In this document: in pieces, positions 1-64,000 of the stretch
How the letters are laid out: the number at the start of each line of letters is the position of its first letter
Position numbering within the stretch: position 1 is the first letter of the stretch
Assembly (NCBI RefSeq): GCF_007858255.1
Contig: NZ_VFEU01000002.1
Location: forward strand, 1 to 64,000
Origin: Pseudomonas rhodesiae
GTDB lineage: Bacteria > Pseudomonadota > Gammaproteobacteria > Pseudomonadales > Pseudomonadaceae
DNA length: 64,000 bases
Direction of reading: 5' to 3'
Notes under the pieces: model-generated
What the model saw: the letters and a program-made list of their open reading frames with translations, nothing else
The model's database searches: none
Told to the model about the DNA's origin: nothing
Program-made: the position numbers and the translations under genes

Positions 1-127
1 TCCGTACGCCTATCTAAAGGATGTTCTCACGCGTCTACCGACGCAGCGGGCGAGTGAAATCGAGCAGCTGCTTCCGCATAAGTGGCAGCCGGTTTAATCA
101 CGCAAGACGTGTTGCCCGGACGCATAC
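1..127 (+). mobile_element. Right end of an IS66-family insertion sequence
   Basis: The last 31 codons of an IS66 transposase (2-97) are followed by about 30 non-coding bases ending in CGGACGCATAC. Read on the minus strand this starts GTATGCGTCCGGG, close to the GTAAGCG-type terminal inverted repeat of IS66 elements. TniQ-like coding sequence resumes directly after it. The 8-bp target duplication typical of IS66 cannot be checked because the other end is outside the window. Confidence 0.7.
2..97 (+). CDS. IS66-family transposase (TnpC), C-terminal end only
   Basis: The frame beginning at base 2 reads PYAYLKDVLTRLPTQ at its start and ends LLPHKWQPV followed by TAA. This is the conserved C-terminus of the large IS66 transposase, the DDE enzyme that moves the element. 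Only 31 residues are present because the window starts inside the gene. The ATG at position 21 in another frame is not a real start: it produces a chimeric N-terminus joining IS sequence to the TniQ gene behind it. Confidence 0.75.
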   Translation, partial: PYAYLKDVLTRLPTQRASEIEQLLPHKWQPV

Positions 128-1550
128 GACCCAGCAACAGGTGGACGACGCTCATATCTTGATGGCGGGAAACGGAAAGGGGTTGATGCTCAGGTTGGGG
201 TTGATCGCGAGTCGACTCGAGTTCGCTTCGAGAGTCCGATTTTGCTTCGACTGTATCGAACAGGATAGAGCCCGTATGGGAGCAGCGTACTGGCACCGTG
301 TGCATCAGCTGCCAGGCGTTTTGATCTGTCCCCACCATGGAACCCCGTTGAAGTACCTTGATTACCGCTGGTTGAGTCGAAATTCTCGAAGAATGCACTT
401 GCCGGACGATGAGGACGTTCAGTCTCACTCCATTCCGTTAGACATCCCTCAAAATCTACAAAGTGCTCTGCACGAAATAGCGCAGCGTTCGATGCAGGTG
501 CTTGAGGTCGATGTTCCTCCTTTATGTCCTGATGCGATTCGCTCGGTGTTTTTGGATGGTGCTACCGCCTTGGAAATGGCTTCCGACACTGGTCGGCTGC
601 ACTTAGGTAGATTGGCGCGGCACATGTCTGCGTTCTTTGAGGTTCTCCCCTCCTCAGGGGAGTACTCGATACTGAGCAAATCGTCTGCGGATATACCGGC
701 GGCCTGGGTTGTGAAGCTTTTGCGTAAGCCGAGGGGCACCCATCATCCGCTGAAGTTCATCCTGCTGGCCTGCGCGCTGAAGGTCGACATGGAAAGGATA
801 CTTCGGCAGAACGCGCCTATTACCGAGTCGTTGAATCGAACAGCCAATACCGAAACACCTGGTGAACAAGCTGCCAACGGATCTCCAACCAGTCGCTCAA
901 GCACCAATGAGTATATGAGTGAGGCATCTGAAACGATCTGGAGGCTGGCGGTCTCGGGGGCTGACGCGAAGACCATGGCGTCAGTAACAAGGAACTCGGT
1001 TACATGCGTCTACCGAATGATACGCGCGATTTCCGATGGACCTGACCGATGGAAAGAGGCGAGGCTTTCGAAACAGCTGGGTGATAGGAGGAATCGATTT
1101 GAGGGGGATTACAGAGCTCACCTAGCTCATGAGTGTCGAGATTATGTGTGGCTTCATCGAAACGATCGGCAATGGCTGTCCGAGCGTACACAACAGCCAG
1201 GTAAAGCCCACAGACTGCGCGGACAGCAAGCAGAAAGATTCAAAGACCTGGACCTCAACCTTGCCAACGAAGTGGTTCAATGCGCTGAAATGTTACGAGC
1301 GCTTCCAGGTAAACCTGTCCGTATCTCTCGGACAAAAATAGGCAGAGAGCTTCATGTGTTATCTAGGTTTGAAAAGCAGCTCAACAAGCTGCCGCACTGT
1401 GCGGTTGCACTGGCAGCCGAATGCGAAACCCTTGATGCATTCCATCGGCGGCGCCTGAGCTGGGCCGAGTGGAAGCTAAAACTTGACGGCAAACCAATTA
1501 CTCAATCAGCGCTGTATCGAACAGCGTGTCTCAGAAAATTCCAAATATGA
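128..1550 (+). pseudogene. tnsD: TnsD/TniQ target-selection protein, N-terminus removed by IS66
   Basis: TnsD/TniQ proteins bind a chromosomal attachment sequence and recruit the TnsABC transposition machinery. The reading frame carries the family core: RFCFDCIEQDR (zinc ligands), AYWHRVHQLPGVLICPHHG (the WHR-H-x-PGV-x-CxxHG signature), and a long helical C-terminal part ending at 1550. Family members begin with a conserved segment (usually FPxPYPDE...LYS...R) about 100 residues before the first CxxC. Here that part is missing, and the frame instead runs back into IS66 end sequence at 127. About 474 codons remain. A protein could still be made from an internal start (ATG near 159 or 186), but it would lack the N-terminal TniQ segment. 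Disruption by the IS is inferred from the junction; the missing 5' part may lie left of the IS. Confidence 0.75.
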
Positions 1551-1866
1551 GTGAATGCACCCTGATCCGCGTATGAATATTGCTCTGTAACGCCGTCGAC
1601 ACAAGCCTCCATATTTGAGCTGTACGTAGATTCGATGTGTGAATTTTGACGAGGCGTGCAGTTAACGTATTTATATGTGTGGTGTATCGCATTTTGACTA
1701 TGGCGTGAAAACGGCTGTTTTCTTATAAAATAGTTGCTGGCTGTTCGCTACTGTATGGCGTTCATCTTCAAAAATCCTTACCCGGGTACACGGTGGTATG
1801 TGATAAAAGAACACCATCCACAGGACTCGCGTCCTACCAGAACCCACGCTAGAAAGTCGGCTACTC
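1551..1866. other. Intergenic region between the two TniQ genes
   Basis: 316 bases, becoming AT-rich toward the second TniQ gene. No gene, RNA or clear terminator was recognised. It presumably contains the promoter of the gene at 1867. Confidence 0.4.
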
Positions 1867-3540
1867 ATGTCCAGTATTCTGTTTTTTCCAATGTCAATGC
1901 CAGACGAGACACTATTATCTCGTATTACGAGATACCATTTTTTGTCCGGAAACAAAACCGAGGCAGAAACTTTTCGTGATCTTTTTGGCGTTGCACCATT
2001 CCAACTATCTATCATACCAAAGCAATTAGAAAACCTTGCTTCTCGATTGCCGGGAGTTAAAGAAAGCAACTTGGCTGAGTTGCTTGAGATTAACACTACG
2101 TTCCCAGCCTACAAACCTTTTATAGGACTATCAAAAGAACCCTCTAGGGAATTAGACAAGGTTTTATCTGATGTCGCTCGAGTGCCTAGGAGAGAAGGTA
2201 CGAGGAATAGCAGAGCTAAAATTTGCTTGGCCTGTGTGCAGGCCGACCTCATAGAGTGTGGCTACGCATATTGGCACCGAGCTCATCATGTACCGGGCGT
2301 TACAGCGTGCTGGCGACACGGTGAAGAACTTCTTCAATCTTGCCCTAATTGCTCTCACCCTTTCTATCGTAAAAACCGATTGTTACCGGGGTTGACCGAT
2401 GATTGTGCTTGCGGGTGGAACGCTGTTAAACCTGCGAACCGCTCACCCGCCTCAAATGAAGAGCGCGAGTTTGCAGTTTTTGTAAATGATATTCTGCAAC
2501 GCAATCTGCCATCGATAGATTATACGGTTTTGGCTGCTTGTTATCGGCGTCAAGCAAAGAAGCAAGGGTTTGTTCATGGGAACCTAATTGGCACAGCTAA
2601 ATTATTTAGCAGTATTCGTGATAAGTTCAGCGATGAAATTATTTCGAAAATTGATTTGGCATACGCAGCTGGAATTCGAAGTCAATGGATTAGGCTATCG
2701 ACAACAAGAGGTCAAATTGATATGCCGTTGGCAAGGCATCTTTTAATATCTCTCCATCTTTTTGGATGTGCAGAAAAGTTTGAGAAATGCTTGGCAGAAG
2801 AGTCTCTACTTGCTAGCTCGGCAAACCCGACGGTCCGTCTTAAAGAGAAAACTTTGCCAGAACATAAGAAAAAGGCTTATCGAGAAAAAATCTCAATGCT
2901 ACTTGAAGTGAAGCCAGGCATTGGTATGGACTATCTTTGGGTAAGTGCTTATCAAGTAACCCGTTGGCTCAACGAAAACGATAAGGACTGGTTGTTGAGT
3001 AAAATTACAGGGAACTTAATGCAGAAGAGTAGTGTCGAGCCGGTGGTAAACGATGAGGACGAAAAATACGCAACTATTCTTATAGAGGGCGTTGAGAACT
3101 TGTACCGCATCACCCAAAAACAGGTGCGAGTAAATATCAGTAACATGCTTGCAATTTTGCCGCGAAAAGTAAGTAGGGAGCGTGCGACTCGTAAGTCTTT
3201 CCCATTGCTGTCAGCTCAACTTGAACTTCATCTTGAGTCTCTTTGGCATTTTAGGTTACGGAGATTTATATGGACGATGTCGGAGATCGCGAGGCTTAAG
3301 TTACCCCCAAACAACTCCAGCTTGAGATTATTGACAACAGTGCCTCATGTGGCCTGCCAGGCTCTCATAAATCACTTCGAGTGGGATTTAGACAGCATGG
3401 TTAAGGACGGCATTAAGGTTGACGTTATGCTTAGAAATACCGGTGTCTCGCGGCAATGGGAAGGGCCACCAGGTTATGATATTCCCATGGGTGGCAATGC
3501 ATACATGGAGATGATCGCGTCCAATTCAAAGCTCCAGTAG
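1867..3540 (+). CDS. tniQ: TniQ-family transposition protein (second TnsD-like gene)
   Basis: A 557-residue TniQ/TnsD-family protein. It starts with the family N-terminus (ILFFPMSMPDETLLSRITRY, residues 4-23), which the preceding gene has lost. A zinc-binding core follows: ICLACVQ, AYWHRAHHVPGVTACWRHG, SCPNC and a final CAC pair, at about residues 120-185. The C-terminal 350 residues are helical and unassigned, as in TnsD. The gene is clearly richer in AT than its neighbours. Tn7-like elements with two TniQ genes often use one for a fixed chromosomal site and the other for a different class of target; which role this one has cannot be read from the sequence. The ATG at 1867 is chosen because it places the conserved motif directly at the N-terminus. 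Confidence 0.85.
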   Translation: MSSILFFPMSMPDETLLSRITRYHFLSGNKTEAETFRDLFGVAPFQLSIIPKQLENLASRLPGVKESNLAELLEINTTFPAYKPFIGLSKEPSRELDKVLSDVARVPRREGTRNSRAKICLACVQADLIECGYAYWHRAHHVPGVTACWRHGEELLQSCPNCSHPFYRKNRLLPGLTDDCACGWNAVKPANRSPASNEEREFAVFVNDILQRNLPSIDYTVLAACYRRQAKKQGFVHGNLIGTAKLFSSIRDKFSDEIISKIDLAYAAGIRSQWIRLSTTRGQIDMPLARHLLISLHLFGCAEKFEKCLAEESLLASSANPTVRLKEKTLPEHKKKAYREKISMLLEVKPGIGMDYLWVSAYQVTRWLNENDKDWLLSKITGNLMQKSSVEPVVNDEDEKYATILIEGVENLYRITQKQVRVNISNMLAILPRKVSRERATRKSFPLLSAQLELHLESLWHFRLRRFIWTMSEIARLKLPPNNSSLRLLTTVPHVACQALINHFEWDLDSMVKDGIKVDVMLRNTGVSRQWEGPPGYDIPMGGNAYMEMIASNSKLQ

Positions 3541-3925
3541 ATATTTTTATGGCGTGGCGCAGTTGCTCTGGATCCGGTGATTTCTGAGGCTTATTGCTGC
3601 GCGTTGGATGTCACTATTAATACCGACGCCTATTGCGTATTGATCGGGCATTGGACGTGCAACGATATCAGCGACTTCCGCAGACACGGGCTTATACCGC
3701 ATACGTCGATTTCGCGTATTCAATGTCCGCAGACATCGGTATCTATCTCAACGTCGATTCAAGCATGAGCAGGGGAATTACGTCGCTAGCGCAATCCACT
3801 CCAGTGGGCTGCGTAATTACATAGACTTGACCACATATTTGCATTCGACTTGACCAGTTAGGCCGTGATTGATTGTTTCGCTGTACGTAGCCTGACTGAC
3901 AAGGTTTTAAGTGTGATAGAGAACC
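3541..3925. other. Non-coding stretch between the transposition genes and the arsenic island
   Basis: 385 bases. Only short overlapping frames are present (up to 63 codons), none with a recognisable family. No terminator or repeat that could be defended was seen. Confidence 0.4.
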
Positions 3926-4483
3926 CTAACAGCCGCTTAATCCATTTGATTCAGTCTTGGTTGCAGCCATTGGTGTTAGCCACGGCATTTGATTCGTAGG
4001 AATGAGTCGCTCGACAATTGCGCAGTCGATCCAACGACCGTCAAGGCATGCATGTTTCTCGTAAACCCCGACTTGGCGGAATCCGCAAGCTTCGCACAGG
4101 GCGAGACTGGCGCGGTTAGAGGTGAACACGCGAGAAAGGACTTTCCAAAATCCGCGAGCTTCTGCCTCTTTAAGCAGCGCCTGAAGGAGATTCTTACCCA
4201 GCCCCTGGCCTCGCACCTCACGGCTCATGTAAATCGAAAAGTCAGCGATGCCGTCATAGCACGCGCGATTGCGGTAGTCACTAAGGCTCGCCCATCCGAT
4301 GACCTTATCGTGCTCATCAAGCATCACCAGAACGGGATAACGATCATGAGCCTCAAGTCGCTCTAGCATGTCATCAGGGTTACGCGGAGTGGTCTCGAAC
4401 GTGGAACTTCGTTCCGCAATCCCTTGGTTATAAATAGTGGCTATCGAGGTTGCATCAACTGGCTCAGCAGGACGGATACGCAT
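3926..4483 (-). CDS. arsN: GNAT N-acetyltransferase, ArsN1/phosphinothricin acetyltransferase type
   Basis: 185 residues, normal length for the family. The N-terminus MRIRPAEPVDATSIATIYN, the SSTFET segment and the acetyl-CoA loop (REVRGQGLGKNLL, Q/R-x-x-G-x-G/A) are typical of phosphinothricin/arsinothricin acetyltransferases, and FTSNRASLALCEACGFRQVG is the family C-terminal motif. These enzymes acetylate the amino group of glutamate-mimic toxins such as phosphinothricin or the arsenical antibiotic arsinothricin. The position beside an ars operon favours an arsenical substrate, but that is inference. The gene lies 53 bp downstream of a MarR regulator on the same strand and is probably cotranscribed with it, divergent from arsC. 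A dead relative lies at 42,230-42,340. Confidence 0.8.
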   Translation of the reverse strand: MRIRPAEPVDATSIATIYNQGIAERSSTFETTPRNPDDMLERLEAHDRYPVLVMLDEHDKVIGWASLSDYRNRACYDGIADFSIYMSREVRGQGLGKNLLQALLKEAEARGFWKVLSRVFTSNRASLALCEACGFRQVGVYEKHACLDGRWIDCAIVERLIPTNQMPWLTPMAATKTESNGLSGC

Positions 4484-4536
4484 GATCGGGTTCCATTATG
4501 TTGGTAGTAACAACATTTGAATCAAAAAATGGAGAT

Positions 4537-5034
4537 TCAATAGGCTTGCGTTGGATCTGAGCCACGCTCATTTGTGAGGCCGCAGCGTTTTTCGGTAGCT
4601 CGTGTAATCTGCCTGAGCAAGGTTAATGCTCCTTGCCTGGCTTCGGCTGAAAGGTTCTCGATCATTGTTATCTCTTCGGCAATGAGATCGCCCCTGATTT
4701 TTTCGTAGAGTTCCCTGCCCGCGTCCGTGGCCTGGATCTTCACGGCACGGCGGTCTTCGTTATCCTCAGCGCGTGACACATACCCCTTGCGTTCGAGCGC
4801 ATCGATTACGCGGCTTGCCGTGCTTTTGTCTAAAAACATCTCTTCAGCCAAGACCTGAAGCCGCATGGCTCCTTTCTTGACCAGCGTTTCGACCGCGTAG
4901 CACTGGGTGACTGAAACGTCGTAGCAGCAAATCCGATCTCTATCTCGAAACTGGTAGACACGGACGAGCTGATTCAACGCCTCGTACAGATCCTCGGCAT
5001 CCTGGGACAACTGGTCTTTTTTCCGCTTCGGCAT
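4537..5034 (-). CDS. MarR-family regulator with a cysteine cluster
   Basis: 165 residues from the ATG at 5034 (MPKRKKDQL). The frame can be extended to a TTG at 5094, but the ATG gives a normal MarR length. A winged helix is clear: MRLQVLAEEMFLDKSTASRV is the recognition-helix region and EDNEDRRAVKIQ is the wing with the conserved DxR. Cys36, Cys37 and Cys45 (ICCYDVSVTQC) precede the DNA-binding domain. This is an arrangement that could sense As(III), Cu or oxidants. Its place between arsN and the divergent ars operon suggests control of one or both. The ligand is unknown and the metal-sensing idea is inference. Confidence 0.8.
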   Translation of the reverse strand: MPKRKKDQLSQDAEDLYEALNQLVRVYQFRDRDRICCYDVSVTQCYAVETLVKKGAMRLQVLAEEMFLDKSTASRVIDALERKGYVSRAEDNEDRRAVKIQATDAGRELYEKIRGDLIAEEITMIENLSAEARQGALTLLRQITRATEKRCGLTNERGSDPTQAY

Positions 5035-5344
5035 AATCGTCACAAATTCGTTGTTAGCTGCAACAATAATCTTGGGGATGCTGACCGTCAACAAGCCTGC
5101 GCTGGTTGACGACAGGAAATCTGTCGCACTAGCATGTTGTGCCCAACAGCCAAAAAAGAATTCAGCAAGTGAGCTTTGTGGCCCAATCCTGGTACCTCTT
5201 AGTGTTGGAAAATTCGGCCCAATGCTGCTGTTGAACTTGCTGTACTGGTTACAGCTGATTTGCGTTGTGATCAGCTCGTCTTCCGACGAAAAGTCGTCCG
5301 ACGATCTGACGAGCGCTGCCCTTACCCGCTGGTGACCGGCGACG

Positions 5345-5390
5345 CAAAAATATACGCTTTACCGAATATGCGATAAATCATATATTCGAT
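5345..5390 (+). promoter_or_regulatory. Probable ArsR operator/promoter before arsC
   Basis: The AT-rich dyad GAATAT (5364-5369) ... ATATTC (5382-5387) lies 26 bp before the arsC start, where ArsR repressors normally bind. It is part of a 379-bp gap (5035-5413) between divergent genes; the rest of the gap holds short CGTC/GACGA repeats near 5278-5310 and no gene. The site is predicted only from its symmetry and position. Confidence 0.45.
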
Positions 5391-5413
5391 TCAACGTATG
5401 TGTCGAGGTTGCC

Positions 5414-5836
5414 ATGTCTGCCCCAATCAAAGTGCTTTTCATCTGCGTTGCCAACTCTGCCCGCTCCCATTTAGCAGAAGCATTGCTTCGGCACACAGAT
5501 CCGCGTTTTGCCGCTTACAGTGCGGGCTTGGAGCCAACCAGCGTCGACCCGCGTACTGTAGCTGCTCTGGCCAATGTCGACGTAGATGCATCCGGACTGC
5601 ATAGCAAATCCATTGATGAGCTTCGCGACGAAAAATTCGATTACGTCATCACGCTGTGTGACAAGTCCGCACGGGAATGTGCATGGATGCCCGTCGCTGG
5701 CGAAGTCATCACTTGGGATTTCGCAGATCCGGTCACCAGCGATCATCCCGACGCGTTTCGCCACACACTTCATGACATCCATGAGCGCATTAAGCTCTTC
5801 GTCTTGGTCAAGACAAAACACTTGGAGGATCTATGA
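5414..5836 (+). CDS. arsC: Arsenate reductase, low-molecular-weight phosphatase type
   Basis: Reduces As(V) to As(III) in the cytoplasm so that ArsB can export it. 140 residues. The N-terminal P-loop FICVANSARSHLAEALL holds the nucleophile Cys11 and Arg17. Cys82 (TLCDKSAREC) and Cys89 complete the three-cysteine relay at the same numbers as in the thioredoxin-coupled Staphylococcus ArsC (10, 82, 89). The C-terminus IHERIKLFV is also family-like. The stop overlaps the arsR start by 4 bases (ATGA), so arsC is the first gene of the operon and arsR the second, an order less usual than arsR first. Confidence 0.9.
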   Translation: MSAPIKVLFICVANSARSHLAEALLRHTDPRFAAYSAGLEPTSVDPRTVAALANVDVDASGLHSKSIDELRDEKFDYVITLCDKSARECAWMPVAGEVITWDFADPVTSDHPDAFRHTLHDIHERIKLFVLVKTKHLEDL

Positions 5837-6189
5837 CAGAGCCCATGAATCCCACGGCACTATTCAAGTGCTTGGCAGATGACACTCGAACCAAAATCAC
5901 ACTGCTCATCGTGAGCGAAGGAGAGCTGTGCGTATGCGAGCTTACCGCTGCGCTCGACCAGAGCCAGCCCAAGATTTCTCGCCACTTGGCGCTGCTTCGT
6001 TCAGCGGGACTGCTGATGGATCGTCGTCAAGGCCAGTGGGTTTACTACCGCCTGAATCCCGGCCTTCCTAGTTGGGTGAGTGCAATTCTGAAGGACGTCG
6101 TGGATGCGAATCAGGATTGGCTAGATACCGAAGCCAAACGGCTAAGCGACATGAATGCTCGTCCTATCAACCAGCTCGTATGTGGCTGA
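5833..6189 (+). CDS. arsR: Arsenic-responsive repressor ArsR
   Basis: 118 residues, ArsR/SmtB fold. It binds the ars operator and is released by As(III) or Sb(III). The N-terminal region [17 protein letters not shown] is typical. [11 protein letters not shown] carries the Cys33-x-Cys35 As(III) site in the alpha-3 helix, and [18 protein letters not shown] is the recognition helix, followed by the wing [11 protein letters not shown]. It starts in the ATGA overlap with arsC and ends 25 bp before the chosen arsB start. Autoregulation of the whole operon is expected from the family. Confidence 0.92.
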
Positions 6190-6214
6190 TCTGCTTCCAA
6201 ATCGAGTGATTGAA

Positions 6215-7498
6215 ATGTTGATTGCCGTACTGATCTTTATTGCCACCATCGTCCTGGTGATCTGGCAGCCCAAAGGGCTGGGTGTTGGCTGGAGTGCAAC
6301 CTTTGGCGCTGTACTCGCGCTCTTGACTGGAGTGGTCACTCTTGGGGATATCCCCGAGGTGTGGCACATCGTTTGGAATGCCACCGCAACGTTCATCGCG
6401 GTGATTATCATCAGTCTTCTGCTCGATGAAGCCGGCTTTTTCGAATGGGCAGCATTGCATGTCGCACGCTGGGGCGGAGGCAGCACTCGTAAGCTATTTG
6501 CTTTCATCATCCTACTGGGTGCTGCGGTATCAGCATTATTTGCTAATGATGGTGCGGCATTGATTCTCACGCCCATCGTGATCGCAATGCTATTTGCATT
6601 GCGCTTTTCGCCCGCTACCACCCTCGCATTCGTCATGGCGGCCGGTTTTATCGCTGATACCGCGAGTTTGCCTCTGGTAGTTTCGAATCTGGTCAACATT
6701 GTCTCTGCGGATTACTTCAAGATTGGGTTCAGCGAATACGCATCCGTCATGGTGCCGGTGAATCTGGTCAGCGTTGCGGCTACGCTGGTGATGCTGATGT
6801 GGTTCTTCCGCAAGGAATTGCCCAAGACTTACGAACTTGCTCAGTTGCATCATCCTAAAGAGGCGATACGTGATCGCCCGACGTTCATAGCAGGCTGGTG
6901 GGTTCTAGCTCTGCTGCTGGTCGGTTTCTTTGTCGTCGAGCCTCTGGGCGTGCCGATCAGTGCCATTGCGGCTGCCTGCGCATTCATTCTTTACGTCATC
7001 GCGGCCCGTGGACACGCCATCGACACCGGCAAGGTGCTCAAGGGCGCGCCATGGCAGGTGGTGATCTTTTCCCTGGGCATGTATCTGGTCGTCTACGGCC
7101 TCAAGAACGCCGGTTTGACCAACCATATCGCCCAGATCCTGAATGTATTTGCCGACTACGGTGTCTGGGGCGCGTCCTTGGGTACGGGGCTGCTCACAGC
7201 CTTTCTGTCTTCAATCATGAACAACATGCCCACCGTCCTGATCGGTGCCTTGTCCATTCATGCTGCCGAAGTCGATGGCGTCATCCATCAAGCAATGGTG
7301 TACGCCAACATCATTGGCTGCGACCTGGGGCCGAAAATCACCCCCATCGGTAGCCTGGCCACGCTCTTGTGGCTTCACGTGCTGGCCAAAAAGGACATCA
7401 CGATCAGTTGGGGTTACTACTTCAAGACCGGGATCGTGCTGACCTTGCCCATCCTTATCGCCACCCTCTGTGCCTTGGCATTGCGCCTCAGCTTCTGA
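6215..7498 (+). CDS. arsB: Arsenite efflux transporter ArsB
   Basis: 427-residue inner-membrane protein of the ArsB/NhaD superfamily, with about twelve hydrophobic segments. It exports As(OH)3, alone or with an ArsA ATPase; no arsA is present here. The ATG at 6215 ([14 protein letters not shown]) is chosen because family members start in this way and the upstream 20 codons overlap arsR in a non-matching frame. Recognisable ArsB segments include [45 protein letters not shown] and [20 protein letters not shown]. arsC follows 16 bp later. Confidence 0.93.
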
Positions 7499-7514
7499 AT
7501 CAAGGAATCTACTG

Positions 7515-7985
7515 ATGAAAGTCTTGTTCATGTGTACCCACAACAGCTGCCGCAGCATCCTCTCCGAGGCACTGTTCAACGACCTAGCGCCAGAGGGTGT
7601 GGAAGCGATCAGCTCAGGAAGCTTTCCCAGCGGCCGCGTGAACCAACGGGCATTGCAAACGCTGGAGGCTGCGGGCATTTCCACGGCGGGCTTGAGCAGC
7701 AAAGCTTCGGATGCTTTCGAACGCTCTCCACCAGACATCGTGATAACCGTATGTGACCGGGCCGCGGGTGAGGCATGCCCCATCTTTTTCGGGCCAGCCT
7801 TGAAGGCCCATTGGGGTTTAGCCGATCCGTCGGAAGCCATCGGGTCGGAGATCGAGATCACAACAGCGTTTGAAGCCACTCTCGCCAAAATTCGCGAACG
7901 GGTGAGCGCGTTTCTTGCGCTGCCGCTGAAAACCATGAGCCCTGACCAACTCAAAGCAGAACTGAACCGTATCGGTTCGCTTTGA
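7515..7985 (+). CDS. arsC: Second arsenate reductase, low-molecular-weight phosphatase type
   Basis: 156 residues from the ATG at 7515 ([14 protein letters not shown]). The start is set by the P-loop CTHNSCR (Cys7 to Arg13) at the N-terminus and by the GGAAT-type Shine-Dalgarno just upstream. A later cysteine pair ([10 protein letters not shown]) matches the redox cysteines of the family, with one residue more spacing than in the first ArsC of the operon. The C-terminus is longer and differs from the first copy, so this is a different subfamily and not a recent duplicate. It lies between arsB and arsH in one transcription unit. Confidence 0.9.
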
Positions 7986-8031
7986 AGCGCAATGGAAGTT
8001 GTGCCTGCTTGGCGCATCCCTAGGAGTTTGT

Positions 8032-8745
8032 ATGCAAGATACGCTGCCGAATGTCCAAGCCGAACTGCTTGACATTCCCACCCTGGAGCAACTGACGCCT
8101 CGCACGTCTTCACTCCATAAACCTCGAATCCTTCTTTTGTATGGATCGACACGAGAGCGATCCTTCAGCCGGTTGGTGACCCAGGAGGCCGCCCGTCTTC
8201 TGGAACGGTTTGGCGCTGAAACAAAGATATTCGACCCATCAGGCCTTCCGCTGCCGGATGATGCACCCGAGACGCACCCCAAAGTCGCGGAGCTTCGCAA
8301 GCTGATGCAATGGTCGGAAGGCCAGGTGTGGTGCTCTCCTGAGCGACACGGCTCCATGAGTGCGGTTTTCAAGGCTCAAATTGATTGGGTTCCACTGGCG
8401 ATAGGTGCTGTACGACCTACACAAGGAAAGACCCTTGCGGTGATGCAAGTCTGCGGCGGCTCGCAGTCCTTCAACGTAGTTAATCAGTTGCGGGTACTGG
8501 GGCGTTGGATGCGGATGTTCACCATCCCAAATCAATCCTCAGTAGCTAAGGCATTCACCGAATTCGATGAGGCGGGCCGGATGAAGCCGTCCTCGTACTA
8601 CGACCGCCTGGTCGACGTGATGGAAGAACTAATGAAATTCACGCTGCTGTTGCGTGATCGCCAGGATTACCTGGTTGGTCGTTACTCCGAGCGTAAAGAG
8701 TCCGCTGAGGAGCTATCCACACGCGTCAACCAGCGATCCATTTGA
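8032..8745 (+). CDS. arsH: ArsH NADPH-dependent FMN reductase
   Basis: 237 residues from the ATG at 8032, which follows a GGAG at 8021-8024. ArsH is a cytoplasmic flavoprotein that oxidises trivalent organoarsenicals such as methylarsenite and can reduce other electron acceptors. The flavin phosphate loop [14 protein letters not shown], the [18 protein letters not shown] segment and [16 protein letters not shown] are all characteristic. The N-terminal 40 residues before [10 protein letters not shown] are the usual ArsH extension. The gene is 46 bp after arsC and 25 bp before the next arsC. Confidence 0.92.
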
Positions 8746-8770
8746 GCCTCTCGACAGCGAGACATCCGAT

Positions 8771-9193
8771 ATGAGTCAGATCACGATTTATCACAACCCG
8801 GAATGTGGCACTTCCCGTAATACCTTGGCATTGATCCGCAACAGCGGTGAAGAGCCAACGGTAATTGAGTATCTGAAAACCCCACCTGATCGTACAACGC
8901 TAATCAGACTGATCAAGGATATGGGTATAGAGGTGCGGGCACTGCTCCGTATCAAAGGCACGCCGTACGAAGTGCTTGGGTTAGGTGATCTGTCACTTGC
9001 AGATGACCAGCTCATTGACGCCATGATGACTCATCCCATCCTGATCAATCGTCCCATCGTCGTTACACCCTTAGGGGCGCGCCTTTGTCGCCCGTCAGAG
9101 GCTGTCCTCGACCTGCTTTCACAAGAGCAGCGCGGCAGTTTCGTCAAAGAGGACGGACAGGTCGTAATTGATGATCTGGGCCGTAAAGTCTGA
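8771..9193 (+). CDS. arsC: Glutaredoxin-type arsenate reductase
   Basis: 140 residues from the ATG at 8771. It belongs to the ArsC/Spx thioredoxin-fold family, unrelated to the two phosphatase-type reductases upstream. The active-site Cys12 lies in YHNPECGTSRNTL, and the arsenate-binding arginines lie in ILINRPIVVTPLGARLCRP. It uses glutathione and glutaredoxin to reduce arsenate, as in E. coli plasmid R773. Its length and motifs are complete. It is the last intact gene of the ars operon. Confidence 0.92.
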   Translation: MSQITIYHNPECGTSRNTLALIRNSGEEPTVIEYLKTPPDRTTLIRLIKDMGIEVRALLRIKGTPYEVLGLGDLSLADDQLIDAMMTHPILINRPIVVTPLGARLCRPSEAVLDLLSQEQRGSFVKEDGQVVIDDLGRKV

Positions 9194-9228
9194 ACCCACG
9201 CAAGCGATGCGCAGCAAACGTAGGGGGG

Positions 9229-9333
9229 ATGGTGGTGAGTCAAAATCCGAAATTTGATGTCGTGGTTATTGGCGGCGGCCAATCCGCGCTTCAACCCTCC
9301 GCTCCTCGTGCTGATGAATGGCATAGATTATGA
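9229..9333 (+). pseudogene. arsO: Truncated flavin-dependent monooxygenase, probably arsO
   Basis: After a TAGGGGGG Shine-Dalgarno-like run, an ATG begins a Rossmann dinucleotide-binding N-terminus: KFDVVVIGGGQSAL. The match breaks off at about base 9291 and the frame closes at 9333. ArsO-type flavin monooxygenases (over 300 residues) often follow arsH/arsC in Pseudomonas ars operons, so this is read as the first 21 codons of arsO, cut off by the incoming segment that holds the LexA box and the gene at 9496. The assignment to ArsO rests on context and the GGGQ(S/A)AL sequence only. Confidence 0.6.
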
Positions 9334-9335
9334 TG

Positions 9336-9351
9336 CTGTATACATATACAG
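9336..9351. promoter_or_regulatory. LexA (SOS) box
   Basis: CTGTATACATATACAG is a perfect CTGT-N8-ACAG palindrome with an AT-rich centre, the textbook LexA site of gammaproteobacteria. It lies 145 bp before the ATG of the NdpA-like gene and directly after the broken arsO. No other gene start lies between. Damage-induced expression of the downstream pair is therefore likely. A promoter lying right at the box is not obvious. Confidence 0.7.
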
Positions 9352-9495
9352 TTGTTGGGTTCGTGCAGCCTTACTGATCGGTAGGTATTGGAGCCCTTCG
9401 GTGATATCTGATATCGAGATAAGCCCTGAAGTTTGCTGGGTAAGGTGCTATTTTCAGTGATTCCATATTGATACTATCGGAACGGAATTCGACCT

Positions 9496-10629
9496 ATGAT
9501 TACGCTGAAAACTGCCATTATTCACAGCTTCAAGAAGCTGGCCAAGACCAGCTTTATCTCCGAGGTGGTCAAGAAGGATGTGGCGCTCGATACTGAAAAT
9601 CCCGCGTTGCATTTTCTGGTCAATGGTATCCACGGCCTCATCGGCAAAGAAGGCAACAGCGTGGTCTACGGCCAGTTTGCCGATGATGACCGTCAGGGAC
9701 CGTTTCCAGAGCGCTTCACCGCGTTCGTAGAAGTACAAGATGATGAAGCGCGATTTATCGACTTGACCCACTTGGCAATGGACCAGTTGGTGGAGCAAGC
9801 AGGTAATCAAGTCTTATCGACCGGTGGACACATCCTTTGCGCTCAGTACACCGCAGGTGCAACCGACTTTTTCCTGGTCGCCAGCATGAAGGAACGCGGC
9901 GGTATACAGCTGGACGAGAACTATGTGCCCAAGGAAATTCAAGAGGTCGATCTCAACAAGGTTCAGCAGGCCGCCAGGATCAATTTAGCGAGCTTCGTGG
10001 CCATAAAGGCTATGGCTGCCGCGGCCGCTGCTGCGCCTGAGCAGGATGAGGATGACGCGGAGGATGAAGTGGATTCAACCTACCTGTGCTTCATCAGCCG
10101 GGGCCGTGATAGTCAGGCATCCGACTATTTCATCTCTGCACTGGGATGCGCGAAAGGAGTAGCTTCCGGACGCGCTACCAAAAATGCCATTGATAACGTT
10201 GCACGGTTTTTTCGCGACAACAAAACGTTAAAAGGCTTTGGTTATAAGGCCAAAGAGGCGGTTATCAAGTATCTGGAGGAACAGTTGGCAGCAGGCAAGT
10301 CTGCGCGCTTGGACGCTATCTGCCACGTCGCTGTCGCACACGTACCCGCTGACTTAGTGGATGAAATTGTTGGACTGAAAGACTATTTGAATAGTGAGAA
10401 ACATAAGGTGCCAGACGACTTTACGGTCAATGCGAAATCGCTGAAAGAGAAGACCCGTATCAAGGGGGACGCGGCTAACTGGTCGTTGCAATTCGAGCGT
10501 GGAGCGTTAGGTAAGGATCCGGCCGCAGACGTTTATTATGATGAGGGACGGAAAAATTTGACACTGTCCAATCTGACTGCCGAACTGGTTGGTGTGATCG
10601 AGAAAGAACTGCTGGCCAGGGTCGGCTAA
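9496..10629 (+). CDS. NdpA/YejK-like nucleoid-associated protein
   Basis: 377 residues, about 40 longer than E. coli YejK. The family (NA37) includes nucleoid-associated proteins of uncertain function. The N-terminus (ITLKTAIIHSFKKL), the FADDDRQGPFPERFTAF segment and the C-terminal WSLQFERGALG and VYYDEGRKNLTLSNL are family-like. An alanine tract and acidic linker (AAAAAAAPEQDEDDAEDEVD, about residues 172-193) splits the protein in two. The following gene starts 2 bases after its stop, so the two are translated together. A LexA box lies upstream. As cargo paired with a membrane protein it is more likely a specialised copy than the housekeeping protein; its target is unknown. Confidence 0.75.
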   Translation: MITLKTAIIHSFKKLAKTSFISEVVKKDVALDTENPALHFLVNGIHGLIGKEGNSVVYGQFADDDRQGPFPERFTAFVEVQDDEARFIDLTHLAMDQLVEQAGNQVLSTGGHILCAQYTAGATDFFLVASMKERGGIQLDENYVPKEIQEVDLNKVQQAARINLASFVAIKAMAAAAAAAPEQDEDDAEDEVDSTYLCFISRGRDSQASDYFISALGCAKGVASGRATKNAIDNVARFFRDNKTLKGFGYKAKEAVIKYLEEQLAAGKSARLDAICHVAVAHVPADLVDEIVGLKDYLNSEKHKVPDDFTVNAKSLKEKTRIKGDAANWSLQFERGALGKDPAADVYYDEGRKNLTLSNLTAELVGVIEKELLARVG

Positions 10630-10631
10630 GA

Positions 10632-11894
10632 ATGTTTTCTAATGTGGTAGCTCTCTACCGCGCCATTGGAGCGCCCCCCATTGAGGACGGAGTCATCCGC
10701 TATGAGGGGATGCCAACGCCCGACATTATCGGTACGTTGCGAATGTGCGATGGCCTGCCCGCAGCCTATGGCAAGTTCGAGCATTGCTCTGAAGAAGCAG
10801 ACTCTCTCGATATTGAGTTTCGCTTGCCATCGAACGAGTCTGGCCGTTTCTACGCGAACCTAGGCGAGTTTGTCGCTCGCAATGGCTCATTGGGCAAGGG
10901 CCAATTTCCGAGCAACGTGTACATTGTTGAGCTCTGTTGGGCAGATAGTGATGACACCGAACCTCCGACGATTAAGGCGCTCAGGCGCGTATGTCGGTTG
11001 ATCGAGCTGCTTGCACTGCTAGCGATCGGTGTCGACAAAGACAGCAGCCAAGATGGTTTTAATCTTTTCTTTGCCTTGCCTCCTGATGGGGCTAAGCCGC
11101 CGAGAACATTTCTGTTGCCTACTCAGGTTGACGCCAAGGTACTTGACTATGAGCTCAATCACCTGAGCTTGTTGGAAGAAATACTCAATCGAAAAAACGA
11201 AAATAAGGCACACCTCTCCGAACGAAAATTAATGATTCGGATGGCGGTGGCTAGCGTCATAGAGAAGTTTGAGAGCGAGCCCAATCTGTTCTTGGTGATC
11301 GTGCGGGAGTGGCGGGAGGTCCTCGCCACATACCGCGCGAATCTGCAAACCTACGTCTATAGCTTCTCGTTTGAGCGGGCCCGGCGCGAGGTGGCCCAAG
11401 CTGAAATCGACTATGGCACCAAGCTTAGCGGGGTGCTGGGCGACATCGCCGGCAAGATGCTCGCCCTGCCGATATCGCTAGCGGGTTTGGTCGTGCTGGA
11501 GAAAACAACCTCAAGATTCGAAGGTTTTATCCTTGTCCTTGGGTTGGCAGTGGTTTCTGTGGTTCTGCTTGCAATCCTTCACAACCAAATGCTGCAAACG
11601 GAGCGCCTCCTACACAGCTTCAATGTCATTTTCGATGATTTCAAGGACAAGATAAAAACATATCCCCCTAAACTTCAGGGGCTGCTCAGGATCACCATCG
11701 ATCAAGTCGACAAGCAAGGCCGAACCCTCACCAGGACCTTTCGGTTGCTGAAGGGGTTGTCCCTGCTTCCAATCGTCGGTGCTTTGCTGCTAGCCGCGAT
11801 AAAATACTGGGACGATTTCTTATGGCTGTTAAAGGCTATCCTAGCGATGGTGTTTTCGGTACTCAACGTAGCCCCTAATATTCTCAGCCCATGA
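10632..11894 (+). CDS. Unknown protein with C-terminal membrane segments
   Basis: 420 residues, no family recognised. The N-terminal 280 residues are soluble and mixed. They are followed by hydrophobic stretches at about 283-300 (KMLALPISLAGLVVLEK), 305-326 (FILVLGLAVVSVVLLAILH), 378-396 (LLPIVGALLLAAI) and 401-418 (LLKAILAMVFSVL). A charged helical loop of about 50 residues lies between the two membrane pairs. The ATG is 2 bases after the stop of the NdpA-like gene, so the two proteins should be made in similar amounts. A soluble sensor domain plus membrane effector, paired with a DNA-associated protein and an SOS box, is the layout of many phage-defence systems, but no function is shown by sequence. 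Confidence 0.7.
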   Translation: MFSNVVALYRAIGAPPIEDGVIRYEGMPTPDIIGTLRMCDGLPAAYGKFEHCSEEADSLDIEFRLPSNESGRFYANLGEFVARNGSLGKGQFPSNVYIVELCWADSDDTEPPTIKALRRVCRLIELLALLAIGVDKDSSQDGFNLFFALPPDGAKPPRTFLLPTQVDAKVLDYELNHLSLLEEILNRKNENKAHLSERKLMIRMAVASVIEKFESEPNLFLVIVREWREVLATYRANLQTYVYSFSFERARREVAQAEIDYGTKLSGVLGDIAGKMLALPISLAGLVVLEKTTSRFEGFILVLGLAVVSVVLLAILHNQMLQTERLLHSFNVIFDDFKDKIKTYPPKLQGLLRITIDQVDKQGRTLTRTFRLLKGLSLLPIVGALLLAAIKYWDDFLWLLKAILAMVFSVLNVAPNILSP

Positions 11895-12211
11895 GGCTTT
11901 TTTAACACGTTCTTCGTCTCATCTTACTGCGCTCAAACGACTCATCCATCTGGAGCAGTCCAAGCAGCTGTCAATGATATAGAGGAGATGTATCTTTAAT
12001 AAAAATCTTGGGTGCTTCATGAGGAGCTCGAGTTGGTCCCTAATGCCTTATCTGACGTATTCAGCCTACTCCGCCAATAAGTTAAATTTCTAATAGTCGA
12101 GCTCACGTGTACTGTGGAACACCTTACGCATATGTAATATTCGCGGCAGCTTTCTGAAAGGCATCACTGGTTATCCTCTAGTCAGAAGTAAGTGAACACT
12201 AGGAGAAAATC
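11895..12211. other. Intergenic region after the SOS-linked pair
   Basis: 317 bases. No gene recognised. The last 35 bases contain an AGGAG Shine-Dalgarno for the gene at 12212. No clear copy of the copper box found before the other PtrA-like genes was seen here. Confidence 0.4.
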
Positions 12212-12544
12212 ATGAAATCACTAAAAGTTTTTTTTGCCGTTACCATCTTGACCATGTCTTCTTTGGCCATGGCTGAAGGAGGTGGTGACCGCGTTTATGG
12301 TCGAATGATGCAAGAGAACCAGAAGGCGATGGAGCAGTACGCCTTAGAAAACGGAAAGACGACACCTGAAGTTGTTCATTATGAATATGGAATGAACCTC
12401 GATGTCCAAAAGGTAATCAGTACCACTCAAGCCAATAAAACCTGTGGCGTAGCCCCTTCGCGCATGACCTATGAAGATTCGGCGGGCAAGCTCAACACCC
12501 TGGAATACAAGGTTATGGGTACTAACTGCCCTCACGGAAGCTAG
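12212..12544 (+). CDS. PtrA-like/DUF2790 small periplasmic protein
   Basis: 110 residues with a signal peptide (MKSLKVFFAVTILTMSSLAMA) cleaved before EGGGDRVYGRM. That mature N-terminus is shared with the proteins at 20,215 and 24,966 and with the copper-induced P. aeruginosa PtrA. The C-terminal part (VISTTQANKTCGVAPSRMTY...NTLEYKVMGTNC) is the DUF2790 domain with two cysteines. These small proteins are periplasmic and are usually induced with CopRS-controlled genes; the molecular role is not established. An intrinsic terminator follows, so it is probably a single-gene unit. Confidence 0.75.
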   Translation: MKSLKVFFAVTILTMSSLAMAEGGGDRVYGRMMQENQKAMEQYALENGKTTPEVVHYEYGMNLDVQKVISTTQANKTCGVAPSRMTYEDSAGKLNTLEYKVMGTNCPHGS

Positions 12545-12664
12545 TTAGCGTTGGCCCTAACTGCGCAAGGTTGTTCGGTATTTTTTGAGCCTGCTTACTG
12601 TTCGCTGACATAGAAGTAATTTTCAGGTCACGCTGGAGTTATCTATTGTATGAAATTATGTCTG

Positions 12665-12706
12665 CCGGCACGTAGGATAAATCCTCACGTGCTGGTGGCT
12701 TTTTAT
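12665..12706 (+). terminator. Intrinsic terminator after the PtrA-like gene
   Basis: The stem CCGGCACGTAGGAT / ATCCTCACGTGCTGG (one bulge) is followed by GGCTTTTTATAATT. It lies 120 bp downstream of the gene ending at 12544. Confidence 0.6.
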
Positions 12707-12760
12707 AATTATAAAAAATTTCATAAAGAAACTCTGCCAAGCTAAAGCCTGGAGTGTTAA

Positions 12761-14086
12761 ATGAACAATAAAAGCATTTATGGTCTTTCTCTCATTGCCC
12801 TTAGCATGAGCATGGGGCAAGTTGCAGTGGCTGTTGAGCAAAGACCTGAAGGATTCATTGAGGGGAGCACCTTTAGTATTCTCAATCGGAATCTCTATCT
12901 CAATCGTGATTATCGAAAGGGCCAGTCAAGCCCCACGGGCAATGGTTACTCAGCCGAATGGGCTCATGGCATCATTGGCCGATTCGAATCAGGCTTTACT
13001 CAAGGTACAGTAGGCTTCGGCATTGATGCGTTTGCAATGGAAGGCCTCAAGCTCGATTCAGGTGATGGTCGCTCGGGAGCTCGTAGCTCAGTCGATGTCT
13101 TGCCGCACAATAGCAAAGGCCAACCTGAAGACTCCTACTCAAAAGTAGGCGGAGCCGCAAAAGTGCGTTTCCTGGATACAGTCGTCAAGGTAGGGGACGT
13201 ATTTCCATCGACGCCTGTCGTGGCCTATGGGGATTCCCGACTCCTCCCTGAGAGTTTTCGTGGTGCAACGTTTACCAATACCAGCATCAAAGACCTTACC
13301 CTTCAGGGTGGTCGGCTGCATGCGATGAGCCAACCCAATTCCAGTGGCATGCGTGACGGCTTTTCGACTTTCTACGCTGGTGCGGTAGATGCTCCGTGGA
13401 TCGCTTATCTAGGGGGCGATTACACAGTCAATGAGCACGTAGGTGTGAGTCTTTACACCAGCCAATTCAAGGATGTGTGGAACCAGTATTACGCAGGCAC
13501 CACATTGAGCTATCCGCTCTCAGATAGCGTATCGCTAATCGGTGGTTTTAATTACTACCGAGCGGTGGATGAGGGTAAAAAACTTCTGGGAAGCTTCGAT
13601 AACAACATCTGGAGCGGCAAGACCGGGGTCAAATTCGGAGCGCACGTCGTGACCGTTGGGTACCAGCGCAATAATGGTAACGACGACTTTGACTACCTTC
13701 GCCAATCCGACTCAATTTTCTTGGATAACTCTATTCAGTACAGCGATTTCAACTCACCGAAAGAGCAATCCTTGCAGCTGCGCTACGATCTAGATATGCA
13801 GGCCTTCGGCATCCCCGGTCTCAGCTTCATGACCCGCTACGCTAAGGGTTGGGATGCGGACTATTCCAACGCGAACAGCGTGTACATGCGTCGTGGAGCG
13901 GATGGCGCCCCATTGCAGAATCAAAAGCGTTGGGAACGAGACATCGAGGCTAAGTACGTCATCCAGTCAGGTTCTCTGAAGGACATGTCTTTACGTGTTC
14001 GCCAGGCAACGACACGAGCCACGGATTTCGAATCTGATTTGGACGAGGTCCGACTGATTGTCGAGTATCCACTGCAAATGCTTTAA
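12761..14086 (+). CDS. OprD-family outer-membrane porin
   Basis: 441 residues with an N-terminal signal peptide ending near GQVAVAVEQ. OprD-family porins are 18-strand barrels for small solutes. Diagnostic segments are GFIEGSTFSILNRNLYLNRD, EWAHGIIGRFESGFTQGTVGFGIDAF and the C-terminus DEVRLIVEYPLQML. The ATG follows a CTGGAG Shine-Dalgarno. In metal islands OprD-like porins are often linked to copper or zinc (for example through CzcRS/CopRS regulation of OprD), so a role in metal or metal-chelate permeability is possible; the substrate cannot be predicted. An intrinsic terminator follows. Confidence 0.85.
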   Translation: MNNKSIYGLSLIALSMSMGQVAVAVEQRPEGFIEGSTFSILNRNLYLNRDYRKGQSSPTGNGYSAEWAHGIIGRFESGFTQGTVGFGIDAFAMEGLKLDSGDGRSGARSSVDVLPHNSKGQPEDSYSKVGGAAKVRFLDTVVKVGDVFPSTPVVAYGDSRLLPESFRGATFTNTSIKDLTLQGGRLHAMSQPNSSGMRDGFSTFYAGAVDAPWIAYLGGDYTVNEHVGVSLYTSQFKDVWNQYYAGTTLSYPLSDSVSLIGGFNYYRAVDEGKKLLGSFDNNIWSGKTGVKFGAHVVTVGYQRNNGNDDFDYLRQSDSIFLDNSIQYSDFNSPKEQSLQLRYDLDMQAFGIPGLSFMTRYAKGWDADYSNANSVYMRRGADGAPLQNQKRWERDIEAKYVIQSGSLKDMSLRVRQATTRATDFESDLDEVRLIVEYPLQML

Positions 14087-14168
14087 CGGACGCTGGCCGT
14101 AGGCATCAAGCGTCCGATTGCCAGATACACCCCGTCTCTTTTTTCTCCTTTGGTTTTGGAGACGGCTT

Positions 14169-14193
14169 AGGCGCCCTAGTGGCGCCTTTTTTT
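14169..14193 (+). terminator. Intrinsic terminator after the OprD-family gene
   Basis: Perfect 7-bp stem AGGCGCC / GGCGCCT with a 5-base loop, followed by seven T residues. Confidence 0.8.
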
Positions 14194-14356
14194 ATGGATA
14201 TTGACATAACTATCGGTATATCCCCGGCCGTCATTCCAGTGCTGATGCTGCCCCTCATGAGCTCTCGCACAATCTATTGCGTACACAGGTTCTGCACGAG
14301 CAGGTGTATTTCCGTCCTGGGTTGTATGGCTAGGTGGAACGTGTGATTATACTTCA

Positions 14357-14379
14357 ACTATAGGTAGGGGGGGTATGGT
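14357..14379 (+). promoter_or_regulatory. Candidate RcnR/DmeR operator (G-tract)
   Basis: ACTATAGGTAGGGGGGGTATGG: TATA-rich sides around a run of G. RcnR-type repressors recognise A/T-flanked G/C tracts, and DmeR boxes of rhizobia have this form. It lies against the dmeR start codon, so binding would also hide the ribosome site. The start codon ATG at 14380 is directly adjacent. Confidence 0.5.
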
Positions 14380-14655
14380 ATGGGGCATATGAGATCGAGC
14401 AAAGACAATCTTCTTAAGCGCGTAAAGCGGATCGCTGGGCAAATCCAGGCGATTGAGCGAGCACTCGACTCTGATGATGACTGCTCGAAAACCTTGCTTT
14501 TGGTCGCTTCGACTCGTGGCGCGATCAATGGGCTCATGGATGAAATCATCGAAGACCACGCTCGTGAACACGTCGCGAATCCAACACTCAGCAACGAAGA
14601 AAGAGCGAAAGGCGTCGATGAGCTTCTCGAAGCCATTCGCCGCTATTCCAAATAG
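14380..14655 (+). CDS. dmeR: RcnR/DmeR-type nickel/cobalt-responsive repressor
   Basis: 91 residues, CsoR/RcnR family of all-helical DNA-binding metal sensors. His3, Cys35, His60 and His64 (MGH, DDC, DHAREH) are exactly the HCHH ligand set of the Ni(II)/Co(II) sensor RcnR, and differ from the Cys-His-Cys set of copper-sensing CsoR. GQIQAIERAL and RGAINGLM are family helices. His3 being in place supports the ATG at 14380. The next gene is a DmeF-type exporter 11 bp downstream, the usual dmeRF pair, so it most likely represses that exporter until cobalt or nickel rises. Confidence 0.85.
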   Translation: MGHMRSSKDNLLKRVKRIAGQIQAIERALDSDDDCSKTLLLVASTRGAINGLMDEIIEDHAREHVANPTLSNEERAKGVDELLEAIRRYSK

Positions 14656-14666
14656 GATTTGCCCAG

Positions 14667-15632
14667 ATGAGTAATTCGTACACCGACTATTCCCACGACC
14701 ATATGTTCCTTGGGAAATCACATGAAGAAAACGCCAAGCGTACCTTGTGGGTGGTGGCCCTGACCGTCGTAATGATGGTTGCTGAAATCACCGCAGGTTA
14801 TCTCACTGGCTCAATGGCGTTGCTTGCCGATGGTTTTCACATGGCAACGCATGCAGGTGCACTGGGCATAGCCGCAGCTGCTTACGGTTACGCGAAAAGA
14901 CATGCCTCAAGTGCTCGCTACAGTTTTGGAACTGGCAAGGTGGGAGACTTGGGTGGCTTCGCTTCTGCTCTGATTTTGGGACTGGTTTCCTTGGGAATTG
15001 CTGGAGAGTCGCTGTTTCGTCTCTTTCAACCGACTCAAATGCAATTCGGGACAGCGACTCTAATCGCAATTGTCGGACTAGCAGTGAATGTGGTGAGCGC
15101 GCTTTTGCTGTCTGGCGGTCATGATCATCACCATGGGCATGACCACGGCCACGATGAGTCTCACCATGCGCATGGTCACGACAATAATTTGCGCTCTGCA
15201 TACGTTCACGTCATTGCAGATGCACTGACTTCGGTTCTGGCCATCGCAGCCCTTCTTGCTGGTCGATACCTTGGTTGGGTATGGCTCGACCCTGCAATGG
15301 GGATTGTGGGTGCCGTTGTGATTGCACGCTGGGCTTGGTCGTTGATGCGGGTGACTTCGGGTGTATTGCTCGACCAGACAGATGATCATGTCGCTGAAGA
15401 GATTCGTGAACTGGTTGAGCGACCGGGAGATGCTTCGATCATTGATCTTCATGTCTGGCAGGTGGGGCCGCAAGCCCGCGCCGCGATTGTGAGTGTTCTG
15501 GGCAGCCCAGCAGTGAATGCAGAAAACATACGAGAACGGCTGGCGACGGTTCATGAGATCACTCATCTGACAGTTGAGTACCGCACGAAGTTGGGCGCTG
15601 ACTCACCCGATCAGGTCGCCGTTCTGGCTTAG
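14667..15632 (+). CDS. dmeF: DmeF-type cation diffusion facilitator (Co/Ni exporter)
   Basis: 321-residue CDF family protein with six membrane helices; it exchanges divalent cations for protons across the inner membrane. Helix II carries MALLADGFHMATHAGAL and helix V carries YVHVIADALTSVLAI, giving the HxxxH / HxxxD transport site typical of the DmeF group and not the HxxxD of zinc CDFs. A histidine-rich loop lies between helices IV and V (GGHDHHHGHDHGHDESHH, about residues 150-170), and the N-terminus reads YSHDHMF. The C-terminal domain (DLHVWQVGPQARAAIVSV) is cytoplasmic. It is cotranscribed with the RcnR-type repressor. Confidence 0.88.
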   Translation: MSNSYTDYSHDHMFLGKSHEENAKRTLWVVALTVVMMVAEITAGYLTGSMALLADGFHMATHAGALGIAAAAYGYAKRHASSARYSFGTGKVGDLGGFASALILGLVSLGIAGESLFRLFQPTQMQFGTATLIAIVGLAVNVVSALLLSGGHDHHHGHDHGHDESHHAHGHDNNLRSAYVHVIADALTSVLAIAALLAGRYLGWVWLDPAMGIVGAVVIARWAWSLMRVTSGVLLDQTDDHVAEEIRELVERPGDASIIDLHVWQVGPQARAAIVSVLGSPAVNAENIRERLATVHEITHLTVEYRTKLGADSPDQVAVLA

Positions 15633-15675
15633 CAATGAACCCGTAGCACGCATAAGTTCGACGAGGAATTGAACA

Positions 15676-15858
15676 ATGGCCAAGGACATCGAAAATCCCT
15701 GTATTTCTGTTTGCCAGCTGAACAGCGAACTATGCGTCAGCTGCGGTCGTACCAAGGAAGACATCAGAAAATGGAAACGAATGAAACGTCCAGAAAAAAT
15801 GGCCGCTGTACAACGCGCCACCCTGCGTCTGAAAAGCCTGCAAAAAAAGAACTCTTAA
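15676..15858 (+). CDS. DUF1289 small protein
   Basis: 60 residues. CISVCQLNSELCVSCGRTKEDIRKW contains the four-cysteine pattern of DUF1289 (NPCIxVCxxxxxxxxCxGCxRTxxEI). Its role is unknown; the cysteines suggest metal or Fe-S binding. It lies 43 bp after dmeF with its own GAGGAA Shine-Dalgarno and could be the third gene of that operon. Confidence 0.75.
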   Translation: MAKDIENPCISVCQLNSELCVSCGRTKEDIRKWKRMKRPEKMAAVQRATLRLKSLQKKNS

Positions 15859-16183
15859 ACCACAGTCATTTACCTTTTCTACTTTTTCAGCCGAGACAGA
15901 TGCCCTAATTCGAAAGGGCAAGCTGAGAGGCAACGCCGTTCCCAAACTTAGCACTATCCCGATCAGCAATCTGCTGCCCAATGCGTGGCAGTATACGGAG
16001 CATGGCGTCATCTCAAATTGTTATTGAGGACAGCAGTACGGGGTTATCAAATTCGGTGCAAGAGCGCCTTTACAATTGTTGCTGATGTCCTTAGCGAATG
16101 GTTTGAGAATGAAATCGACAGAGCATGTCCCGCTGCATGGCCATGAACGGTGACCATGCTGTGACGGGATGGACGGGGTGGGA
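15859..16183. other. Region between convergent gene blocks
   Basis: 325 bases between the DUF1289 gene (plus) and the DUF411 gene (minus). No gene or convincing terminator was recognised. Some short in-frame stretches look like decayed coding sequence but match no family I know. Confidence 0.35.
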
Positions 16184-16651
16184 TTAGTTTTCGGGGTATT
16201 CAGCAATCACCTGATCTGTGCCAGCTTTGGTCAGGCCGATTATCTGGTAGGCCTCATGCACTCCGTCGACTTCCATTCCTGGAGAACCTGCTGGCATGCC
16301 AGGAGCAGCGATCCCGAGAAGGTCGTCACGCTTACTCATCGCAATTATTTGCTCAACTGGCACATGACCTTCAACAAACTTCCCGTTGATCATCGCAGTG
16401 TGACAAGACGAGAGTCGTGGAGCGACACCTAGATCTTGTTTGACAGCACTCATGTTGGTTTCTACATGATCAATGACGGTGAAGCCATTGGCCTCAAGAT
16501 GCTGAATCCATTTTTTGCAACATCCGCAGTTTGCATCTCGATGCACATCGATGGTCAGGGTCTGCGCCGCTTGAGCCGTTGAGCCAATGAACAGCGCGGT
16601 GAATGTTGTGATACGCAGAAATCGACTTGAAAGTCGGAAGCTACCTGTCAT
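16184..16651 (-). CDS. copG: DUF411 periplasmic metal-binding protein (CopG-like)
   Basis: 155 residues with a signal peptide (cleavage near STAQAAQT). The DUF411 core has VHRDANCGCCKKWIQHL (CGCC), a further Cys-His (LSSCHTAMI), and Met/Gly-rich PGMPAGSPGMEV. CopG proteins in proteobacterial copper clusters bind copper through the Cys pairs in the periplasm. A strong AAGGAAAAGG Shine-Dalgarno precedes the ATG. It points away from copB with a 160-bp gap, and shares the minus strand with the copAB genes. Confidence 0.8.
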   Translation of the reverse strand: MTGSFRLSSRFLRITTFTALFIGSTAQAAQTLTIDVHRDANCGCCKKWIQHLEANGFTVIDHVETNMSAVKQDLGVAPRLSSCHTAMINGKFVEGHVPVEQIIAMSKRDDLLGIAAPGMPAGSPGMEVDGVHEAYQIIGLTKAGTDQVIAEYPEN

Positions 16652-16760
16652 GAATATTTCCTTTTCCCTTGGAGACGGCGAGATGTTCTACGAAGCAATA
16701 GAACCCCACTCAAGCGTTCATGCCGCTGCAAAGGTTACATTGAAGGATCTACTTTAGAGT

Positions 16761-16779
16761 CGGGGAGCCAACTCCCCGA
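16761..16779 (-). terminator. Hairpin after copB
   Basis: Perfect stem CGGGGAG / CTCCCCG with a 4-base loop, 35 bp beyond the copB stop on the minus strand. The T tract is weak, so termination is only probable. Confidence 0.45.
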
Positions 16780-16813
16780 TCATTTGAATTCGTAGGGCTA
16801 GTGCTCAAATCGC

Positions 16814-17845
16814 TCAGAACCACATCCGAATACCAGCTACAAACCGGGCCTCGTTTGTCTTTTCCCCTTCATCGCTGGCCAGGTCAGCCGTCTTACCATA
16901 TGAGCGATTCCAGCTAACACCAATGTAGGGTGCGAATTGACGAGTAATTTCGTAGCGCAACCGCAGGCCTAGTTCAGTGTTGGCCAATCCAGATCCTATG
17001 CCGCGCTGAGGATCATTTTTCCCGTACAAGTTTACTTCGGCGGTCGGCTGCAAGATCAGGCGATTGGTCAACAGGATGTCGTAATCGCCTTCAAACCGAG
17101 CTGCGGTTTGACCGTTCTCACCAATATAAGCAGTCGCTTCAGCTTCAAAGTTATAGAGGGCCATGCCCTGAATACCGAGCGCTCCCCATGTTTGAGGTGA
17201 CCCAGGTTTGAAGTCTTGTCGAATGCCGGTGACGACATCCCACCAAGGACCGATGGCGTGTCCCCACAGAGCCTGAAGTTCAGCGTTCTCGGTTACGCCA
17301 TTGGTACGTTCGCCTTCCGAACGCAACCATAGGCGATCGACGTCACCGCCGATCCACCCTTTTGCATCCCAAGCCAGCGCACTACCGTTGTCAGCGTCTT
17401 GGTACTCAAATTTATCCAGGAGGATGAACGAGTTAATTTTTTTATCGTGCACACCATGGCCTGGTAAGTCTGGAAAAGCGGCGGCCCGGTCAGCGTCGGT
17501 AAGTACGGGGATCGGGGTTCGGCTTGTGGTAGTCGCCCCTCCATCCATGCTTTCCATACCGTCCATTTGCCCGTTATCCATGCTCATCTTGCTGTGATCC
17601 ATAGCCCTCATCTTGCTATGGTCCATGGATCCCATTGAGCCGTGGTCCATCTTGGAGTGATCCATCGCGGCATCTTTCGCTTTGGCTGGTTTGGATTTTT
17701 GTGCAGTTGAAGACTTTGCGTCCGCACTTGATGGCATCGCCATCGACGGATCCATCTCTTCAGCGGCTTGAGCCATGAAAAAGAATGCTGGACCGGTAGA
17801 GACTGCAAGTGCCATCAGCGTTGGGCGTAAAAACTTACTGGTCAT
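16814..17845 (-). CDS. copB: Outer-membrane copper resistance protein CopB
   Basis: 343 residues from the ATG at 17845 ([15 protein letters not shown], signal peptide). Residues 35-100 are rich in repeated MDHSKM-type Met/His boxes ([13 protein letters not shown]), the copper-binding part of CopB/PcoB. The C-terminal 230 residues form the barrel domain, ending in the usual aromatic residue (FVAGIRMWF). CopB works with the oxidase CopA to sequester or export periplasmic copper at the outer membrane. The next upstream gene ends 4 bases before it, and copA precedes that, so copA - small gene - copB is one operon. Confidence 0.9.
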
Positions 17846-17849
17846 GATC

Positions 17850-18095
17850 TCAATCTGCCTTTTTGGTTTTTTGGTCATGATCCATCGACTCATGGCTCAT
17901 CTGGCTATGGTCCATTGACCCGTGATCTAGCTTCGGATCGTTTGCCGTTGCTGGCTTGTCCGTTGCTGTAGCAGGAACAGTGGTTGAATGGTCGCTGCCA
18001 TTTTCCTCTGCCAGCACCGTGGACGAGAGTCCACTCAGCAGGACAGCAGCAAAGAGGCAACCCACGAGGGAATTACGATTTAGGTATGTGCTCAC
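17850..18095 (-). CDS. Small His/Met-rich periplasmic protein between copA and copB
   Basis: 81 residues from a GTG at 18095, supported by AGGAGA 7 bases upstream. It has a signal peptide ([21 protein letters not shown]) and then a low-complexity mature part ending in [19 protein letters not shown], the same Met/His copper-binding repeats found in CopA and CopB. It is a likely periplasmic copper sponge. It is cotranscribed with copA (12 bp after its stop) and copB. It could have arisen from the N-terminus of a CopB-like protein. No specific family name is certain. Confidence 0.7.
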
Positions 18096-18107
18096 AGATC
18101 GTCTCCT

Positions 18108-20036
18108 TTACTCATCTACCCGTACTTCACGGAACATGCCCATTTCCATATGGAAAAGCAGGTGACAGTGATATGCCCAACGGCCTAAGGCATCAGCGGT
18201 GACTCGATAGCTGCGTTTGGTACCTGGTGGCATATCGATCGTATGCTTGCGCACCATGAACTTGCCGTTCTCATCCTCGAGGTCACTCCACATGCCGTGA
18301 AGGTGGATGGGGTGGGTCATCATGGTGTCGTTCACCAAGGTGATGCGCAGACGCTCGCCATACTTCAGGCGCAGCGGTTCGGCGTCAGAGAATTTGATGC
18401 CGTTGAACGACCACGAGAACTTCTCCATGTGACCGGTCAAATGAAGCTCGATGGTACGATTTGGCTCGCGGCCGTCAGGGTCTTGGAAAGTGCTTTTCAA
18501 GTCGGAGTAAGTGAGCACTCGACGACCATTGTTCCGCAAGCCTATGCCCGGATCGTTCAGCTTTGGCGTTGGACTCATGGCTTGCATGTCAACCAAGGGA
18601 TTGTTGGTTTCAGAGGCTGGGTGAGTCTGCATTTCTCCACCCATACCGCTCATGCCAGCCATCCCTGACATATCACCACTGCCCATTCCTGCCATCTTGC
18701 TGTGGTCCATGCCAGCCATGTTGGACATGTCGCCTTTGCCCATGCCAGCCATCTTGCTGTGATCCATACCAGCCATGTTAGTCATGTCACCGCTGTCCAT
18801 GCCGGTCATCCCGGTCATGTCACCTTGGTTCATCCCTGCCATCTTGCTGTGATCCATGCCGGCCATGTCGCCACCGCCCATTCCAGCCGAGCTGCCATGG
18901 TCCATACCAGCCATACCGCCCATCCCCATGTCATCCATAGTTACTATAGGACGTGGGTCAATTGCAGGTATCGGTGCCTTTAGGCCTTCACGCACTGCAA
19001 GTGTTCCGCTAGCGTAACCTGTACGATCCATAGACTGGGCGAAGATGGTGTAAGCCTCTTCACTGGCAGGCTCTACGATCACGTCATACGTTTCAGCTAC
19101 GGCGATGCGGAATTCGTCAACGCTCACTGGATTGACGTGTTGGCCGTCGGCGGCCACAACGGTCATTTTCAAACCAGGAATGCGGACGTCGAAATAGCTC
19201 ATCGCCGAGCCGTTGATAAAGCGTAGTCGTAGCTTCTCACCCGGCTTGAAAATACCGGTCCAGTTACCGTTGGGCGCCTGGCCATTCATGAGATAGGTGT
19301 AAGTATCTGCGCTGACGTCTCCAAGGTCGGTTGGGCTCATGTTCATTTCAGCCCACATCTTCCTGTCAGCTACTGTTGCTGACCAACCTTGCTTACTGAC
19401 ATCGTCGATGAAATCACCAACGGTGCGTTTATGGTGGTTGTAGTAGCCCGACTGTTTCTTAAGCTTGGCCATGACGCGACTAGGATCTTCATCGGTCCAG
19501 TCAGTCAACATCACCACGTAGTCGCGGTTGTATTGAAAAGGTTCAGGCTCTTTCGAGTCGATAACGATTGGCCCGTAAACCCCTGCCTGCTCCTGTAAGC
19601 CCGAGTGGCTGTGGTACCAGTACGTACCATTCTGATGAACCTTGAACTTGTACTCGTACATGCCGTCGGGTGCGATGCCATGGAAACTCAAGCCAGGTAC
19701 ACCGTCCATATTGGCCGGCAGAATGATCCCGTGCCAATGGATTGAGGTGTCTTGGTCCAAGCGGTTTTTTACACGCAGGGTGACTGTCTCTCCTTCGCGC
19801 CAACGCAGCAAAGGCCCTGGCAATGATCCATTGATGGTCATGGCTGTTCGCGCCGAGCCGGTAATGTTTACAGGGGTTTCACCAATAAACAGATCAAATT
19901 CATTGCCAGTGAGTACGCTCGGCAGACCTGGACTTGTCACCGCCCATACAGGAGTGCGCCAAAGGCCAAAGCCGCCGAGAATGCCACCAGCGGCCAAGCC
20001 TTTTACGAATGTCCGTCTAGAGGTTTTGGAATGCAT
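18108..20036 (-). CDS. copA: CopA/PcoA multicopper oxidase
   Basis: 642 residues from the ATG at 20036. A Tat signal (SRRTFVKGLAAGG) sends the folded enzyme to the periplasm, where it oxidises Cu(I) and binds copper. Copper ligands are all visible: IHWHG and YWYHSHSG in the first cupredoxin domain, HPIHLHGMW and AYHCHLLFHMEMGMF in the last. Between them (about residues 365-480) is an expanded Met-rich insert with repeated MDHSKMAGM and GDM-x-GM units, longer than needed for the oxidase fold. A copper box (20181-20196) lies upstream. It is followed by the small His/Met gene and copB. Confidence 0.95.
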   Translation of the reverse strand: MHSKTSRRTFVKGLAAGGILGGFGLWRTPVWAVTSPGLPSVLTGNEFDLFIGETPVNITGSARTAMTINGSLPGPLLRWREGETVTLRVKNRLDQDTSIHWHGIILPANMDGVPGLSFHGIAPDGMYEYKFKVHQNGTYWYHSHSGLQEQAGVYGPIVIDSKEPEPFQYNRDYVVMLTDWTDEDPSRVMAKLKKQSGYYNHHKRTVGDFIDDVSKQGWSATVADRKMWAEMNMSPTDLGDVSADTYTYLMNGQAPNGNWTGIFKPGEKLRLRFINGSAMSYFDVRIPGLKMTVVAADGQHVNPVSVDEFRIAVAETYDVIVEPASEEAYTIFAQSMDRTGYASGTLAVREGLKAPIPAIDPRPIVTMDDMGMGGMAGMDHGSSAGMGGGDMAGMDHSKMAGMNQGDMTGMTGMDSGDMTNMAGMDHSKMAGMGKGDMSNMAGMDHSKMAGMGSGDMSGMAGMSGMGGEMQTHPASETNNPLVDMQAMSPTPKLNDPGIGLRNNGRRVLTYSDLKSTFQDPDGREPNRTIELHLTGHMEKFSWSFNGIKFSDAEPLRLKYGERLRITLVNDTMMTHPIHLHGMWSDLEDENGKFMVRKHTIDMPPGTKRSYRVTADALGRWAYHCHLLFHMEMGMFREVRVDE

Positions 20037-20180
20037 GCCGTTTATTTCCAATCAGTCAAAAGGGAAGCCGTGCGAAACAACCGATCATGAGTTGCCCGGA
20101 TCAGCTTTGCCCACCGTCACAAAAGACAAACTCTTACGGCAAGCGAGCTCAGAAATTGCCACATTTAAACCACCGCAGTG

Positions 20181-20196
20181 ATTACATTTCTGTCAG
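20181..20196 (-). promoter_or_regulatory. CopR-type box before copA
   Basis: ATTACATTTCTGTCAG; on the minus strand CTGACAGAAATGTAAT, 145 bp before the copA start. It is one of five similar elements in the copper island. CopR binding is inferred from the repetition upstream of copper genes. Confidence 0.6.
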
Positions 20197-20214
20197 CTTG
20201 GAGGGCCCAGCTAT

Positions 20215-20421
20215 TTAGCAATTTTTGTGATCCATCGCCTTGGCTTTGCTTTCAGCGACGGGAGGTTGGGCATTTTGCGTTTGAGCTACTCGGTACGATT
20301 CCATCGAATTATTCCTGGCCACTTCCATGCGTGCGAAAGTCCGGTCACCACCGCCTTCAGCCATAGCCAAAGAAGAGACGGTCAGAGCCGCGATGACGAA
20401 CAAGGTTTTGATAGGGTTCAT
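20215..20421 (-). CDS. ptrA: PtrA-like small periplasmic protein
   Basis: 68 residues with a signal peptide (NPIKTLFVIAALTVSSLAMA) followed by EGGGDRTFARMEVARNNSM, closely resembling the copper-induced PtrA of P. aeruginosa. The mature part is short and ends AKAMDHKNC, so His, Met and Cys are near the C-terminus. The family is linked to periplasmic copper tolerance; an earlier link to type III secretion repression has been reported for P. aeruginosa. It has its own copper box at 20545 and lies just ahead of copA on the same strand. Confidence 0.8.
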   Translation of the reverse strand: MNPIKTLFVIAALTVSSLAMAEGGGDRTFARMEVARNNSMESYRVAQTQNAQPPVAESKAKAMDHKNC

Positions 20422-20806
20422 TTGGGGGTCCTCGGATGATTATTGGTAACCCCTGAATCCACATCAATCGTTGACTCTTGGGGGGTGAGCTTGAGGCTCA
20501 ATAGGACTATAAGACTCATCCCCTGTCAGGAAGCTTAGGCCAATATTACAGTTGTGTCAGGTTGCGATATTTCTCTTGAGATACAGGGTGATTAGTCCGT
20601 AAGGTCTAAGCTATCCAACGACACATAACCGCCATCCACCATCTAAAATTTACCTGTGCGGTGTTGTAAGTTTCCGGTCACTGCACGATGGCGTGGCGTT
20701 TTTGAGGTTTCGCTGAAATCATACATCGGCTCGGACGCACTACGTTAAGCACTTGAGTGTTCGATAGGTGGGAATTAAATGGCAGCGTAACTAAAGGTGG
20801 CCACCG
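20422..20806. other. Divergent promoter region between ptrA-like gene and flgB
   Basis: 385 bases. It contains the copper box at 20545-20560 serving the minus-strand ptrA-like gene. The flgB-proximal half has no recognisable sigma-54 or sigma-28 flagellar promoter and no coding sequence. Confidence 0.4.
20545..20560 (-). promoter_or_regulatory. CopR-type box before the ptrA-like gene
   Basis: ATTACAGTTGTGTCAG, differing at three positions from the copA box, 124 bp upstream of the ptrA-like start. Confidence 0.5.
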
Positions 20807-21220
20807 GTGAGTATTAATTTTGAAAAAGCGCTTGGCTCCGCAGAAAGAGCATTACTTTTTCGCAGCCAACGAGCTGAGGTACTTAGCAATAATATCGCTA
20901 ATGCCGACACTCCTAACTTTAAGGCCAGAGACTTGGACTTTTCTGCTGTACTGGCTAGCCAAACAGAGGGAGGTTTGGCTACTCCGTTCTCTTTAAAAAC
21001 AACAAACCCGAGACATATTGCCGTAAACGAATTAGCAAGTGATATTCACAGCGGTGCTTTGCTTTACAGTACGCCGAACCAACCTTCCATTGATCAAAAT
21101 ACTGTGGATCAACAGGTCGAGGTCGCAAAGTATACGGAAAATGAAATTCATTTCGAAACCGCCTTTACTAGATTAAATGGAGCATTTAAGGGGCTACTTA
21201 AAGCTCTGCGAGGTGAATAA
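20807..21220 (+). CDS. flgB: Orphan flagellar rod protein FlgB
   Basis: 137 residues from a GTG at 20807, full length for FlgB, a proximal rod subunit of the flagellar basal body. The N-terminal rod motif is intact (RAEVLSNNIANADTPNFKAR), as is the C-terminal NTVDQQVEVAKYTENEIHF...LNGAFKGLLKALRGE. In Pseudomonas flgB normally starts the flgBCDE operon; here no other flagellar gene is nearby and the neighbours on both sides are copper genes. It is more AT-rich than the chromosomal part of the window. It ends against copZ, sharing a terminator. It may be a functional extra copy or a passenger; nothing shows a link to copper. Confidence 0.85.
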   Translation: MSINFEKALGSAERALLFRSQRAEVLSNNIANADTPNFKARDLDFSAVLASQTEGGLATPFSLKTTNPRHIAVNELASDIHSGALLYSTPNQPSIDQNTVDQQVEVAKYTENEIHFETAFTRLNGAFKGLLKALRGE

Positions 21221-21240
21221 TAAACTTTACCCAGCTAGGG

Positions 21241-21263
21241 AATCAGCGCCTCAGGCGCTGATT
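21241..21263. terminator. Bidirectional terminator between flgB and copZ
   Basis: Perfect palindrome AATCAGCGCCT-C-AGGCGCTGATT lying between convergent genes and overlapping the copZ stop codon (21251-21253). T runs flank both sides weakly. Confidence 0.65.
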
Positions 21264-21451
21264 TGGGAAGGGAACCCGAGTGCTTCGACAGTTTTACGGA
21301 CCTGCTCTGGGTTTTCGCTACTTTCGACGCTCACTTTACCGGCAGCGCGATCTACGGAAACCGTAGCCTCGCTGTCCAGTGACTGGATCGCTTTGATGAT
21401 TTTGCTGACGCAGCTACCGCAACCAATGCCTGATACGTTTAAGACGAACAT
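21251..21451 (-). CDS. copZ: CopZ-like copper chaperone
   Basis: 66 residues, a single heavy-metal-associated domain (beta-alpha-beta-beta-alpha-beta). The Cu(I) site is Cys11-Gly-Ser-Cys14 in VSGIGCGSCVSKI. VSVDRAAGKVSVES and EALGFPSQ are the remaining fold landmarks. It would carry Cu(I) in the cytoplasm to the P-type ATPase encoded 111 bp upstream, which lacks an HMA domain of its own. A MerR/CueR-like promoter lies between the two genes. Confidence 0.88.
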   Translation of the reverse strand: MFVLNVSGIGCGSCVSKIIKAIQSLDSEATVSVDRAAGKVSVESSENPEQVRKTVEALGFPSQISA

Positions 21452-21500
21452 GGTTATTCCTCTTGTGCTGGGCGGTCTCTTTTCACCGCAACAACAGCAT

Positions 21501-21526
21501 CAACGTTGACACCACGGTAAGGTCAA
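21501..21526 (-). promoter_or_regulatory. CueR-like promoter before copZ
   Basis: On the minus strand: TTGACC, a 19-base spacer (TTACCGTGGTGTCAACGTT) with partial dyad TTGAC...GTCAA, then GATGCT. MerR-family activators such as CueR act on promoters with an over-long 19-20 base spacer of this kind. No cueR gene is in the window, so a chromosomal CueR would be needed. Confidence 0.5.
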
Positions 21527-21562
21527 GAGTTATATATTGCGGGCTGCGAGCATCGGTTACTC

Positions 21563-23920
21563 TCAATCTATTCGGGTATTCCTCAATCTCAAAGCATTGA
21601 AAACTACAGATGCAGAACTGACGCTCATGGCTAACGCAGCGATCATTGGCGACAGAAGGTGTCCCGTCAGTGGATAGAGCAGGCCTGCGGCGAGGGGAAT
21701 ACCCATTGAGTTGTAAAGGAAGGCGAAACCTAAGTTTTGCCGCATGTTTTTTACCGTTGCAACCGAAAGTGCCCGTGCCCGTAAAATCCCCATCAGGTCG
21801 CCTTTTACCAGCGTGAGCTGCGCGCTATTCATCGCGACGTCAGTCCCTGTCCCCATGGCAATGCCCACATCAGCTCGCGCCAAGGCCGGTGCGTCGTTGA
21901 TACCGTCGCCGGCCATGGCAACCTTTCGACCGTATTGCTGGAGGTCGGCTACCAGACGCTCCTTGTCCTGAGGTTTCACTTCACCATGAACCTCTTCAAT
22001 ACCCATCTCCCTGGCGACAGCACGTGCGGTGGTGATCCCGTCTCCGGTGGCCATGATGATTTTTACGTTATCAGCCTTAAGCTTGGTGACTGCTTCTTTA
22101 GAGGTTGGTTTTATCGGGTCTGAGACCGCCAGTAACCCCGCCAAGACCCCGTCAACTGCTAGATAGATGATGCTGATGCCTTCAAGGCGCAACAACTCTG
22201 CACGGTCTTGTAAGACCTTAGTGCTCACGCCGGCAGCTTCCATAAGTGCAGTGTTGCCCAGCTGTACTTTCTTGCCACCAACGAGGCCACTGACTCCAAT
22301 CCCTGATCCGGACTCAAACGATTCAGGCTTGGTGAGCGCAACATTTTCAGTTCGGGCGTGATCGACGATGGCATGAGCCAAAGGATGTTCGCTGCCTTGA
22401 TCAAGGCTAGCGGCCAGTTGAAGCACATCGTGTGGGTTGAAATCTGGTGTGGCCTCCACACTGTGAAATACCGGCCGTCCCTCTGTCAGGGTCCCCGTTT
22501 TATCGACAATCAGTGTGTCGATCTTGCAGAGATTTTCGATGGCACTGGCATCCCTGAACAGCACACCCATACTGGCGGCTTTACCCGTCGAAACCATGAT
22601 CGACATGGGCGTTGCCAGACCCAGTGCACAGGGGCAAGCGATGATAAGTACGGCGACAGCGTTGATCAGGCCGAAGACCCAGCTGGGTTCAGGGCCGAAC
22701 AGTCCCCAGCCTAAGAGGGTCAGCAACGCAATCGCGATAACCGCCATCACAAAGTAGCCGGCGATCGAGTCGGCCATTCGTTGCATGGGCGCTTTGGAGC
22801 GTTGGGCTAGTGCGACCATTTGTACTATCTGCGACAGCATAGTGTCAGCGCCGACCTTTCGCGCCTCCATCACCAAGCTTCCATGAGTATTAAGCGTGGC
22901 ACCGATCAGACTATCCCCCGCTCTTTTCATGACCGGCACAGGTTCACCAGTGAGCATGGATTCATCCACCGCACTTTCTCCCTCGAGTACAGAGCCATCT
23001 ACTGGCACTTTTTCACCAGGTCTGACCCGCAAATGGTCTCCCAAGTGAACATGGGTAAGAGGAATGTCTTCCTCCTGACCATCATCATTGATCTTGCGTG
23101 CAGTTTTGGGAGACAGGCCTAGAAGGGACTTAATGGCGGCAGAGGTTTGTGAACGTGCTTTGAGCTCAAGAATTTGCCCAAGCAAGGTGAGCGAGATGAT
23201 GACCGCAGCGGCTTCGAAGTATACGCCGATGCGTCCATCTTGCATGAAGGTGGTGGGAAAACTTTGGGGAAATAGGGTTGCCGCGACGCTGTAAAGATAG
23301 GCTGCGGCAGTACCTAAACCAATCAGAGTCCACATGTTTGGACTGCGATTTCTAACAGATGCTATGCCTCTTACAAAAAAGGGCCAACCTGCCCATAAGG
23401 TGACCGGAGTGGCAAGAGCGAACTCGATCCAGTTTTGAATCGAACCATGGAAGAGTTGTAATGAGTGACCCGCCATGGCTAGAAGGGCCACCATTACGGT
23501 TAAAGGCAGCGACCACCAAAAGCGGCGGGTGAAATCCAGGAGCTCGGTTTTGTCATCGTCATCAAGCGCGGGCATGACCGGCTCTAATGTCATGCCACAT
23601 TTAGGGCAATTGCCGGGCCCTGGCTGTCTTATTTCCGGGTGCATAGGACAGGTAAACTCAGTGGCTACCTGTAGCGCGGGCTCTATAGCGGCGCTGCTGG
23701 GTTCAGCGCTGGGATGATTACCAATGTAGCGTTCTGGATCTGCCCGAAATTTCTCTTGGCATTTCTGGCTACAAAATTGATACGTCTGTCCTTGGTAAGA
23801 CTCGCCAAATTTACTTGGAGGTGTAACCGCCATACCGCACACCGGGTCACGTAGATCACCGTCATGGGGCGAGGCAGCGTGGGCGGGACCGTGATCGTGG
23901 TGGCTCGGTGTAGTGGGCAT
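21563..23920 (-). CDS. Copper-exporting P1B-type ATPase with YHS and heavy-metal-binding domains
   Basis: 785 residues; pumps Cu(I) out of the cytoplasm. Domains in order: a His-rich N-terminus ([16 protein letters not shown]); a YHS domain (DPVCGMAV...[12 protein letters not shown], about residues 25-65); a heavy-metal-binding motif ([20 protein letters not shown], about 90-110); membrane helices; the actuator motif LTGEPVPV; the copper site [12 protein letters not shown] in helix 6; the phosphorylation site [17 protein letters not shown]; and [16 protein letters not shown]. It has no classical HMA domain, the CopZ-like gene downstream taking that role. A DUF2933 membrane protein is encoded 2 bases upstream, so the two are coupled. 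Confidence 0.93.
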
Positions 23921-23922
23921 AG

Positions 23923-24168
23923 CTATTTCTCTTCCTCGTTGGTTCCTGCCTGATCGCCATGGTCATGTCCGCCATGTCCATGCCCAAAAAAATGCATCAA
24001 TGGACAGATCAACAGGATGAGATAGGGCAAATACGGATAAACGTGGGTGAAATGTTCCCGCACTCCGTAAAAGGCACCGATCGCAATGAGCATGATCAGT
24101 ACAACGCCTGTTTTGCGCCTCCAAAATGGTGGGGAGGTGCTTCCAGCCGGATGCTGCTGGTTATCCAT
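23923..24168 (-). CDS. DUF2933 small membrane protein
   Basis: 81 residues with two membrane segments ([17 protein letters not shown] and [16 protein letters not shown]), then a cytoplasmic or periplasmic tail rich in His ([12 protein letters not shown]). This is the DUF2933 pattern, commonly found beside copper ATPases and DUF411 proteins. Its stop is 2 bases from the ATPase start, suggesting a partner protein that handles copper near the pump. The function is not established. Confidence 0.75.
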
Positions 24169-24262
24169 GATCTAGACCCAGTGTGTGAGCGTGTTGCTCT
24201 GATCTCTGCCTCAGAGCATAGCGAACTCTTGCGTCGACGCGGTTTTAGCGGTCGGTTCAGGC

Positions 24263-24799
24263 TTACTTCAAGTCAAACTGACCGACCATCCCAGACTGGT
24301 AATGACCTGGCACGTTGCAGGCAAATTGAAGTCCAGTTGTGTTGTTGAAGGTCCAGATCAACTCCTTGGTTGCTCCTGGCTCGATCAGCACGCTATTTGG
24401 GTCGTTGTGTTCCATTCCAACCATCTTCATGCCTCCCATGCTATGGCCCATGTTGCCCGACATTTTTCCAGTTCCGGTGGGTGTAAGCGTTCCATTCTGG
24501 AACATGCTCGCCATTTCTTTTTGGTGCGCCGCGTGAGCAGCGGCTTGGCCGATATTGAATTCGTGCAGCAACGCCCCTTTGTTGTGAAGTACAAAGCGAA
24601 CCGTTTCACCGGGCTTTACGTCGACGCTTTTAGTTTTGAAGAAAATATCGCCCATCTCCACATCAACCGTGCGAGTGACCTCTGAGGCGACTCCAGGCTG
24701 ACCGATATCCTCTTTCCCATGACCTACGCTGGCCATCGCCGTAGCGCCGAGGAGTAGGGTGATTGCCGCAATAACTGGGGTAATGAGCTTAGTTTTCAT
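24263..24799 (-). CDS. copI: Periplasmic cupredoxin (CopI-like)
   Basis: 178 residues with a signal peptide (AITLLLGATAMA-S). Single cupredoxin domain: His in GALLHEFN, and Cys, His and Met in FACNVPGHYQSGMVG, the four ligands of a type 1 copper site. A Met/His-rich insert (NMGHSMGGMKMVGMEHND) sits between strands. CopI-like proteins contribute to periplasmic copper tolerance, probably by electron transfer or Cu(I) oxidation. A copper box (24872-24887) lies 73 bp upstream. Confidence 0.85.
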   Translation of the reverse strand: MKTKLITPVIAAITLLLGATAMASVGHGKEDIGQPGVASEVTRTVDVEMGDIFFKTKSVDVKPGETVRFVLHNKGALLHEFNIGQAAAHAAHQKEMASMFQNGTLTPTGTGKMSGNMGHSMGGMKMVGMEHNDPNSVLIEPGATKELIWTFNNTTGLQFACNVPGHYQSGMVGQFDLK

Positions 24800-24871
24800 G
24801 GTGACCTCGAGAGCAAGTGGAAAACACTAGCTATGCTAAAGGGATAGAGCTGCCCGTTAACTGACTTGAAC

Positions 24872-24887
24872 ACTACATTTCTGTCAG
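24872..24887 (-). promoter_or_regulatory. CopR-type box before the cupredoxin gene
   Basis: ACTACATTTCTGTCAG, one base different from the copA box, on the strand and side expected for the gene starting at 24799. Confidence 0.6.
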
Positions 24888-24965
24888 TTTTCCTGAGAAA
24901 ACACGGCGCCCAGATGACGCCGTGTCTAGCAGGGCGGTTCAAAGAGCCCCGTGGGAGTTATTCGG

Positions 24966-25319
24966 TTACTGATGGTTCTCAGAAAGCATCAGTTTGTGCT
25001 CGCGCTGCATTTGGTTCAAAACGTCATCAACCATGGCGTCGTGTTTTTCCATCCAGGCGAGATGTTCCTGAGGTGACATTGATGCTTTTGGATGATCTAG
25101 ATGAAGCTGGTCCATGATCTCGCCCAGTATTTTCATATGCTCGGCCATGTGCACATGGCGTTGCCCTTCAGGAGCTTTTTCAGCTTGTACCAAGGTCGCT
25201 TCGGCTTTGTCGCGCAGACTTTCCATGCGCTCCAGAATCCGATCTGCACCACCTTCAGCCAACGCAGACGCAGAGATGAGTATCGAACTAACAAAGAATA
25301 GGGCTTTTAAACGGTTCAT
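24966..25319 (-). CDS. PtrA-N-terminus periplasmic protein with a helical His-rich domain
   Basis: 117 residues from the ATG at 25319, preceded by GGAGC. The signal peptide NRLKALFFVSSILISASALA is followed by EGGADRILERMESL, the same mature N-terminus as the proteins at 12,212 and 20,215. The remainder is helical and rich in His, Met and Glu (RHVHMAEHMKILGEIMDQLH), suggesting copper binding. It is divergent from copRS with a copper box at 25445 between them. Confidence 0.7.
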   Translation of the reverse strand: MNRLKALFFVSSILISASALAEGGADRILERMESLRDKAEATLVQAEKAPEGQRHVHMAEHMKILGEIMDQLHLDHPKASMSPQEHLAWMEKHDAMVDDVLNQMQREHKLMLSENHQ

Positions 25320-25444
25320 GAGGCAGCTCCTTTTGATTTGTTCTCCGGCTCCTCTAGGTTTCATGCTGAAGAGTCGGTCGAGCACCAGGAAGTACTCATG
25401 CTCGAACCCTAGACAGCACTCGCTGACATCTACCTGAAGCCAAT

Positions 25445-25460
25445 ATTACTTTTCTGTCAG
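25445..25460. promoter_or_regulatory. CopR-type box between the divergent small gene and copRS
   Basis: ATTACTTTTCTGTCAG, one base different from the copA box. It could serve the minus-strand gene starting at 25319, copR at 25524, or both. Confidence 0.6.
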
Positions 25461-25523
25461 CTGCTGGTTGGCAGAGGCATTTCATTGCAGACTCAGCCTC
25501 ACAATTATTCGAGAGCCATCCTC

Positions 25524-26219
25524 ATGAGACTTCTGGTTGCGGAAGACGAACCCAAAATAGGTATTTATTTGCAGCAAGGACTCACTGAGGCGGGGTTCAA
25601 TGTTGATCGCTTTACCAATGGCAAAGACGCGCTTCAGCACGCATTGAGCGAGGCGTATGACCTGCTGATTCTCGATGTGATGATGCCTGGGCTGGATGGC
25701 TGGGAAGTACTTCAAAAAGTGAGAGCATCCGGAAAAAATGTACCAGTGCTTTTCCTCACGGCGCGAGACCGCGTTGAGGATCGAGTAAAAGGACTTGAGC
25801 TGGGCGCAGACGATTACCTGATCAAACCCTTCGCATTTTCTGAACTGCTGGCTCGCGTCAGAACGCTGCTGCGTAGAGGCACCACTGCACCCTCCCAAAC
25901 CCATATGAAATTGGCTGATCTGGAGGTGGACCTCCTCAAGCGCAGGGTTATCCGCGCAGGCAAACGTATAGATCTAACGGCCAAAGAGTTTGCGTTGCTC
26001 GAATTGCTGCTCCGTCGTCGAGGTGAGGTTCTGCCCAAGTCGCTTATTGCTTCCCAGGTCTGGGACATGAACTTTGACAGCGATACTAACGTCATCGAGG
26101 TTGCTGTCAGGAGGCTCAGAGCAAAGATTGATGATGATTTTGAGGTCAAGCTTATCCACACCTCTCGAGGCATGGGGTACATGCTGGATGCGCCGGATTC
26201 GGGGACGGGGTCGGAATGA
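25524..26219 (+). CDS. copR: Copper response regulator CopR
   Basis: 231 residues from the ATG at 25524 ([13 protein letters not shown]). OmpR/PhoB class: receiver domain with the acidic pair Glu7-Asp8, phospho-acceptor Asp51 ([10 protein letters not shown]) and Lys in YLIKPF; winged-helix domain with [20 protein letters not shown] and [15 protein letters not shown]. It is the cytoplasmic regulator activated by CopS when periplasmic copper rises. It overlaps copS by the ATGA motif. The repeated boxes in this island are its likely targets. Confidence 0.92.
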
Positions 26220-27604
26220 AGCGAATGTCCCTGACTACGCGCATGAGCCTGATGTTCATGCTAGCTGTAACGGCTGTGCTCACCGTCGCTGGACTCAGTT
26301 TTAACAACCTCAGCCGGCATCATTTCAAGATGCTGGATCAGCAGGCGCTGAACGAAAAGCTTCACTCGACGCAAAGAATTTTGACTGGGTTGAACAGCAT
26401 TGATCAGTTCAGTGATGTTAAGCCTGAGCTGGAGGCACTGCTTGGTGCTCATCGTGATTTGACAGCCCTTATCATCGATGGTGACGGTAAGCTCCTGTTT
26501 GCTGACCCAGGTCCAATCGTGGTTCCTGAAGACTTCCGAACAATCACAAACAGCAATGTCTGGGAGTGGCGAGACCAGGAGCAGATATTTCGAGGCGTGA
26601 CGGCGCAAGCCATTGTGACGGGGCAGGATAAACCATTGACAGTGATGTTGATCTTTGATGTCACTCAACATATGGCCTTCTTCGAGACACTTGAACGATG
26701 GTTTTGGATAGGGCTGGTGATAAGCGCGCTGGTCAGTGCTGCACTGGGCTGGATGGTAGCGCGTAGTGGACTGCGACCTATTCGCCTCGTCACTCAGGTA
26801 GCAGCTTCAATGTCAGCTAAATCGCTCAAAGAGCGTATTCCATTAGGTCCCGTTCCCCAAGAGCTCCAGCAGATGGTGCTCTCGTTCAACGCAATGTTAT
26901 CTAGACTGGACGATGCGTTTGTTCGTTTATCGAACTTCTCTGCGGACATTGCTCACGAATTACGGACACCCGTTAGCAATTTGATGACTCACACTGAAGT
27001 GGTTTTATCTAGAAAAAGAAATATTGAGGACTACGAGGACAATCTGTACTCAAATCTTGATGACTTGAAACGTATGGGGCGTATGATTGATGAAATGCTT
27101 TTTCTAGCGAAATCAGATAACGGTCTAATTACACATGAAAACAAACCGATAGACCTGGTAGCAGTAGTAGAGAAATTACTCGAGTACTACCGTTTGCTGG
27201 CTGATGAGCGAGGGATCGACCTCAAGGTTACAGGCAGGGGTAGCGTCCGAGGTGACGTACTTATGCTCGACAGGGCCATCTCTAATCTGCTCTCAAATGC
27301 GCTCCGGTACACCCCCGAAGGAAAGTGTATTACTGTCGATATACGGCAGAAAGGAACTTCAATATCAGTGTCTGTGGAGAACCCGGGAGAGCCCATTGCG
27401 CCCGAGCATCTTGAAAAGCTGTTTGATCGATTTTATCGCGTGGACCCAGCTCGCAGAGAAGGAAGTCCAAGTAATGCAGGGCTAGGTTTATCGATTACTC
27501 GATCAATTATTGAAGCGCATGACGGAAAAATATGGTGTACGTCGTTAAACGGAAAAACAGCCTTTCATATTGAACTCCCATGTGCTGATGCAAGAAAGGC
27601 CTAA
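26216..27604 (+). CDS. copS: Copper sensor histidine kinase CopS
   Basis: 462 residues. Two membrane helices (about 11-30 and 160-180) flank a periplasmic sensor region of about 130 residues, followed by a HAMP linker ([20 protein letters not shown]). The phosphorylated His247 lies in [16 protein letters not shown]. ATPase motifs are N-box [11 protein letters not shown], the F/G2 boxes [11 protein letters not shown] and NAGLGLSI. It belongs to the CusS/CopS group of heavy-metal sensor kinases. The ATGA overlap with copR ensures coupled translation. The second half is slightly AT-richer than copR. Confidence 0.92.
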
Positions 27605-27666
27605 GACACCTTGTTCATATGTATGCAGGCAACATGTGGTTAGCTCAATAGGATCGTTTTTGGATG

Positions 27667-27695
27667 AAAAAAAACTCTTGGAGCGTTCCAAAGAG
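27667..27695 (-). terminator. Minus-strand intrinsic terminator with no known gene
   Basis: On the minus strand the stem CTCTTTGGA / TCCAAGAG (one bulge) is followed by eight T. All annotated genes around it are on the plus strand. Confidence 0.5.
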
Positions 27696-27750
27696 AGTCG
27701 CGTATTTGGCGCCGTATCCGGGCAGATCAGTGCCAAAAACCCGCCCCAAG

Positions 27751-27766
27751 CTGACTGAAATGTAAT
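27751..27766 (+). promoter_or_regulatory. CopR-type box before copC
   Basis: CTGACTGAAATGTAAT, one base different from the complement of the copA box, so it faces the plus-strand copCD genes. It lies 197 bp before the copC start. Confidence 0.55.
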
Positions 27767-27963
27767 CGAACAGTTTGCGTTCATGTGGCATCGTGTACTC
27801 GCACTGTGACGTTGGAAATCTTGTGATTCCTCCCTGTCCAGCCGGCCCTAGGACACGGAATTTGCTAGGTATTCGTCAGTGGTTTTAACGAGCGTCAAAA
27901 AGTAAAAAACTAGATATTCCCTAAAAACCTAGAACCAACAGCTTTTGCTGTCAGGAGTCTTGC

Positions 27964-28347
27964 ATGTCATTCCTTAAAACTACCACCGTAGCTGTTGCGC
28001 TGACTGCGGGTTTGCTTCTGAGTGCAGTTGCTCAGGCGCATCCAAAGCTGGTTTCTTCTACTCCCGCTGAAGGATCGGATGCGGCGGCTCCGTCTAAAAT
28101 TGAACTGCACTTTTCTGAGAATCTAACGACTCAGTTCTCTGGTGCAAAACTGATCATGACCGATATGCCTGGTATGCCGAATTCACCTATGGGCGTAAAA
28201 GCTAACGTTGCAGGTGGCGGTGATCCGAAAACGATGGTTATTACACCCGCATCGCCATTGACCACGGGTACTTACAAAGTCGAATGGCGTGCCGTTTCCT
28301 CGGACACTCACCCGATTACCGGCAACTTTTCTTTTAAAGTGAAATGA
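27964..28347 (+). CDS. copC: Periplasmic copper-binding protein CopC
   Basis: 127 residues with a signal peptide ending AVAQA before HPKLVSSTPAEGS. Mature His1 is the N-terminal ligand of the Cu(II) site of CopC, and the late His in SSDTHPITG completes it. The Met-rich Cu(I) loop is partly present (MTDMPGMPNSPMGV). It passes copper to CopD, encoded 3 bases downstream. A CAGGAG Shine-Dalgarno precedes the ATG. Confidence 0.93.
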   Translation: MSFLKTTTVAVALTAGLLLSAVAQAHPKLVSSTPAEGSDAAAPSKIELHFSENLTTQFSGAKLIMTDMPGMPNSPMGVKANVAGGGDPKTMVITPASPLTTGTYKVEWRAVSSDTHPITGNFSFKVK

Positions 28348-28350
28348 TTC

Positions 28351-29289
28351 ATGAGCGACTCAATAAATATCGTTGTTCGCTTTGCTCTTTATTTCGACCT
28401 GATGCTGTTATTTGGACTGGCAATTTTTGGTCTTTATAGCCTCAGGGGAAAAGAAAGAATATCGGGAACAGTTTTGAATTTTGAGTCGCTTCTTTACAGT
28501 ACTTCTGCTGTAGGCGTAGCTCTGTCCCTTGCCGCGATGTTGTTGCTTGCGAAAGCAATGAGTGGCGTGTCGGGTTTCATGGAGCTACATCACCATATTT
28601 TTCAAATGGTTCTCATGGGGACTGACGTCGGTTTGACCTGGATGGTCCGAATAGGGGCGTTGGTGACGGCCATTATTGGCGTTTCCCTAAACAAGCGCTT
28701 TCCGACACTCAGTCTGTGGATTGTCACCGTGTGTGGCGCGATTGCGCTAGCAACCTTGGCATGGACAGGGCACGGAGCAATGGACGAGGGTAGCCGTCGC
28801 TACTGGCATTTTACTAGCGATATCTTCCATCTTTTGGCCGCAGGCGGTTGGTTGGGTGCGCTAGCGGCATTTGCCCTGCTTCTGCGTTTAAAATCACTAA
28901 AAGGTGATCAGGAAGCACGAATTCTTGCTCGGGTACTGACAGGGTTTGAATCGGCCGGCGCGGTGATTGTAGTGATCATCAGCATTACGGGAGTGGCGAA
29001 CTACCTATTTATCGTTGGGCCAAACCTCGATGAGGTGATGCTCAGCACTTATGGCGAGTTGCTATTTTTAAAGGTCCTGTTATTTGCCGGGATGATCGTA
29101 TTAGCGACGCTAAACCGGTTTCACCTAAGCCCGCTCTTGGAACGTTCTGTTCGAAATGGAGACTATGCTGTCGCGGTCAATGCCTTGCGCCGTAGCATGA
29201 AGCTCGAATTTTCGATGGCAGTCATCATTGTTTGTCTAGTCGCATGGTTAGGTACTTTAAGCCCGGTCATGGAAATGAGCGCGGCATAG
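28351..29289 (+). CDS. copD: Inner-membrane copper protein CopD
   Basis: 312 residues with eight predicted membrane helices. The CopD/PcoD family works with CopC in moving copper across the inner membrane. Recognisable parts are MELHHHIFQMVLMGTDVG, TGHGAMDEGSRRYWHFTSD and the segment IFHLLAAGGWLGALAAF with its conserved His, which may coordinate copper. It begins 3 bases after copC. Confidence 0.9.
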   Translation: MSDSINIVVRFALYFDLMLLFGLAIFGLYSLRGKERISGTVLNFESLLYSTSAVGVALSLAAMLLLAKAMSGVSGFMELHHHIFQMVLMGTDVGLTWMVRIGALVTAIIGVSLNKRFPTLSLWIVTVCGAIALATLAWTGHGAMDEGSRRYWHFTSDIFHLLAAGGWLGALAAFALLLRLKSLKGDQEARILARVLTGFESAGAVIVVIISITGVANYLFIVGPNLDEVMLSTYGELLFLKVLLFAGMIVLATLNRFHLSPLLERSVRNGDYAVAVNALRRSMKLEFSMAVIIVCLVAWLGTLSPVMEMSAA

Positions 29290-29363
29290 CGGTTGGTGAC
29301 AGCCGACAAAGGAGTCTCAAGGGTGAATTGTAAGGGCCATTTGCACCGTCTACACTCCAGCTC

Positions 29364-29705
29364 ATGAAACGCTACCTGCGGTTTTGCCTAATTTTCCTGA
29401 TTAGCTTGGCGCTTCCCCTCAGCGGGATGGCGGGTGTTCAGGCATCGACTGAACCATGCCCGATGAAAACCATGGGCATGGCGATGATGGATGGTATGGG
29501 GCAAGACTGCTGCCACGACATGAAAAGTCCCACCGAGCATGGCAAACCTTGTAAGCCGGGTCAGGAATGCAAAACTGGCGGCATGCTGCAAGTATCGATC
29601 ATCAAGCCTCCTATCACCCTGTCCAGTCCTCTCGCTCTATCATTCTCCAGCCATCTCCCGCTCGTACAAACCTCTTCAGGGGTATGGCGACCCCCACGTA
29701 CTTGA
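29364..29705 (+). CDS. Small cysteine- and methionine-rich secreted protein before cusCBA
   Basis: 113 residues with a signal peptide (LIFLISLALPLSGMAGVQA). The mature part holds five to six Cys with Met and His (PCPMKTMGMAMMDGMGQDCC, HGKPCKPGQEC), then a hydrophobic/Pro-rich C-terminus. Short proteins of this composition often precede CusC-type genes in Pseudomonas copper islands. A metal-binding periplasmic role is inferred from composition. It lies 99 bp ahead of cusC and may be the first gene of that operon. Confidence 0.65.
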   Translation: MKRYLRFCLIFLISLALPLSGMAGVQASTEPCPMKTMGMAMMDGMGQDCCHDMKSPTEHGKPCKPGQECKTGGMLQVSIIKPPITLSSPLALSFSSHLPLVQTSSGVWRPPRT

Positions 29706-29804
29706 TTCCTGTACCACACTGAGCCTCATTCCGCGTTAGCGGGATGGCATATCTGCGCGCATGTCTTATGAAGCGCGCGGTGGATCATCACAGGAATCGT
29801 GAAC

Positions 29805-31061
29805 ATGAACTCCAAGTGCTGTTGCACAGGTTGGTCCTTCCTGGCCGGCCTGGCGGCAAGCGTACTGGCATTGCCGAGCTTCGCTAGCGCATTGACATTC
29901 GATGAAGCGCTGCGGCTGGCCGAAAACAATGCACCATCGTTGACCGCACAAGACGCCAAAATTCAAGCAGCCACTAGCGCGGCCATTCCCGCCGGCGAAC
30001 TACCCGATCCCAAGCTACTGCTGGGCGTGCAGAACTACCCCATTGGTGGTCCCGACAGATGGAGCATCGACCAAGATTTCATGACCATGCAAGTGGTCGG
30101 GATTAGGCAGGAGATGCCCAACAGCGACAAGCGCAAAGCACGTATTGAGGTCGCGGATGCGGCTGTTGATCGAGCGTCCGCCGAGCGTCGAGTGGCGCGT
30201 CTGAACGTCCGACAGTCCACGGCATTAGCCTGGATCAGAAGCTACTCGGTTGAGCGTAAAGATGCGTTGTTCCAGGACTTCTACAAAGAAAACCGTCTTC
30301 TGACCGATACCGTCAGAGCTCAGGTTGCGGGTGGCCGAGCCCAACCCGCCGATGCGGTCACACCTAAACAGGAAGCTGCTCAACTGGCTGAGCAGCAGGA
30401 TGATTTAGTTCGCCAACGTGCACAGGCCCGGGCCGCCCTCAAGCGCTGGATTGGCCCTGCCGCCGATGACAAACCGGTAGGCAACTTGCCTGATTGGCCT
30501 ATTGAGACCTCAGGTTACTCCCATAAGCTGCAACATCACCCCGAATTAGCGGCTTTTGTGCCGATGACCCGTGAAGCACAAGCCAAGATCCGTGAAGCTG
30601 AGGCGGAAAAGCAATCTGACTGGAGCTGGGAATTCGATTATCAGCATCGAGGCCAACAATTCGGTGACATGGTCAGCGTGCAGTTTTCATGGGATCTCCC
30701 GCTGTTCCCTAACTCTCGGCAAAACCCCAAGATTGCGGCCAAGCACGCCGAACTAAACCAGCTTGAGGCTGAGCGCGAAGCCCTGTCACGCGAGCATACC
30801 CAGCTATTGGAGGATGAGTTGGCTGACTACGAGCGCCTCAATCGTGCAGTCAACCGTAATCAGGAAAGCTTGTTGCCGTTGGCTAAAGAAAAGGTCGAAC
30901 TCACGATGGCCAGCTACCGCTCCGGCAAGGGTGACTTGAACTCGGTTGTTGCCGCCCGACGCGAACTTATCGAAGCCCGTCTCAAGCAGGTTGACGTTGA
31001 AGAGCAACGTGCCCTGACCAGCGCTCGCCTGTATTTCTCTTACGGGGAGTCCGCTCAATGA
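29805..31061 (+). CDS. cusC: Outer-membrane channel of Cus/Czc efflux (TolC family)
   Basis: 418 residues from the ATG at 29805, chosen over the GTG at 29799 because AGGA at 29792 then has proper spacing. It has a signal peptide (LAGLAASVLALPSFASA). The TolC-family repeat is visible: LTFDEALRLAENNAPSL at the N-terminus and long helices with AEREALSREHTQLL and YRSGKGDLNSVVAARRELIEARL. It forms the outer-membrane exit duct of the RND pump. It overlaps cusB by four bases. Confidence 0.85.
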   Translation: MNSKCCCTGWSFLAGLAASVLALPSFASALTFDEALRLAENNAPSLTAQDAKIQAATSAAIPAGELPDPKLLLGVQNYPIGGPDRWSIDQDFMTMQVVGIRQEMPNSDKRKARIEVADAAVDRASAERRVARLNVRQSTALAWIRSYSVERKDALFQDFYKENRLLTDTVRAQVAGGRAQPADAVTPKQEAAQLAEQQDDLVRQRAQARAALKRWIGPAADDKPVGNLPDWPIETSGYSHKLQHHPELAAFVPMTREAQAKIREAEAEKQSDWSWEFDYQHRGQQFGDMVSVQFSWDLPLFPNSRQNPKIAAKHAELNQLEAEREALSREHTQLLEDELADYERLNRAVNRNQESLLPLAKEKVELTMASYRSGKGDLNSVVAARRELIEARLKQVDVEEQRALTSARLYFSYGESAQ

Positions 31062-32542
31062 TTTTTAAATTATGGAAAGGGACTTTAATCATCGGCATCT
31101 CGATTGCCTTGGGTGTTGCCGGGGGTTACTGGTTAGCCCAACCGCGAATGAGCGGAGTAGCTGGTGTCGTACCGGATCATGAACCCAAAGCCTCTGCCGA
31201 TCGAAAAGTTCTGTATTGGTATGACCCCATGTACCCACAACAGAAATTCGATAAACCGGGTAAGTCACCCTTCATGGACATGCAGATGATCCCTCAATAC
31301 GCAGATACCAAGGGGGACAGCGCTGCCATTCGAATTGATCCAAGCCTGACTCAGAACCTTGGTGTGCGACTGGCTAGTGTCAGTCGAGGCGTATTTGCCT
31401 CGACACTGAACGTGGTAGGTGTGCTGGCCTTCAACGAACGGGACGTTGCAGTCATTCAGGCCCGTACGGCGGGTTTTGTCGAGCGTGTGTATGCCCATGC
31501 ACCTGGTGATGTACTGAAAGCGAATGCCGCCTTGGCAGACATCTTGGTGCCGGAGTGGGCAGCTGCTCAGGAGGAATTTCTCGCCCTCAAGCGTAGTGGC
31601 GATGCTGGCTTGCTGACAGCGGCCCGGCAGCGATTGCGGCTAACCGGAATGCCACCTACGTTAATTGCTCAAGTTGAGCGCACTGGCAAAGTTCAATCGA
31701 ACCTGACGCTGACCAGCCCTATTGGTGGTGTGCTTCAAGAGCTGAGTGTGCGTGAAGGTATGACGGTGGCCGCAGGCGAGACGTTGGCTCGTGTTAATGG
31801 TTTGAGCAGTGTCTGGCTGGCCGTGGCTGTACCAGAGGCGGAAGCTGGGTCAATCGTAGTAGGGCAAGCAGCTGAAGCGCGTTTATCCGCATTCCCTGGA
31901 GTTGTGCTCAAGGGCGTCGTCAGTGCGATTCTTCCGGAAACCAGTTCGGACAGTCGCACACTTCGCGTTCGAGTTGAGTTACCCAATCCAGATGGCCGAC
32001 TCAGACCAGGTTTGACCGCACAGGTAAGCCTCAATCGTTCAACGGAGCAAAGTGTTCTGTGGGTGCCGAGCGAGGCCGTCATTCGTACCGGTCGACGTGC
32101 GTTGGTCATGCTCTCTGAAGACGCTGGTCGATATCGCCCGGTGGAGGTGCAGCTAGGCCAGGATAACGATGGCAAGACGGCGATATTGAAAGGCTTGGAA
32201 GAGGGGCAGAAAGTGGTGACCTCTGGCCAGTTCCTGCTCGACTCGGAGGCCAGTCTCAAGGGCGTTGTCGCAAGCTCATTGGACGTTTCGCCATCTACTA
32301 TGCCCGTTGGCGCTTTGCATGAGGCCGATGGTCAGATCGTTGAGATCAACGACAAAGAAGTCACGCTCGCCCACGGTCCCTTCAAGACATTGGGTATGCC
32401 AGGCATGACGATGACTTTCCCTCTCGCCACGCCAGCTCTGATGAAAGGCCTAAAAACGGGCGACAAGGTTCGGATCGCTGTTAGCCAGACGGATGATGGT
32501 CTGCGTGTTGAACGTCTGGAACGCTCTGGGGGCCAGCCATGA
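31058..32542 (+). CDS. cusB: Periplasmic adaptor of copper RND efflux, fused to a CusF-like domain
   Basis: 494 residues. An N-terminal anchor ([19 protein letters not shown]) is followed by a heavy-metal-binding motif ([10 protein letters not shown]...[10 protein letters not shown], residues about 53-85). The membrane-fusion core (lipoyl/barrel parts, [20 protein letters not shown]) extends to about residue 410. The last 75 residues ([30 protein letters not shown]) are a CusF domain, the small Cu(I)/Ag(I) chaperone that is a separate protein in E. coli. It starts in cusC and ends in the cusA start (ATGA). Confidence 0.9.
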
Positions 32543-35500
32543 TTGCGGCCCTTATTCGCTGGTCGGTGGCCAACCGCTTTCTTGTGTTGCTGGCGACGCT
32601 GTTCGTCACGGCATGGGGGATCTGGGCGGTTCAAAGTACGCCCATCGATGCATTGCCAGACCTGTCGGATGTTCAGGTAATTATCCGTACACCTTACCCA
32701 GGCCAAGCCCCACAGATCGTCGAAAACCAGGTGACCTATCCACTGGCAACCACCATGCTCTCAGTACCTGGGGCCAAGACTATGCGCGGTTACTCCTTCT
32801 TTGGCGAAAGCTTCGTTTATGTGCTGTTCGAAGACGGAACTGACTTGTACTGGGCCCGCTCGCGGGTGTTGGAATACCTGAGCCAGATACAAAGCCGCCT
32901 ACCAGCCAGTGCTAAGCCAGCCTTAGGACCTGATGCCACTGGCGTTGGCTGGATTTTCCAGTACGCGTTGGTTGATCGCAGCGGTGGGCACGATCTGGCG
33001 CAACTGCGAGCCCTACAGGACTGGTTTCTCAAATTCGAGCTCAAGACGCTGCCGAACGTTGCGGAAGTGGCCACCGTAGGTGGCATGGTCAAACAGTATC
33101 AGGTCCAGCTCGATCCGCTAAAGTTGGCGAACTTGGGTATCACGCAGTCTGAGGTGACCGAGGCGATCGGCAAAGCCAATCAGGAAACCGGTGGAGCCGT
33201 GCTGGAAATGGCGGAGACAGAGTTCATCGTACGAGCTTCCGGCTACCTAAAGACGCTCAATGACTTTCGCGCTATCCCGCTCAAACTGGGCACGGGCAGT
33301 GTGCCGGTCACGTTGGGCGATGTTGCCACGATTCAGTTAGGGCCTGAGATGCGTCGAGGCATTACCGAACTCGACGGTGAAGGTGAGACCGTCGGCGGCG
33401 TGGTGATTCTGCGCAGCGGGAAGAATGCTCGTGAAACCATTGCGGCGGTCAAGACCAAACTCGACGAGCTGAAAAGCAGTCTGCCGGCGGGGGTTGAAAT
33501 CGTCACCACCTACGACCGCAGCAAGTTGATTGATCGTGCCGTGGAAAACCTCAGCCACAAGCTGATCGAAGAGTTCATCATCGTCGCGTTGGTTTGCGGA
33601 ATCTTTCTCTGGCACCTGCGTTCATCTCTGGTGGCAATCATTTCCCTGCCGGTTGGGGTGCTGATCGCCTTCATCGTGATGCGCTATCAGGGTATCAACG
33701 CCAACATCATGTCCCTTGGCGGGATTGCCATCGCCATCGGCGCTATGGTCGACGCTGCCGTGGTGATGATTGAAAATGCCCACAAGAAGGTCGAGGCTTG
33801 GCACGTGGCCAATCCTGGGGAGGAACTGAAAGGTGAACGTCATTGGCACGTGATGACTGAAGCGGCTGCCGAGGTAGGACCTGCATTGTTCTTCTGTCTG
33901 CTGATCATCACCCTGTCGTTCATTCCGGTGTTCACGCTGGAGGCCCAGGAAGGACGTCTATTCGGCCCGTTAGCGTTTACCAAAACCTACGCTATGGCCG
34001 CAGCGGCTGGACTGTCGGTAACTCTCGTACCGGTGTTGATGGGGTATTGGATCCGTGGACGAATTCCCAATGAGCAACAGAATCCGTTAAATCGCTGGTT
34101 GATCCGGATCTACGAGCCCGCTCTGGACGCCGTATTACGTCGACCTAAAATAACACTGCTGGTTGCGTTGCTAGTCTTTGTCAGCGCGTTGTGGCCGATC
34201 TCTCGTCTGGGTGGTGAGTTTCTTCCCCCGCTGGACGAAGGCGACCTGCTCTATATGCCATCAGCTCTGCCTGGATTATCGGCGCAGAAGGCCGCGCAAC
34301 TGCTTCAACAGACTGACCGTCTGATAAAGACAGTTCCAGAGGTCGAACACGTTTTCGGAAAAGCCGGCCGCGCTGAAACCGCGACTGACCCCGCACCTTT
34401 GGAAATGTTCGAGACCACCATCCAATTCAAACCACACGAACAGTGGCGCCCAGGCATGACCCAAGAAAAGCTAGTGGAAGAGCTGGATCGAGTGGTGCGA
34501 GTTCCTGGGCTGACCAATATCTGGATACCACCGATTCGCAACCGAATCGACATGCTGGCTACGGGGATCAAGAGTCCTATTGGGGTGAAAGTTGCCGGCA
34601 CCAACCTGACGGAGATCGATGCCGCGACTCAGGCGGTCGAGCGAGTGGCTAAGGGCGTACCCGGTGTCAGTTCGGCTCTGGCCGAGCGACTGACCGGTGG
34701 TCGCTATATCGATGTGGATATCGACCGCAAAGCCGCCGCCCGCTACGGACTGAATATCGCCGATGTGCAATCCATCGTGGCCGGTGCTATCGGCGGTGAG
34801 AACGTCGGGGAGACCATTGAAGGGCTCGCACGTTTCCCGATCAACGTGCGTTACCCTCGGGAGTGGCGTGACTCGCTCGGCGCCCTGGAGCAGTTGCCGA
34901 TCTACACCCCGCTAGGGAGCCAGATCACCCTCGGCACTGTGGCGAAGGTCAAGGTCAGCGACGGCCCACCGATGCTCAAGAGCGAGAATGCACGGCCCTC
35001 CGGTTGGGTATACATCGACGTGCGTGGCCGGGACATTGCCTCGGTAGTCGCCGACCTGCGTCGGGTCGTCAGTGAACAGGTCAAGTTGCAGCCCGGCATG
35101 AGCCTGAGTTACTCAGGGCAGTTCGAGTTTCTCGAAAGGGCCAACGCACGACTCAAATTGGTGGTGCCTGCCACGCTGTTGATCATCTTCGTGCTGCTCT
35201 ACCTGACTTTTGCCCGCTTCGATGAGGCCCTGCTGATCATGGCCACTCTGCCATTCGCCCTGACTGGCGGGGCATGGTTCCTCTATCTGTTGGGGTTCAA
35301 CCTGTCGGTCGCCACCGGGGTCGGCTTCATCGCCTTGGCCGGTGTTTCTGCCGAATTTGGCGTGATCATGCTGCTCTACCTGAAAAATGCCTGGGCCGAG
35401 CGTCAAGACCTCGGTGACAACACAGAACGCGGGTTGATGGCCGCGATTCGTGAAGGCGCTGTGCAGCGCGTTCGACCCAAGGCCATGACCGTTGCGGTGG

Positions 35501-35682
35501 TTATCGCTGGTTTGTTACCAATACTTTTGGGAAGCGGTACCGGCAGCGAGGTGATGAGCCGCATTGCCGCCCCGATGATTGGAGGTATGGTTACGGCGCC
35601 CTTGCTATCGCTGTTTGTGATCCCGGCGGCCTATCACCTCATGCGTCGTCGACACTTGTCCGTTGAGTCTGGCAAGCACTGA
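32539..35682 (+). CDS. cusA: Copper/silver RND efflux pump CusA
   Basis: 1047 residues, heavy-metal RND family. Signature parts include [52 protein letters not shown], the helix [20 protein letters not shown] with its acidic proton-relay residues, and [17 protein letters not shown]. Twelve membrane helices and two large periplasmic loops are evident. It takes up Cu(I)/Ag(I) from the periplasm or cytoplasm and, with CusB and CusC, drives it out using the proton gradient. The metal specificity (Cu versus Zn/Cd/Co) is inferred from the CusF domain on the adaptor and the copper context. Confidence 0.92.
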
Positions 35683-35704
35683 CGCGTAAAAATGCATACA
35701 AAAG

Positions 35705-35725
35705 GGGCTGCGCTTGCAGCCTCGT
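35705..35725 (+). terminator. Hairpin after cusA
   Basis: GGGGCTGC-GCT-TGCAGCCTC, about 25 bp after the cusA stop. The trailing T run is short, so it is a weak terminator candidate. Confidence 0.4.
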
Positions 35726-35763
35726 TTGAGCTGCACAGCCCGTTTTCATCGGTCCTACGCGCG

Positions 35764-35824
35764 GTATGTATCGAAATTAGCAAGTTTATGTCTTTTGCAT
35801 AAACTCGCTAATTTCGATACATAC
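35764..35824. repeat. Long near-perfect inverted repeat before the CBASS operon
   Basis: The left arm 35764-35790 (GTATGTATCGAAATTAGC...) and right arm 35798-35824 pair over 27 bp with one mismatch, around a 7-base loop TCTTTTG. It lies in the 355-bp gap between cusA and the HNH-SAVED gene. It has no T run or G/C-rich stem, so it is not an ordinary terminator. It may be an operator, a recombination site or two facing ends of a small element. The rest of the gap holds no recognisable gene. Confidence 0.75.
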
Positions 35825-36037
35825 GCTGTGGTCAGTGCCGTTACCCACCTGCACTTGCCAGAAAAACGAACGCTGCCGCCACTGCGTTTCGATGAGCCAA
35901 AAACAGCATCCTGCTCAAAGCCGACTCAGCATTCGTCACCCTCAGATCACTCTTGAAATCGAGGCGAATGACCTTAATATGATTTTATCTTGCCATCATC
36001 ATTTTCAATCATGGATGTTTCTCTGGGGTCGGTCGGA

Positions 36038-37204
36038 ATGGCAGAACAAGAAGACGCTAAACCCGCAAGCGGGCGTTTCAACACAAATGATGAGACGAAG
36101 CGGATCGTATGGACACAGACCGCTGGTCATTGTGAACTGTGCGGCACGGATCTGACGTTCGATTATCGTGCCGGCAAGCCAATGAAATGGGGCGAAGTGG
36201 CGCATATCCTGCCCGCCAGTCCCAAAGGCCCTCGGGGACGCGCGGATCATGATGCTGAGGCGCACACGAACGATACTGCTAACCTGATGCTCCTGTGCCC
36301 AGGCTGTCATGACAAAATTGATCGTGACGCAGACGGTTATCCTGAAAATGATTTGAGTGGTTTACACCAAGCATACCTAGAGCGCATCCGAATCGCCGCA
36401 ACGACCCCTGATGGTGGCAGAGCGATTCCTCTCATTGTCCAGAGTCAGCATTTCCAGACGATCAACGATATTCCCGTTCGCGATCTGTTGACTGCGATGT
36501 CTGCGGAGGGATTAACCGCCTTCGATCAAGGCATCAAAATTGCCTTCCCTGCGCCCGGACCGCGCGGCAGGGACGCTGCCTATTGGCAGAACGTCAAAGA
36601 CAGCATCCAGTATGAGCTGGAGCAGCAACTCAAGCGTCGCGGCGGCACCTATGGCGACTCGCCCGCGCTAGCAGTAGTCGGCTTGGCCGACATTCCGGCC
36701 TTGATGATGTTGGGCCAGAGTATCGGCGACCGTTCCAAACGCCTGATCTTCTCTTTTCACCGCGAGCATCTTTTGCGCTGGCCCGATCAGTCTGCTGAGC
36801 CGCCTAGTTTTCTGTTTACGCCTCCACCCAACGGCGATGGCCCACTGGCGTTGGTGCTCTCCATTTCTGCGCAAGTTCCAGTTCGCGACGTGATCGACGC
36901 TCTACCCGGTGCACGTATTGCAGAGCTGTCGATCCCAGAACCAAGCTACGCGATGGTACAGAACCGTCGGGTGATTCATGCCTTTCGCGACGTACTTCAA
37001 ATACGACTGAGCCAGCTTGAGGCTCTCACTCCTGACCCTATCCACGTCTTCGCCGCCATTCCTGCGGCATTGGCCATCGAGTTTGGCGCGTTGCTCACAA
37101 CACAGCATCAACATACATACCTGATCTTCGATCGGGACAAAGAAAACCAAGATCGGTTTACGCAAACACTGCAATTGGGCTTGGTGGCCCAGGAGGCTAG
37201 GTAA
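36038..37204 (+). CDS. cap5: CBASS effector: HNH endonuclease with SAVED sensor (Cap5)
   Basis: 388 residues from the ATG at 36038; the frame stays open upstream but the TTG and ATG there lack a ribosome site. The N-terminal HNH nuclease has CELC, EVAHILPAS, NLMLLCPGCHDKID (about residues 30-105), with both zinc Cys pairs and the catalytic His. The C-terminal SAVED domain (about 130-388) binds cyclic oligonucleotides; FSFHREHLLRWP and LALVLSISAQVP are typical of it. On binding the messenger made by the adjacent CD-NTase, Cap5 degrades double-stranded DNA and kills the infected cell. It ends directly before the next ATG. Confidence 0.9.
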   Translation: MAEQEDAKPASGRFNTNDETKRIVWTQTAGHCELCGTDLTFDYRAGKPMKWGEVAHILPASPKGPRGRADHDAEAHTNDTANLMLLCPGCHDKIDRDADGYPENDLSGLHQAYLERIRIAATTPDGGRAIPLIVQSQHFQTINDIPVRDLLTAMSAEGLTAFDQGIKIAFPAPGPRGRDAAYWQNVKDSIQYELEQQLKRRGGTYGDSPALAVVGLADIPALMMLGQSIGDRSKRLIFSFHREHLLRWPDQSAEPPSFLFTPPPNGDGPLALVLSISAQVPVRDVIDALPGARIAELSIPEPSYAMVQNRRVIHAFRDVLQIRLSQLEALTPDPIHVFAAIPAALAIEFGALLTTQHQHTYLIFDRDKENQDRFTQTLQLGLVAQEAR

Positions 37205-38455
37205 ATGCTTTTGAGCAACGAACAGACCAAGCGCAGCAGTTGGGAATATTTTCTGCTTCGCGCCGCGCGGGAAATCTCGCTGTCGGAAGCGCAGTACGAA
37301 AAAATCAATGACCGCTACTCCCAACTGGAAAAAATCCTCTCGGCTTCCGACAACCCGCTGCTCGCTGAGGCCCATATTTTCGTTCAAGGCTCGATGCGGC
37401 TGAGAACGACCATCAAGCCAATCCCCGGCGCGCCTGCGGATCTGGACACCATTGATGCGGACGCGATTATTTGGCTCCCTCACGCTCAGGGCGCTGGTGC
37501 AAAGGAAGTTCTAGAAGCGATTGAGCAGCGTTTTCGGGAAGGCTCCCGCGTTCAAGAAGAAGTTAAGCAATTACGTCGTGGCATCCGGATCGTTTATGCC
37601 GACGAAAATCCAGGTTTCCACATCGATGTCACGCCTGCCCGCGCGATCAACGGAAACGGCGAAGCAAACGGCGAGGGTAAGCTGGAGGTTCCGGATCGGG
37701 TCACAGGGTGGAAAGCAAGCAGCCCTATCCCTTACTCGAACTGGTTGCAGGTTGCTTCTGCCCAAGAAATCTCTCTGGAAAGCTTGGTAGTTGCCAAGAG
37801 CCAGCGGATGCTTGATGCCGCGACACAAGATCCTTTGCCGCATTATCAGGATTACATCGATCAAGATCCCCTGCGTGCGACCATTAAGCTACTCAAGCGT
37901 CATCGCGATGAATGGGCCATCAAGACAAGGAGCGCTGATACTCGCCCAATATCTGCGGTCATCACCACCCTGGCCACGCACGCATACCTTGATGTCGTAA
38001 AGGAGTCGCAGTCGAAGCCTCTGGCTCCGCTCGATGCAATTTTGGAAATCGTTCGCAGAATGCCGCAGCACATCGCGCATAGAGGTAGCGACTGCTATGT
38101 CTGCAACCCTGCCGATAACGGCGAAAACTTTGCAGAGAAGTGGAATCGGCCGGGTGAGGGGCAAGGCTATCGCCAAGCATTTGCCAAGTGGCATGCGGAT
38201 GCCGGTGCATCTTTGTCATTGGGTTTGGAAAGTTTTGAATCCAACGATTCCTTTGCCGAGGCAATGAAAAAGAATTTCGGTATTGCACCGGCATTCATTA
38301 CGGCAGTGAACAATGAGATCCCTGCGAATTGGACGATGCCCGGCCGACCGGATGGCACCACTCGAAACTCTGCTTCGATGGGTTCGCTCTTCGGAGGGGC
38401 CAGCGGTGGCGGAACCTCTCAGTCGAGCGTAAAGCCAGTTGGACGCCTTGGCTGA
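37205..38455 (+). CDS. CD-NTase cyclic-oligonucleotide synthase of CBASS
   Basis: 416 residues, cGAS/DncV-like nucleotidyltransferase. Active-site parts: Gly62-Ser63 (HIFVQGSMRLRTTI), the acidic pair at 79-86 (DLDTIDADAIIWL) and the third carboxylate Asp141 (FHIDVTPAR). The protein ends in a low-complexity tail (GGASGGGTSQSSVKPVGRLG), and the last residue is Gly. In type II CBASS Cap2 joins the C-terminal glycine of the synthase to other molecules to raise its activity, so the tail fits the neighbour genes. The clade and the messenger made cannot be told by eye. It overlaps cap2. Confidence 0.92.
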   Translation: MLLSNEQTKRSSWEYFLLRAAREISLSEAQYEKINDRYSQLEKILSASDNPLLAEAHIFVQGSMRLRTTIKPIPGAPADLDTIDADAIIWLPHAQGAGAKEVLEAIEQRFREGSRVQEEVKQLRRGIRIVYADENPGFHIDVTPARAINGNGEANGEGKLEVPDRVTGWKASSPIPYSNWLQVASAQEISLESLVVAKSQRMLDAATQDPLPHYQDYIDQDPLRATIKLLKRHRDEWAIKTRSADTRPISAVITTLATHAYLDVVKESQSKPLAPLDAILEIVRRMPQHIAHRGSDCYVCNPADNGENFAEKWNRPGEGQGYRQAFAKWHADAGASLSLGLESFESNDSFAEAMKKNFGIAPAFITAVNNEIPANWTMPGRPDGTTRNSASMGSLFGGASGGGTSQSSVKPVGRLG

Positions 38456-40223
38456 CCCTATTAAGACGCCATTGCAGCGCGGAATCGCCGCACTGCGAGA
38501 CACCCTAGGTCAGGATGCTGCCGATGCATTGCTCCAGCCCGCACCCATGCGGGCTGACGAAGCGGCGTGCTTTCACTTCCCCTTGCCCATCGATTACACG
38601 GGGCAGGAGCGGCGACTGCGTATAGGTTTCCCCTCCAACTTTCCCCGTGGGCTCCTGCGGCTGAACGTCGAACCCTCTCCATGGCTGGTTTGGCCGCATG
38701 CCACCAAGTCGGGGCTTTGCCTTCATGGCTTTCAGGAGCGCCCCATTATGGGCTCCCCGGAGGTCGTGGTAGAGGACAGTCTTGCTCGCTTGGCCCAGAT
38801 CGTTTCGTTGTCCAAGAGGGGATCAAGCCAGGCAACGCGCGATATCGAATTTCAGAATGAGATCACTACCTACTGGTCTTTTCAGCACGGTCAGTCATTC
38901 CAGAACCTCTTACTTTTGGATCGACCTCAGGCCGCCTCGCAGTTGTTTGCTCTCAGCGATCCGCGCCGGGCTGTGCCATCCGGTCAGGAAACGGTTTGGC
39001 TAGCTTCGAACGTAGCTGCACTCAAAGGGCATTACCGACGGGTTGTCGGGCGCTCCGCTGTCATTCGCGCGGCGGAAACTCCTGGTTTTTACGTCAAGCT
39101 TCAGACTTATCCGGATATCCGCACCCCGGATCCAGAAGATTTATTGCTGTGGCTCACGCCACACCTTCAACCAGACGATGCCGAGCAATTGCTGGCATGG
39201 TTTGAGCTGCATGGAACGTTGGCGAGTCGATGGATTGTCCTGGAGCTTCCTGGGGGGACGGATGCTCCAACTTATTGCCTCAATGTGCGCTCGCTTGGCG
39301 TACAGCAAGAGCGGGGGGCAAAGTTTGGCTTGCGCACAGCGCGCCGCCGGCCAGCCATCGCAAATGCACATCCTCCGGCACTTGTCCGCGCAACTGCCCT
39401 AGACGTGCTTGATCGTGCGTCCATTCTGTCCCGCGATATAAGCGGCACTGCAAAGCACCTTGAAAATGCTCGGGTTGTTTGTGTTGGCGTTGGCTCGTTA
39501 GGCAGTGCGGTGGCAATACAATTGGCACGCTCCGGTGTCGGCCACCTTACCCTCATCGATCCTGACACTCTGGTGTCAGCCAATCTGGGTAGGCACGTTC
39601 TGGGAGCGGATAGCCTAGGGAGGCTGAAAGCCTCAGCGTTGAGGGACAAGATTCTGTTAGATCTTCCGACTACAGAATGCACCGCTTATTCGACTTTCGC
39701 CGAAGTAGTTATGAGCAGCAAACCAGAAGTGTTCGATAACGCAGATCTTGTGGTGATTACGACAGCGGACTGGCAGTCGGAGGTCACTGTATGGCGAGCC
39801 AAATCCAGCGGCGTTTCTTGGGGACTTTTACAAGCCTGGAGCGAACCGTATACCCAGGTAGGCCACGCGCTATTCGCACCAGCCGGTACCTTTGATGGCC
39901 GTCATTTATTCACGGACATCGGCGATTTTCTTCATAAGTTTACACAGTGGCCGGGAGGAGGTGTGGTTCCACTGCCAGCGTGTGGGGAGAGCTTTATTCC
40001 AGGCGGATCACTGGGGATGACCAATATTGCCTCTATGGTGTCGCACACGGCCCTTCGCGCATTGACTGGCAACATCGCCACTGCATCTTGGGTCAGCAGC
40101 ATTTACAGACCTGAAGATGTGCTGAGCCTGGGAGGCCAATACCTTGGGCCCAAACTGCCAGAGGGGGCGCAGCAACTCCTACTCGAGCGTGGATGGCCGG
40201 AACCTAAGGATGAAATGGTATGA
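38439..40223 (+). CDS. cap2: Cap2 E2-E1 conjugation enzyme of type II CBASS
   Basis: About 594 residues from a TTG at 38439 inside the end of the CD-NTase gene; the exact start is uncertain. The N-terminal E2-like domain has LRIGFPSNFPRG and the likely catalytic Cys94 (TKSGLCLHGFQ). The C-terminal ThiF/E1 adenylation domain has the nucleotide loop VVCVGVGSLGSAVAIQLARS and LIDPDTLVSANLGRH, with a candidate E1 cysteine in PLPACGESF. Cap2 primes the synthase by linking its C-terminal Gly to a target, a bacterial version of ubiquitin transfer. It overlaps cap3 by ATGA. Confidence 0.9.
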   Translation: MDALADPIKTPLQRGIAALRDTLGQDAADALLQPAPMRADEAACFHFPLPIDYTGQERRLRIGFPSNFPRGLLRLNVEPSPWLVWPHATKSGLCLHGFQERPIMGSPEVVVEDSLARLAQIVSLSKRGSSQATRDIEFQNEITTYWSFQHGQSFQNLLLLDRPQAASQLFALSDPRRAVPSGQETVWLASNVAALKGHYRRVVGRSAVIRAAETPGFYVKLQTYPDIRTPDPEDLLLWLTPHLQPDDAEQLLAWFELHGTLASRWIVLELPGGTDAPTYCLNVRSLGVQQERGAKFGLRTARRRPAIANAHPPALVRATALDVLDRASILSRDISGTAKHLENARVVCVGVGSLGSAVAIQLARSGVGHLTLIDPDTLVSANLGRHVLGADSLGRLKASALRDKILLDLPTTECTAYSTFAEVVMSSKPEVFDNADLVVITTADWQSEVTVWRAKSSGVSWGLLQAWSEPYTQVGHALFAPAGTFDGRHLFTDIGDFLHKFTQWPGGGVVPLPACGESFIPGGSLGMTNIASMVSHTALRALTGNIATASWVSSIYRPEDVLSLGGQYLGPKLPEGAQQLLLERGWPEPKDEMV

Positions 40224-40702
40224 CGGATATCGCTTGGCGCTGGAGATGGGCGGAGGTGGATTCCGAGCTATTGGTGTCGCAAGCTGTCGCGGACATCTTG
40301 GATTGTCACCGGCAGGGCCTTTTTGGCGTGGAGCGAGGGGGACAGTTATTCGTCAACCCGGTTAATCCGAAAGGATTGCTGCTGGCCTTGGCCACGTTGC
40401 CTCATCGCGCCGATCGGTCAGGCTGGTCTTGGCTAGAGTTGGATGCGGAGCGGTGCCGTCAGGAGATCCAAGCTGCCAACGAACAAGGGTTACGGCTGGT
40501 GGGCTATTGGCATACGCATCCCCAATCTGTTCCGGTGATTTCTCCGGCAGACATAGGAAGTTTCTCCAGATTTGCTGCGCGTTACACACAGGATCTGCCG
40601 CACCCAATAGCCGTTATCGTTGGCAAGTCCGAAAAACCAGAAGGCATCAAGGCTTGGTCGTTCAGGGGCGGCAGATATGTTGAGGCAACCTGGCTTAGAT
40701 AA
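40220..40702 (+). CDS. cap3: Cap3 JAB/MPN isopeptidase of CBASS
   Basis: 160 residues. The JAMM zinc motif HTHPQSVPVISPADIGSF (HxHP-x7-SxxD) is intact. Cap3 removes the conjugates that Cap2 attaches to the CD-NTase and so restrains the system. It starts in the ATGA overlap with cap2 and ends the operon. A convergent exonuclease gene ends 28 bp further on. Confidence 0.92.
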   Translation: MTDIAWRWRWAEVDSELLVSQAVADILDCHRQGLFGVERGGQLFVNPVNPKGLLLALATLPHRADRSGWSWLELDAERCRQEIQAANEQGLRLVGYWHTHPQSVPVISPADIGSFSRFAARYTQDLPHPIAVIVGKSEKPEGIKAWSFRGGRYVEATWLR

Positions 40703-40730
40703 GCTTCAAGTCGGTGCCATGGGAGGCACG

Positions 40731-41279
40731 TCAGCGGTTACCCTTACCCGCCAGCATTAGCGCGAAGAGCTCTGCCTGAAAGCGAGCATCATCCAATGCG
40801 TTATGGTTCGGTTCGCTGAGTGGCTTCAGCGCAGCGGTCATCTTGGATGATTTTGTTTCCTGCCAGCTGCAACCTACAGCTCCCATGAAGTAGGCCTTCA
40901 TGTCGATAGCGGTAAAACCAAAGGGGTTGGTTTCCAAGTATTTGTGGAAGTAGTAGTTGACGAATGACCAGTCAAACGGTGCATTGAGTCCTACGAAAAT
41001 GACCTTCTGCCCCGTTTGGCAGGATGATTTCAGCCATTCACCAAATGTCAGCATCGCCTGTTGCGGAGTGAGTCCTTCGCGCTCCAGCTTCTCCAGACTC
41101 AGCCCCGATACTGCCAGTGCTTCTGGGTCGTGTTTTGGACTGTCAGGTCGTAGTTCAAGATAGATGGACGTGGCAGGTTGATCTACAAGGCAAGCTCCAA
41201 TGGAAAGCAGACTGTATTCGCCTGGTATAGGTCCAGAAGTCTCGACGTCGACGGAAACATAAAGCTCATCAGGGTTCAT
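40731..41279 (-). CDS. DnaQ-like 3'-5' exonuclease
   Basis: 182 residues, DEDDh exonuclease fold. Asp11 and Glu13 (YVSVDVETSGPIPGE) form Exo I, FVGLNAPFDWSFVN is Exo II, and NHNALDDARFQAELF gives the His and Asp of Exo III. It is a single-domain enzyme of the size of RNase T or free DnaQ-like nucleases. It faces the CBASS operon tail to tail, so it is a separate unit. A defence or nucleic-acid clean-up role is possible but unproven. Confidence 0.85.
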   Translation of the reverse strand: MNPDELYVSVDVETSGPIPGEYSLLSIGACLVDQPATSIYLELRPDSPKHDPEALAVSGLSLEKLEREGLTPQQAMLTFGEWLKSSCQTGQKVIFVGLNAPFDWSFVNYYFHKYLETNPFGFTAIDMKAYFMGAVGCSWQETKSSKMTAALKPLSEPNHNALDDARFQAELFALMLAGKGNR

Positions 41280-41506
41280 GTCATATCCTTTTCGTGTAGT
41301 TGCCAGATCACGCTCAAGCTCGTAACCATGTGACGGTGGAAAGGCGGCAAAGCCATTGCCCCATTTTTTGCTGTTGCACTCGCTATCCGGCGTTCGAGCA
41401 GCGGCAGTGCATGTCTACCGGAGGAGTGCACGTTCCTTTGGTCAGCTCTGGGCCCAAGCATAATGATGTGTGTCATTCTCTGATGGCGGATGAGGGCCGG
41501 ACGATC

Positions 41507-42145
41507 ATGAGTGAAACTGAGCGCTGGATAGTCAAATGCCAGAAAACTGAGGACGATACTGGCGACATCATCATTGATCTGCCTCAAGAGTTGCTTGACC
41601 AAATGAGGTTAGGTGTTGGGGACGACCTGGAGCTAACGGTATTGAATGGCACATTAGTCCTGACGCCCGTGCGCAACGCAACATCAGTGCGGCCCATGTT
41701 TGCAGGCGTCCTGCGTCAGGATGCCTATCATGCTTACCGCATGCGGCTGGAGACGCTTCTTCATATCGCTGTCAATGCTTCGGATCTGGACATTCACGAC
41801 ATGATAGTAGCTGGCTTCTCGGTCAGCCTGATCAAAATGCTTTGTGATGATGGAACCCTCAGCGACGAAGAACGCGACAGAATCATTCAACCCAAAACGC
41901 TCAAAACAAAACTGTCAGCCAATCAGCTTTTAACGTTGCATGAGAGCGATCGCCTGTTCCGGTTTGCACATATTACCGCCATGGCCGAGGTGATCTTCGG
42001 TGACAAAGGGAAGGCCAAACAATGGCTTTCCAAACCCAAAGCCCGTTTTTTGGGAGAAAGCCCATCGGCGATGGTCACTACAACCTTTGGCACACATCTA
42101 GTCGAAGAAATGCTGATTCAAGTGTCTGAGGGCATGTCATTTTGA
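41507..42145 (+). CDS. AbrB/MazE-like domain fused to a DUF2384 (Xre-MbcA-ParS) domain
   Basis: 212 residues from the ATG at 41507; an in-frame ATG at 41483 would add 8. Residues 1-60 look like a SpoVT-AbrB DNA-binding fold (IIIDLPQELLDQMRLGVGDDLELTVLNGTLVLTP). Residues 95-212 resemble Xre-MbcA-ParS antitoxins: a helical start and the terminal FGDKGKAKQWLSKPKARFLG ... EEMLIQVSEG toxin-binding part. Such antitoxins normally pair with a RES-domain toxin, but none follows. It may be an orphan antitoxin, a regulator, or have lost its partner. Confidence 0.6.
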   Translation: MSETERWIVKCQKTEDDTGDIIIDLPQELLDQMRLGVGDDLELTVLNGTLVLTPVRNATSVRPMFAGVLRQDAYHAYRMRLETLLHIAVNASDLDIHDMIVAGFSVSLIKMLCDDGTLSDEERDRIIQPKTLKTKLSANQLLTLHESDRLFRFAHITAMAEVIFGDKGKAKQWLSKPKARFLGESPSAMVTTTFGTHLVEEMLIQVSEGMSF

Positions 42146-42229
42146 TTCAGCCGCAGCCAAACGGCTTCTACCGCTCCTTAAGTAACATGGATTTCATGCG
42201 CCTATACCGGCGTCGCCTTGCCGAATCCG

Positions 42230-42340
42230 GCATGCACGGGCATCCATGAAGCACTAGGTTTCACCCACATCGGCACCTACCGCTAGGTAGGGTTCACGCA
42301 CGGCAATGGCATAGCTGGGTACTGGCGCAAACCACTTTAT
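42230..42340 (+). pseudogene. Remnant of a phosphinothricin/ArsN-type acetyltransferase gene
   Basis: The frame reads GIHEALGFTHIGTYR, then a TAG (42284-42286), then VGFTHG...GYWRKPL. This is the conserved C-terminal end of this GNAT family, with a stop where Glu is usual and a scrambled step after it. The rest of the gene is absent. It lies in the 369-bp gap between 42146 and 42514, which holds nothing else recognisable. Confidence 0.7.
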
Positions 42341-42514
42341 CTGGTGTCAGCTCGATAGAAATCATCCCGTTCAGTGAGATGAAGGGAGAAGACGGAACAG
42401 CCATGAGATCACCCTGCTGCTATCCGTCGGCATCGGAACCTGGTGATCCGCTGGGAGCTAAGCTGAATGATGCTTCTCGTTCGAATCGGTTTTTTTGATC
42501 GGCAGGAGTTACAA

Positions 42515-42907
42515 ATGAATTTGGCAGATTATGTTTCAGTGCTTTCTGCAGGCGATAAAATAAACGGATGCCAACTCGCCCCCTCAGATGCAGTGTCCCT
42601 CGCCAGTCTGCATTTTCCTTCCCGTGCCTATTGTCTTGTTGCTGATTGGGCAATTTTGGATCTCGACATTACAACACGTCAGCGAAAAGCCATTACGGAT
42701 AGACAGCTAATTCCTGCTCTCGTTTACGCTTTGACCGTTATCCAAGACAGTAAAGGCCGCTTCCCGCCTGGTGATTGGGTCCGAACAACGCTGGGTGTTT
42801 CCTTCACTCACGACTGCTTATTTCGAACAAAAAACACAGTTTATGTGCTGATGGGGTCCGGTCGAAGGTTGCGCACGGATTTAAACATCGCACTGAGCCT
42901 GTGCTGA
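42515..42907 (+). CDS. Small unknown protein (possibly DUF6957)
   Basis: 130 residues from the ATG at 42515, with CAGGAG upstream. It is soluble with no signal peptide. Segments FPSRAYCLVADWAILDLD, PALVYALTVIQDSKGRFPPG and TKNTVYVLMGSGRR recall a Pseudomonas family of unknown function that I believe is DUF6957, but this is from memory. It is the last gene before the transposon end. Confidence 0.55.
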   Translation: MNLADYVSVLSAGDKINGCQLAPSDAVSLASLHFPSRAYCLVADWAILDLDITTRQRKAITDRQLIPALVYALTVIQDSKGRFPPGDWVRTTLGVSFTHDCLFRTKNTVYVLMGSGRRLRTDLNIALSLC

Positions 42908-42986
42908 AAAAACGCTATTTCCGCACAGGTGAGTGACCGGTCGCGCTCACATAATATTTCGGCCTGAATGAACGCTCTCGATGTAG

Positions 42987-43003
42987 TGTCAATCTATGTT
43001 GTT
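42987..43003. repeat. Candidate TnsB-binding site, inner
   Basis: TGTCAATCTATGTTGTT, first of three matching 17-mers. Confidence 0.6.
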
Positions 43004-43040
43004 ACCAATCGAGCCCCGTATTTGAAGTGCGACCCATCTG

Positions 43041-43057
43041 TGTCAATCTATGTTGTT
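43041..43057. repeat. Candidate TnsB-binding site, middle
   Basis: TGTCAATCTATGTTGTT, identical to the first, 54 bp further on. Confidence 0.6.
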
Positions 43058-43108
43058 GTTGCCTTTACCCCGAATCATCCTACAGACCCCGATTTACGGG
43101 AGGGGCTG

Positions 43109-43125
43109 TGTCAAACTATGTTGTT
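43109..43125. repeat. Candidate TnsB-binding site, terminal
   Basis: TGTCAAACTATGTTGTT, one mismatch to the others, 68 bp after the second. It is followed by GATAACCA, which would be the transposon tip. Confidence 0.6.
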
Positions 43126-43164
43126 GATAACCACGCCCGTTCGGGTCTCCACTGCCAACCCTCC

Positions 43165-45462
43165 CTAAGGCACAAACTCCACCCGCAACCCCCGACTCGC
43201 ACTGCGCCCCTGATCGTCGCTGACCCGCAACCGATACTCCCCCGACTTTCCCGGTCGCCAATTCAGCGTGGCCTGTGGTGGGCCCTGGCCGATCAACGTT
43301 TGGTCAGCAAACCAGTACAGGGTCACCGCGTCGCTGGCCGCGTTCGCGTTCAGCGGAATGCTTTCCTGGGGCTGGGACAGGCGCAGTTGGTAGCTCACTT
43401 GGGTCAACGGCGAACGAATCTGCGGCGCTTCGCTCTGGTCGCTGATGCGGTTGGGCTGGCAGTTCTTCATCACGTTGGGCGGTGTGCGGCGCGGCAGGCC
43501 GGCGGCGCGGTACAGGCGTTGTACGTCGCTGGGCCAGAATTCGAAGACTTCCTCGCGGGTGTATTGCGCCTCGAACGGTGGGCACGCCGCTTTGCCGGTG
43601 CGGGTGTCGATAAGTACCGGGCGGTGCAGGTTGGACACGCGAATCGGTGAGACGCCAGGGATGTACCAGGTCTTGCGGGTTTGCGGGCACCAGCGGTTGG
43701 GCAGTTCGCCGGAGGCGGCGCAGACGTCGATGCGCACCAGCCCGGCGGGCGGTTTGTCGGGTTTGATCACCACGTTGGGCAAGGCCAGGGGCAAGGCGTC
43801 GGCGATACGGAAGAACAGCGGCGCGGCGGTCTTGGCGCCGATAAACGCCGGGTTCGGGCGCCCGTCGAAGTTACCTACCCACACCACCAACACATACGGA
43901 CCCACCAGGCCGGCGCTCCACGCATCATGAAAGCCCCAGGACGTGCCGGTTTTCCATGCGGTGCGCCAATGGCGAGCGGGCAGGCCATCCGGACGCGGGT
44001 TGCGGCGCAGCATGTCGCGCACCATGAAGGCGGCCTGAGGGGTGAGCAATTGCACGCCTGTGGATGGCGGCTGTTCCTGCACATAGCGCAACGGTCGCAG
44101 ATGCCCGTCACCCGCTAGCATCACGTACAGCCTCGCCAACTCTTCCGGAGTCATTTCGCCGCCGCCAAGGGCGAGGGCCAGGCCGTAATGGCTCTCATCG
44201 CGCAGGCCTTTGATGCCGGCGCGTTGCAGCAAACCATACAACGACGGCGACTTGACCTGGCTGGCCAGCCACACCGCTGGGATATTGCGACTACGGATCA
44301 AAGCATCCCGCGCCGTCAGCGGGCCGACAAAGCTGCCGTCGAAATTTTCCGGCTGGAAGTAGCCGAAGTTACTGGGCAAATCCTTGAGGATACTCATGGG
44401 ATGGATAATCCCTTGGTCCAGCGCCAGCCCGTATAGAAACGGCTTGAGCGTCGACCCCGGCGAGCGTCGCGACAACACGCCATTGACCTGGCCATGGATG
44501 CCTGTGGATAAGTAATCCGCCGAGCCCACCAGCGCCTTGACGCTCTGGTCGCGGCTGTCGATCAGGATGGCCGTGGCGTTTTCCACGCCGGTGCTGCGGC
44601 GCTCGGCAATAAAGCCGCTGATCAGACGTTCCAGCAATTGCTGGAGCGGCAGGTTGAGGGTGCTGTTGATTTGCGTGCCGGTCTCGGAGGCCAGCAGCTG
44701 TTCGCTCAGGTGCGGCGCCAGAAACGGGATCTGCTGGCGATTGCGCGCCTCCAGCGGCAGGTCGAGCAGACTGTCGTTGCGCGGGTCTTGTGGATAAGTC
44801 TCGCGCCAGTCGGCCATCAAGCGCAGCCGTGCGTTTTGCAGCGACGGCCCGAAGCGCGCACGCCGCCCCGGTTGCTGCGGAATCACCGCCAGCGCCAGCG
44901 CTTCGGACAGCGATAACTGCGCTGCCGATTTACCGAAGTAGATACGACTGGCCGCCTCGGCCCCCTCGATATTGCCGCCCATGGGCGCCAGGTTGAGGTA
45001 GGCCTCAAGGATGTCGTGCTTGCTGTAGCGCGCCTCCAGCCACAGCGCCAAGGCCATCTGCTGCAACTTGCCCGGTACCTGGCGAGTGTTCAGGTCCCAC
45101 AGGCGCCGCGCCAGTTGCATGCTCAGGGTCGACCCACCCTGGCGTTGGCCGCCGCTGTAGGTAGCAAGGGCCGCGCGCAGCAATGCCGGGGGATTGATCC
45201 CCGGATGCCAGTAGAAGTTGCGATCCTCCTTGAGCAATAAGGCTTCGATCAATGAAGGCGATATCCGCTCCAGCGGTAGCCATAGACGGTATTGGCCGTC
45301 ATCCGCCAAGGTCATGCGCAATAGCGAACCGTCGTCGGCCAGCACCACCCGCGATGAGGTAGCGGCCTGTTCCAGCGGGGCATGGGGCCACAGGCGCAGC
45401 CCCGCCGCCACCACCGCCGCTGCGAGCAGCGGCGTCAGGCGCTTAAGGCTTGGTAATTTCAA
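43165..45462 (-). CDS. pbpC: Penicillin-binding protein 1C
   Basis: 765 residues from a TTG at 45462. It is a bifunctional peptidoglycan synthase. A membrane anchor is followed by the GT51 transglycosylase (LLKEDRNFYWHPGINPPALL, QGGSTLSMQLARRL), then the transpeptidase with SPGSTLKPFLYG (Ser-x-x-Lys), SRN and KTGTSWGFHDAWSAG, and a C-terminal BiPBP_C domain (about 680-765). It overlaps the end of yfhM by 20 bases and is cotranscribed with it, as in E. coli. Its stop is 32 bp from the inferred transposon end, so the insertion is just past the gene and leaves it intact. Confidence 0.95.
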   Translation of the reverse strand: MKLPSLKRLTPLLAAAVVAAGLRLWPHAPLEQAATSSRVVLADDGSLLRMTLADDGQYRLWLPLERISPSLIEALLLKEDRNFYWHPGINPPALLRAALATYSGGQRQGGSTLSMQLARRLWDLNTRQVPGKLQQMALALWLEARYSKHDILEAYLNLAPMGGNIEGAEAASRIYFGKSAAQLSLSEALALAVIPQQPGRRARFGPSLQNARLRLMADWRETYPQDPRNDSLLDLPLEARNRQQIPFLAPHLSEQLLASETGTQINSTLNLPLQQLLERLISGFIAERRSTGVENATAILIDSRDQSVKALVGSADYLSTGIHGQVNGVLSRRSPGSTLKPFLYGLALDQGIIHPMSILKDLPSNFGYFQPENFDGSFVGPLTARDALIRSRNIPAVWLASQVKSPSLYGLLQRAGIKGLRDESHYGLALALGGGEMTPEELARLYVMLAGDGHLRPLRYVQEQPPSTGVQLLTPQAAFMVRDMLRRNPRPDGLPARHWRTAWKTGTSWGFHDAWSAGLVGPYVLVVWVGNFDGRPNPAFIGAKTAAPLFFRIADALPLALPNVVIKPDKPPAGLVRIDVCAASGELPNRWCPQTRKTWYIPGVSPIRVSNLHRPVLIDTRTGKAACPPFEAQYTREEVFEFWPSDVQRLYRAAGLPRRTPPNVMKNCQPNRISDQSEAPQIRSPLTQVSYQLRLSQPQESIPLNANAASDAVTLYWFADQTLIGQGPPQATLNWRPGKSGEYRLRVSDDQGRSASRGLRVEFVP

Positions 45463-48400
45463 GCTGGCCTACTTTGCCGCGCCCTTGAAGGGTGGTTTCG
45501 TACATGCCTTCGGCGTAGGCCGGTGGGGTATTGAAGGTCCCCGCGTTGGTGGCGCGCACGCGGTACACGAAGGTGCCTGCGTCACGCAGGGCAGTGCCGT
45601 ACAGCACCACTCGATCATCGCGTACGTCCACATAGTCCGGCTGCCAATTACTCAGCTCGGTTTCGCCGATGGGGGCTTGCCACGTGTCCGCCTCTTGGCT
45701 GTCTTCACTGGTTTCCACGTACTCGGCGTCGTCACCTTCGCCTTCACTTTCCTCAGTGCTCGCCGCTTCCGGCTCCGGCGGCAAGTTATACACAGGCTCG
45801 ACGCCGCCAGGCAGCAGATCGACCACCGCCACTTGCTGCACTTTGTCACGGTCAGTGGCACGCAGACGCAGGCGCACCAAGAATTCATCGCCCACGGCCA
45901 CCTTGCTTACGGGCTCGCCCTTGAGGTCGAGGTACTCGTGGATGATTTCCAGGCCATTGTTGATCGGCTTGAGCTTGGCACCCTTGTCGAAACCGGCTTC
46001 GCTGAGCATGTAAAACGCCGCCGGGCCGTCGGACTTCTCCATCACCAGCTTCTTCGTGGTCGCCGGCACGGCAGCGCGCGGCGGCTGGCCGGCCATCTCC
46101 AACAGCTGTTGCTGCTTGTCGCTCAACCAGGCGCTGGCCTTGAGGGTCATGTCGCTTTGCGCCCGCTGGCCGTAGTTGTCCAGGGCGCGCAGCAGCAGGG
46201 CCGCCGACAGCGAGTTGTAGCGCTGTTCGTTGAGGCGCTTGCCGAGTTTATCCAGCAACGCTGTCGGTACGTCGTCCAGCATTTGCGGGAAGTGACGGGC
46301 CAGCAGGTGCAGGTGCTCAGCATCGTGTATCAGCGGGTCGTAATACAGGCCGTCGCTGTCCCACTTATCCACAAGGGCGCGCCATGGGATCTTGCGAAAC
46401 AAGGCGTCGGCCTGCCGATCCTGCTTGAGCAGCTTGTAGCTGGCGGCCAAGTAAGCTGCGCCCAGGTCGTTCTGCCAGGTGTCCTTGAAGTAGCTTTCGT
46501 AACGTTCGCGGATATCGCTCAAGGCGCCGCTGACCAGAATCCCCTGACGGCTCAACAGGTAACTGGCGTAAGCGCGATTGCGCAATTCCGACAGGCCTTC
46601 GCTAGGACCATTGGCCAGGTCTGTCAGATAAGCATTCGAGCGAACCAACAGGTCTTCCGGTACCGGCAGCCCGCGCTCCTTGGCTTCGATCAGGAAGTCG
46701 GTGGCGTATAGGCTGGCGTACGGCGCCACGTCGGGGTTGGCAGCCCACAAACCGAAGCCACCGGCCTGGTTCTGGCGCTGGCGCAGCATGCGTACCGCAC
46801 TGCCGAAGGCTTGCTCGGCCTCTGGTGCCGTGCCGCCCCAGATCAACGCCGGCATGGCCTTGGACACCAATTGCTCGGTGCACGCGTAGCCGTAGTCATC
46901 CAAGTAATGCTTGAGGCCGTTGGCCCATACCAGCGGCGAAGCAGCCACGCCCAGTTGCACGTCGCGCAGTTGGCCGAACAGTTCGCGGGTCGGTTTCAGT
47001 TCTTTGCTAGCGGTGTCGAAGCGACCCAGGCTCAGGGCCACGCGATGCTCGCTCAGAGGACGGATCGACGTGGTTTCGGCCACTTGAATACGTTTGCCGT
47101 CCGGCAGCACCGCGACAAAGCGCAGGTCTGCCGAACCCAGGGTTTCGCCGACCTTGATCTTGAATTCGGCGGTGCCTTCCTTGCGCGGTTGCAAGGACAA
47201 CGTGCTGCCCTTGTCACCCTGTACCACCAGACCGGTGCTGGTTTGCAGTTCAAACTTCACGTCCGCCGCGGCATCGAGGTTGCTGAACACCCCGGCGCTG
47301 ACATTGAACACGTCACCCGGCGCCACGAAGGCGGGTACGTTTGGCGTGATCACGATGGGGCCGCGCACTTCGGTGTTGGCTTCGCTGACGCCAACGCTGT
47401 CGCTGTCTACCGCCACCGCAAACAGGTGCAACTTGCCGTTGAAGCTGTCCGGCACCTGGTAGTGCAGCACGGTTTCACCGGCCGGCAAATCCACCAGGCC
47501 GGACCACCAGGCCACTGGTGGCTGGTGTTTGCGCTTGAACGGGTTGAGATGATTGGCCAGGGCGCCTTCCGTATCGCCACCGGGCGCCGCCCCACTGAGC
47601 AGGCGGCTGAATTCCGGCAGGATCAGGTCAAGGATCTGACTGGTGCCGACCTCCAACGCGCGCTTCTGGAAGAAGAACCCCAGCGGGTCCGGCGTCTGAT
47701 AGCGCGCCACCTGCAAGATGCCTTCGTCCACCGCGTACACCACTGCACGGCCCGGCCGATCGGTACTGACTTTGATGTCCAATGTCTGCCCCGGCTCGAT
47801 CTTCGCCGGGCCTTCCACTTTCAACGCCATGCGCCGTGCATCCAGGTTGATGCTGAACGGCACCACCCCGTAGGACAACGGGCTCATGTACACCTCCGGC
47901 GAGCCCATATCGCGTACGAACTGCACGTTAACGTAGGCATTGCCCTCAAGGCCCGCAGGTACGCGGATATGTTGCACGCTGGTGGTGCTGTCGGCCTTGA
48001 ACCACTGCTGGGTGTAGACCTTGTCGCGTTCGATGGTGATCAGACCCGCCCCGGTGTACGGCGCCCGCAGGCTGATGGCGATCTCGTCACCGGTGGCATA
48101 GCTGCGTTTATCCAAGCGCAATTGCAGTTCGGCGTTGCGCTCCAGAGAGCGTGAGGTATTACCATGGCCAGCGACGCTATAGTCGATCTGGTTGAGCAGG
48201 TTGCCGTTGGCGTCCTTGACTTGCAGGGTGAAGTCGCCCGGTGTCGCGGTGTTCAACGTCTGTGTGGCGCCGTCCTTGGTCATCGCCAGCGGTGAGGCCG
48301 GCTGGCTGATGTTCTTGATGCGCGACTCGTACTTGTAGGTACCGTTGGATTGTTTCACCAGCACCGAGACATAGCGGTGCTCGACCACTTCGCTGGTCAG

Positions 48401-51259
48401 GCCATCCACCGCCAGCGGCGTGAGGTCCGGCGCCACGGCCAGCCATTGCACCTGGCGCGGCGCATCCTTGGCGACGTACGACAGCGAATCCTGACTTTTC
48501 ACACCCACCAGGTAGGGCGCGGACGACACCAGCAAGGCACTCTGCGCTGCCACATTGCGACCGCCCTCGGCTTCATACACCTGGGTCATCACTTGCAGGC
48601 GGTAAGTGCTGTTGGCGAAACGTTGCAGGTTGAGGTCGAGCACGGCTTGGCCGTTGTCGTCGAGTGTGCTTTCGGCGAGGTCTTCGGTGCTTGCGTCCTC
48701 CAAGGAGTCGTTAAGACGGAAGCGGTAATCGGGGTAGCGATCAAAGGCCGCGAGCGTCGGGCTCAGGGACATTTTGCCGGTGACGCGACGGTCCGCCGCC
48801 GGTGCGCCGAACAGGTGCATGGCAGTGACCTTGGCCACCACTTGGTCCGGCGCAATCCAACCCGCCACCGGGGTGTCGTGCAGGCTCAGGCTGACTTTCA
48901 TGCGGTCCGGTTCGAAGTCACGCACCTTGAAGTTGACGCTGCCCAGGTCGGTGCGCGTCTGTTTCTGGCCGATCAGCTGCAGCGTCGCGGTGTAATCCCC
49001 GGCGGGGGCGACTTCGCTGCTGGGGAAATCAAAACTCTCAAAACCGCTGGCGGACAGCTTCAGCGGCTGGCGGATCACTTCCAGGCCGCGTGGATCGGTG
49101 ATTTGCAGTTCCACCGGCAAGCCTTGCAGGGCGCCTTTCCAGTTACCACTGCGCACGATCATGCCCAGGTGCGCGGTTTCGCCGGGCCGGTACAGGCCGC
49201 GGTCGGTGAACAGGTAAGCGCTGAGGCGATCGATCGCACCGTCTTCTTCCAAACCGCCTACATCAAAACGCGATAAATCCAGTTGTTGGGACTGACGGGC
49301 AATGGGCAGGAAGGACTGGTCATTGCCGCGAGTGACCACATACATCAGCGGCGTTTTCTCACGGCGCAGTTCATCGAGCTTGGCGAAATGCGCGTGGCCT
49401 TCGGCATCCGAATGGCCACTGGCGACCGGCAGGCCGTTGCGACCGATGATGTCGACCTGCGCATCGGCCACCGGAGAACCGCTGCCGATGGATTGTACAT
49501 ACACATCGTGGCTGCCATCGCTGGAACGTTTGGCGATGATGCCCAGGTCGGTCACCACGATAAACCGCAGGTCGCGGGTGCCGCTGCGGTCATAGTCGAA
49601 GGTGCGTTCGGCCTGTTCATCCTGGGGGCTGAGCTTAAGTACAAAAATACCGCGCCGGCCGCCGTTGGCGGTGAGGTAGTGGCTCAGGTCCACATTGTCG
49701 TAGACGGTTTTGGCCGGGTCATTGGACGACAGGGGAATGTCCAGAGCCTGACGCTCGACCATGCGATCGAAGTACTCATTACCAAAATTAGGGCGGGCGA
49801 AGCTGCCGCTGCTCTGGTCCACCAGGTGCTGCAGTTGATTAGGCAGCAGGCGCGCAATTTCCACATGGGCGCCGGGCACGCCACGGGCCATGAAGCCCAA
49901 GCGCTTTTCGCCGTTGAGGCTGAGCAACGCGCCGTCGGACAGAAACTGCAACGTGCGCGGATACGCCGGCATGCTTACCAAGGACGCCGTGGGATTTTTC
50001 GCCAAGTAGCCGCCGATAGCTTCCAAATTGGCGGGTACGCGCACATAAAGGGCCCGGCCGGCCGGGGCCTTGAACTTGAACGCGTGCAGGGTGTTCAGCG
50101 GTTCCACGCTGGGCACGTGGGTGAGGCTGACTTTGGTGCTGCGGGCGAGCAGGGCATCGTCAATGTCGACGGTGGTGTAGGGACGGGTGTCGTCCTCGGC
50201 TTTTTCTGGCAACAGCCAGGCCTGTACCTTACCGGCGATGGTGTCATCGGCTACGGCGCTGGAACTGCTGAACATCAGCACCGGCTCCGGCTCGCCGCGC
50301 GCATTGTCCACAAAGCTCACTTCGGCACCGGTAAACGTCAGGCGATAACGCCCGGGCACGGTCACTTCCGCTATCAGCGGTGCAGTGCTGGCGTTGCCAC
50401 CGTCGCGGGCCTTGATGCCTTCATCCAACTTGGCACTGACGGGCGTGCTTTCCAGCGGCGTGGCCAGTGCGGCGGAGCGCACGTAGGCGTTGAGTTTGTG
50501 CTCGTCGAAGGTGATTTCCGGGCGATTGGGCAGCTGCGCATCACGGTACGCCAGGCCGTTGCCGAGGATGACCGACACGCGCTTACGTAGGCTGTCTTCA
50601 TCTACCGGGTGGGAAAAATGGAAGGTCGCCACCAGCTGTTTTAGCGTCGGGTTGGACGGGTCTTGATACAACTCGTTTTGCGCCAGGGTGGCGCGGAAGG
50701 GCTGGGTGGAAAACTGGCTGCTGTATTGGCTGAGCAATACGCCATCGGCCAGCAGGTTTTTCTTAGCCAGGTCCAGGGTGTAACCCGCATCCACAGGCCA
50801 GTCTTTCTCCGGTACGAACAACAAGGTGCGGTCATCGGCCCAGCGCCAGGTGCCGGCCACGGCAGGTTTGAGGCTGATGCCTTCGCTCACCGGTTTGCCG
50901 ATGGCCGCCAATGGGGCCACCGATTCGGCAAAACGCACCTGCAAGTTATCCACAACGGGGGATGGCTGTGTGTAGTCGGTCAGATTGGGTTTGTGCAGCG
51001 AATAGCCCACGGTGTGCGGCTGCGGCAGGTTGGAATACCACTGCCAACCATAAAAGCCCATGGCCGCCAGCAGCATCAGGCCCAAAATCCCGGCACCGGC
51101 TTGGCGTGGATAAGCACGCGCCTTGCGGCCCAGATTCGCCAGGCCATGGCCAATAGCACGCAGCCAGCGCGGCGGATGCCACTGGCCAAACACGGCCCCC
51201 ACCAGTGTCAGAAACACACCCACAACACGGCGGCTGATGGCTTTAAGCGAATCGAACAT
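45443..51259 (-). CDS. yfhM: Bacterial alpha-2-macroglobulin
   Basis: 1938 residues from the ATG at 51259, which has AGGG at proper distance; an ATG at 51268 is also in frame. A membrane anchor near the N-terminus (GAGILGLMLLAAMGFYGWQW) holds it in the inner membrane facing the periplasm. The MG domains and thioester domain follow; the thioester site Cys-Thr-Glu-Gln is in YGYACTEQLVSKA. It traps proteases that enter the periplasm. Pairing with PBP1C, which mends the cell wall, is the standard arrangement. A strongly acidic stretch near the C-terminus (AASTEESEGEGDDAEYVETS) is present. Several long antisense frames across it are codon-bias shadows. Confidence 0.95.
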   Translation of the reverse strand: MFDSLKAISRRVVGVFLTLVGAVFGQWHPPRWLRAIGHGLANLGRKARAYPRQAGAGILGLMLLAAMGFYGWQWYSNLPQPHTVGYSLHKPNLTDYTQPSPVVDNLQVRFAESVAPLAAIGKPVSEGISLKPAVAGTWRWADDRTLLFVPEKDWPVDAGYTLDLAKKNLLADGVLLSQYSSQFSTQPFRATLAQNELYQDPSNPTLKQLVATFHFSHPVDEDSLRKRVSVILGNGLAYRDAQLPNRPEITFDEHKLNAYVRSAALATPLESTPVSAKLDEGIKARDGGNASTAPLIAEVTVPGRYRLTFTGAEVSFVDNARGEPEPVLMFSSSSAVADDTIAGKVQAWLLPEKAEDDTRPYTTVDIDDALLARSTKVSLTHVPSVEPLNTLHAFKFKAPAGRALYVRVPANLEAIGGYLAKNPTASLVSMPAYPRTLQFLSDGALLSLNGEKRLGFMARGVPGAHVEIARLLPNQLQHLVDQSSGSFARPNFGNEYFDRMVERQALDIPLSSNDPAKTVYDNVDLSHYLTANGGRRGIFVLKLSPQDEQAERTFDYDRSGTRDLRFIVVTDLGIIAKRSSDGSHDVYVQSIGSGSPVADAQVDIIGRNGLPVASGHSDAEGHAHFAKLDELRREKTPLMYVVTRGNDQSFLPIARQSQQLDLSRFDVGGLEEDGAIDRLSAYLFTDRGLYRPGETAHLGMIVRSGNWKGALQGLPVELQITDPRGLEVIRQPLKLSASGFESFDFPSSEVAPAGDYTATLQLIGQKQTRTDLGSVNFKVRDFEPDRMKVSLSLHDTPVAGWIAPDQVVAKVTAMHLFGAPAADRRVTGKMSLSPTLAAFDRYPDYRFRLNDSLEDASTEDLAESTLDDNGQAVLDLNLQRFANSTYRLQVMTQVYEAEGGRNVAAQSALLVSSAPYLVGVKSQDSLSYVAKDAPRQVQWLAVAPDLTPLAVDGLTSEVVEHRYVSVLVKQSNGTYKYESRIKNISQPASPLAMTKDGATQTLNTATPGDFTLQVKDANGNLLNQIDYSVAGHGNTSRSLERNAELQLRLDKRSYATGDEIAISLRAPYTGAGLITIERDKVYTQQWFKADSTTSVQHIRVPAGLEGNAYVNVQFVRDMGSPEVYMSPLSYGVVPFSINLDARRMALKVEGPAKIEPGQTLDIKVSTDRPGRAVVYAVDEGILQVARYQTPDPLGFFFQKRALEVGTSQILDLILPEFSRLLSGAAPGGDTEGALANHLNPFKRKHQPPVAWWSGLVDLPAGETVLHYQVPDSFNGKLHLFAVAVDSDSVGVSEANTEVRGPIVITPNVPAFVAPGDVFNVSAGVFSNLDAAADVKFELQTSTGLVVQGDKGSTLSLQPRKEGTAEFKIKVGETLGSADLRFVAVLPDGKRIQVAETTSIRPLSEHRVALSLGRFDTASKELKPTRELFGQLRDVQLGVAASPLVWANGLKHYLDDYGYACTEQLVSKAMPALIWGGTAPEAEQAFGSAVRMLRQRQNQAGGFGLWAANPDVAPYASLYATDFLIEAKERGLPVPEDLLVRSNAYLTDLANGPSEGLSELRNRAYASYLLSRQGILVSGALSDIRERYESYFKDTWQNDLGAAYLAASYKLLKQDRQADALFRKIPWRALVDKWDSDGLYYDPLIHDAEHLHLLARHFPQMLDDVPTALLDKLGKRLNEQRYNSLSAALLLRALDNYGQRAQSDMTLKASAWLSDKQQQLLEMAGQPPRAAVPATTKKLVMEKSDGPAAFYMLSEAGFDKGAKLKPINNGLEIIHEYLDLKGEPVSKVAVGDEFLVRLRLRATDRDKVQQVAVVDLLPGGVEPVYNLPPEPEAASTEESEGEGDDAEYVETSEDSQEADTWQAPIGETELSNWQPDYVDVRDDRVVLYGTALRDAGTFVYRVRATNAGTFNTPPAYAEGMYETTLQGRGKVGQLEITKP

Positions 51260-51309
51260 GGTGAGCATCCCTGGCTGAGTGCGGCGTATCTTACACGGGT
51301 CTTTGTAAC

Positions 51310-51343
51310 AAAAAGTGGGAGGGTTTTACCCCTCCCACTTTTT
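51310..51343. terminator. Bidirectional terminator between ynbB-like gene and yfhM
   Basis: Perfect 14-bp stem AAAAAGTGGGAGGG / CCCTCCCACTTTTT with a 6-base loop, with A/T runs at both ends. Confidence 0.8.
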
Positions 51344-51371
51344 GATCATTAGCTGTTTAAGTGCGGTGATG

Positions 51372-52304
51372 TCAGGTCCACCAGTAGCGCACCAGATGAA
51401 AGAAAATCGGCGCAGCAAAACACACCGAATCCAGCCGATCCAACATGCCGCCATGACCTTCGATCATATGCCCCCAGTCCTTCACCCCCCGGTCGCGCTT
51501 GATCGCCGACATCACAATCCCGCCGGCGAAGCCGAGCAGATTGATCAGCAAGGCGATCAGGAATGACTGCCACGGGTTGAACGGCGTGGTCCACCACAAC
51601 GCCGCGCCGATCAAGGAGGACAGCAGAATGCCGCCGACGAAGCCTTCCACGGTTTTGGACGGCGACAGGTTGGGCGCGATCTTACGTTTGCCGAATAACT
51701 TGCCGCACACGTACTGCAGCACGTCCGACAGTTGCACCACGATCACCAGGTAGGCGATCAGCAGCAGGTTGCGGCCTTCGTAGCCGGGAATGTCGAGGGT
51801 CAATAGCGCCGGCACGAACGACACGCAGAACACCGCGATCATCAGCCCCCACTGCACTTTCGACGCGCGCTCCAGAAAGTGCGTACTGTCGCCGCCGAGG
51901 GACGCGAGGATCGGCAGCAGCAGGAACACGTACACCGGGATAAAGATCGAGAACAAGCCGTACCAGTCCGAGTAAATCAGCAGGTATTGCAGCGGCAGCG
52001 CCAGGTAGAACGCGGCCACCAGCGCGGGGTAGTCGCTGCGTCGGGTGGGCGTGAGGGTCAGGAATTCGCGCAGGGCATAGAACGACACGGCGTAGAACAA
52101 CAGGATCACCGCGCCGGTGCCGAGCCAGAAGGCAATGCCGATCACCACCACCATCACCCACCAGGCATTGATGCGTGCGTTGAGGTTGTCGATCACCGCG
52201 TTTGGCGTGCCACGGGTGCGCAGTTTGAGGATCAGCCCGATCAACGACGCCAGCACCAGGATCGCGCCGATCCCGCCGAACAACATCAGGGTTTGGCTAG
52301 GCAT
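51372..52304 (-). CDS. ynbB: Phosphatidate cytidylyltransferase (CdsA/YnbB-like)
   Basis: 310 residues from the ATG at 52304. It makes CDP-diacylglycerol from phosphatidate and CTP in the inner membrane. Eight or so membrane helices and the CdsA signature are present (SAIKRDRGVKDWGHMIEGHG ... LDRLDS, near residues 270-300), along with LSPSKTVEGFVGG. It is the last gene of the six-gene ynb-like operon, overlapping the acyltransferase by a stop/start junction, and would supply the CDP-lipid used by the CDP-alcohol transferase at the head of the operon. It is a second CdsA beside the essential one expected elsewhere. Confidence 0.9.
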   Translation of the reverse strand: MPSQTLMLFGGIGAILVLASLIGLILKLRTRGTPNAVIDNLNARINAWWVMVVVIGIAFWLGTGAVILLFYAVSFYALREFLTLTPTRRSDYPALVAAFYLALPLQYLLIYSDWYGLFSIFIPVYVFLLLPILASLGGDSTHFLERASKVQWGLMIAVFCVSFVPALLTLDIPGYEGRNLLLIAYLVIVVQLSDVLQYVCGKLFGKRKIAPNLSPSKTVEGFVGGILLSSLIGAALWWTTPFNPWQSFLIALLINLLGFAGGIVMSAIKRDRGVKDWGHMIEGHGGMLDRLDSVCFAAPIFFHLVRYWWT

Positions 52305-52305
52305 A

Positions 52306-52926
52306 TCAGAAATGCTCCGGGGCGAGGGCGAGCAAGGCATCGCGGGTACGGGCGAGGAACGTGGCTTTGTCTTCGCCGTCCTCCAGGTGCAGCGGTGCGC
52401 CGAAGCTGGTGGTACACAGCAGCGGCAGCGGCAGAACTCGGCCCTTGGGCATGACCCGGTTGAGGTTGGCTATCCACACCGGCACCAGTTCGGCCTGTGG
52501 GTAACTTTTTGCCAGGTGGTACAGGCCGCTTTTGAATGGCAGCAGTCCGTCTTCCAGATTGCGCGTGCCTTCGGGAAAAATGATCAGTGAATCGCCGCCC
52601 TCAAGGGCATCGAGCATCGGCTGCAAGGGGTTATCCACAGGCTCTTTGCGCTCCCGATCAATCAGCACGCCATTGAATACGCGGTTGATGATGTAGCGAC
52701 GCAGGGCGCTCTTGTTCCAGTAGTCGCTACCGGCCACGGGGCGCGTGAATGCGCGCAGATTTTGCGGCAGCGAGGCCCACAGCAGCACAAAGTCGCCGTG
52801 GCTGCTGTGGTTGGCGAAGTAGATACGTTGCACCGGCACCGGCGCGCAACCCAGCCACAGGCTGCGGGCGCCGGTGACGGTGCGGGCCATGGAGGTAATC
52901 AGCGTGGCAACCACAGGTTCGAACAT
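52306..52926 (-). CDS. 1-acyl-glycerol-3-phosphate acyltransferase (PlsC family)
   Basis: 206 residues. The catalytic block I is FANHSSHGDFVLLWASLP (NHxxxxD) and block III is IIFPEGTRNLEDGLLPFKSG. It transfers an acyl chain to lysophosphatidate, giving phosphatidate for the neighbouring CdsA-like enzyme. Its stop meets the start of that gene. E. coli ynbABCD has no such gene at this place, so it looks like an addition that makes the pathway more complete in Pseudomonas. Confidence 0.88.
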   Translation of the reverse strand: MFEPVVATLITSMARTVTGARSLWLGCAPVPVQRIYFANHSSHGDFVLLWASLPQNLRAFTRPVAGSDYWNKSALRRYIINRVFNGVLIDRERKEPVDNPLQPMLDALEGGDSLIIFPEGTRNLEDGLLPFKSGLYHLAKSYPQAELVPVWIANLNRVMPKGRVLPLPLLCTTSFGAPLHLEDGEDKATFLARTRDALLALAPEHF

Positions 52927-52935
52927 GGGAATTCC

Positions 52936-53367
52936 TTATCCGGCAAAAGGCAGCCAAGGGCTGGCGAGGATCACGGCCAGGGTCAGCAGGGCTTGCGCGC
53001 CTAGCAACCAGGCTTGTTTGCGCAGCAGTTTGAGGGCACCGCGCCGGCGCTCGGCCCAAGGCCGGCCGGCGCGCTTGGCCGATTGCAGGCCCAGGCTTTG
53101 CAGCGCTTGGTCGAGGTCGGCGGTGCGTTCGGTGTCGCGGGCCAGCAACGCAAACAGGTCCGCATCGAAGGCCACGCGCAGCGCCCAATACTTTTGCAGC
53201 AACCCAAGAATAATCATCCACAGGCTGATCAACAGGCAGATCGGCGACACGCTGGCCATCAGCAACTGAGCGAGGCCGAACAATACACCGACCAGCGTAA
53301 GGCCTGTGGATAACTGATCCAGCGAGCGGCCACGGCGCAGCAGGCTGGCGACGATCTGGAGTTCCAT
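52936..53367 (-). CDS. Unknown membrane protein of the ynb-like operon
   Basis: 143 residues from the ATG at 53367 in a TGATATG junction with the preceding gene; an ATG at 53379 would add 4. Two long hydrophobic stretches occupy residues 17-58 (LTLVGVLFGLAQLL, ICLLISLWMIILGLL), and a third near the C-terminus (LLGAQALLTLAVILASPWL). A charged middle part contains RDTERTADLDQALQSLG. No family recognised. Its tight packing suggests a helper of the lipid enzymes around it. Confidence 0.65.
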   Translation of the reverse strand: MELQIVASLLRRGRSLDQLSTGLTLVGVLFGLAQLLMASVSPICLLISLWMIILGLLQKYWALRVAFDADLFALLARDTERTADLDQALQSLGLQSAKRAGRPWAERRRGALKLLRKQAWLLGAQALLTLAVILASPWLPFAG

Positions 53368-53368
53368 A

Positions 53369-54667
53369 TCAGCGGGCATGGGGCAAACCCTCCAGGGCTA
53401 AACGGTGAGCAGGATGCAGGACCACTTCGGCCCGCGCTGTACGAATCATAGCCAGCGCCTCATCCACCGTTGCGGCGCGCCCGCTGTTTAGCAACCAGGC
53501 GGCGACGGCGGTGGCGCTGCGCGAATAACCCAGGGCGCAGCACACCAGCAATGGGCCGTCGTCGTGCAAACGCTCGATGGCCTGGGCCGCTTGCAGGCAT
53601 TCGGCGGGTGTGGGCGTGGTCAGGTCCAACACCGGAATGCACTGATAGGCACGACCCTGTGGATGAATCGGTAACTCTGCGCATAGATCGACGATGGCGT
53701 TGAAGGAAGTTTGCTCGCCAATTGTGGGAATTCGCCCGAGCCAGACGTTATCCACAATCAGATCCGGCTGGGGATGTTTGCGTGTCCACAGCCGCGAATT
53801 TATCCACGCCCCGGCCAGGTAAGGTGCGTACAGCCAGCGAGCGGCTGGCGTCAGTCGACCATCGCTGCGTTTTTGAAAACCGGCAGCGCCCAGCGCGCAA
53901 TAGTTCGTACTGACCAACGCCAGCGACACCGACGGCCACAGCAGCCATAACCAGCCGCCGCCAAACGCCAAGGCCAGTATTGCCAGGGCCATGGCCATCA
54001 GCCCGTAGCACAACCCCAGTCGCCAGCGCTTAGGGTCGCGGGCCAGGTGGGCATTCAGCAGCGGGCTCGGGTGCTCCACCGGCCATAACCACACGCACAG
54101 CCAGCCGGCAAGGGCGCCTGTGGGTAAGTCGATAAAGTGGTGTTGATAAGTAGTCAGTACCGAAATACCGATCAAGGCGAACCAGCCATGCACCACCCAG
54201 CGCCACACGCCTTGAGCGTGCCGCTGGTACATCACCCACAGAATCACCAGCAGCGCGATATGCAGCGAGGGCGCCTGGTTGAAGGGTTTGTCGAAGCCCG
54301 CCAGTACGGCAAACAACCAGCCGAATACGCCATCCAGTTCGGGCCGCTCGAAAGTGAAGCGCAGCGGCCAGATCAAAAAGCAACTGACAGCGATGACCTG
54401 GGCGGACAGCAAACGCAGGGCGTGTTGTTTCAACTCATGGCGGCTGTTGGGCAGCAGCAGGGAGAAGCCATACAGCAGGTCAATGGACCAGTAGGGCACG
54501 ATGGTCCAGGCCCAAAAGGGCATATGGCTTTCCCAATCGAACACCAGTGTGCCGACATCGCTGCGCTGGCTGGTGACCCAGGTGGCAAAGCCGTAGGTGC
54601 TGAAAAACAGCGGTGCCAACAGTAGCAGCCACAGAACGGCAGGCTTTAACAGGCCGGGTTCGCGCAT
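53369..54667 (-). CDS. ynbD: PAP2 / dual-specificity phosphatase fusion (YnbD-like)
   Basis: 432 residues from the ATG at 54667. The N-terminal half is an integral membrane PAP2-like lipid phosphatase (FDKPFNQAPSLHIALLVILW, YQHHFIDLPTGALAGWL). The C-terminal 150 residues are a dual-specificity phosphatase with the Cys-x5-Arg loop CALGYSRS and DLCAELP upstream. Such fusions remove phosphate from a lipid head-group such as phosphatidylglycerol phosphate or a related molecule. It follows the hydrolase/methyltransferase gene by 2 bases. Confidence 0.85.
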   Translation of the reverse strand: MREPGLLKPAVLWLLLLAPLFFSTYGFATWVTSQRSDVGTLVFDWESHMPFWAWTIVPYWSIDLLYGFSLLLPNSRHELKQHALRLLSAQVIAVSCFLIWPLRFTFERPELDGVFGWLFAVLAGFDKPFNQAPSLHIALLVILWVMYQRHAQGVWRWVVHGWFALIGISVLTTYQHHFIDLPTGALAGWLCVWLWPVEHPSPLLNAHLARDPKRWRLGLCYGLMAMALAILALAFGGGWLWLLWPSVSLALVSTNYCALGAAGFQKRSDGRLTPAARWLYAPYLAGAWINSRLWTRKHPQPDLIVDNVWLGRIPTIGEQTSFNAIVDLCAELPIHPQGRAYQCIPVLDLTTPTPAECLQAAQAIERLHDDGPLLVCCALGYSRSATAVAAWLLNSGRAATVDEALAMIRTARAEVVLHPAHRLALEGLPHAR

Positions 54668-54669
54668 GA

Positions 54670-56424
54670 TCAGATCTTCTGGGCCAGGGACACTGTGAAA
54701 ATGCCCCACTCATCCACGCGCTGGGTAATCTTGCGGAAACCGGCGGCCTCCACCAGTTGGTCCATTTCCGCCTGGCTGCGCCGACGCATGACCCAGGCTT
54801 GACCCTGGCGATGGCTGGTCAGCGCACGGGCGATCAGCTCCAGCTGCGGGTGCCATGGCTGGCCGGTGTAGACCAGATAACCGCCAGGCTCCACCGCCTC
54901 GGCCAAGCCGGCCAGCGAGCCGCCGACCATGGCGTTATCGGCGAACAATTCGTACAGCCCGGACACCACGGCCAGGGTCGGCTTGGGGTCCAGCGCCGCC
55001 AGATCCTGGCGGTCAAACGCGTCGCCTTTGACGAACTGCGCGATATCCCCCAGGCCCTTTTCGCGGATCAGCGCGCCACCGTCGCGCACGTTGATGTCGC
55101 TGTAGTCGCGCAGCAGGATTGATTCCGGCAGCGGCGTCACCCCTTGCAACGCCTCTAGGATGTAACGGCCATGGCCGGCGGCGATGTCGACGATGCGCAC
55201 CGCGCGCTGTTCATCGCGCAACTTGGCCATGGCCAGGCGCAGCAGTTCTTCGACGTTCAACTTGCGTTGGCGAATGCCGCGCCAGCCGATGGAGTTGAGG
55301 TAATTGGTGTCGATCATCCGCCCCAGGGCGCCTTTGCCGGTGGGGGTGTTGCGGTATACGTAATCCAGGGTGCTGCCCGAGTCGAAACCGGTGTCGAAGC
55401 CCAGCTTGACCCCTTCGGACAGGTTCTTGCCCAGGCCCATGCTGGCGCGGGTCATGCGCCAGTACAGGTCACGCAGGGAGTTGCGCGGCAGCGGTGCGGC
55501 GAGGGCTTCGGACTCGGCGCAGGTGGCGCCCAGTTTGTCGGCATCCAGCAGCGAAGCGCGGTCCAGCGGTTGGGTGAAGTTCTGCAGAATAAACCGCCGT
55601 GCGCTGCTCACCGCCACCGCGCGGTCGCGTTCGCCGAGGGTGTCGTGAAAGAAACCGGGGAGGATATGCAGTTCTTTTTTCAGGCTGCCGAGGCGGTCGA
55701 AAAACTGCTGCTGGGGTTTGCGGTGCACCACGAAGTCGGCGCCGGACACCAGCAACTGAGTTGGCACCTGGATCGCCTGGGCGTCGGCTACTACCCGGTC
55801 GGCAGCTTCGTACAGGCCCAGCAGTACGTTGACCGAAATCGCCTTGGTGATCAGCGGGTCGCTGTCGTAGGACGCCACGCGCTCCGGGTCGTGGCTGAGG
55901 AACTTGGCCTTCACATAGCTGTTGACGAAAAAGTTGCCGCGAAACTTGCGCATCAAGGCCAGGCCCGGCCGCGCGAACGGCACATACAGCTTGACCTTGA
56001 ACGCCGGGGAGGCGAGCACCAGCGCGCGGATTTTCGGCGCGTAATCATGTACCCAGGTGGCAGCGATCACCGCGCCGACACTTTGGGCGACCACGGCGAA
56101 GTTGTCTTGCTCAATGCCGTAGGTGACGCCGATATGGTCGCAAAAGGTCTGCACATCGCGAGCACTGGTAGCAAAACTGGGGCTGTCGCCGCGTTCGCCG
56201 GGTGACTGACCATGGCCACGGGCGTCCCAGGCGAAGAAGTCGAACTGAGGCAGGTCGAGTTCGTCGACCAAATGCGCGATACGCCCCGAATGCTCATGGC
56301 CGCGATGGAACAACACGATTGCCTTACGCGGCTCGCCGCCCGCTGGGGCGGTGGCCGGCCAGTGCCGATAGAAAAGCTCGACGCCATCATGGGTACTGAA
56401 GGTGTGCTCTTGCTGTTCGCGCAT
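54670..56424 (-). CDS. ynbC: Alpha/beta hydrolase - methyltransferase fusion (YnbC-like)
   Basis: 584 residues. Residues 1-290 are a monoacylglycerol-lipase-like hydrolase: YRHWPA, AWDARGHGQSPGERGD, the nucleophile Ser in VVAQSVGAVIA (a G-to-A variant of GxSxG), and a late His (LPGFFHDTLGERD). Residues about 350-584 are a class I SAM-dependent methyltransferase with motif I VRIVDIAAGHGRYILEAL. The fusion is typical of E. coli YnbC and Pseudomonas homologues. The substrate is probably a lipid or lipid head-group; it is not known from sequence. It starts 11 bp after the CDP-alcohol transferase gene. Confidence 0.88.
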   Translation of the reverse strand: MREQQEHTFSTHDGVELFYRHWPATAPAGGEPRKAIVLFHRGHEHSGRIAHLVDELDLPQFDFFAWDARGHGQSPGERGDSPSFATSARDVQTFCDHIGVTYGIEQDNFAVVAQSVGAVIAATWVHDYAPKIRALVLASPAFKVKLYVPFARPGLALMRKFRGNFFVNSYVKAKFLSHDPERVASYDSDPLITKAISVNVLLGLYEAADRVVADAQAIQVPTQLLVSGADFVVHRKPQQQFFDRLGSLKKELHILPGFFHDTLGERDRAVAVSSARRFILQNFTQPLDRASLLDADKLGATCAESEALAAPLPRNSLRDLYWRMTRASMGLGKNLSEGVKLGFDTGFDSGSTLDYVYRNTPTGKGALGRMIDTNYLNSIGWRGIRQRKLNVEELLRLAMAKLRDEQRAVRIVDIAAGHGRYILEALQGVTPLPESILLRDYSDINVRDGGALIREKGLGDIAQFVKGDAFDRQDLAALDPKPTLAVVSGLYELFADNAMVGGSLAGLAEAVEPGGYLVYTGQPWHPQLELIARALTSHRQGQAWVMRRRSQAEMDQLVEAAGFRKITQRVDEWGIFTVSLAQKI

Positions 56425-56435
56425 CGCAGAATCCT

Positions 56436-57059
56436 TTATGCAGAAGGGGAGGTGGTTTGAGCTTCTTTAATGCCTTGGCGCACACGGTTGACCAAGGTGT
56501 AGGCCAGCAGCGCGGCGACCAGCCACATCACCGTGTCGACCCAACCGGCCCCCAACCAGCCGAGCGCCACACCGGTGGCCAACACGCCCAGCACAAAGGC
56601 CCGGTCGCTTTTGCCCATCGGCCCGTCGTAGCGGCGCGATGCACCGACCATCGGGCCCAGCACGCCGGCGTATTCGCTGAACACCGCCAGCAACGCCACC
56701 AGCAACACCGGCGCCAGGCTGACGCCGGGGATCAGCGCAAACGGCAGGATCAGCGCGCTGTCGGCGATCACGTCGCACAGTTCATTGAGGTATGCACCCA
56801 GGCGCGACTGCTGGCCGAATTCCCGCGCGAGCATGCCGTCGATGGCATTGAGCGCCATGCGCAGGATCATCCACAGCGGGATCAGCGCAAACAGCCACAA
56901 GTGTTGGGCAAAGCCGGCGATCAACAGGCCGACCAGCAGTGAAATAACACCGGCCAGCACGGTGATCTGGTTGGCGGTGGTGCCGTTGTCGTAGAGGCGC
57001 TGCACGAGGGGACGCAGCAGGTTTTGAAACCGCGGTTTGAGCTGATAGATCGAAATCAT
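56436..57059 (-). CDS. ynbA: CDP-alcohol phosphatidyltransferase (YnbA-like)
   Basis: 207 residues, about six membrane helices. It joins a CDP-linked lipid to an alcohol. The family motif DxxDGxxARx8GxxxDxxxD appears here as NAIDGMLAR...GAYLNELCD, with Asn in place of the first and third Asp. It is the first gene of the operon; a REP pair and about 270 bp of non-coding sequence precede it. The product lipid cannot be predicted. Confidence 0.87.
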   Translation of the reverse strand: MISIYQLKPRFQNLLRPLVQRLYDNGTTANQITVLAGVISLLVGLLIAGFAQHLWLFALIPLWMILRMALNAIDGMLAREFGQQSRLGAYLNELCDVIADSALILPFALIPGVSLAPVLLVALLAVFSEYAGVLGPMVGASRRYDGPMGKSDRAFVLGVLATGVALGWLGAGWVDTVMWLVAALLAYTLVNRVRQGIKEAQTTSPSA

Positions 57060-57175
57060 GGGAGGTGACGCTTCCTTGTCCGTGAGCCCGCTGGAGTGTG
57101 CCGATTATTCCGGGCCTGCACCAGTGATAGCGCGTGTTTATGGGGGTTTAATCACGCTCTTGACTGACACTCAAC

Positions 57176-57262
57176 GGTGGGAGGGGGCTTGCCTCCGATA
57201 GCTGCCTGGCAGTCGATGCATGTGTAGGCTGACCCAACCTCATCGGGGGCAAGCCCCTCCCA
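57176..57262. repeat. Paired REP sequences (REPIN)
   Basis: GGTGGGAGGGGGCTTGCCTC at 57176 and its inverted partner ATCGGGGGCAAGCCCCTCCC at 57242-57261 flank about 40 bp. This is the usual twin-REP form of P. fluorescens-group genomes, located between divergent operons. Confidence 0.85.
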
Positions 57263-57328
57263 AAGCGAACAAAAATTTCACGCTCTGTGTTATATCGTAA
57301 CGAATTGTGTACGAGCAGGCGTGTTGGG

Positions 57329-59254
57329 ATGCAAGTGGATCTAGAAGCTGACGGCGCCTCGGTGGAGGGCCTGCCGCGTTTTCAGCAGGGGCTGTTCCAT
57401 GCCCGTCGATTGCGCCAGGCCGGTATCAGCCTGACGGTGCTGGCGGTGACCGGCTGGGTACTGGCGTTGTTTGTCGCGCTGTTTGCGCCGCTGTCGATCT
57501 GGCCGGTGGTGTTGATCAATTGCGCTTCGGCGTTGCTGGTGCTGGTGGCTGGGTTGCAATCGGCATGGTGGGTGGCGGATTGGCGCGCGCAGGCGCTGGA
57601 GCCGACGACGGCTGAGCCCAGCGCCTCCTCCGAGGCGTCCGACGGCTGGTCGGCGCGGCTGTTCGAGCGCTTCGGTAGCGGGCTACTGGCGCAGGTCGGT
57701 ACTCCGGTGTTGTGGCTGTGCGGTTGGTCGCTGCTGGCGCTGATCAGCGTGGTGGAGTTCTGGAACCTGACGTTGCCGGCCGCCCAGGTCGGCCAATCCG
57801 CCAGTATCGGCGCCGCGCTGGCCTTGGCCCTGGCGTTTGGCGTGCTGGTGTTCGAGCGTCGGTTGGCCCAGGAAACCTCCGCGCAATGGCCGGAAGCCGC
57901 GCAGCTGGCGCAGTTGTGCCGGGTGGCGATCGGTTGCCTGGTGATCAGTGCGGTTTGCCTGCTATTTGCCAGTGAGGCATCGGTGTGGCCACTGCGTCTG
58001 GCGACCCTTATTGGGTTGTTGCCGGCGCTGGTGGCGCTGGAGTTTTTGCTCAGGGCCGTGCTGTCGCTGTTCAGCCCGCGCCAGCCACGGCTGGAACCGC
58101 GCCTGCTGGCGCAGAGCTTTATCGCCGATCTGCTGCGTTGGCCGCCGCGCCCGTTGCTGGCGCTGCAGCACGAATTGCACAACCGCTTCGGCATCGATCT
58201 GCGCCAGATCTGGGCATTTACCTACATGCGCCGAGCGTTTTTACCGGTGTTGCTGGTGGTGCTGGCGATTGGTTGGGCGTTGACCGGTGTGCATGAAGTC
58301 CCGCTGCAAGGCCGTGGGATTTATGAGCGCTTCGGTAAACCGGTCGAGGTGTTCGGCCCTGGGCTGCACGCCGGATTGCCCTGGCCATTAGGGCGTGTGT
58401 TGCCAGTGGAAAACGGCGTGGTGCATGAGCTGGCGACCAGCGCCAGCGACGCCGCCGCCCCGGCACTGGCGCCCGCCGAAGGGCCGCCGCCGCTGATTGC
58501 CAATCGTCTTTGGGACGCCAGCCATGTGAACGACAAATCCCAGGTCATCGCCAGCCGTCGGGGCGACACCCAGGGCTTTCAGATCGTCAATATGGACGTG
58601 CGTTTCGTCTACCGCATCGGCCTCAGCGACCAGGCTGCGCTCGCCGCTATCTATAACAGCGCGGATGTGCCGACGCTGATCCGCAGCACCGCCAGCCGCA
58701 TCCTCGTGCATGAGTTTGCCTCGCGCACCCTTGATGAATTGCTCGGTGAGCAGCGCACCCGCCTGGCGGATGAAATCGGCCGCGCCGTGCAAGCAGATTT
58801 GCAGCGTCTGAACAGCGGGGTGGAAATCCTTGCCACGGTGGTGGAAGCCATCCACCCGCCGGCCGGCGCCGCCAACGCCTACCACGCCGTACAGGCCGCG
58901 CAGATCGGAGCCCAGGCCCTGATTGCCCGCGAACGTGGCGCCGCCAGCGAGCAGACCAACCAGGCCCAACTGCAAGCCAGCACCGCCCGTGACCAGGCCC
59001 AGGCCAGCGCTCGTGAAGTGAATGCCGCCGCACAGGCTGCGGACCTGCGTTTCACGGCCGAACAAAAGGCCTATGCCACGGCGGGCCGGGCGTTTGTGCT
59101 GGAGCAGTATTTCAGCCAGCTCAGCCAGGGCCTGGCCCACGCCAAGTTGCTCATTCTGGATCACCGTCTGGGCGCCGATGGCGCGCCGACCATCGATCTG
59201 CGTTCTTTCACTTTGCCGGCCGACCCCATGGCGCCGCGTAAAGCCGTGCAATAA
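57329..59254 (+). CDS. SPFH/HflK-like membrane protein, long form
   Basis: 641 residues from the ATG at 57329; the start is uncertain. Several N-terminal helices (about residues 36-80, 135-165, 198-235, 305-325) precede an SPFH/band-7 domain (TGVHEVPLQGRGIYERFGKP ... RIGLSDQAALAAIYNSADVP) and a C-terminal Ala/Gln-rich coiled coil (about 520-620). HflK normally has one helix, so the roughly 300-residue membrane region is an extra domain. It is the first of three SPFH genes followed by a P-type ATPase. Confidence 0.82.
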   Translation: MQVDLEADGASVEGLPRFQQGLFHARRLRQAGISLTVLAVTGWVLALFVALFAPLSIWPVVLINCASALLVLVAGLQSAWWVADWRAQALEPTTAEPSASSEASDGWSARLFERFGSGLLAQVGTPVLWLCGWSLLALISVVEFWNLTLPAAQVGQSASIGAALALALAFGVLVFERRLAQETSAQWPEAAQLAQLCRVAIGCLVISAVCLLFASEASVWPLRLATLIGLLPALVALEFLLRAVLSLFSPRQPRLEPRLLAQSFIADLLRWPPRPLLALQHELHNRFGIDLRQIWAFTYMRRAFLPVLLVVLAIGWALTGVHEVPLQGRGIYERFGKPVEVFGPGLHAGLPWPLGRVLPVENGVVHELATSASDAAAPALAPAEGPPPLIANRLWDASHVNDKSQVIASRRGDTQGFQIVNMDVRFVYRIGLSDQAALAAIYNSADVPTLIRSTASRILVHEFASRTLDELLGEQRTRLADEIGRAVQADLQRLNSGVEILATVVEAIHPPAGAANAYHAVQAAQIGAQALIARERGAASEQTNQAQLQASTARDQAQASAREVNAAAQAADLRFTAEQKAYATAGRAFVLEQYFSQLSQGLAHAKLLILDHRLGADGAPTIDLRSFTLPADPMAPRKAVQ

Positions 59255-59266
59255 GGAGTCTGTCTG

Positions 59267-60256
59267 TTGAGCGCTCATTCCCACGATCACGGTCATCACC
59301 ACGGCCATCATCACCACCATCACCATGGCGAGGAACACGCCGCCGGGCCGTTCCCTTGGCGGCGCATGGGCTGGGCCGCGTTGCTGGTGCTGTTTGCGCT
59401 GGCGGCGGCAAGCCTGGTGCAGGTGCGTTCCGGCGAGGCCACGGTGATCACCCGCTTCGGCAACCCGTCGCGGGTATTGCTGGAACCGGGCCTGGGCTGG
59501 CGCTGGCCGGCGCCGTTCGAAGCGGCGATCCCGGTGGACCTGCGCCTGCGCACCACTTCCAGCGGTTTGCAGGATGTGGGTACGCGCGATGGCCTGCGCA
59601 TCATCGTGCAGGCCTACGTGGCCTGGCAGGTGCAGGGTGACGCCGAGCATGTGCAGCGCTTTATGCGCGCGGTGCAGAACCAACCGGATGAAGCCGCGCG
59701 GCAGATTCGTACGTTTGTCGGTTCGGCGCTGGAAACCACTGCCGCCAGTTTCGACCTGTCCAGCCTGGTCAACACCGACGCCGGCCAGGTGCGTATCGCC
59801 GATTTCGAGGCGCAGTTGCGCCAGCAGATCGATCAACAACTGCTTGCCACGTACGGCGTGCGCGTGGCGCAGGTGGGGGTCGAACGGCTGACCTTGCCGT
59901 CGGTGACCCTCACCGCCACCGTCGACCGCATGCGCGCCGAGCGTGAAACCATTGCCACTGAACGTACCGCCGTGGGCAAGCGTGAAGCGGCGCAGATCCG
60001 TTCGGCCGCCGAGCGTGACGCACGGATCGTGCAAGCGGATGCCACGGTCAAGGCCGCCGATATCGAAGCCCAATCGCGGGTCGAAGCGGCGCAGATCTAC
60101 GGGCGCGCCTACGCCAGCAATCCGCAGTTGTATAACCTGCTGCGCTCGCTCGACACCCTGGGCACGGTGGTCACGCCGGGCAGCAAAATCATCCTGCGCA
60201 CCGATGCCGCGCCGTTTCGCGCGCTGGTGGACGGGCCCAAGGATGTTCAGCCATGA
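59267..60256 (+). CDS. SPFH/HflC-like protein with a His-rich N-terminus
   Basis: 329 residues from a TTG at 59267, supported by AAGGAG 8 bases upstream. The first 20 residues are mostly His (HSHDHGHHHGHHHHHHHGEE), then one helix (AALLVLFALAAASLV), an SPFH domain (SGEATVITRFGNPSRVL) and a coiled coil. The His tract points to metal binding, presumably on the cytoplasmic side. It lies in an operon with two other SPFH genes and a P1B-type ATPase. Confidence 0.85.
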   Translation: MSAHSHDHGHHHGHHHHHHHGEEHAAGPFPWRRMGWAALLVLFALAAASLVQVRSGEATVITRFGNPSRVLLEPGLGWRWPAPFEAAIPVDLRLRTTSSGLQDVGTRDGLRIIVQAYVAWQVQGDAEHVQRFMRAVQNQPDEAARQIRTFVGSALETTAASFDLSSLVNTDAGQVRIADFEAQLRQQIDQQLLATYGVRVAQVGVERLTLPSVTLTATVDRMRAERETIATERTAVGKREAAQIRSAAERDARIVQADATVKAADIEAQSRVEAAQIYGRAYASNPQLYNLLRSLDTLGTVVTPGSKIILRTDAAPFRALVDGPKDVQP

Positions 60257-61287
60257 CCGAGCGTAGCAGCCCGGACAGCCCCTGGATCCAGGCCGGACGC
60301 TTGACCTTTATGGCGCTGTACGCGGTGACGATGCTGGCGGCGTTGGCCTGGGCGTTTTCCAATGTGCGCCAGATCGACCCGCAGAATCGCGCGGTGGTGT
60401 TGCACTTCGGTGCGCTGGACCGCATCCAGAATGCCGGGTTGTTGCTGGCCTGGCCGCAGCCGTTCGAACAGGTGGTGTTGCTGCCGGCGGCGGATCGCGT
60501 GATCGAGCGTCGGGTGGAAGGGTTGTTGCGTTCGGACGCGGCACTCCAGGCCGACCGCGTGGCCAGTTTCGCCACGCCGCTCAGCGACGCTTTGGCCGGT
60601 TCCGGTTATCTGTTGACCGGCGATGCCGGCGTGGTGCAACTGGATGTGCGGGTGTTCTACAAGGTCACCGAACCCTATGCCTTTGTATTGCAGGGCGAAC
60701 ATGTGCTGCCCGCGCTGGATCGCCTGGTGACCCGCAGCGCGGTGGCGCTGACGGCGGCGCGGGACTTGGACACGATCCTGGTGGCCCGCCCGGAATTGAT
60801 CGGCAGTGACAACGGCGCCGCCGAACGCCGCGAGCGCTTGCGCGGCGATTTGGTGCAAGGCATTAACAAACGCCTGGCCGAGTTGACCGCCAGTGGGCTA
60901 GGCCTGGGTATCGAAGTCACCCGTGTGGATGTGCAATCGAGCCTGCCGGGCCCAGCGGTCAATGCCTTCAACGCGGTGCTCACCGCGAGCCAACAGGCCG
61001 ATAAAGCCGTGGCGAATGCGCGCACCGAAGCCGAGAAACTCACCCAGGCCGCCACCCAGCAGGCCGACCGGCTGGTGCAAGTGGCCCATGCCCAGGCTAG
61101 CGAACGCTTGGCCAATGCCCAGGCGCAAACCGCTGCGGTGGCCAGCCTGGCCCAGGTGAAAGATCCTGGCCTGCTGTTGCGCCTGTACCGCGAGCGCCTG
61201 CCGAAAATACTTGGCCAGGCCGGCTCCGTGACCACGGTCGATCCTAAAGACGACTCCCGCTTGATCATCCAGGGAGCCGAACAATGA
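60253..61287 (+). CDS. SPFH/HflK-like protein, short form
   Basis: 344 residues, ATGA overlap with the previous gene. One N-terminal helix (FMALYAVTMLAALAWAF), an SPFH domain (IDPQNRAVVLHFGALDRIQN, GDAGVVQLDVRVFYKVTEPY) and an Ala-rich coiled coil ending LIIQGAEQ. It probably forms a mixed ring with its neighbour, as HflK and HflC do around FtsH. It overlaps the ATPase gene by ATGA. Confidence 0.85.
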   Translation: MTERSSPDSPWIQAGRLTFMALYAVTMLAALAWAFSNVRQIDPQNRAVVLHFGALDRIQNAGLLLAWPQPFEQVVLLPAADRVIERRVEGLLRSDAALQADRVASFATPLSDALAGSGYLLTGDAGVVQLDVRVFYKVTEPYAFVLQGEHVLPALDRLVTRSAVALTAARDLDTILVARPELIGSDNGAAERRERLRGDLVQGINKRLAELTASGLGLGIEVTRVDVQSSLPGPAVNAFNAVLTASQQADKAVANARTEAEKLTQAATQQADRLVQVAHAQASERLANAQAQTAAVASLAQVKDPGLLLRLYRERLPKILGQAGSVTTVDPKDDSRLIIQGAEQ

Positions 61288-63170
61288 GCACAGCGATGCT
61301 GACGTCCGCCGAGCAGCGCAGCGCAGCGCGGCAATTGACCCTGGCGATGCTGGCGCTGGGCTTATTGATCCTGGGCCTGGTGTGGCGCTGGCTGGCGCCG
61401 GACCAGAGCGGGGTGAGCCAGTTGCTGCTGGGCGTGGCCTCGCTGCTGGTGGCGGTGCCGGTGATGCGTTCGGCCTGGTACAGCCTGCGTTTTCCCAGCC
61501 TGCATGGCATCACCGACCAACTGATCGCCTTGGCCATGCTCGGCGCCTGGGCCACTGGCGATCTGCTGACCGCGGCGTTGCTGCCGATCATCATGATTTT
61601 CGGCCATGTGTTGGAAGAACGCAGTGTGATCGGCTCCCAAGAGGCGATCCACGCCCTGGGCAAGCTGACCCGCAGCCACGCGCGGCTTGTGCAGGCCGAC
61701 GGCAGCATTCAGGAAGTGAACAACGCCACGCTGAACACCGGCGATATCGTCGAAGTGCGCGCGGGCGACCGGGTGCCAGCCGATGGCGTGGTGCTGTCGG
61801 GCCAGGCCAGCCTGGATACGGCGCCCATCACCGGTGAATCGGTGCCACTGGAGGCCAGCGCCGGTGTGCAGGTGTTTGGCGGGGCGATCAATCTGGATGG
61901 CTTGTTGCGTCTTGAAGTGACGCGTACCGGGCATGAGTCGACCTTGGGCAAAGTCATTGCATTGATGCAGAACGCGGAACGCTCCAAGCCGCCGATCACG
62001 CGGCTGCTGGAGCGCTATGCGGGCAGTTACATGGTGCTGGTGTTGCTGTTGGCAGCGGTCACCTGGTTTGTGACCAACGACGCCCAGGCGATGCTCGCCG
62101 TGCTGGTGGCGGCGTGCCCGTGTGCGTTGGTGTTGTCGGCACCGGCCACGGCGATTGCCGGGATTGCCGTGGCGGCGCGCCACGGGATTTTGATTCGCAG
62201 CTCGGCATTTCTAGAGGAGTTGGCGGACCTGACGTCCCTGGTGGTCGACAAGACCGGCACCCTGACCTTTGGCACCCTGCGCCTGCAATCCATCGAAACC
62301 ACTGCGCCCGATCGGCAGGTGTTGCTGAACCTGGCAGCCAGCCTGGGCTCGGCCAGCAGCCATCCGGTCAGCCGGGCGTTGGCGGGGTTGGCGACGCAGG
62401 AACAGATGTGGGTGCTGACCGACATCCGCGAACGCCAGGGCCTGGGCGTAGTGGCACAGACCGAGGAGGGCGAAGCGGCCCTGGGACGCCCTGAGTTGTT
62501 CGAGCAATTGGGCATCGTGACCACCGCCGTGCCGACCCATGACGGCCCGATTGCCGGGTTGGCGCTGAACGGGCAATTTTTGGCCTGGCTGCTGCTGGCC
62601 GACAGCGTCAAACCGGAGGCCCGCCAGGCTCTGCAAGAGCTGCGCGAGCTGGGCCTGGGGCGTCAGTTGCTGCTCACCGGCGACCGCCAAAGTGTCGCCG
62701 ACAGCCTGGCGTTGGAGGTGGGCATCAGTGATGTCGCCGCCCAGGCGCTGCCGGAGGACAAGCTCAACCGCGTGCTGGCCGAGATCGATAGCGGCTTCCG
62801 GCCAATGGTGGTGGGTGATGGCATCAACGACAGCCTGGCACTCAAGGCCGGCGTGGTCGGCGTGGCCATGGGCGCGGGCGGGGCGGATATCGCGCTGGCC
62901 TCGGCGGACGTGGTGCTGATCGGCAGCGATCTGCGGCGCTTGGGCACCTGTGTGCGCTTGAGTCGCCAGTGCCGGCAGACGTTGCAGGTCAATGTGATCA
63001 TTGGCCTGGGCTGGACGCTGGCCATCGTCGTGTTCGCGGCCTTCGGCTGGCTGGGCGCAGCGGGGGCGATGATTGCGGCGCTGTTGCATAACCTCAGCAC
63101 GCTACTGGTACTGGGTAATGCCGGGCGTTTGCTGCGGTTTCAGGAGCCGCTGCTGAAACCGGAAGAATAA
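61284..63170 (+). CDS. P1B-type metal-transporting ATPase without N-terminal metal-binding domain
   Basis: 628 residues. Actuator ITGESVPLE, helix-6 site AACPCALVLSAPAT (CPC), phosphorylation site [19 protein letters not shown] (the HP motif) and GDGINDSLALKAGVVG are all present. Helix 8 reads LLHNLSTLLVLGNAGRLL. No HMA or His-rich N-terminus is present; the His tract is instead on the SPFH partner encoded two genes upstream. The metal cannot be told: CPC occurs in Cu and Zn/Cd pumps. It ends the operon. Confidence 0.87.
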   Translation: MSTAMLTSAEQRSAARQLTLAMLALGLLILGLVWRWLAPDQSGVSQLLLGVASLLVAVPVMRSAWYSLRFPSLHGITDQLIALAMLGAWATGDLLTAALLPIIMIFGHVLEERSVIGSQEAIHALGKLTRSHARLVQADGSIQEVNNATLNTGDIVEVRAGDRVPADGVVLSGQASLDTAPITGESVPLEASAGVQVFGGAINLDGLLRLEVTRTGHESTLGKVIALMQNAERSKPPITRLLERYAGSYMVLVLLLAAVTWFVTNDAQAMLAVLVAACPCALVLSAPATAIAGIAVAARHGILIRSSAFLEELADLTSLVVDKTGTLTFGTLRLQSIETTAPDRQVLLNLAASLGSASSHPVSRALAGLATQEQMWVLTDIRERQGLGVVAQTEEGEAALGRPELFEQLGIVTTAVPTHDGPIAGLALNGQFLAWLLLADSVKPEARQALQELRELGLGRQLLLTGDRQSVADSLALEVGISDVAAQALPEDKLNRVLAEIDSGFRPMVVGDGINDSLALKAGVVGVAMGAGGADIALASADVVLIGSDLRRLGTCVRLSRQCRQTLQVNVIIGLGWTLAIVVFAAFGWLGAAGAMIAALLHNLSTLLVLGNAGRLLRFQEPLLKPEE

Positions 63171-63287
63171 ATTTTCAGAAATACATGCGAGGGGCTGTAA
63201 CGCCGATGGGGGGCCTCACTCTAGTGGCATGTCAGGACCGAGCGCAGTGCTCGGCCGACTTCCCAACTGAACAATGAGGATGACCCC

Positions 63288-63539
63288 ATGAATATCAAAC
63301 AAGCCGTTTCCGGTGCTGCCCTGGCGATCGCCGCCGCTTCCATGTTTGCCGGTGTCGCCACCCAGGCACAAGCGGCTGATGCTCAGGTGCATTGCTACGG
63401 CGTCACGTCTTGCAAAGGCATGAACGACTGCAAGACTGCGGAAAACGCCTGCAAAGGCCAGGCGGTGTGCAAGGGCCACGGTTTCAAGGCCATGACCAAG
63501 GCGGAATGCGATAAGGCGGGCGGCAAAGTCGGCGAATAA
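63288..63539 (+). CDS. bufA: Bufferin-type small secreted protein BufA (DUF2282)
   Basis: 83 residues with a signal peptide ([18 protein letters not shown]). The mature part has the DUF2282 cysteines: [28 protein letters not shown] and a last Cys near KAECDK. Bufferins are small ribosomal peptides whose cysteines are changed by a DUF692 (MNIO) enzyme and then bind copper in the periplasm. The DUF692 gene follows 62 bp later. A TGTAAC motif near 63197 resembles an ECF-sigma promoter element. Confidence 0.88.
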
Positions 63540-63601
63540 ACGCAAGCCAAGTGCTCCCGCAGCGTGTTTTGCGACCGCTGCGGACACTTTTTCCGGAGTC
63601 C

Positions 63602-64000
63602 ATGATGGCCACCTCTCTTCCCTTCCTGGGTTACGGCCTGGGTCTACGCAACGAATATTACGAACAGATTCTTGAGCAATCCCCTGCAGTGGATTGGTTT
63701 GAAGTGATCTCCGAGAATTACCTGGTGCAGGGTGGCAAAGCCTTGTACTACCTGGACGCCATCGCTGAGCGCTACCCATTGGTGATGCACGGCGTGTCCC
63801 TGTCCATCGGTGGGCCCCATGCCCTCGATTTCGATTATCTGAAGCAGATCAAACAGCTCGCCGAGCGCATCCAGCCGGCATGGGTGTCCGACCATTTGTG
63901 CTGGAGCCGCGGCAACGCGCACCAGTTGCATGACCTGCTGCCGTTGCCCTACACCGAGGAAAGCCTTTATTACGTGGCCGGCCGCGTTCGTCAGGTGCAG
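63602..64000 (+). CDS. bufB: BufB DUF692/MNIO enzyme, N-terminal part
   Basis: The open frame from ATG 63602 (a second ATG at 63605) runs off the window: 133 codons. It begins FLGYGLGLRNEYYEQIL, with VDWFEVISENYLV and LVMHGVSLSIGGPHALDFDY, the typical start of DUF692 multinuclear iron oxidative enzymes. It is expected to install thiooxazole-type rings at BufA cysteines, probably with a bufC partner outside the window. CGGAG lies at the right distance upstream. Confidence 0.9.
   Translation, partial: MMATSLPFLGYGLGLRNEYYEQILEQSPAVDWFEVISENYLVQGGKALYYLDAIAERYPLVMHGVSLSIGGPHALDFDYLKQIKQLAERIQPAWVSDHLCWSRGNAHQLHDLLPLPYTEESLYYVAGRVRQVQ

Follow-up and report, generated by a model that had tools for sequence, protein, structure and literature searches.

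What could hold three SPFH proteins and a P1B-type metal ATPase together in one operon, and which way would metal move through such an arrangement? The question is raised by four genes in the window, by which we mean the whole stretch of 64,000 nucleotides that was analysed (Pseudomonas rhodesiae, assembly GCF_007858255.1, contig NZ_VFEU01000002.1, positions 1 to 64,000 of the forward strand). A sequence-only reading had listed four open reading frames here, three for SPFH proteins and one for a P1B-type ATPase, and had suggested a membrane platform that delivers metal to the pump. All four genes are present and tightly packed:

57289..57301, + strand: Zur-like operator GTTATATCGTAAC, 27 nt 5' of the SPFH1 ATG
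57329..59254, + strand: SPFH1, 641 aa, HflK-side SPFH protein, ATG start
59267..60256, + strand: SPFH2, 329 aa, HflC-side SPFH protein, TTG start, His-rich N-terminal tail
59267..59338, + strand: N-terminal His-rich stretch of SPFH2, residues 1-24 with 14 His, cytosolic by prediction
60253..61287, + strand: SPFH3, 344 aa, HflK-side SPFH protein, sister to SPFH1
61284..63170, + strand: HmtA-type P1B ATPase, 628 aa, CPC in TM6 and HNLST in TM8

SPFH1 and SPFH2 are separated by 12 nt, with AAGGAG preceding the TTG start of SPFH2, while 4-nt ATGA overlaps join SPFH2 to SPFH3 (at 60253) and SPFH3 to the ATPase gene (at 61284). We read the operon as a Zur-repressed zinc-starvation module in which an HmtA-type P1B ATPase comes with a dedicated scaffold of three HflK/HflC-type SPFH proteins, and assign this reading a probability of roughly 0.58. 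Such a module would most likely be a pump platform that starvation induces; it would operate in the manner of mycobacterial PacL-CtpC, with HflK/C-type SPFH proteins as its building blocks. The roles of bacterial SPFH proteins are described as mostly unclear (PMC12005517), and a conserved pump-scaffold operon points to one concrete client that an SPFH assembly may serve.

Conservation and the promoter box

The operon is conserved as a unit. In a search of 149 genomes of the genus, SPFH2 and the ATPase occurred together in 87 of the 87 genomes that have either gene, always at a spacing of 1030-1190 bp, which speaks against the possibility, raised beforehand, that the genes are separable in most genomes. 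The four-gene order proposed for checking was likewise found complete in all 80 named loci detected with SPFH2, and it recurs beyond the family in three genomes, of which one belongs to another class. The module is missing from 62 of the 149 genus genomes and is therefore dispensable. At class level, the operon was found in 1 of 369 genomes at a strict E of 1e-50; a phylum-level search with the ATPase finds it in other families, so we make no claim of a narrow distribution.

The promoter carries a Zur-like box. A box that agrees with the Zur consensus at 10 or more of 12 positions is present in 81 of 100 upstream regions (a set that includes three genomes twice: L078/L188, L080/L184, L083/L187) and in 41 of 54 once similar upstream regions are removed. 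Chance level was 0.96 per 100 in shuffles and a mean of 3.7 per 94.8 in GC-matched real control windows. In the P. rhodesiae genome itself, GTTATANNRTAAC occurs at five places, two of which adjoin folE2 and zigA; the perfect boxes of the same type by these two genes lie outside the window, at distances of about 10 and 12 kb. By its conserved promoter box, the operon looks like a member of the Zur regulon.

By gene order alone, the operon is the counterpart of P. aeruginosa PA2439-PA2434, in which PA2435 is hmtA. There, too, genes for an HflK-like, an HflC-like and an Hfl-like protein precede a P-type ATPase, and a zinc-depletion response and a Zur-bound first promoter have been reported. P. 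aeruginosa has PA2436 in between, whereas the window has no gene there; five examined loci of related species have a small extra gene at this position, and the ATPase of these five carries a His tail, unlike that of the window. As the PaFlo5-7 operon, the P. aeruginosa set has also been reported in P. syringae, and we found the window's operon in this species (L096, L106). P. aeruginosa is represented neither in the 80 named loci nor in five candidate genomes, whose azurins are 84-88% identical to the azurin sequence used for comparison.

For induction by zinc depletion and for Zur binding to the first promoter we draw on reports from P. aeruginosa. In a znuA mutant, expression of PA2434-PA2439 is given as raised 5.6- to 14.4-fold (PMC4542158 Table 2), the encoded proteins are reported as higher in zinc depletion, with significance for some only (PMC11761036), and Zur with zinc is reported to shift the PA2439 promoter (PMC8531726). 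Against our reading, the last report also describes hmtA mRNA as constantly low and unrepressed by zinc and suggests a mainly copper-related role, and a review states that Zur binds all uptake promoters except that of hmtA (PMC10393844). Deletions of P. aeruginosa SPFH genes are reported to give slight phenotypes only (PMC13086221); zinc starvation is a condition without sign of use in that study, whose main text does not mention EDTA, TPEN, chelator, copper or Zur. The operon itself is already in print; a published link of scaffold, tail and pump was not found.

The SPFH trio and its histidine tail

All three SPFH proteins score above the gathering score of Pfam Band_7 (23.6 bits; SPFH1 75.6, SPFH2 107, SPFH3 63.7), which is the only Pfam family to reach this level in the trio; no DUF1490-family scaffold was detected among them. 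Their scores stay below the NCBIfam cut-offs for HflK and HflC (59.9/159.4 for SPFH1, 91.2/134.4 for SPFH2 and 93/159.4 for SPFH3), whereas a canonical HflK and HflC encoded elsewhere in the genome pass TIGR01933 and TIGR01932 (377.8 and 283.5), so the FtsH role is already filled. In a tree with long branches, from which we take the grouping of the trio only, SPFH1 and SPFH3 fall with HflK and SPFH2 with HflC. Foldseek matches SPFH1 to the HflK/C-FtsH structure 9cz2 (E 8.9e-6), its output being a ranking of matches in which the absence of other folds carries no meaning. The trio thus shares the SPFH domain and its tree position with HflK-HflC, and differs in having sub-cut-off scores, three members instead of two, a His tail, an added TM domain and a metal pump as fixed neighbour.

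This kinship raises an alternative in which the trio is an adaptor of the zinc protease FtsH. Much as HflK/C act on other substrates, it would shield the pump, or further membrane proteins made in zinc starvation, or pass them to FtsH when zinc returns, with the His tail sensing cytosolic zinc and triggering the handover. The grouping of the trio with HflK and HflC in the tree agrees with this, as do the reported binding of HflK/C and YbbK-type SPFH proteins to FtsH (PMC2636767) and the FtsH-modulator annotation given to the P. aeruginosa genes (PMC9431628). Given that the canonical pair passes the family cut-offs and the trio stays below them, we consider an FtsH adaptor unlikely.

The added membrane region that had been noticed in one SPFH protein belongs to SPFH1. 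It is a hydrophobic multi-TM domain at about residues 20-250, followed by a linker, a further TM and the SPFH domain; in an AF2 model with a mean pLDDT of about 60, this N-terminal domain is the one part modelled with fair confidence. Its best 14 VIA-align rows are all CDF proteins, and 8f6k_B aligns with Z 14.7 and rmsd 3.7 over 195 residues; the tool cautions that a Z of 14 is common among helical models. The best ZnT row in Foldseek has an E of 1.4. Profile comparison by hhalign with the five CDFs of the same genome gave P 0.44, no better than reversed decoys, and neither Pfam nor a PDB sequence search supports a CDF. The CDF metal site consists of conserved Asp/His in TM2 and TM5; an alignment of 42 SPFH1 sequences has no conserved Asp or His in these two helices. 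We therefore reject a CDF identity on profiles, Pfam, PDB search and the missing metal-site residues, and keep it as a weak lead. Between SPFH1 TM1-2 and the first helices of the ATPase, hhalign gave P 0.029, which is not significant given the number of comparisons.

SPFH2 has a single TM at about residues 35-53, preceded by the 13-histidine N-terminus that the sequence-only reading had pointed out: the tract holds 13 His, and the first 24 residues hold 14. Two Arg before the TM, together with the HflK/C orientation, suggest that the tail lies on the cytosolic side. The tail is kept in 99 of 99 loci, a set with starts picked by script and with the same three genomes present twice, which answers the earlier call to examine its conservation. 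An exchange in which either SPFH2 or the ATPase bears the tail was considered and rejected; the frames of L178 and L180 do encode an SPFH2 tail. Separately, the SPFH2 match in L178 spans only 163 residues, and its frame looks interrupted.

Across loci, the tails differ strongly in sequence and length, as would be expected if the four genes were Zur-controlled without any physical link, with a His tract that passively buffers zinc or arose by accident as low-complexity sequence. The His enrichment nevertheless outlasts this sequence turnover, the four-gene order is kept across classes, and two of the junctions have ATGA overlaps. Mere co-regulation is, in our judgement, distinctly unlikely, and the tail is a candidate metal-binding handle on an SPFH assembly.

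The P1B ATPase

The ATPase scores above the TIGR01525 cut-off (527.6 vs 346.25 bits) and above that of the broader TIGR01512 subfamily (491.7/313.5). The HmtA-type clade is separate from other P1B pumps in a tree with long branches, of which this separateness is the sole use made. The earlier description of a pump with no metal-binding domain holds for the window: its ATPase has no GMxCxxC motif and no His within the first 60 residues, and its first helix starts at residue 8 in a low-confidence AF2 model (mean pLDDT about 60) that we used solely for helix start positions. This bare N-terminus is lineage-specific, because 25 of 99 loci encode an ATPase tail with at least four His.

The P1B core and the CPC motif are shared with P1B-2 pumps such as ZntA. 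The marks of P1B-2 (ZntA/CadA) are a TM7 Lys and a TM8 Asp (K693 and D714 of ZntA) and an N-terminal metal-binding domain, whereas the window ATPase has Thr578 and His602 at these positions and lacks the N-terminal domain. The P1B-4 motifs (CoaT/CtpD) are SPC in TM6 and HEGG/ST in TM8; a paralog in the same genome (L224) has SPC and HEGST. The TM8 H and ST of the window ATPase align with the HEGST of sCoaT, but it has CPC for SPC and Asn603 for Glu. Taken together, its residues complete neither the P1B-2 nor the P1B-4 set.

Proposed platform and direction of transport

A published precedent is mycobacterial PacL1-CtpC, in which a P1B pump resides in a membrane platform, with foci and high-molecular-weight complexes reported (PMC9374683). 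The scaffold there has a His motif for metal on the cytosolic side and is encoded beside its P1B ATPase (PMC9374683), as is the SPFH trio with its predicted cytosolic tail here. The PacL1-CtpC scaffold is a small DUF1490 protein, and the platform is reported to serve efflux in zinc excess, whereas the window's putative scaffold is an SPFH trio, in a setting of zinc starvation; the operon offers an independent parallel to PacL-CtpC platforms. That the mycobacterial platform has no need for flotillin (PMC9374683) counts against an SPFH-based one. Together with the conservation of the unit and of the His tract, this precedent favours the platform part of the original proposal. Delivery of metal to the pump is unsupported and is one of two possible directions: reviews describe zinc and copper import by HmtA, in which case the tail in the cytosol would be the recipient of the metal.

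For the favoured zinc-starvation module, we envisage that zinc starvation would relieve Zur repression of the four genes. The pump would carry Zn2+ and, by report, also Cu. Two HflK-like proteins and one HflC-like protein would probably assemble into a mixed periplasmic cage or ring round the membrane patch holding the pump, and this cage could stabilise and concentrate it. Where the pump opens to the cytosol, the His tail of SPFH2 may bind Zn (or Cu). With import, as reported for HmtA, the tail would accept or buffer the metal coming in and might exert feedback on the pump; with export, it would be a metal donor.

Well-studied P1B pumps export metal, and CcoI, which supplies cytochrome oxidase, is a model for how export might serve a cell short of metal. 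In scarcity, the module would then provide Zn or Cu for metalloproteins of the periplasm or membrane, the cytosolic His tails collecting the metal and the periplasmic SPFH cage receiving it. The tails suit a donor role, PacL1-CtpC is reported as an export platform (PMC9374683), and one review holds that import by HmtA still needs to be confirmed (PMC10393844). Conversely, reviews report that overexpressed HmtA makes cells hypersensitive to Zn and Cu and raises their metal content, and expelling zinc in starvation would be counter-intuitive. On balance, we regard export as somewhat unlikely.

A bolder version of the pump platform is possible, though we hold it only tentatively. In it, the operon would encode a metal-transport machine of a new kind: a P1B pump of its own subclass would be permanently built into the three-part SPFH cage, His tails in the cytosol (carried by SPFH2 in every locus seen and by the pump in some lineages) would take or hand over zinc at the cytosolic mouth, and the transporter-like six-TM domain of SPFH1, which has no metal site, would serve for docking. 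If true, this machine would be the SPFH counterpart of PacL platforms, in starvation instead of excess.

Bufferin genes lie downstream of the operon, BufA2 at 63288-63539 and the MNIO BufB from 63602. BufA is absent near the operon in the divergent loci (n = 20, about 1.8 kb downstream covered, with L057 lacking downstream sequence) and present in 10 of 80 named loci and in five of eight closer relatives (L190-L197). By this distribution, we rejected the bufferin genes as part of the module and regard the link as a lineage trait.

Organization and conservation of the four-gene operon

The operon encodes three SPFH (Band_7) proteins and a P1B-type ATPase, with a 12-nt gap between SPFH1 and SPFH2 and ATGA overlaps at the SPFH2/SPFH3 and SPFH3/ATPase junctions:

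57329-59254, + strand: SPFH1, 641 aa
59267-60256, + strand: SPFH2, 329 aa, TTG start preceded by AAGGAG
60253-61287, + strand: SPFH3, 344 aa
61284-63170, + strand: P1B ATPase, 628 aa

SPFH2 begins with a non-ATG codon in all 20 divergent loci (16 TTG and 4 GTG, by script-chosen starts), which may reflect tuned translation.

Of 149 genomes searched in the genus, 87 carry SPFH2 orthologs with at least 73% identity, a count that leaves out six further genomes with weak matches only. The ATPase was found in the same 87 genomes, always on a common contig and strand with SPFH2 at a spacing of 1030-1190 bp, and both were absent from 62 of the 149. All four genes occurred together in 49/49 loci of our first set (20 divergent, 29 close), where the loci of the 29 close genomes, and also L057, stop within the operon. 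The sequence-only reading had proposed a linked four-gene unit, and this order held up on one strand in 80/80 named loci (those kept from 479 relatives). Gene linkage is directly observed. Wider searches returned SPFH2 in 19/148 genomes (family) and 1/369 (class, strict threshold), and an ATPase match in 9/299 genomes of the phylum, three of them outside the family and one of those outside the class. These three genomes beyond the family (L178-L180) carry the four genes in order, with an SPFH2 match of only 163 residues in L178. The ATPase was also found in 13 of the 25 genomes from a related genus, and all 12 loci examined at length from these contained the four genes.

All three SPFH proteins passed the Pfam Band_7 score and fell under the NCBIfam HflK and HflC cut-offs. 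Of the genome's eight Band_7 matches, two adjoining ones form a canonical HflK/HflC pair away from the operon, above the TIGR01933 and TIGR01932 cut-offs. The tree, which has long branches, places SPFH2 on the HflC side and the sister pair SPFH1/SPFH3 on the HflK side.

AlphaFold modelled SPFH1 residues 11-90 and 121-260 with fair confidence (block-mean pLDDT 67-91). In a second-look structural alignment of the SPFH1 N-terminal domain (window 57380-58084), the top 14 rows were all CDF zinc transporters (Z up to 14.7). Sequence profiles did not support kinship of this domain with CDF proteins, and the CDF metal site is absent from it; the likeness seen in the modelled membrane domain is a lead, no more. 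A separate CDF transporter gene (14667-15629, + strand) scores above the DmeF (Co/Ni efflux) cut-off.

Histidine tails and pump motifs

The SPFH2 N-terminus is His-rich in 49/49 loci of the first set. A second set, which shares part of its loci with the first and counts three genomes twice, shows the tail in 99/99, so that the His tract noticed in the window sequence is conserved; the script scored the tail in 97, and the remaining two zeros were start-site errors settled from the reading frames. Length and sequence of the tail vary, while His enrichment is constant. In the window, the tail is followed by Arg-Arg and one TM helix. Given the positive-inside rule and the reported periplasmic orientation of HflK/C (PMC2636767), the tail should be cytosolic.

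A separate tail on the ATPase N-terminus contains at least four His in 25 of the 99 loci, one to three in 22 and none in 52, including the window. Since L180 and L181, the most distant lineages having such a tail, carry it, its absence from the window may be a local loss, a reading tempered by L178 and L179, whose ATPase tails have 0 and 1 His.

The pump contains CPC in TM6 and H-N-x-S-T in TM8. Among 13 HmtA-type ATPases compared, CPC was invariant (13/13) and the TM8 motif read HNLST in 11 and HNFST or HNIST in two; aligned with solved structures, it falls on HEGST of sCoaT and ADTGAT of ZntA. This pairing of CPC with HNxST was not seen in any of the eight other P1B-type paralogs compared from the same genome, and the HmtA-type proteins form a separate clade. 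Judging by its motifs (CPC, YN, MSxSS), a second P1B ATPase in the window (21584-23335, - strand) is of the Cu type; its first 60 residues, as read, include five His.

A Zur-like box and the P. aeruginosa counterpart

A Zur-like 13-mer, GTTATATCGTAAC, lies 27 nt upstream of the SPFH1 start. Scored against a Zur consensus (at least 10/12 positions), sites were observed in 81 of 100 upstream regions, starting 39-119 nt before the chosen start, and were missing from 19. Controls gave 0.96/100 for shuffles and a mean of 3.7/94.8 for GC-matched real windows, and removal of similar upstreams left 41/54; the box is conserved. In the window's own genome, GTTATANNRTAAC has seven matches at five places, compared with two for the reversed pattern. 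Two perfect palindromes lie ~10 and ~12 kb past the window end, one flanked by FolE2 and an N-acetylmuramoyl-L-alanine amidase-like gene and the other upstream of ZigA. No zinc gene was assigned to the two places left besides the operon and these palindromes. FolE2 and ZigA exceed their NCBIfam cut-offs, and the P. aeruginosa zur regulon is reported to include FolE2 and amidase (PMC9431628). Both palindromes sit in an apparent Zur island near the operon (L213:5653-13911, same contig, ~5-13 kb past the window end) with genes for a dihydroorotase, a gamma-carbonic-anhydrase-like protein, an AztA-like ABC ATPase (under cut-off), FolE2, the amidase-like protein and ZigA.

By gene order, the operon is the P. 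aeruginosa PA2439-PA2434 cluster, which was induced 5.6- to 14.4-fold in a znuA mutant (PMC4542158, Table 2); the same paper describes the Zur site as weak and names PA2435 HmtA. Zn depletion reportedly raises the detected cluster proteins, significantly for PA2438 and PA2439 (PMC11761036). Zur with Zn shifted the PA2439 promoter, and hmtA mRNA was low and not repressed by Zn (PMC8531726). HmtA is described as a Zn and Cu importer (PMC8456098 and, with reservation, PMC10393844). PA2437-2439 correspond to PA14_33110, 33080 and 33070 (PMC9431628), named PaFlo5-7 in PMC13086221, the main text of which never mentions ATPase, copper, Zur, EDTA or TPEN. That paper places the PaFlo5-7 operon in 2/10 Pseudomonas reference genomes, whereas we find it in 87/149 genomes of one genus.

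In five loci from species near P. aeruginosa, a small extra gene separates SPFH3 from the ATPase at the position expected for PA2436. Judged by azurin (84-88% identity), none of five candidate genomes is P. aeruginosa. Small proteins at this position (L183:6642-7091, L184:6360-6863, L187:5471-5956 (-)) have a signal peptide-like start, judged by eye, and neither of the two scanned had a Pfam match.

Candidate mechanism and adjacent bufferin genes

In PacL1-CtpC, the scaffold, a membrane protein with a His motif on its cytosolic side, is encoded adjoining a P1B pump, complexes with it and sustains its level, as reported in PMC9374683. By our analysis this is the closest published mechanism: the operon logic is the same, whereas the scaffold differs and the metal status is opposite. 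Because of this common logic, we favour a pump platform that would be switched on by metal starvation; complex, cage, metal binding and direction are predicted features of it. Filing the operon as a PacL platform or under the HflK/C label would be wrong, because the defining features were tested for and not found. Among the matches listed from the literature collection searched, papers naming HmtA and HflK together concerned zinc-dependent expression, those matching a combination of SPFH and P1B terms did not mention SPFH, and neither the His tail nor a complex of pump and scaffold was described.

Just downstream of the pump lie two further genes:

63288-63539: BufA2-type bufferin, a copper-binding RiPP precursor, above the NCBIfam cut-off
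63602-64000, partial, running past the window end: MNIO maturase BufB

BufA lies near the operon in some relatives only (10/80 named loci). BufB is followed by an HvfC-like protein that scores under its cut-off.
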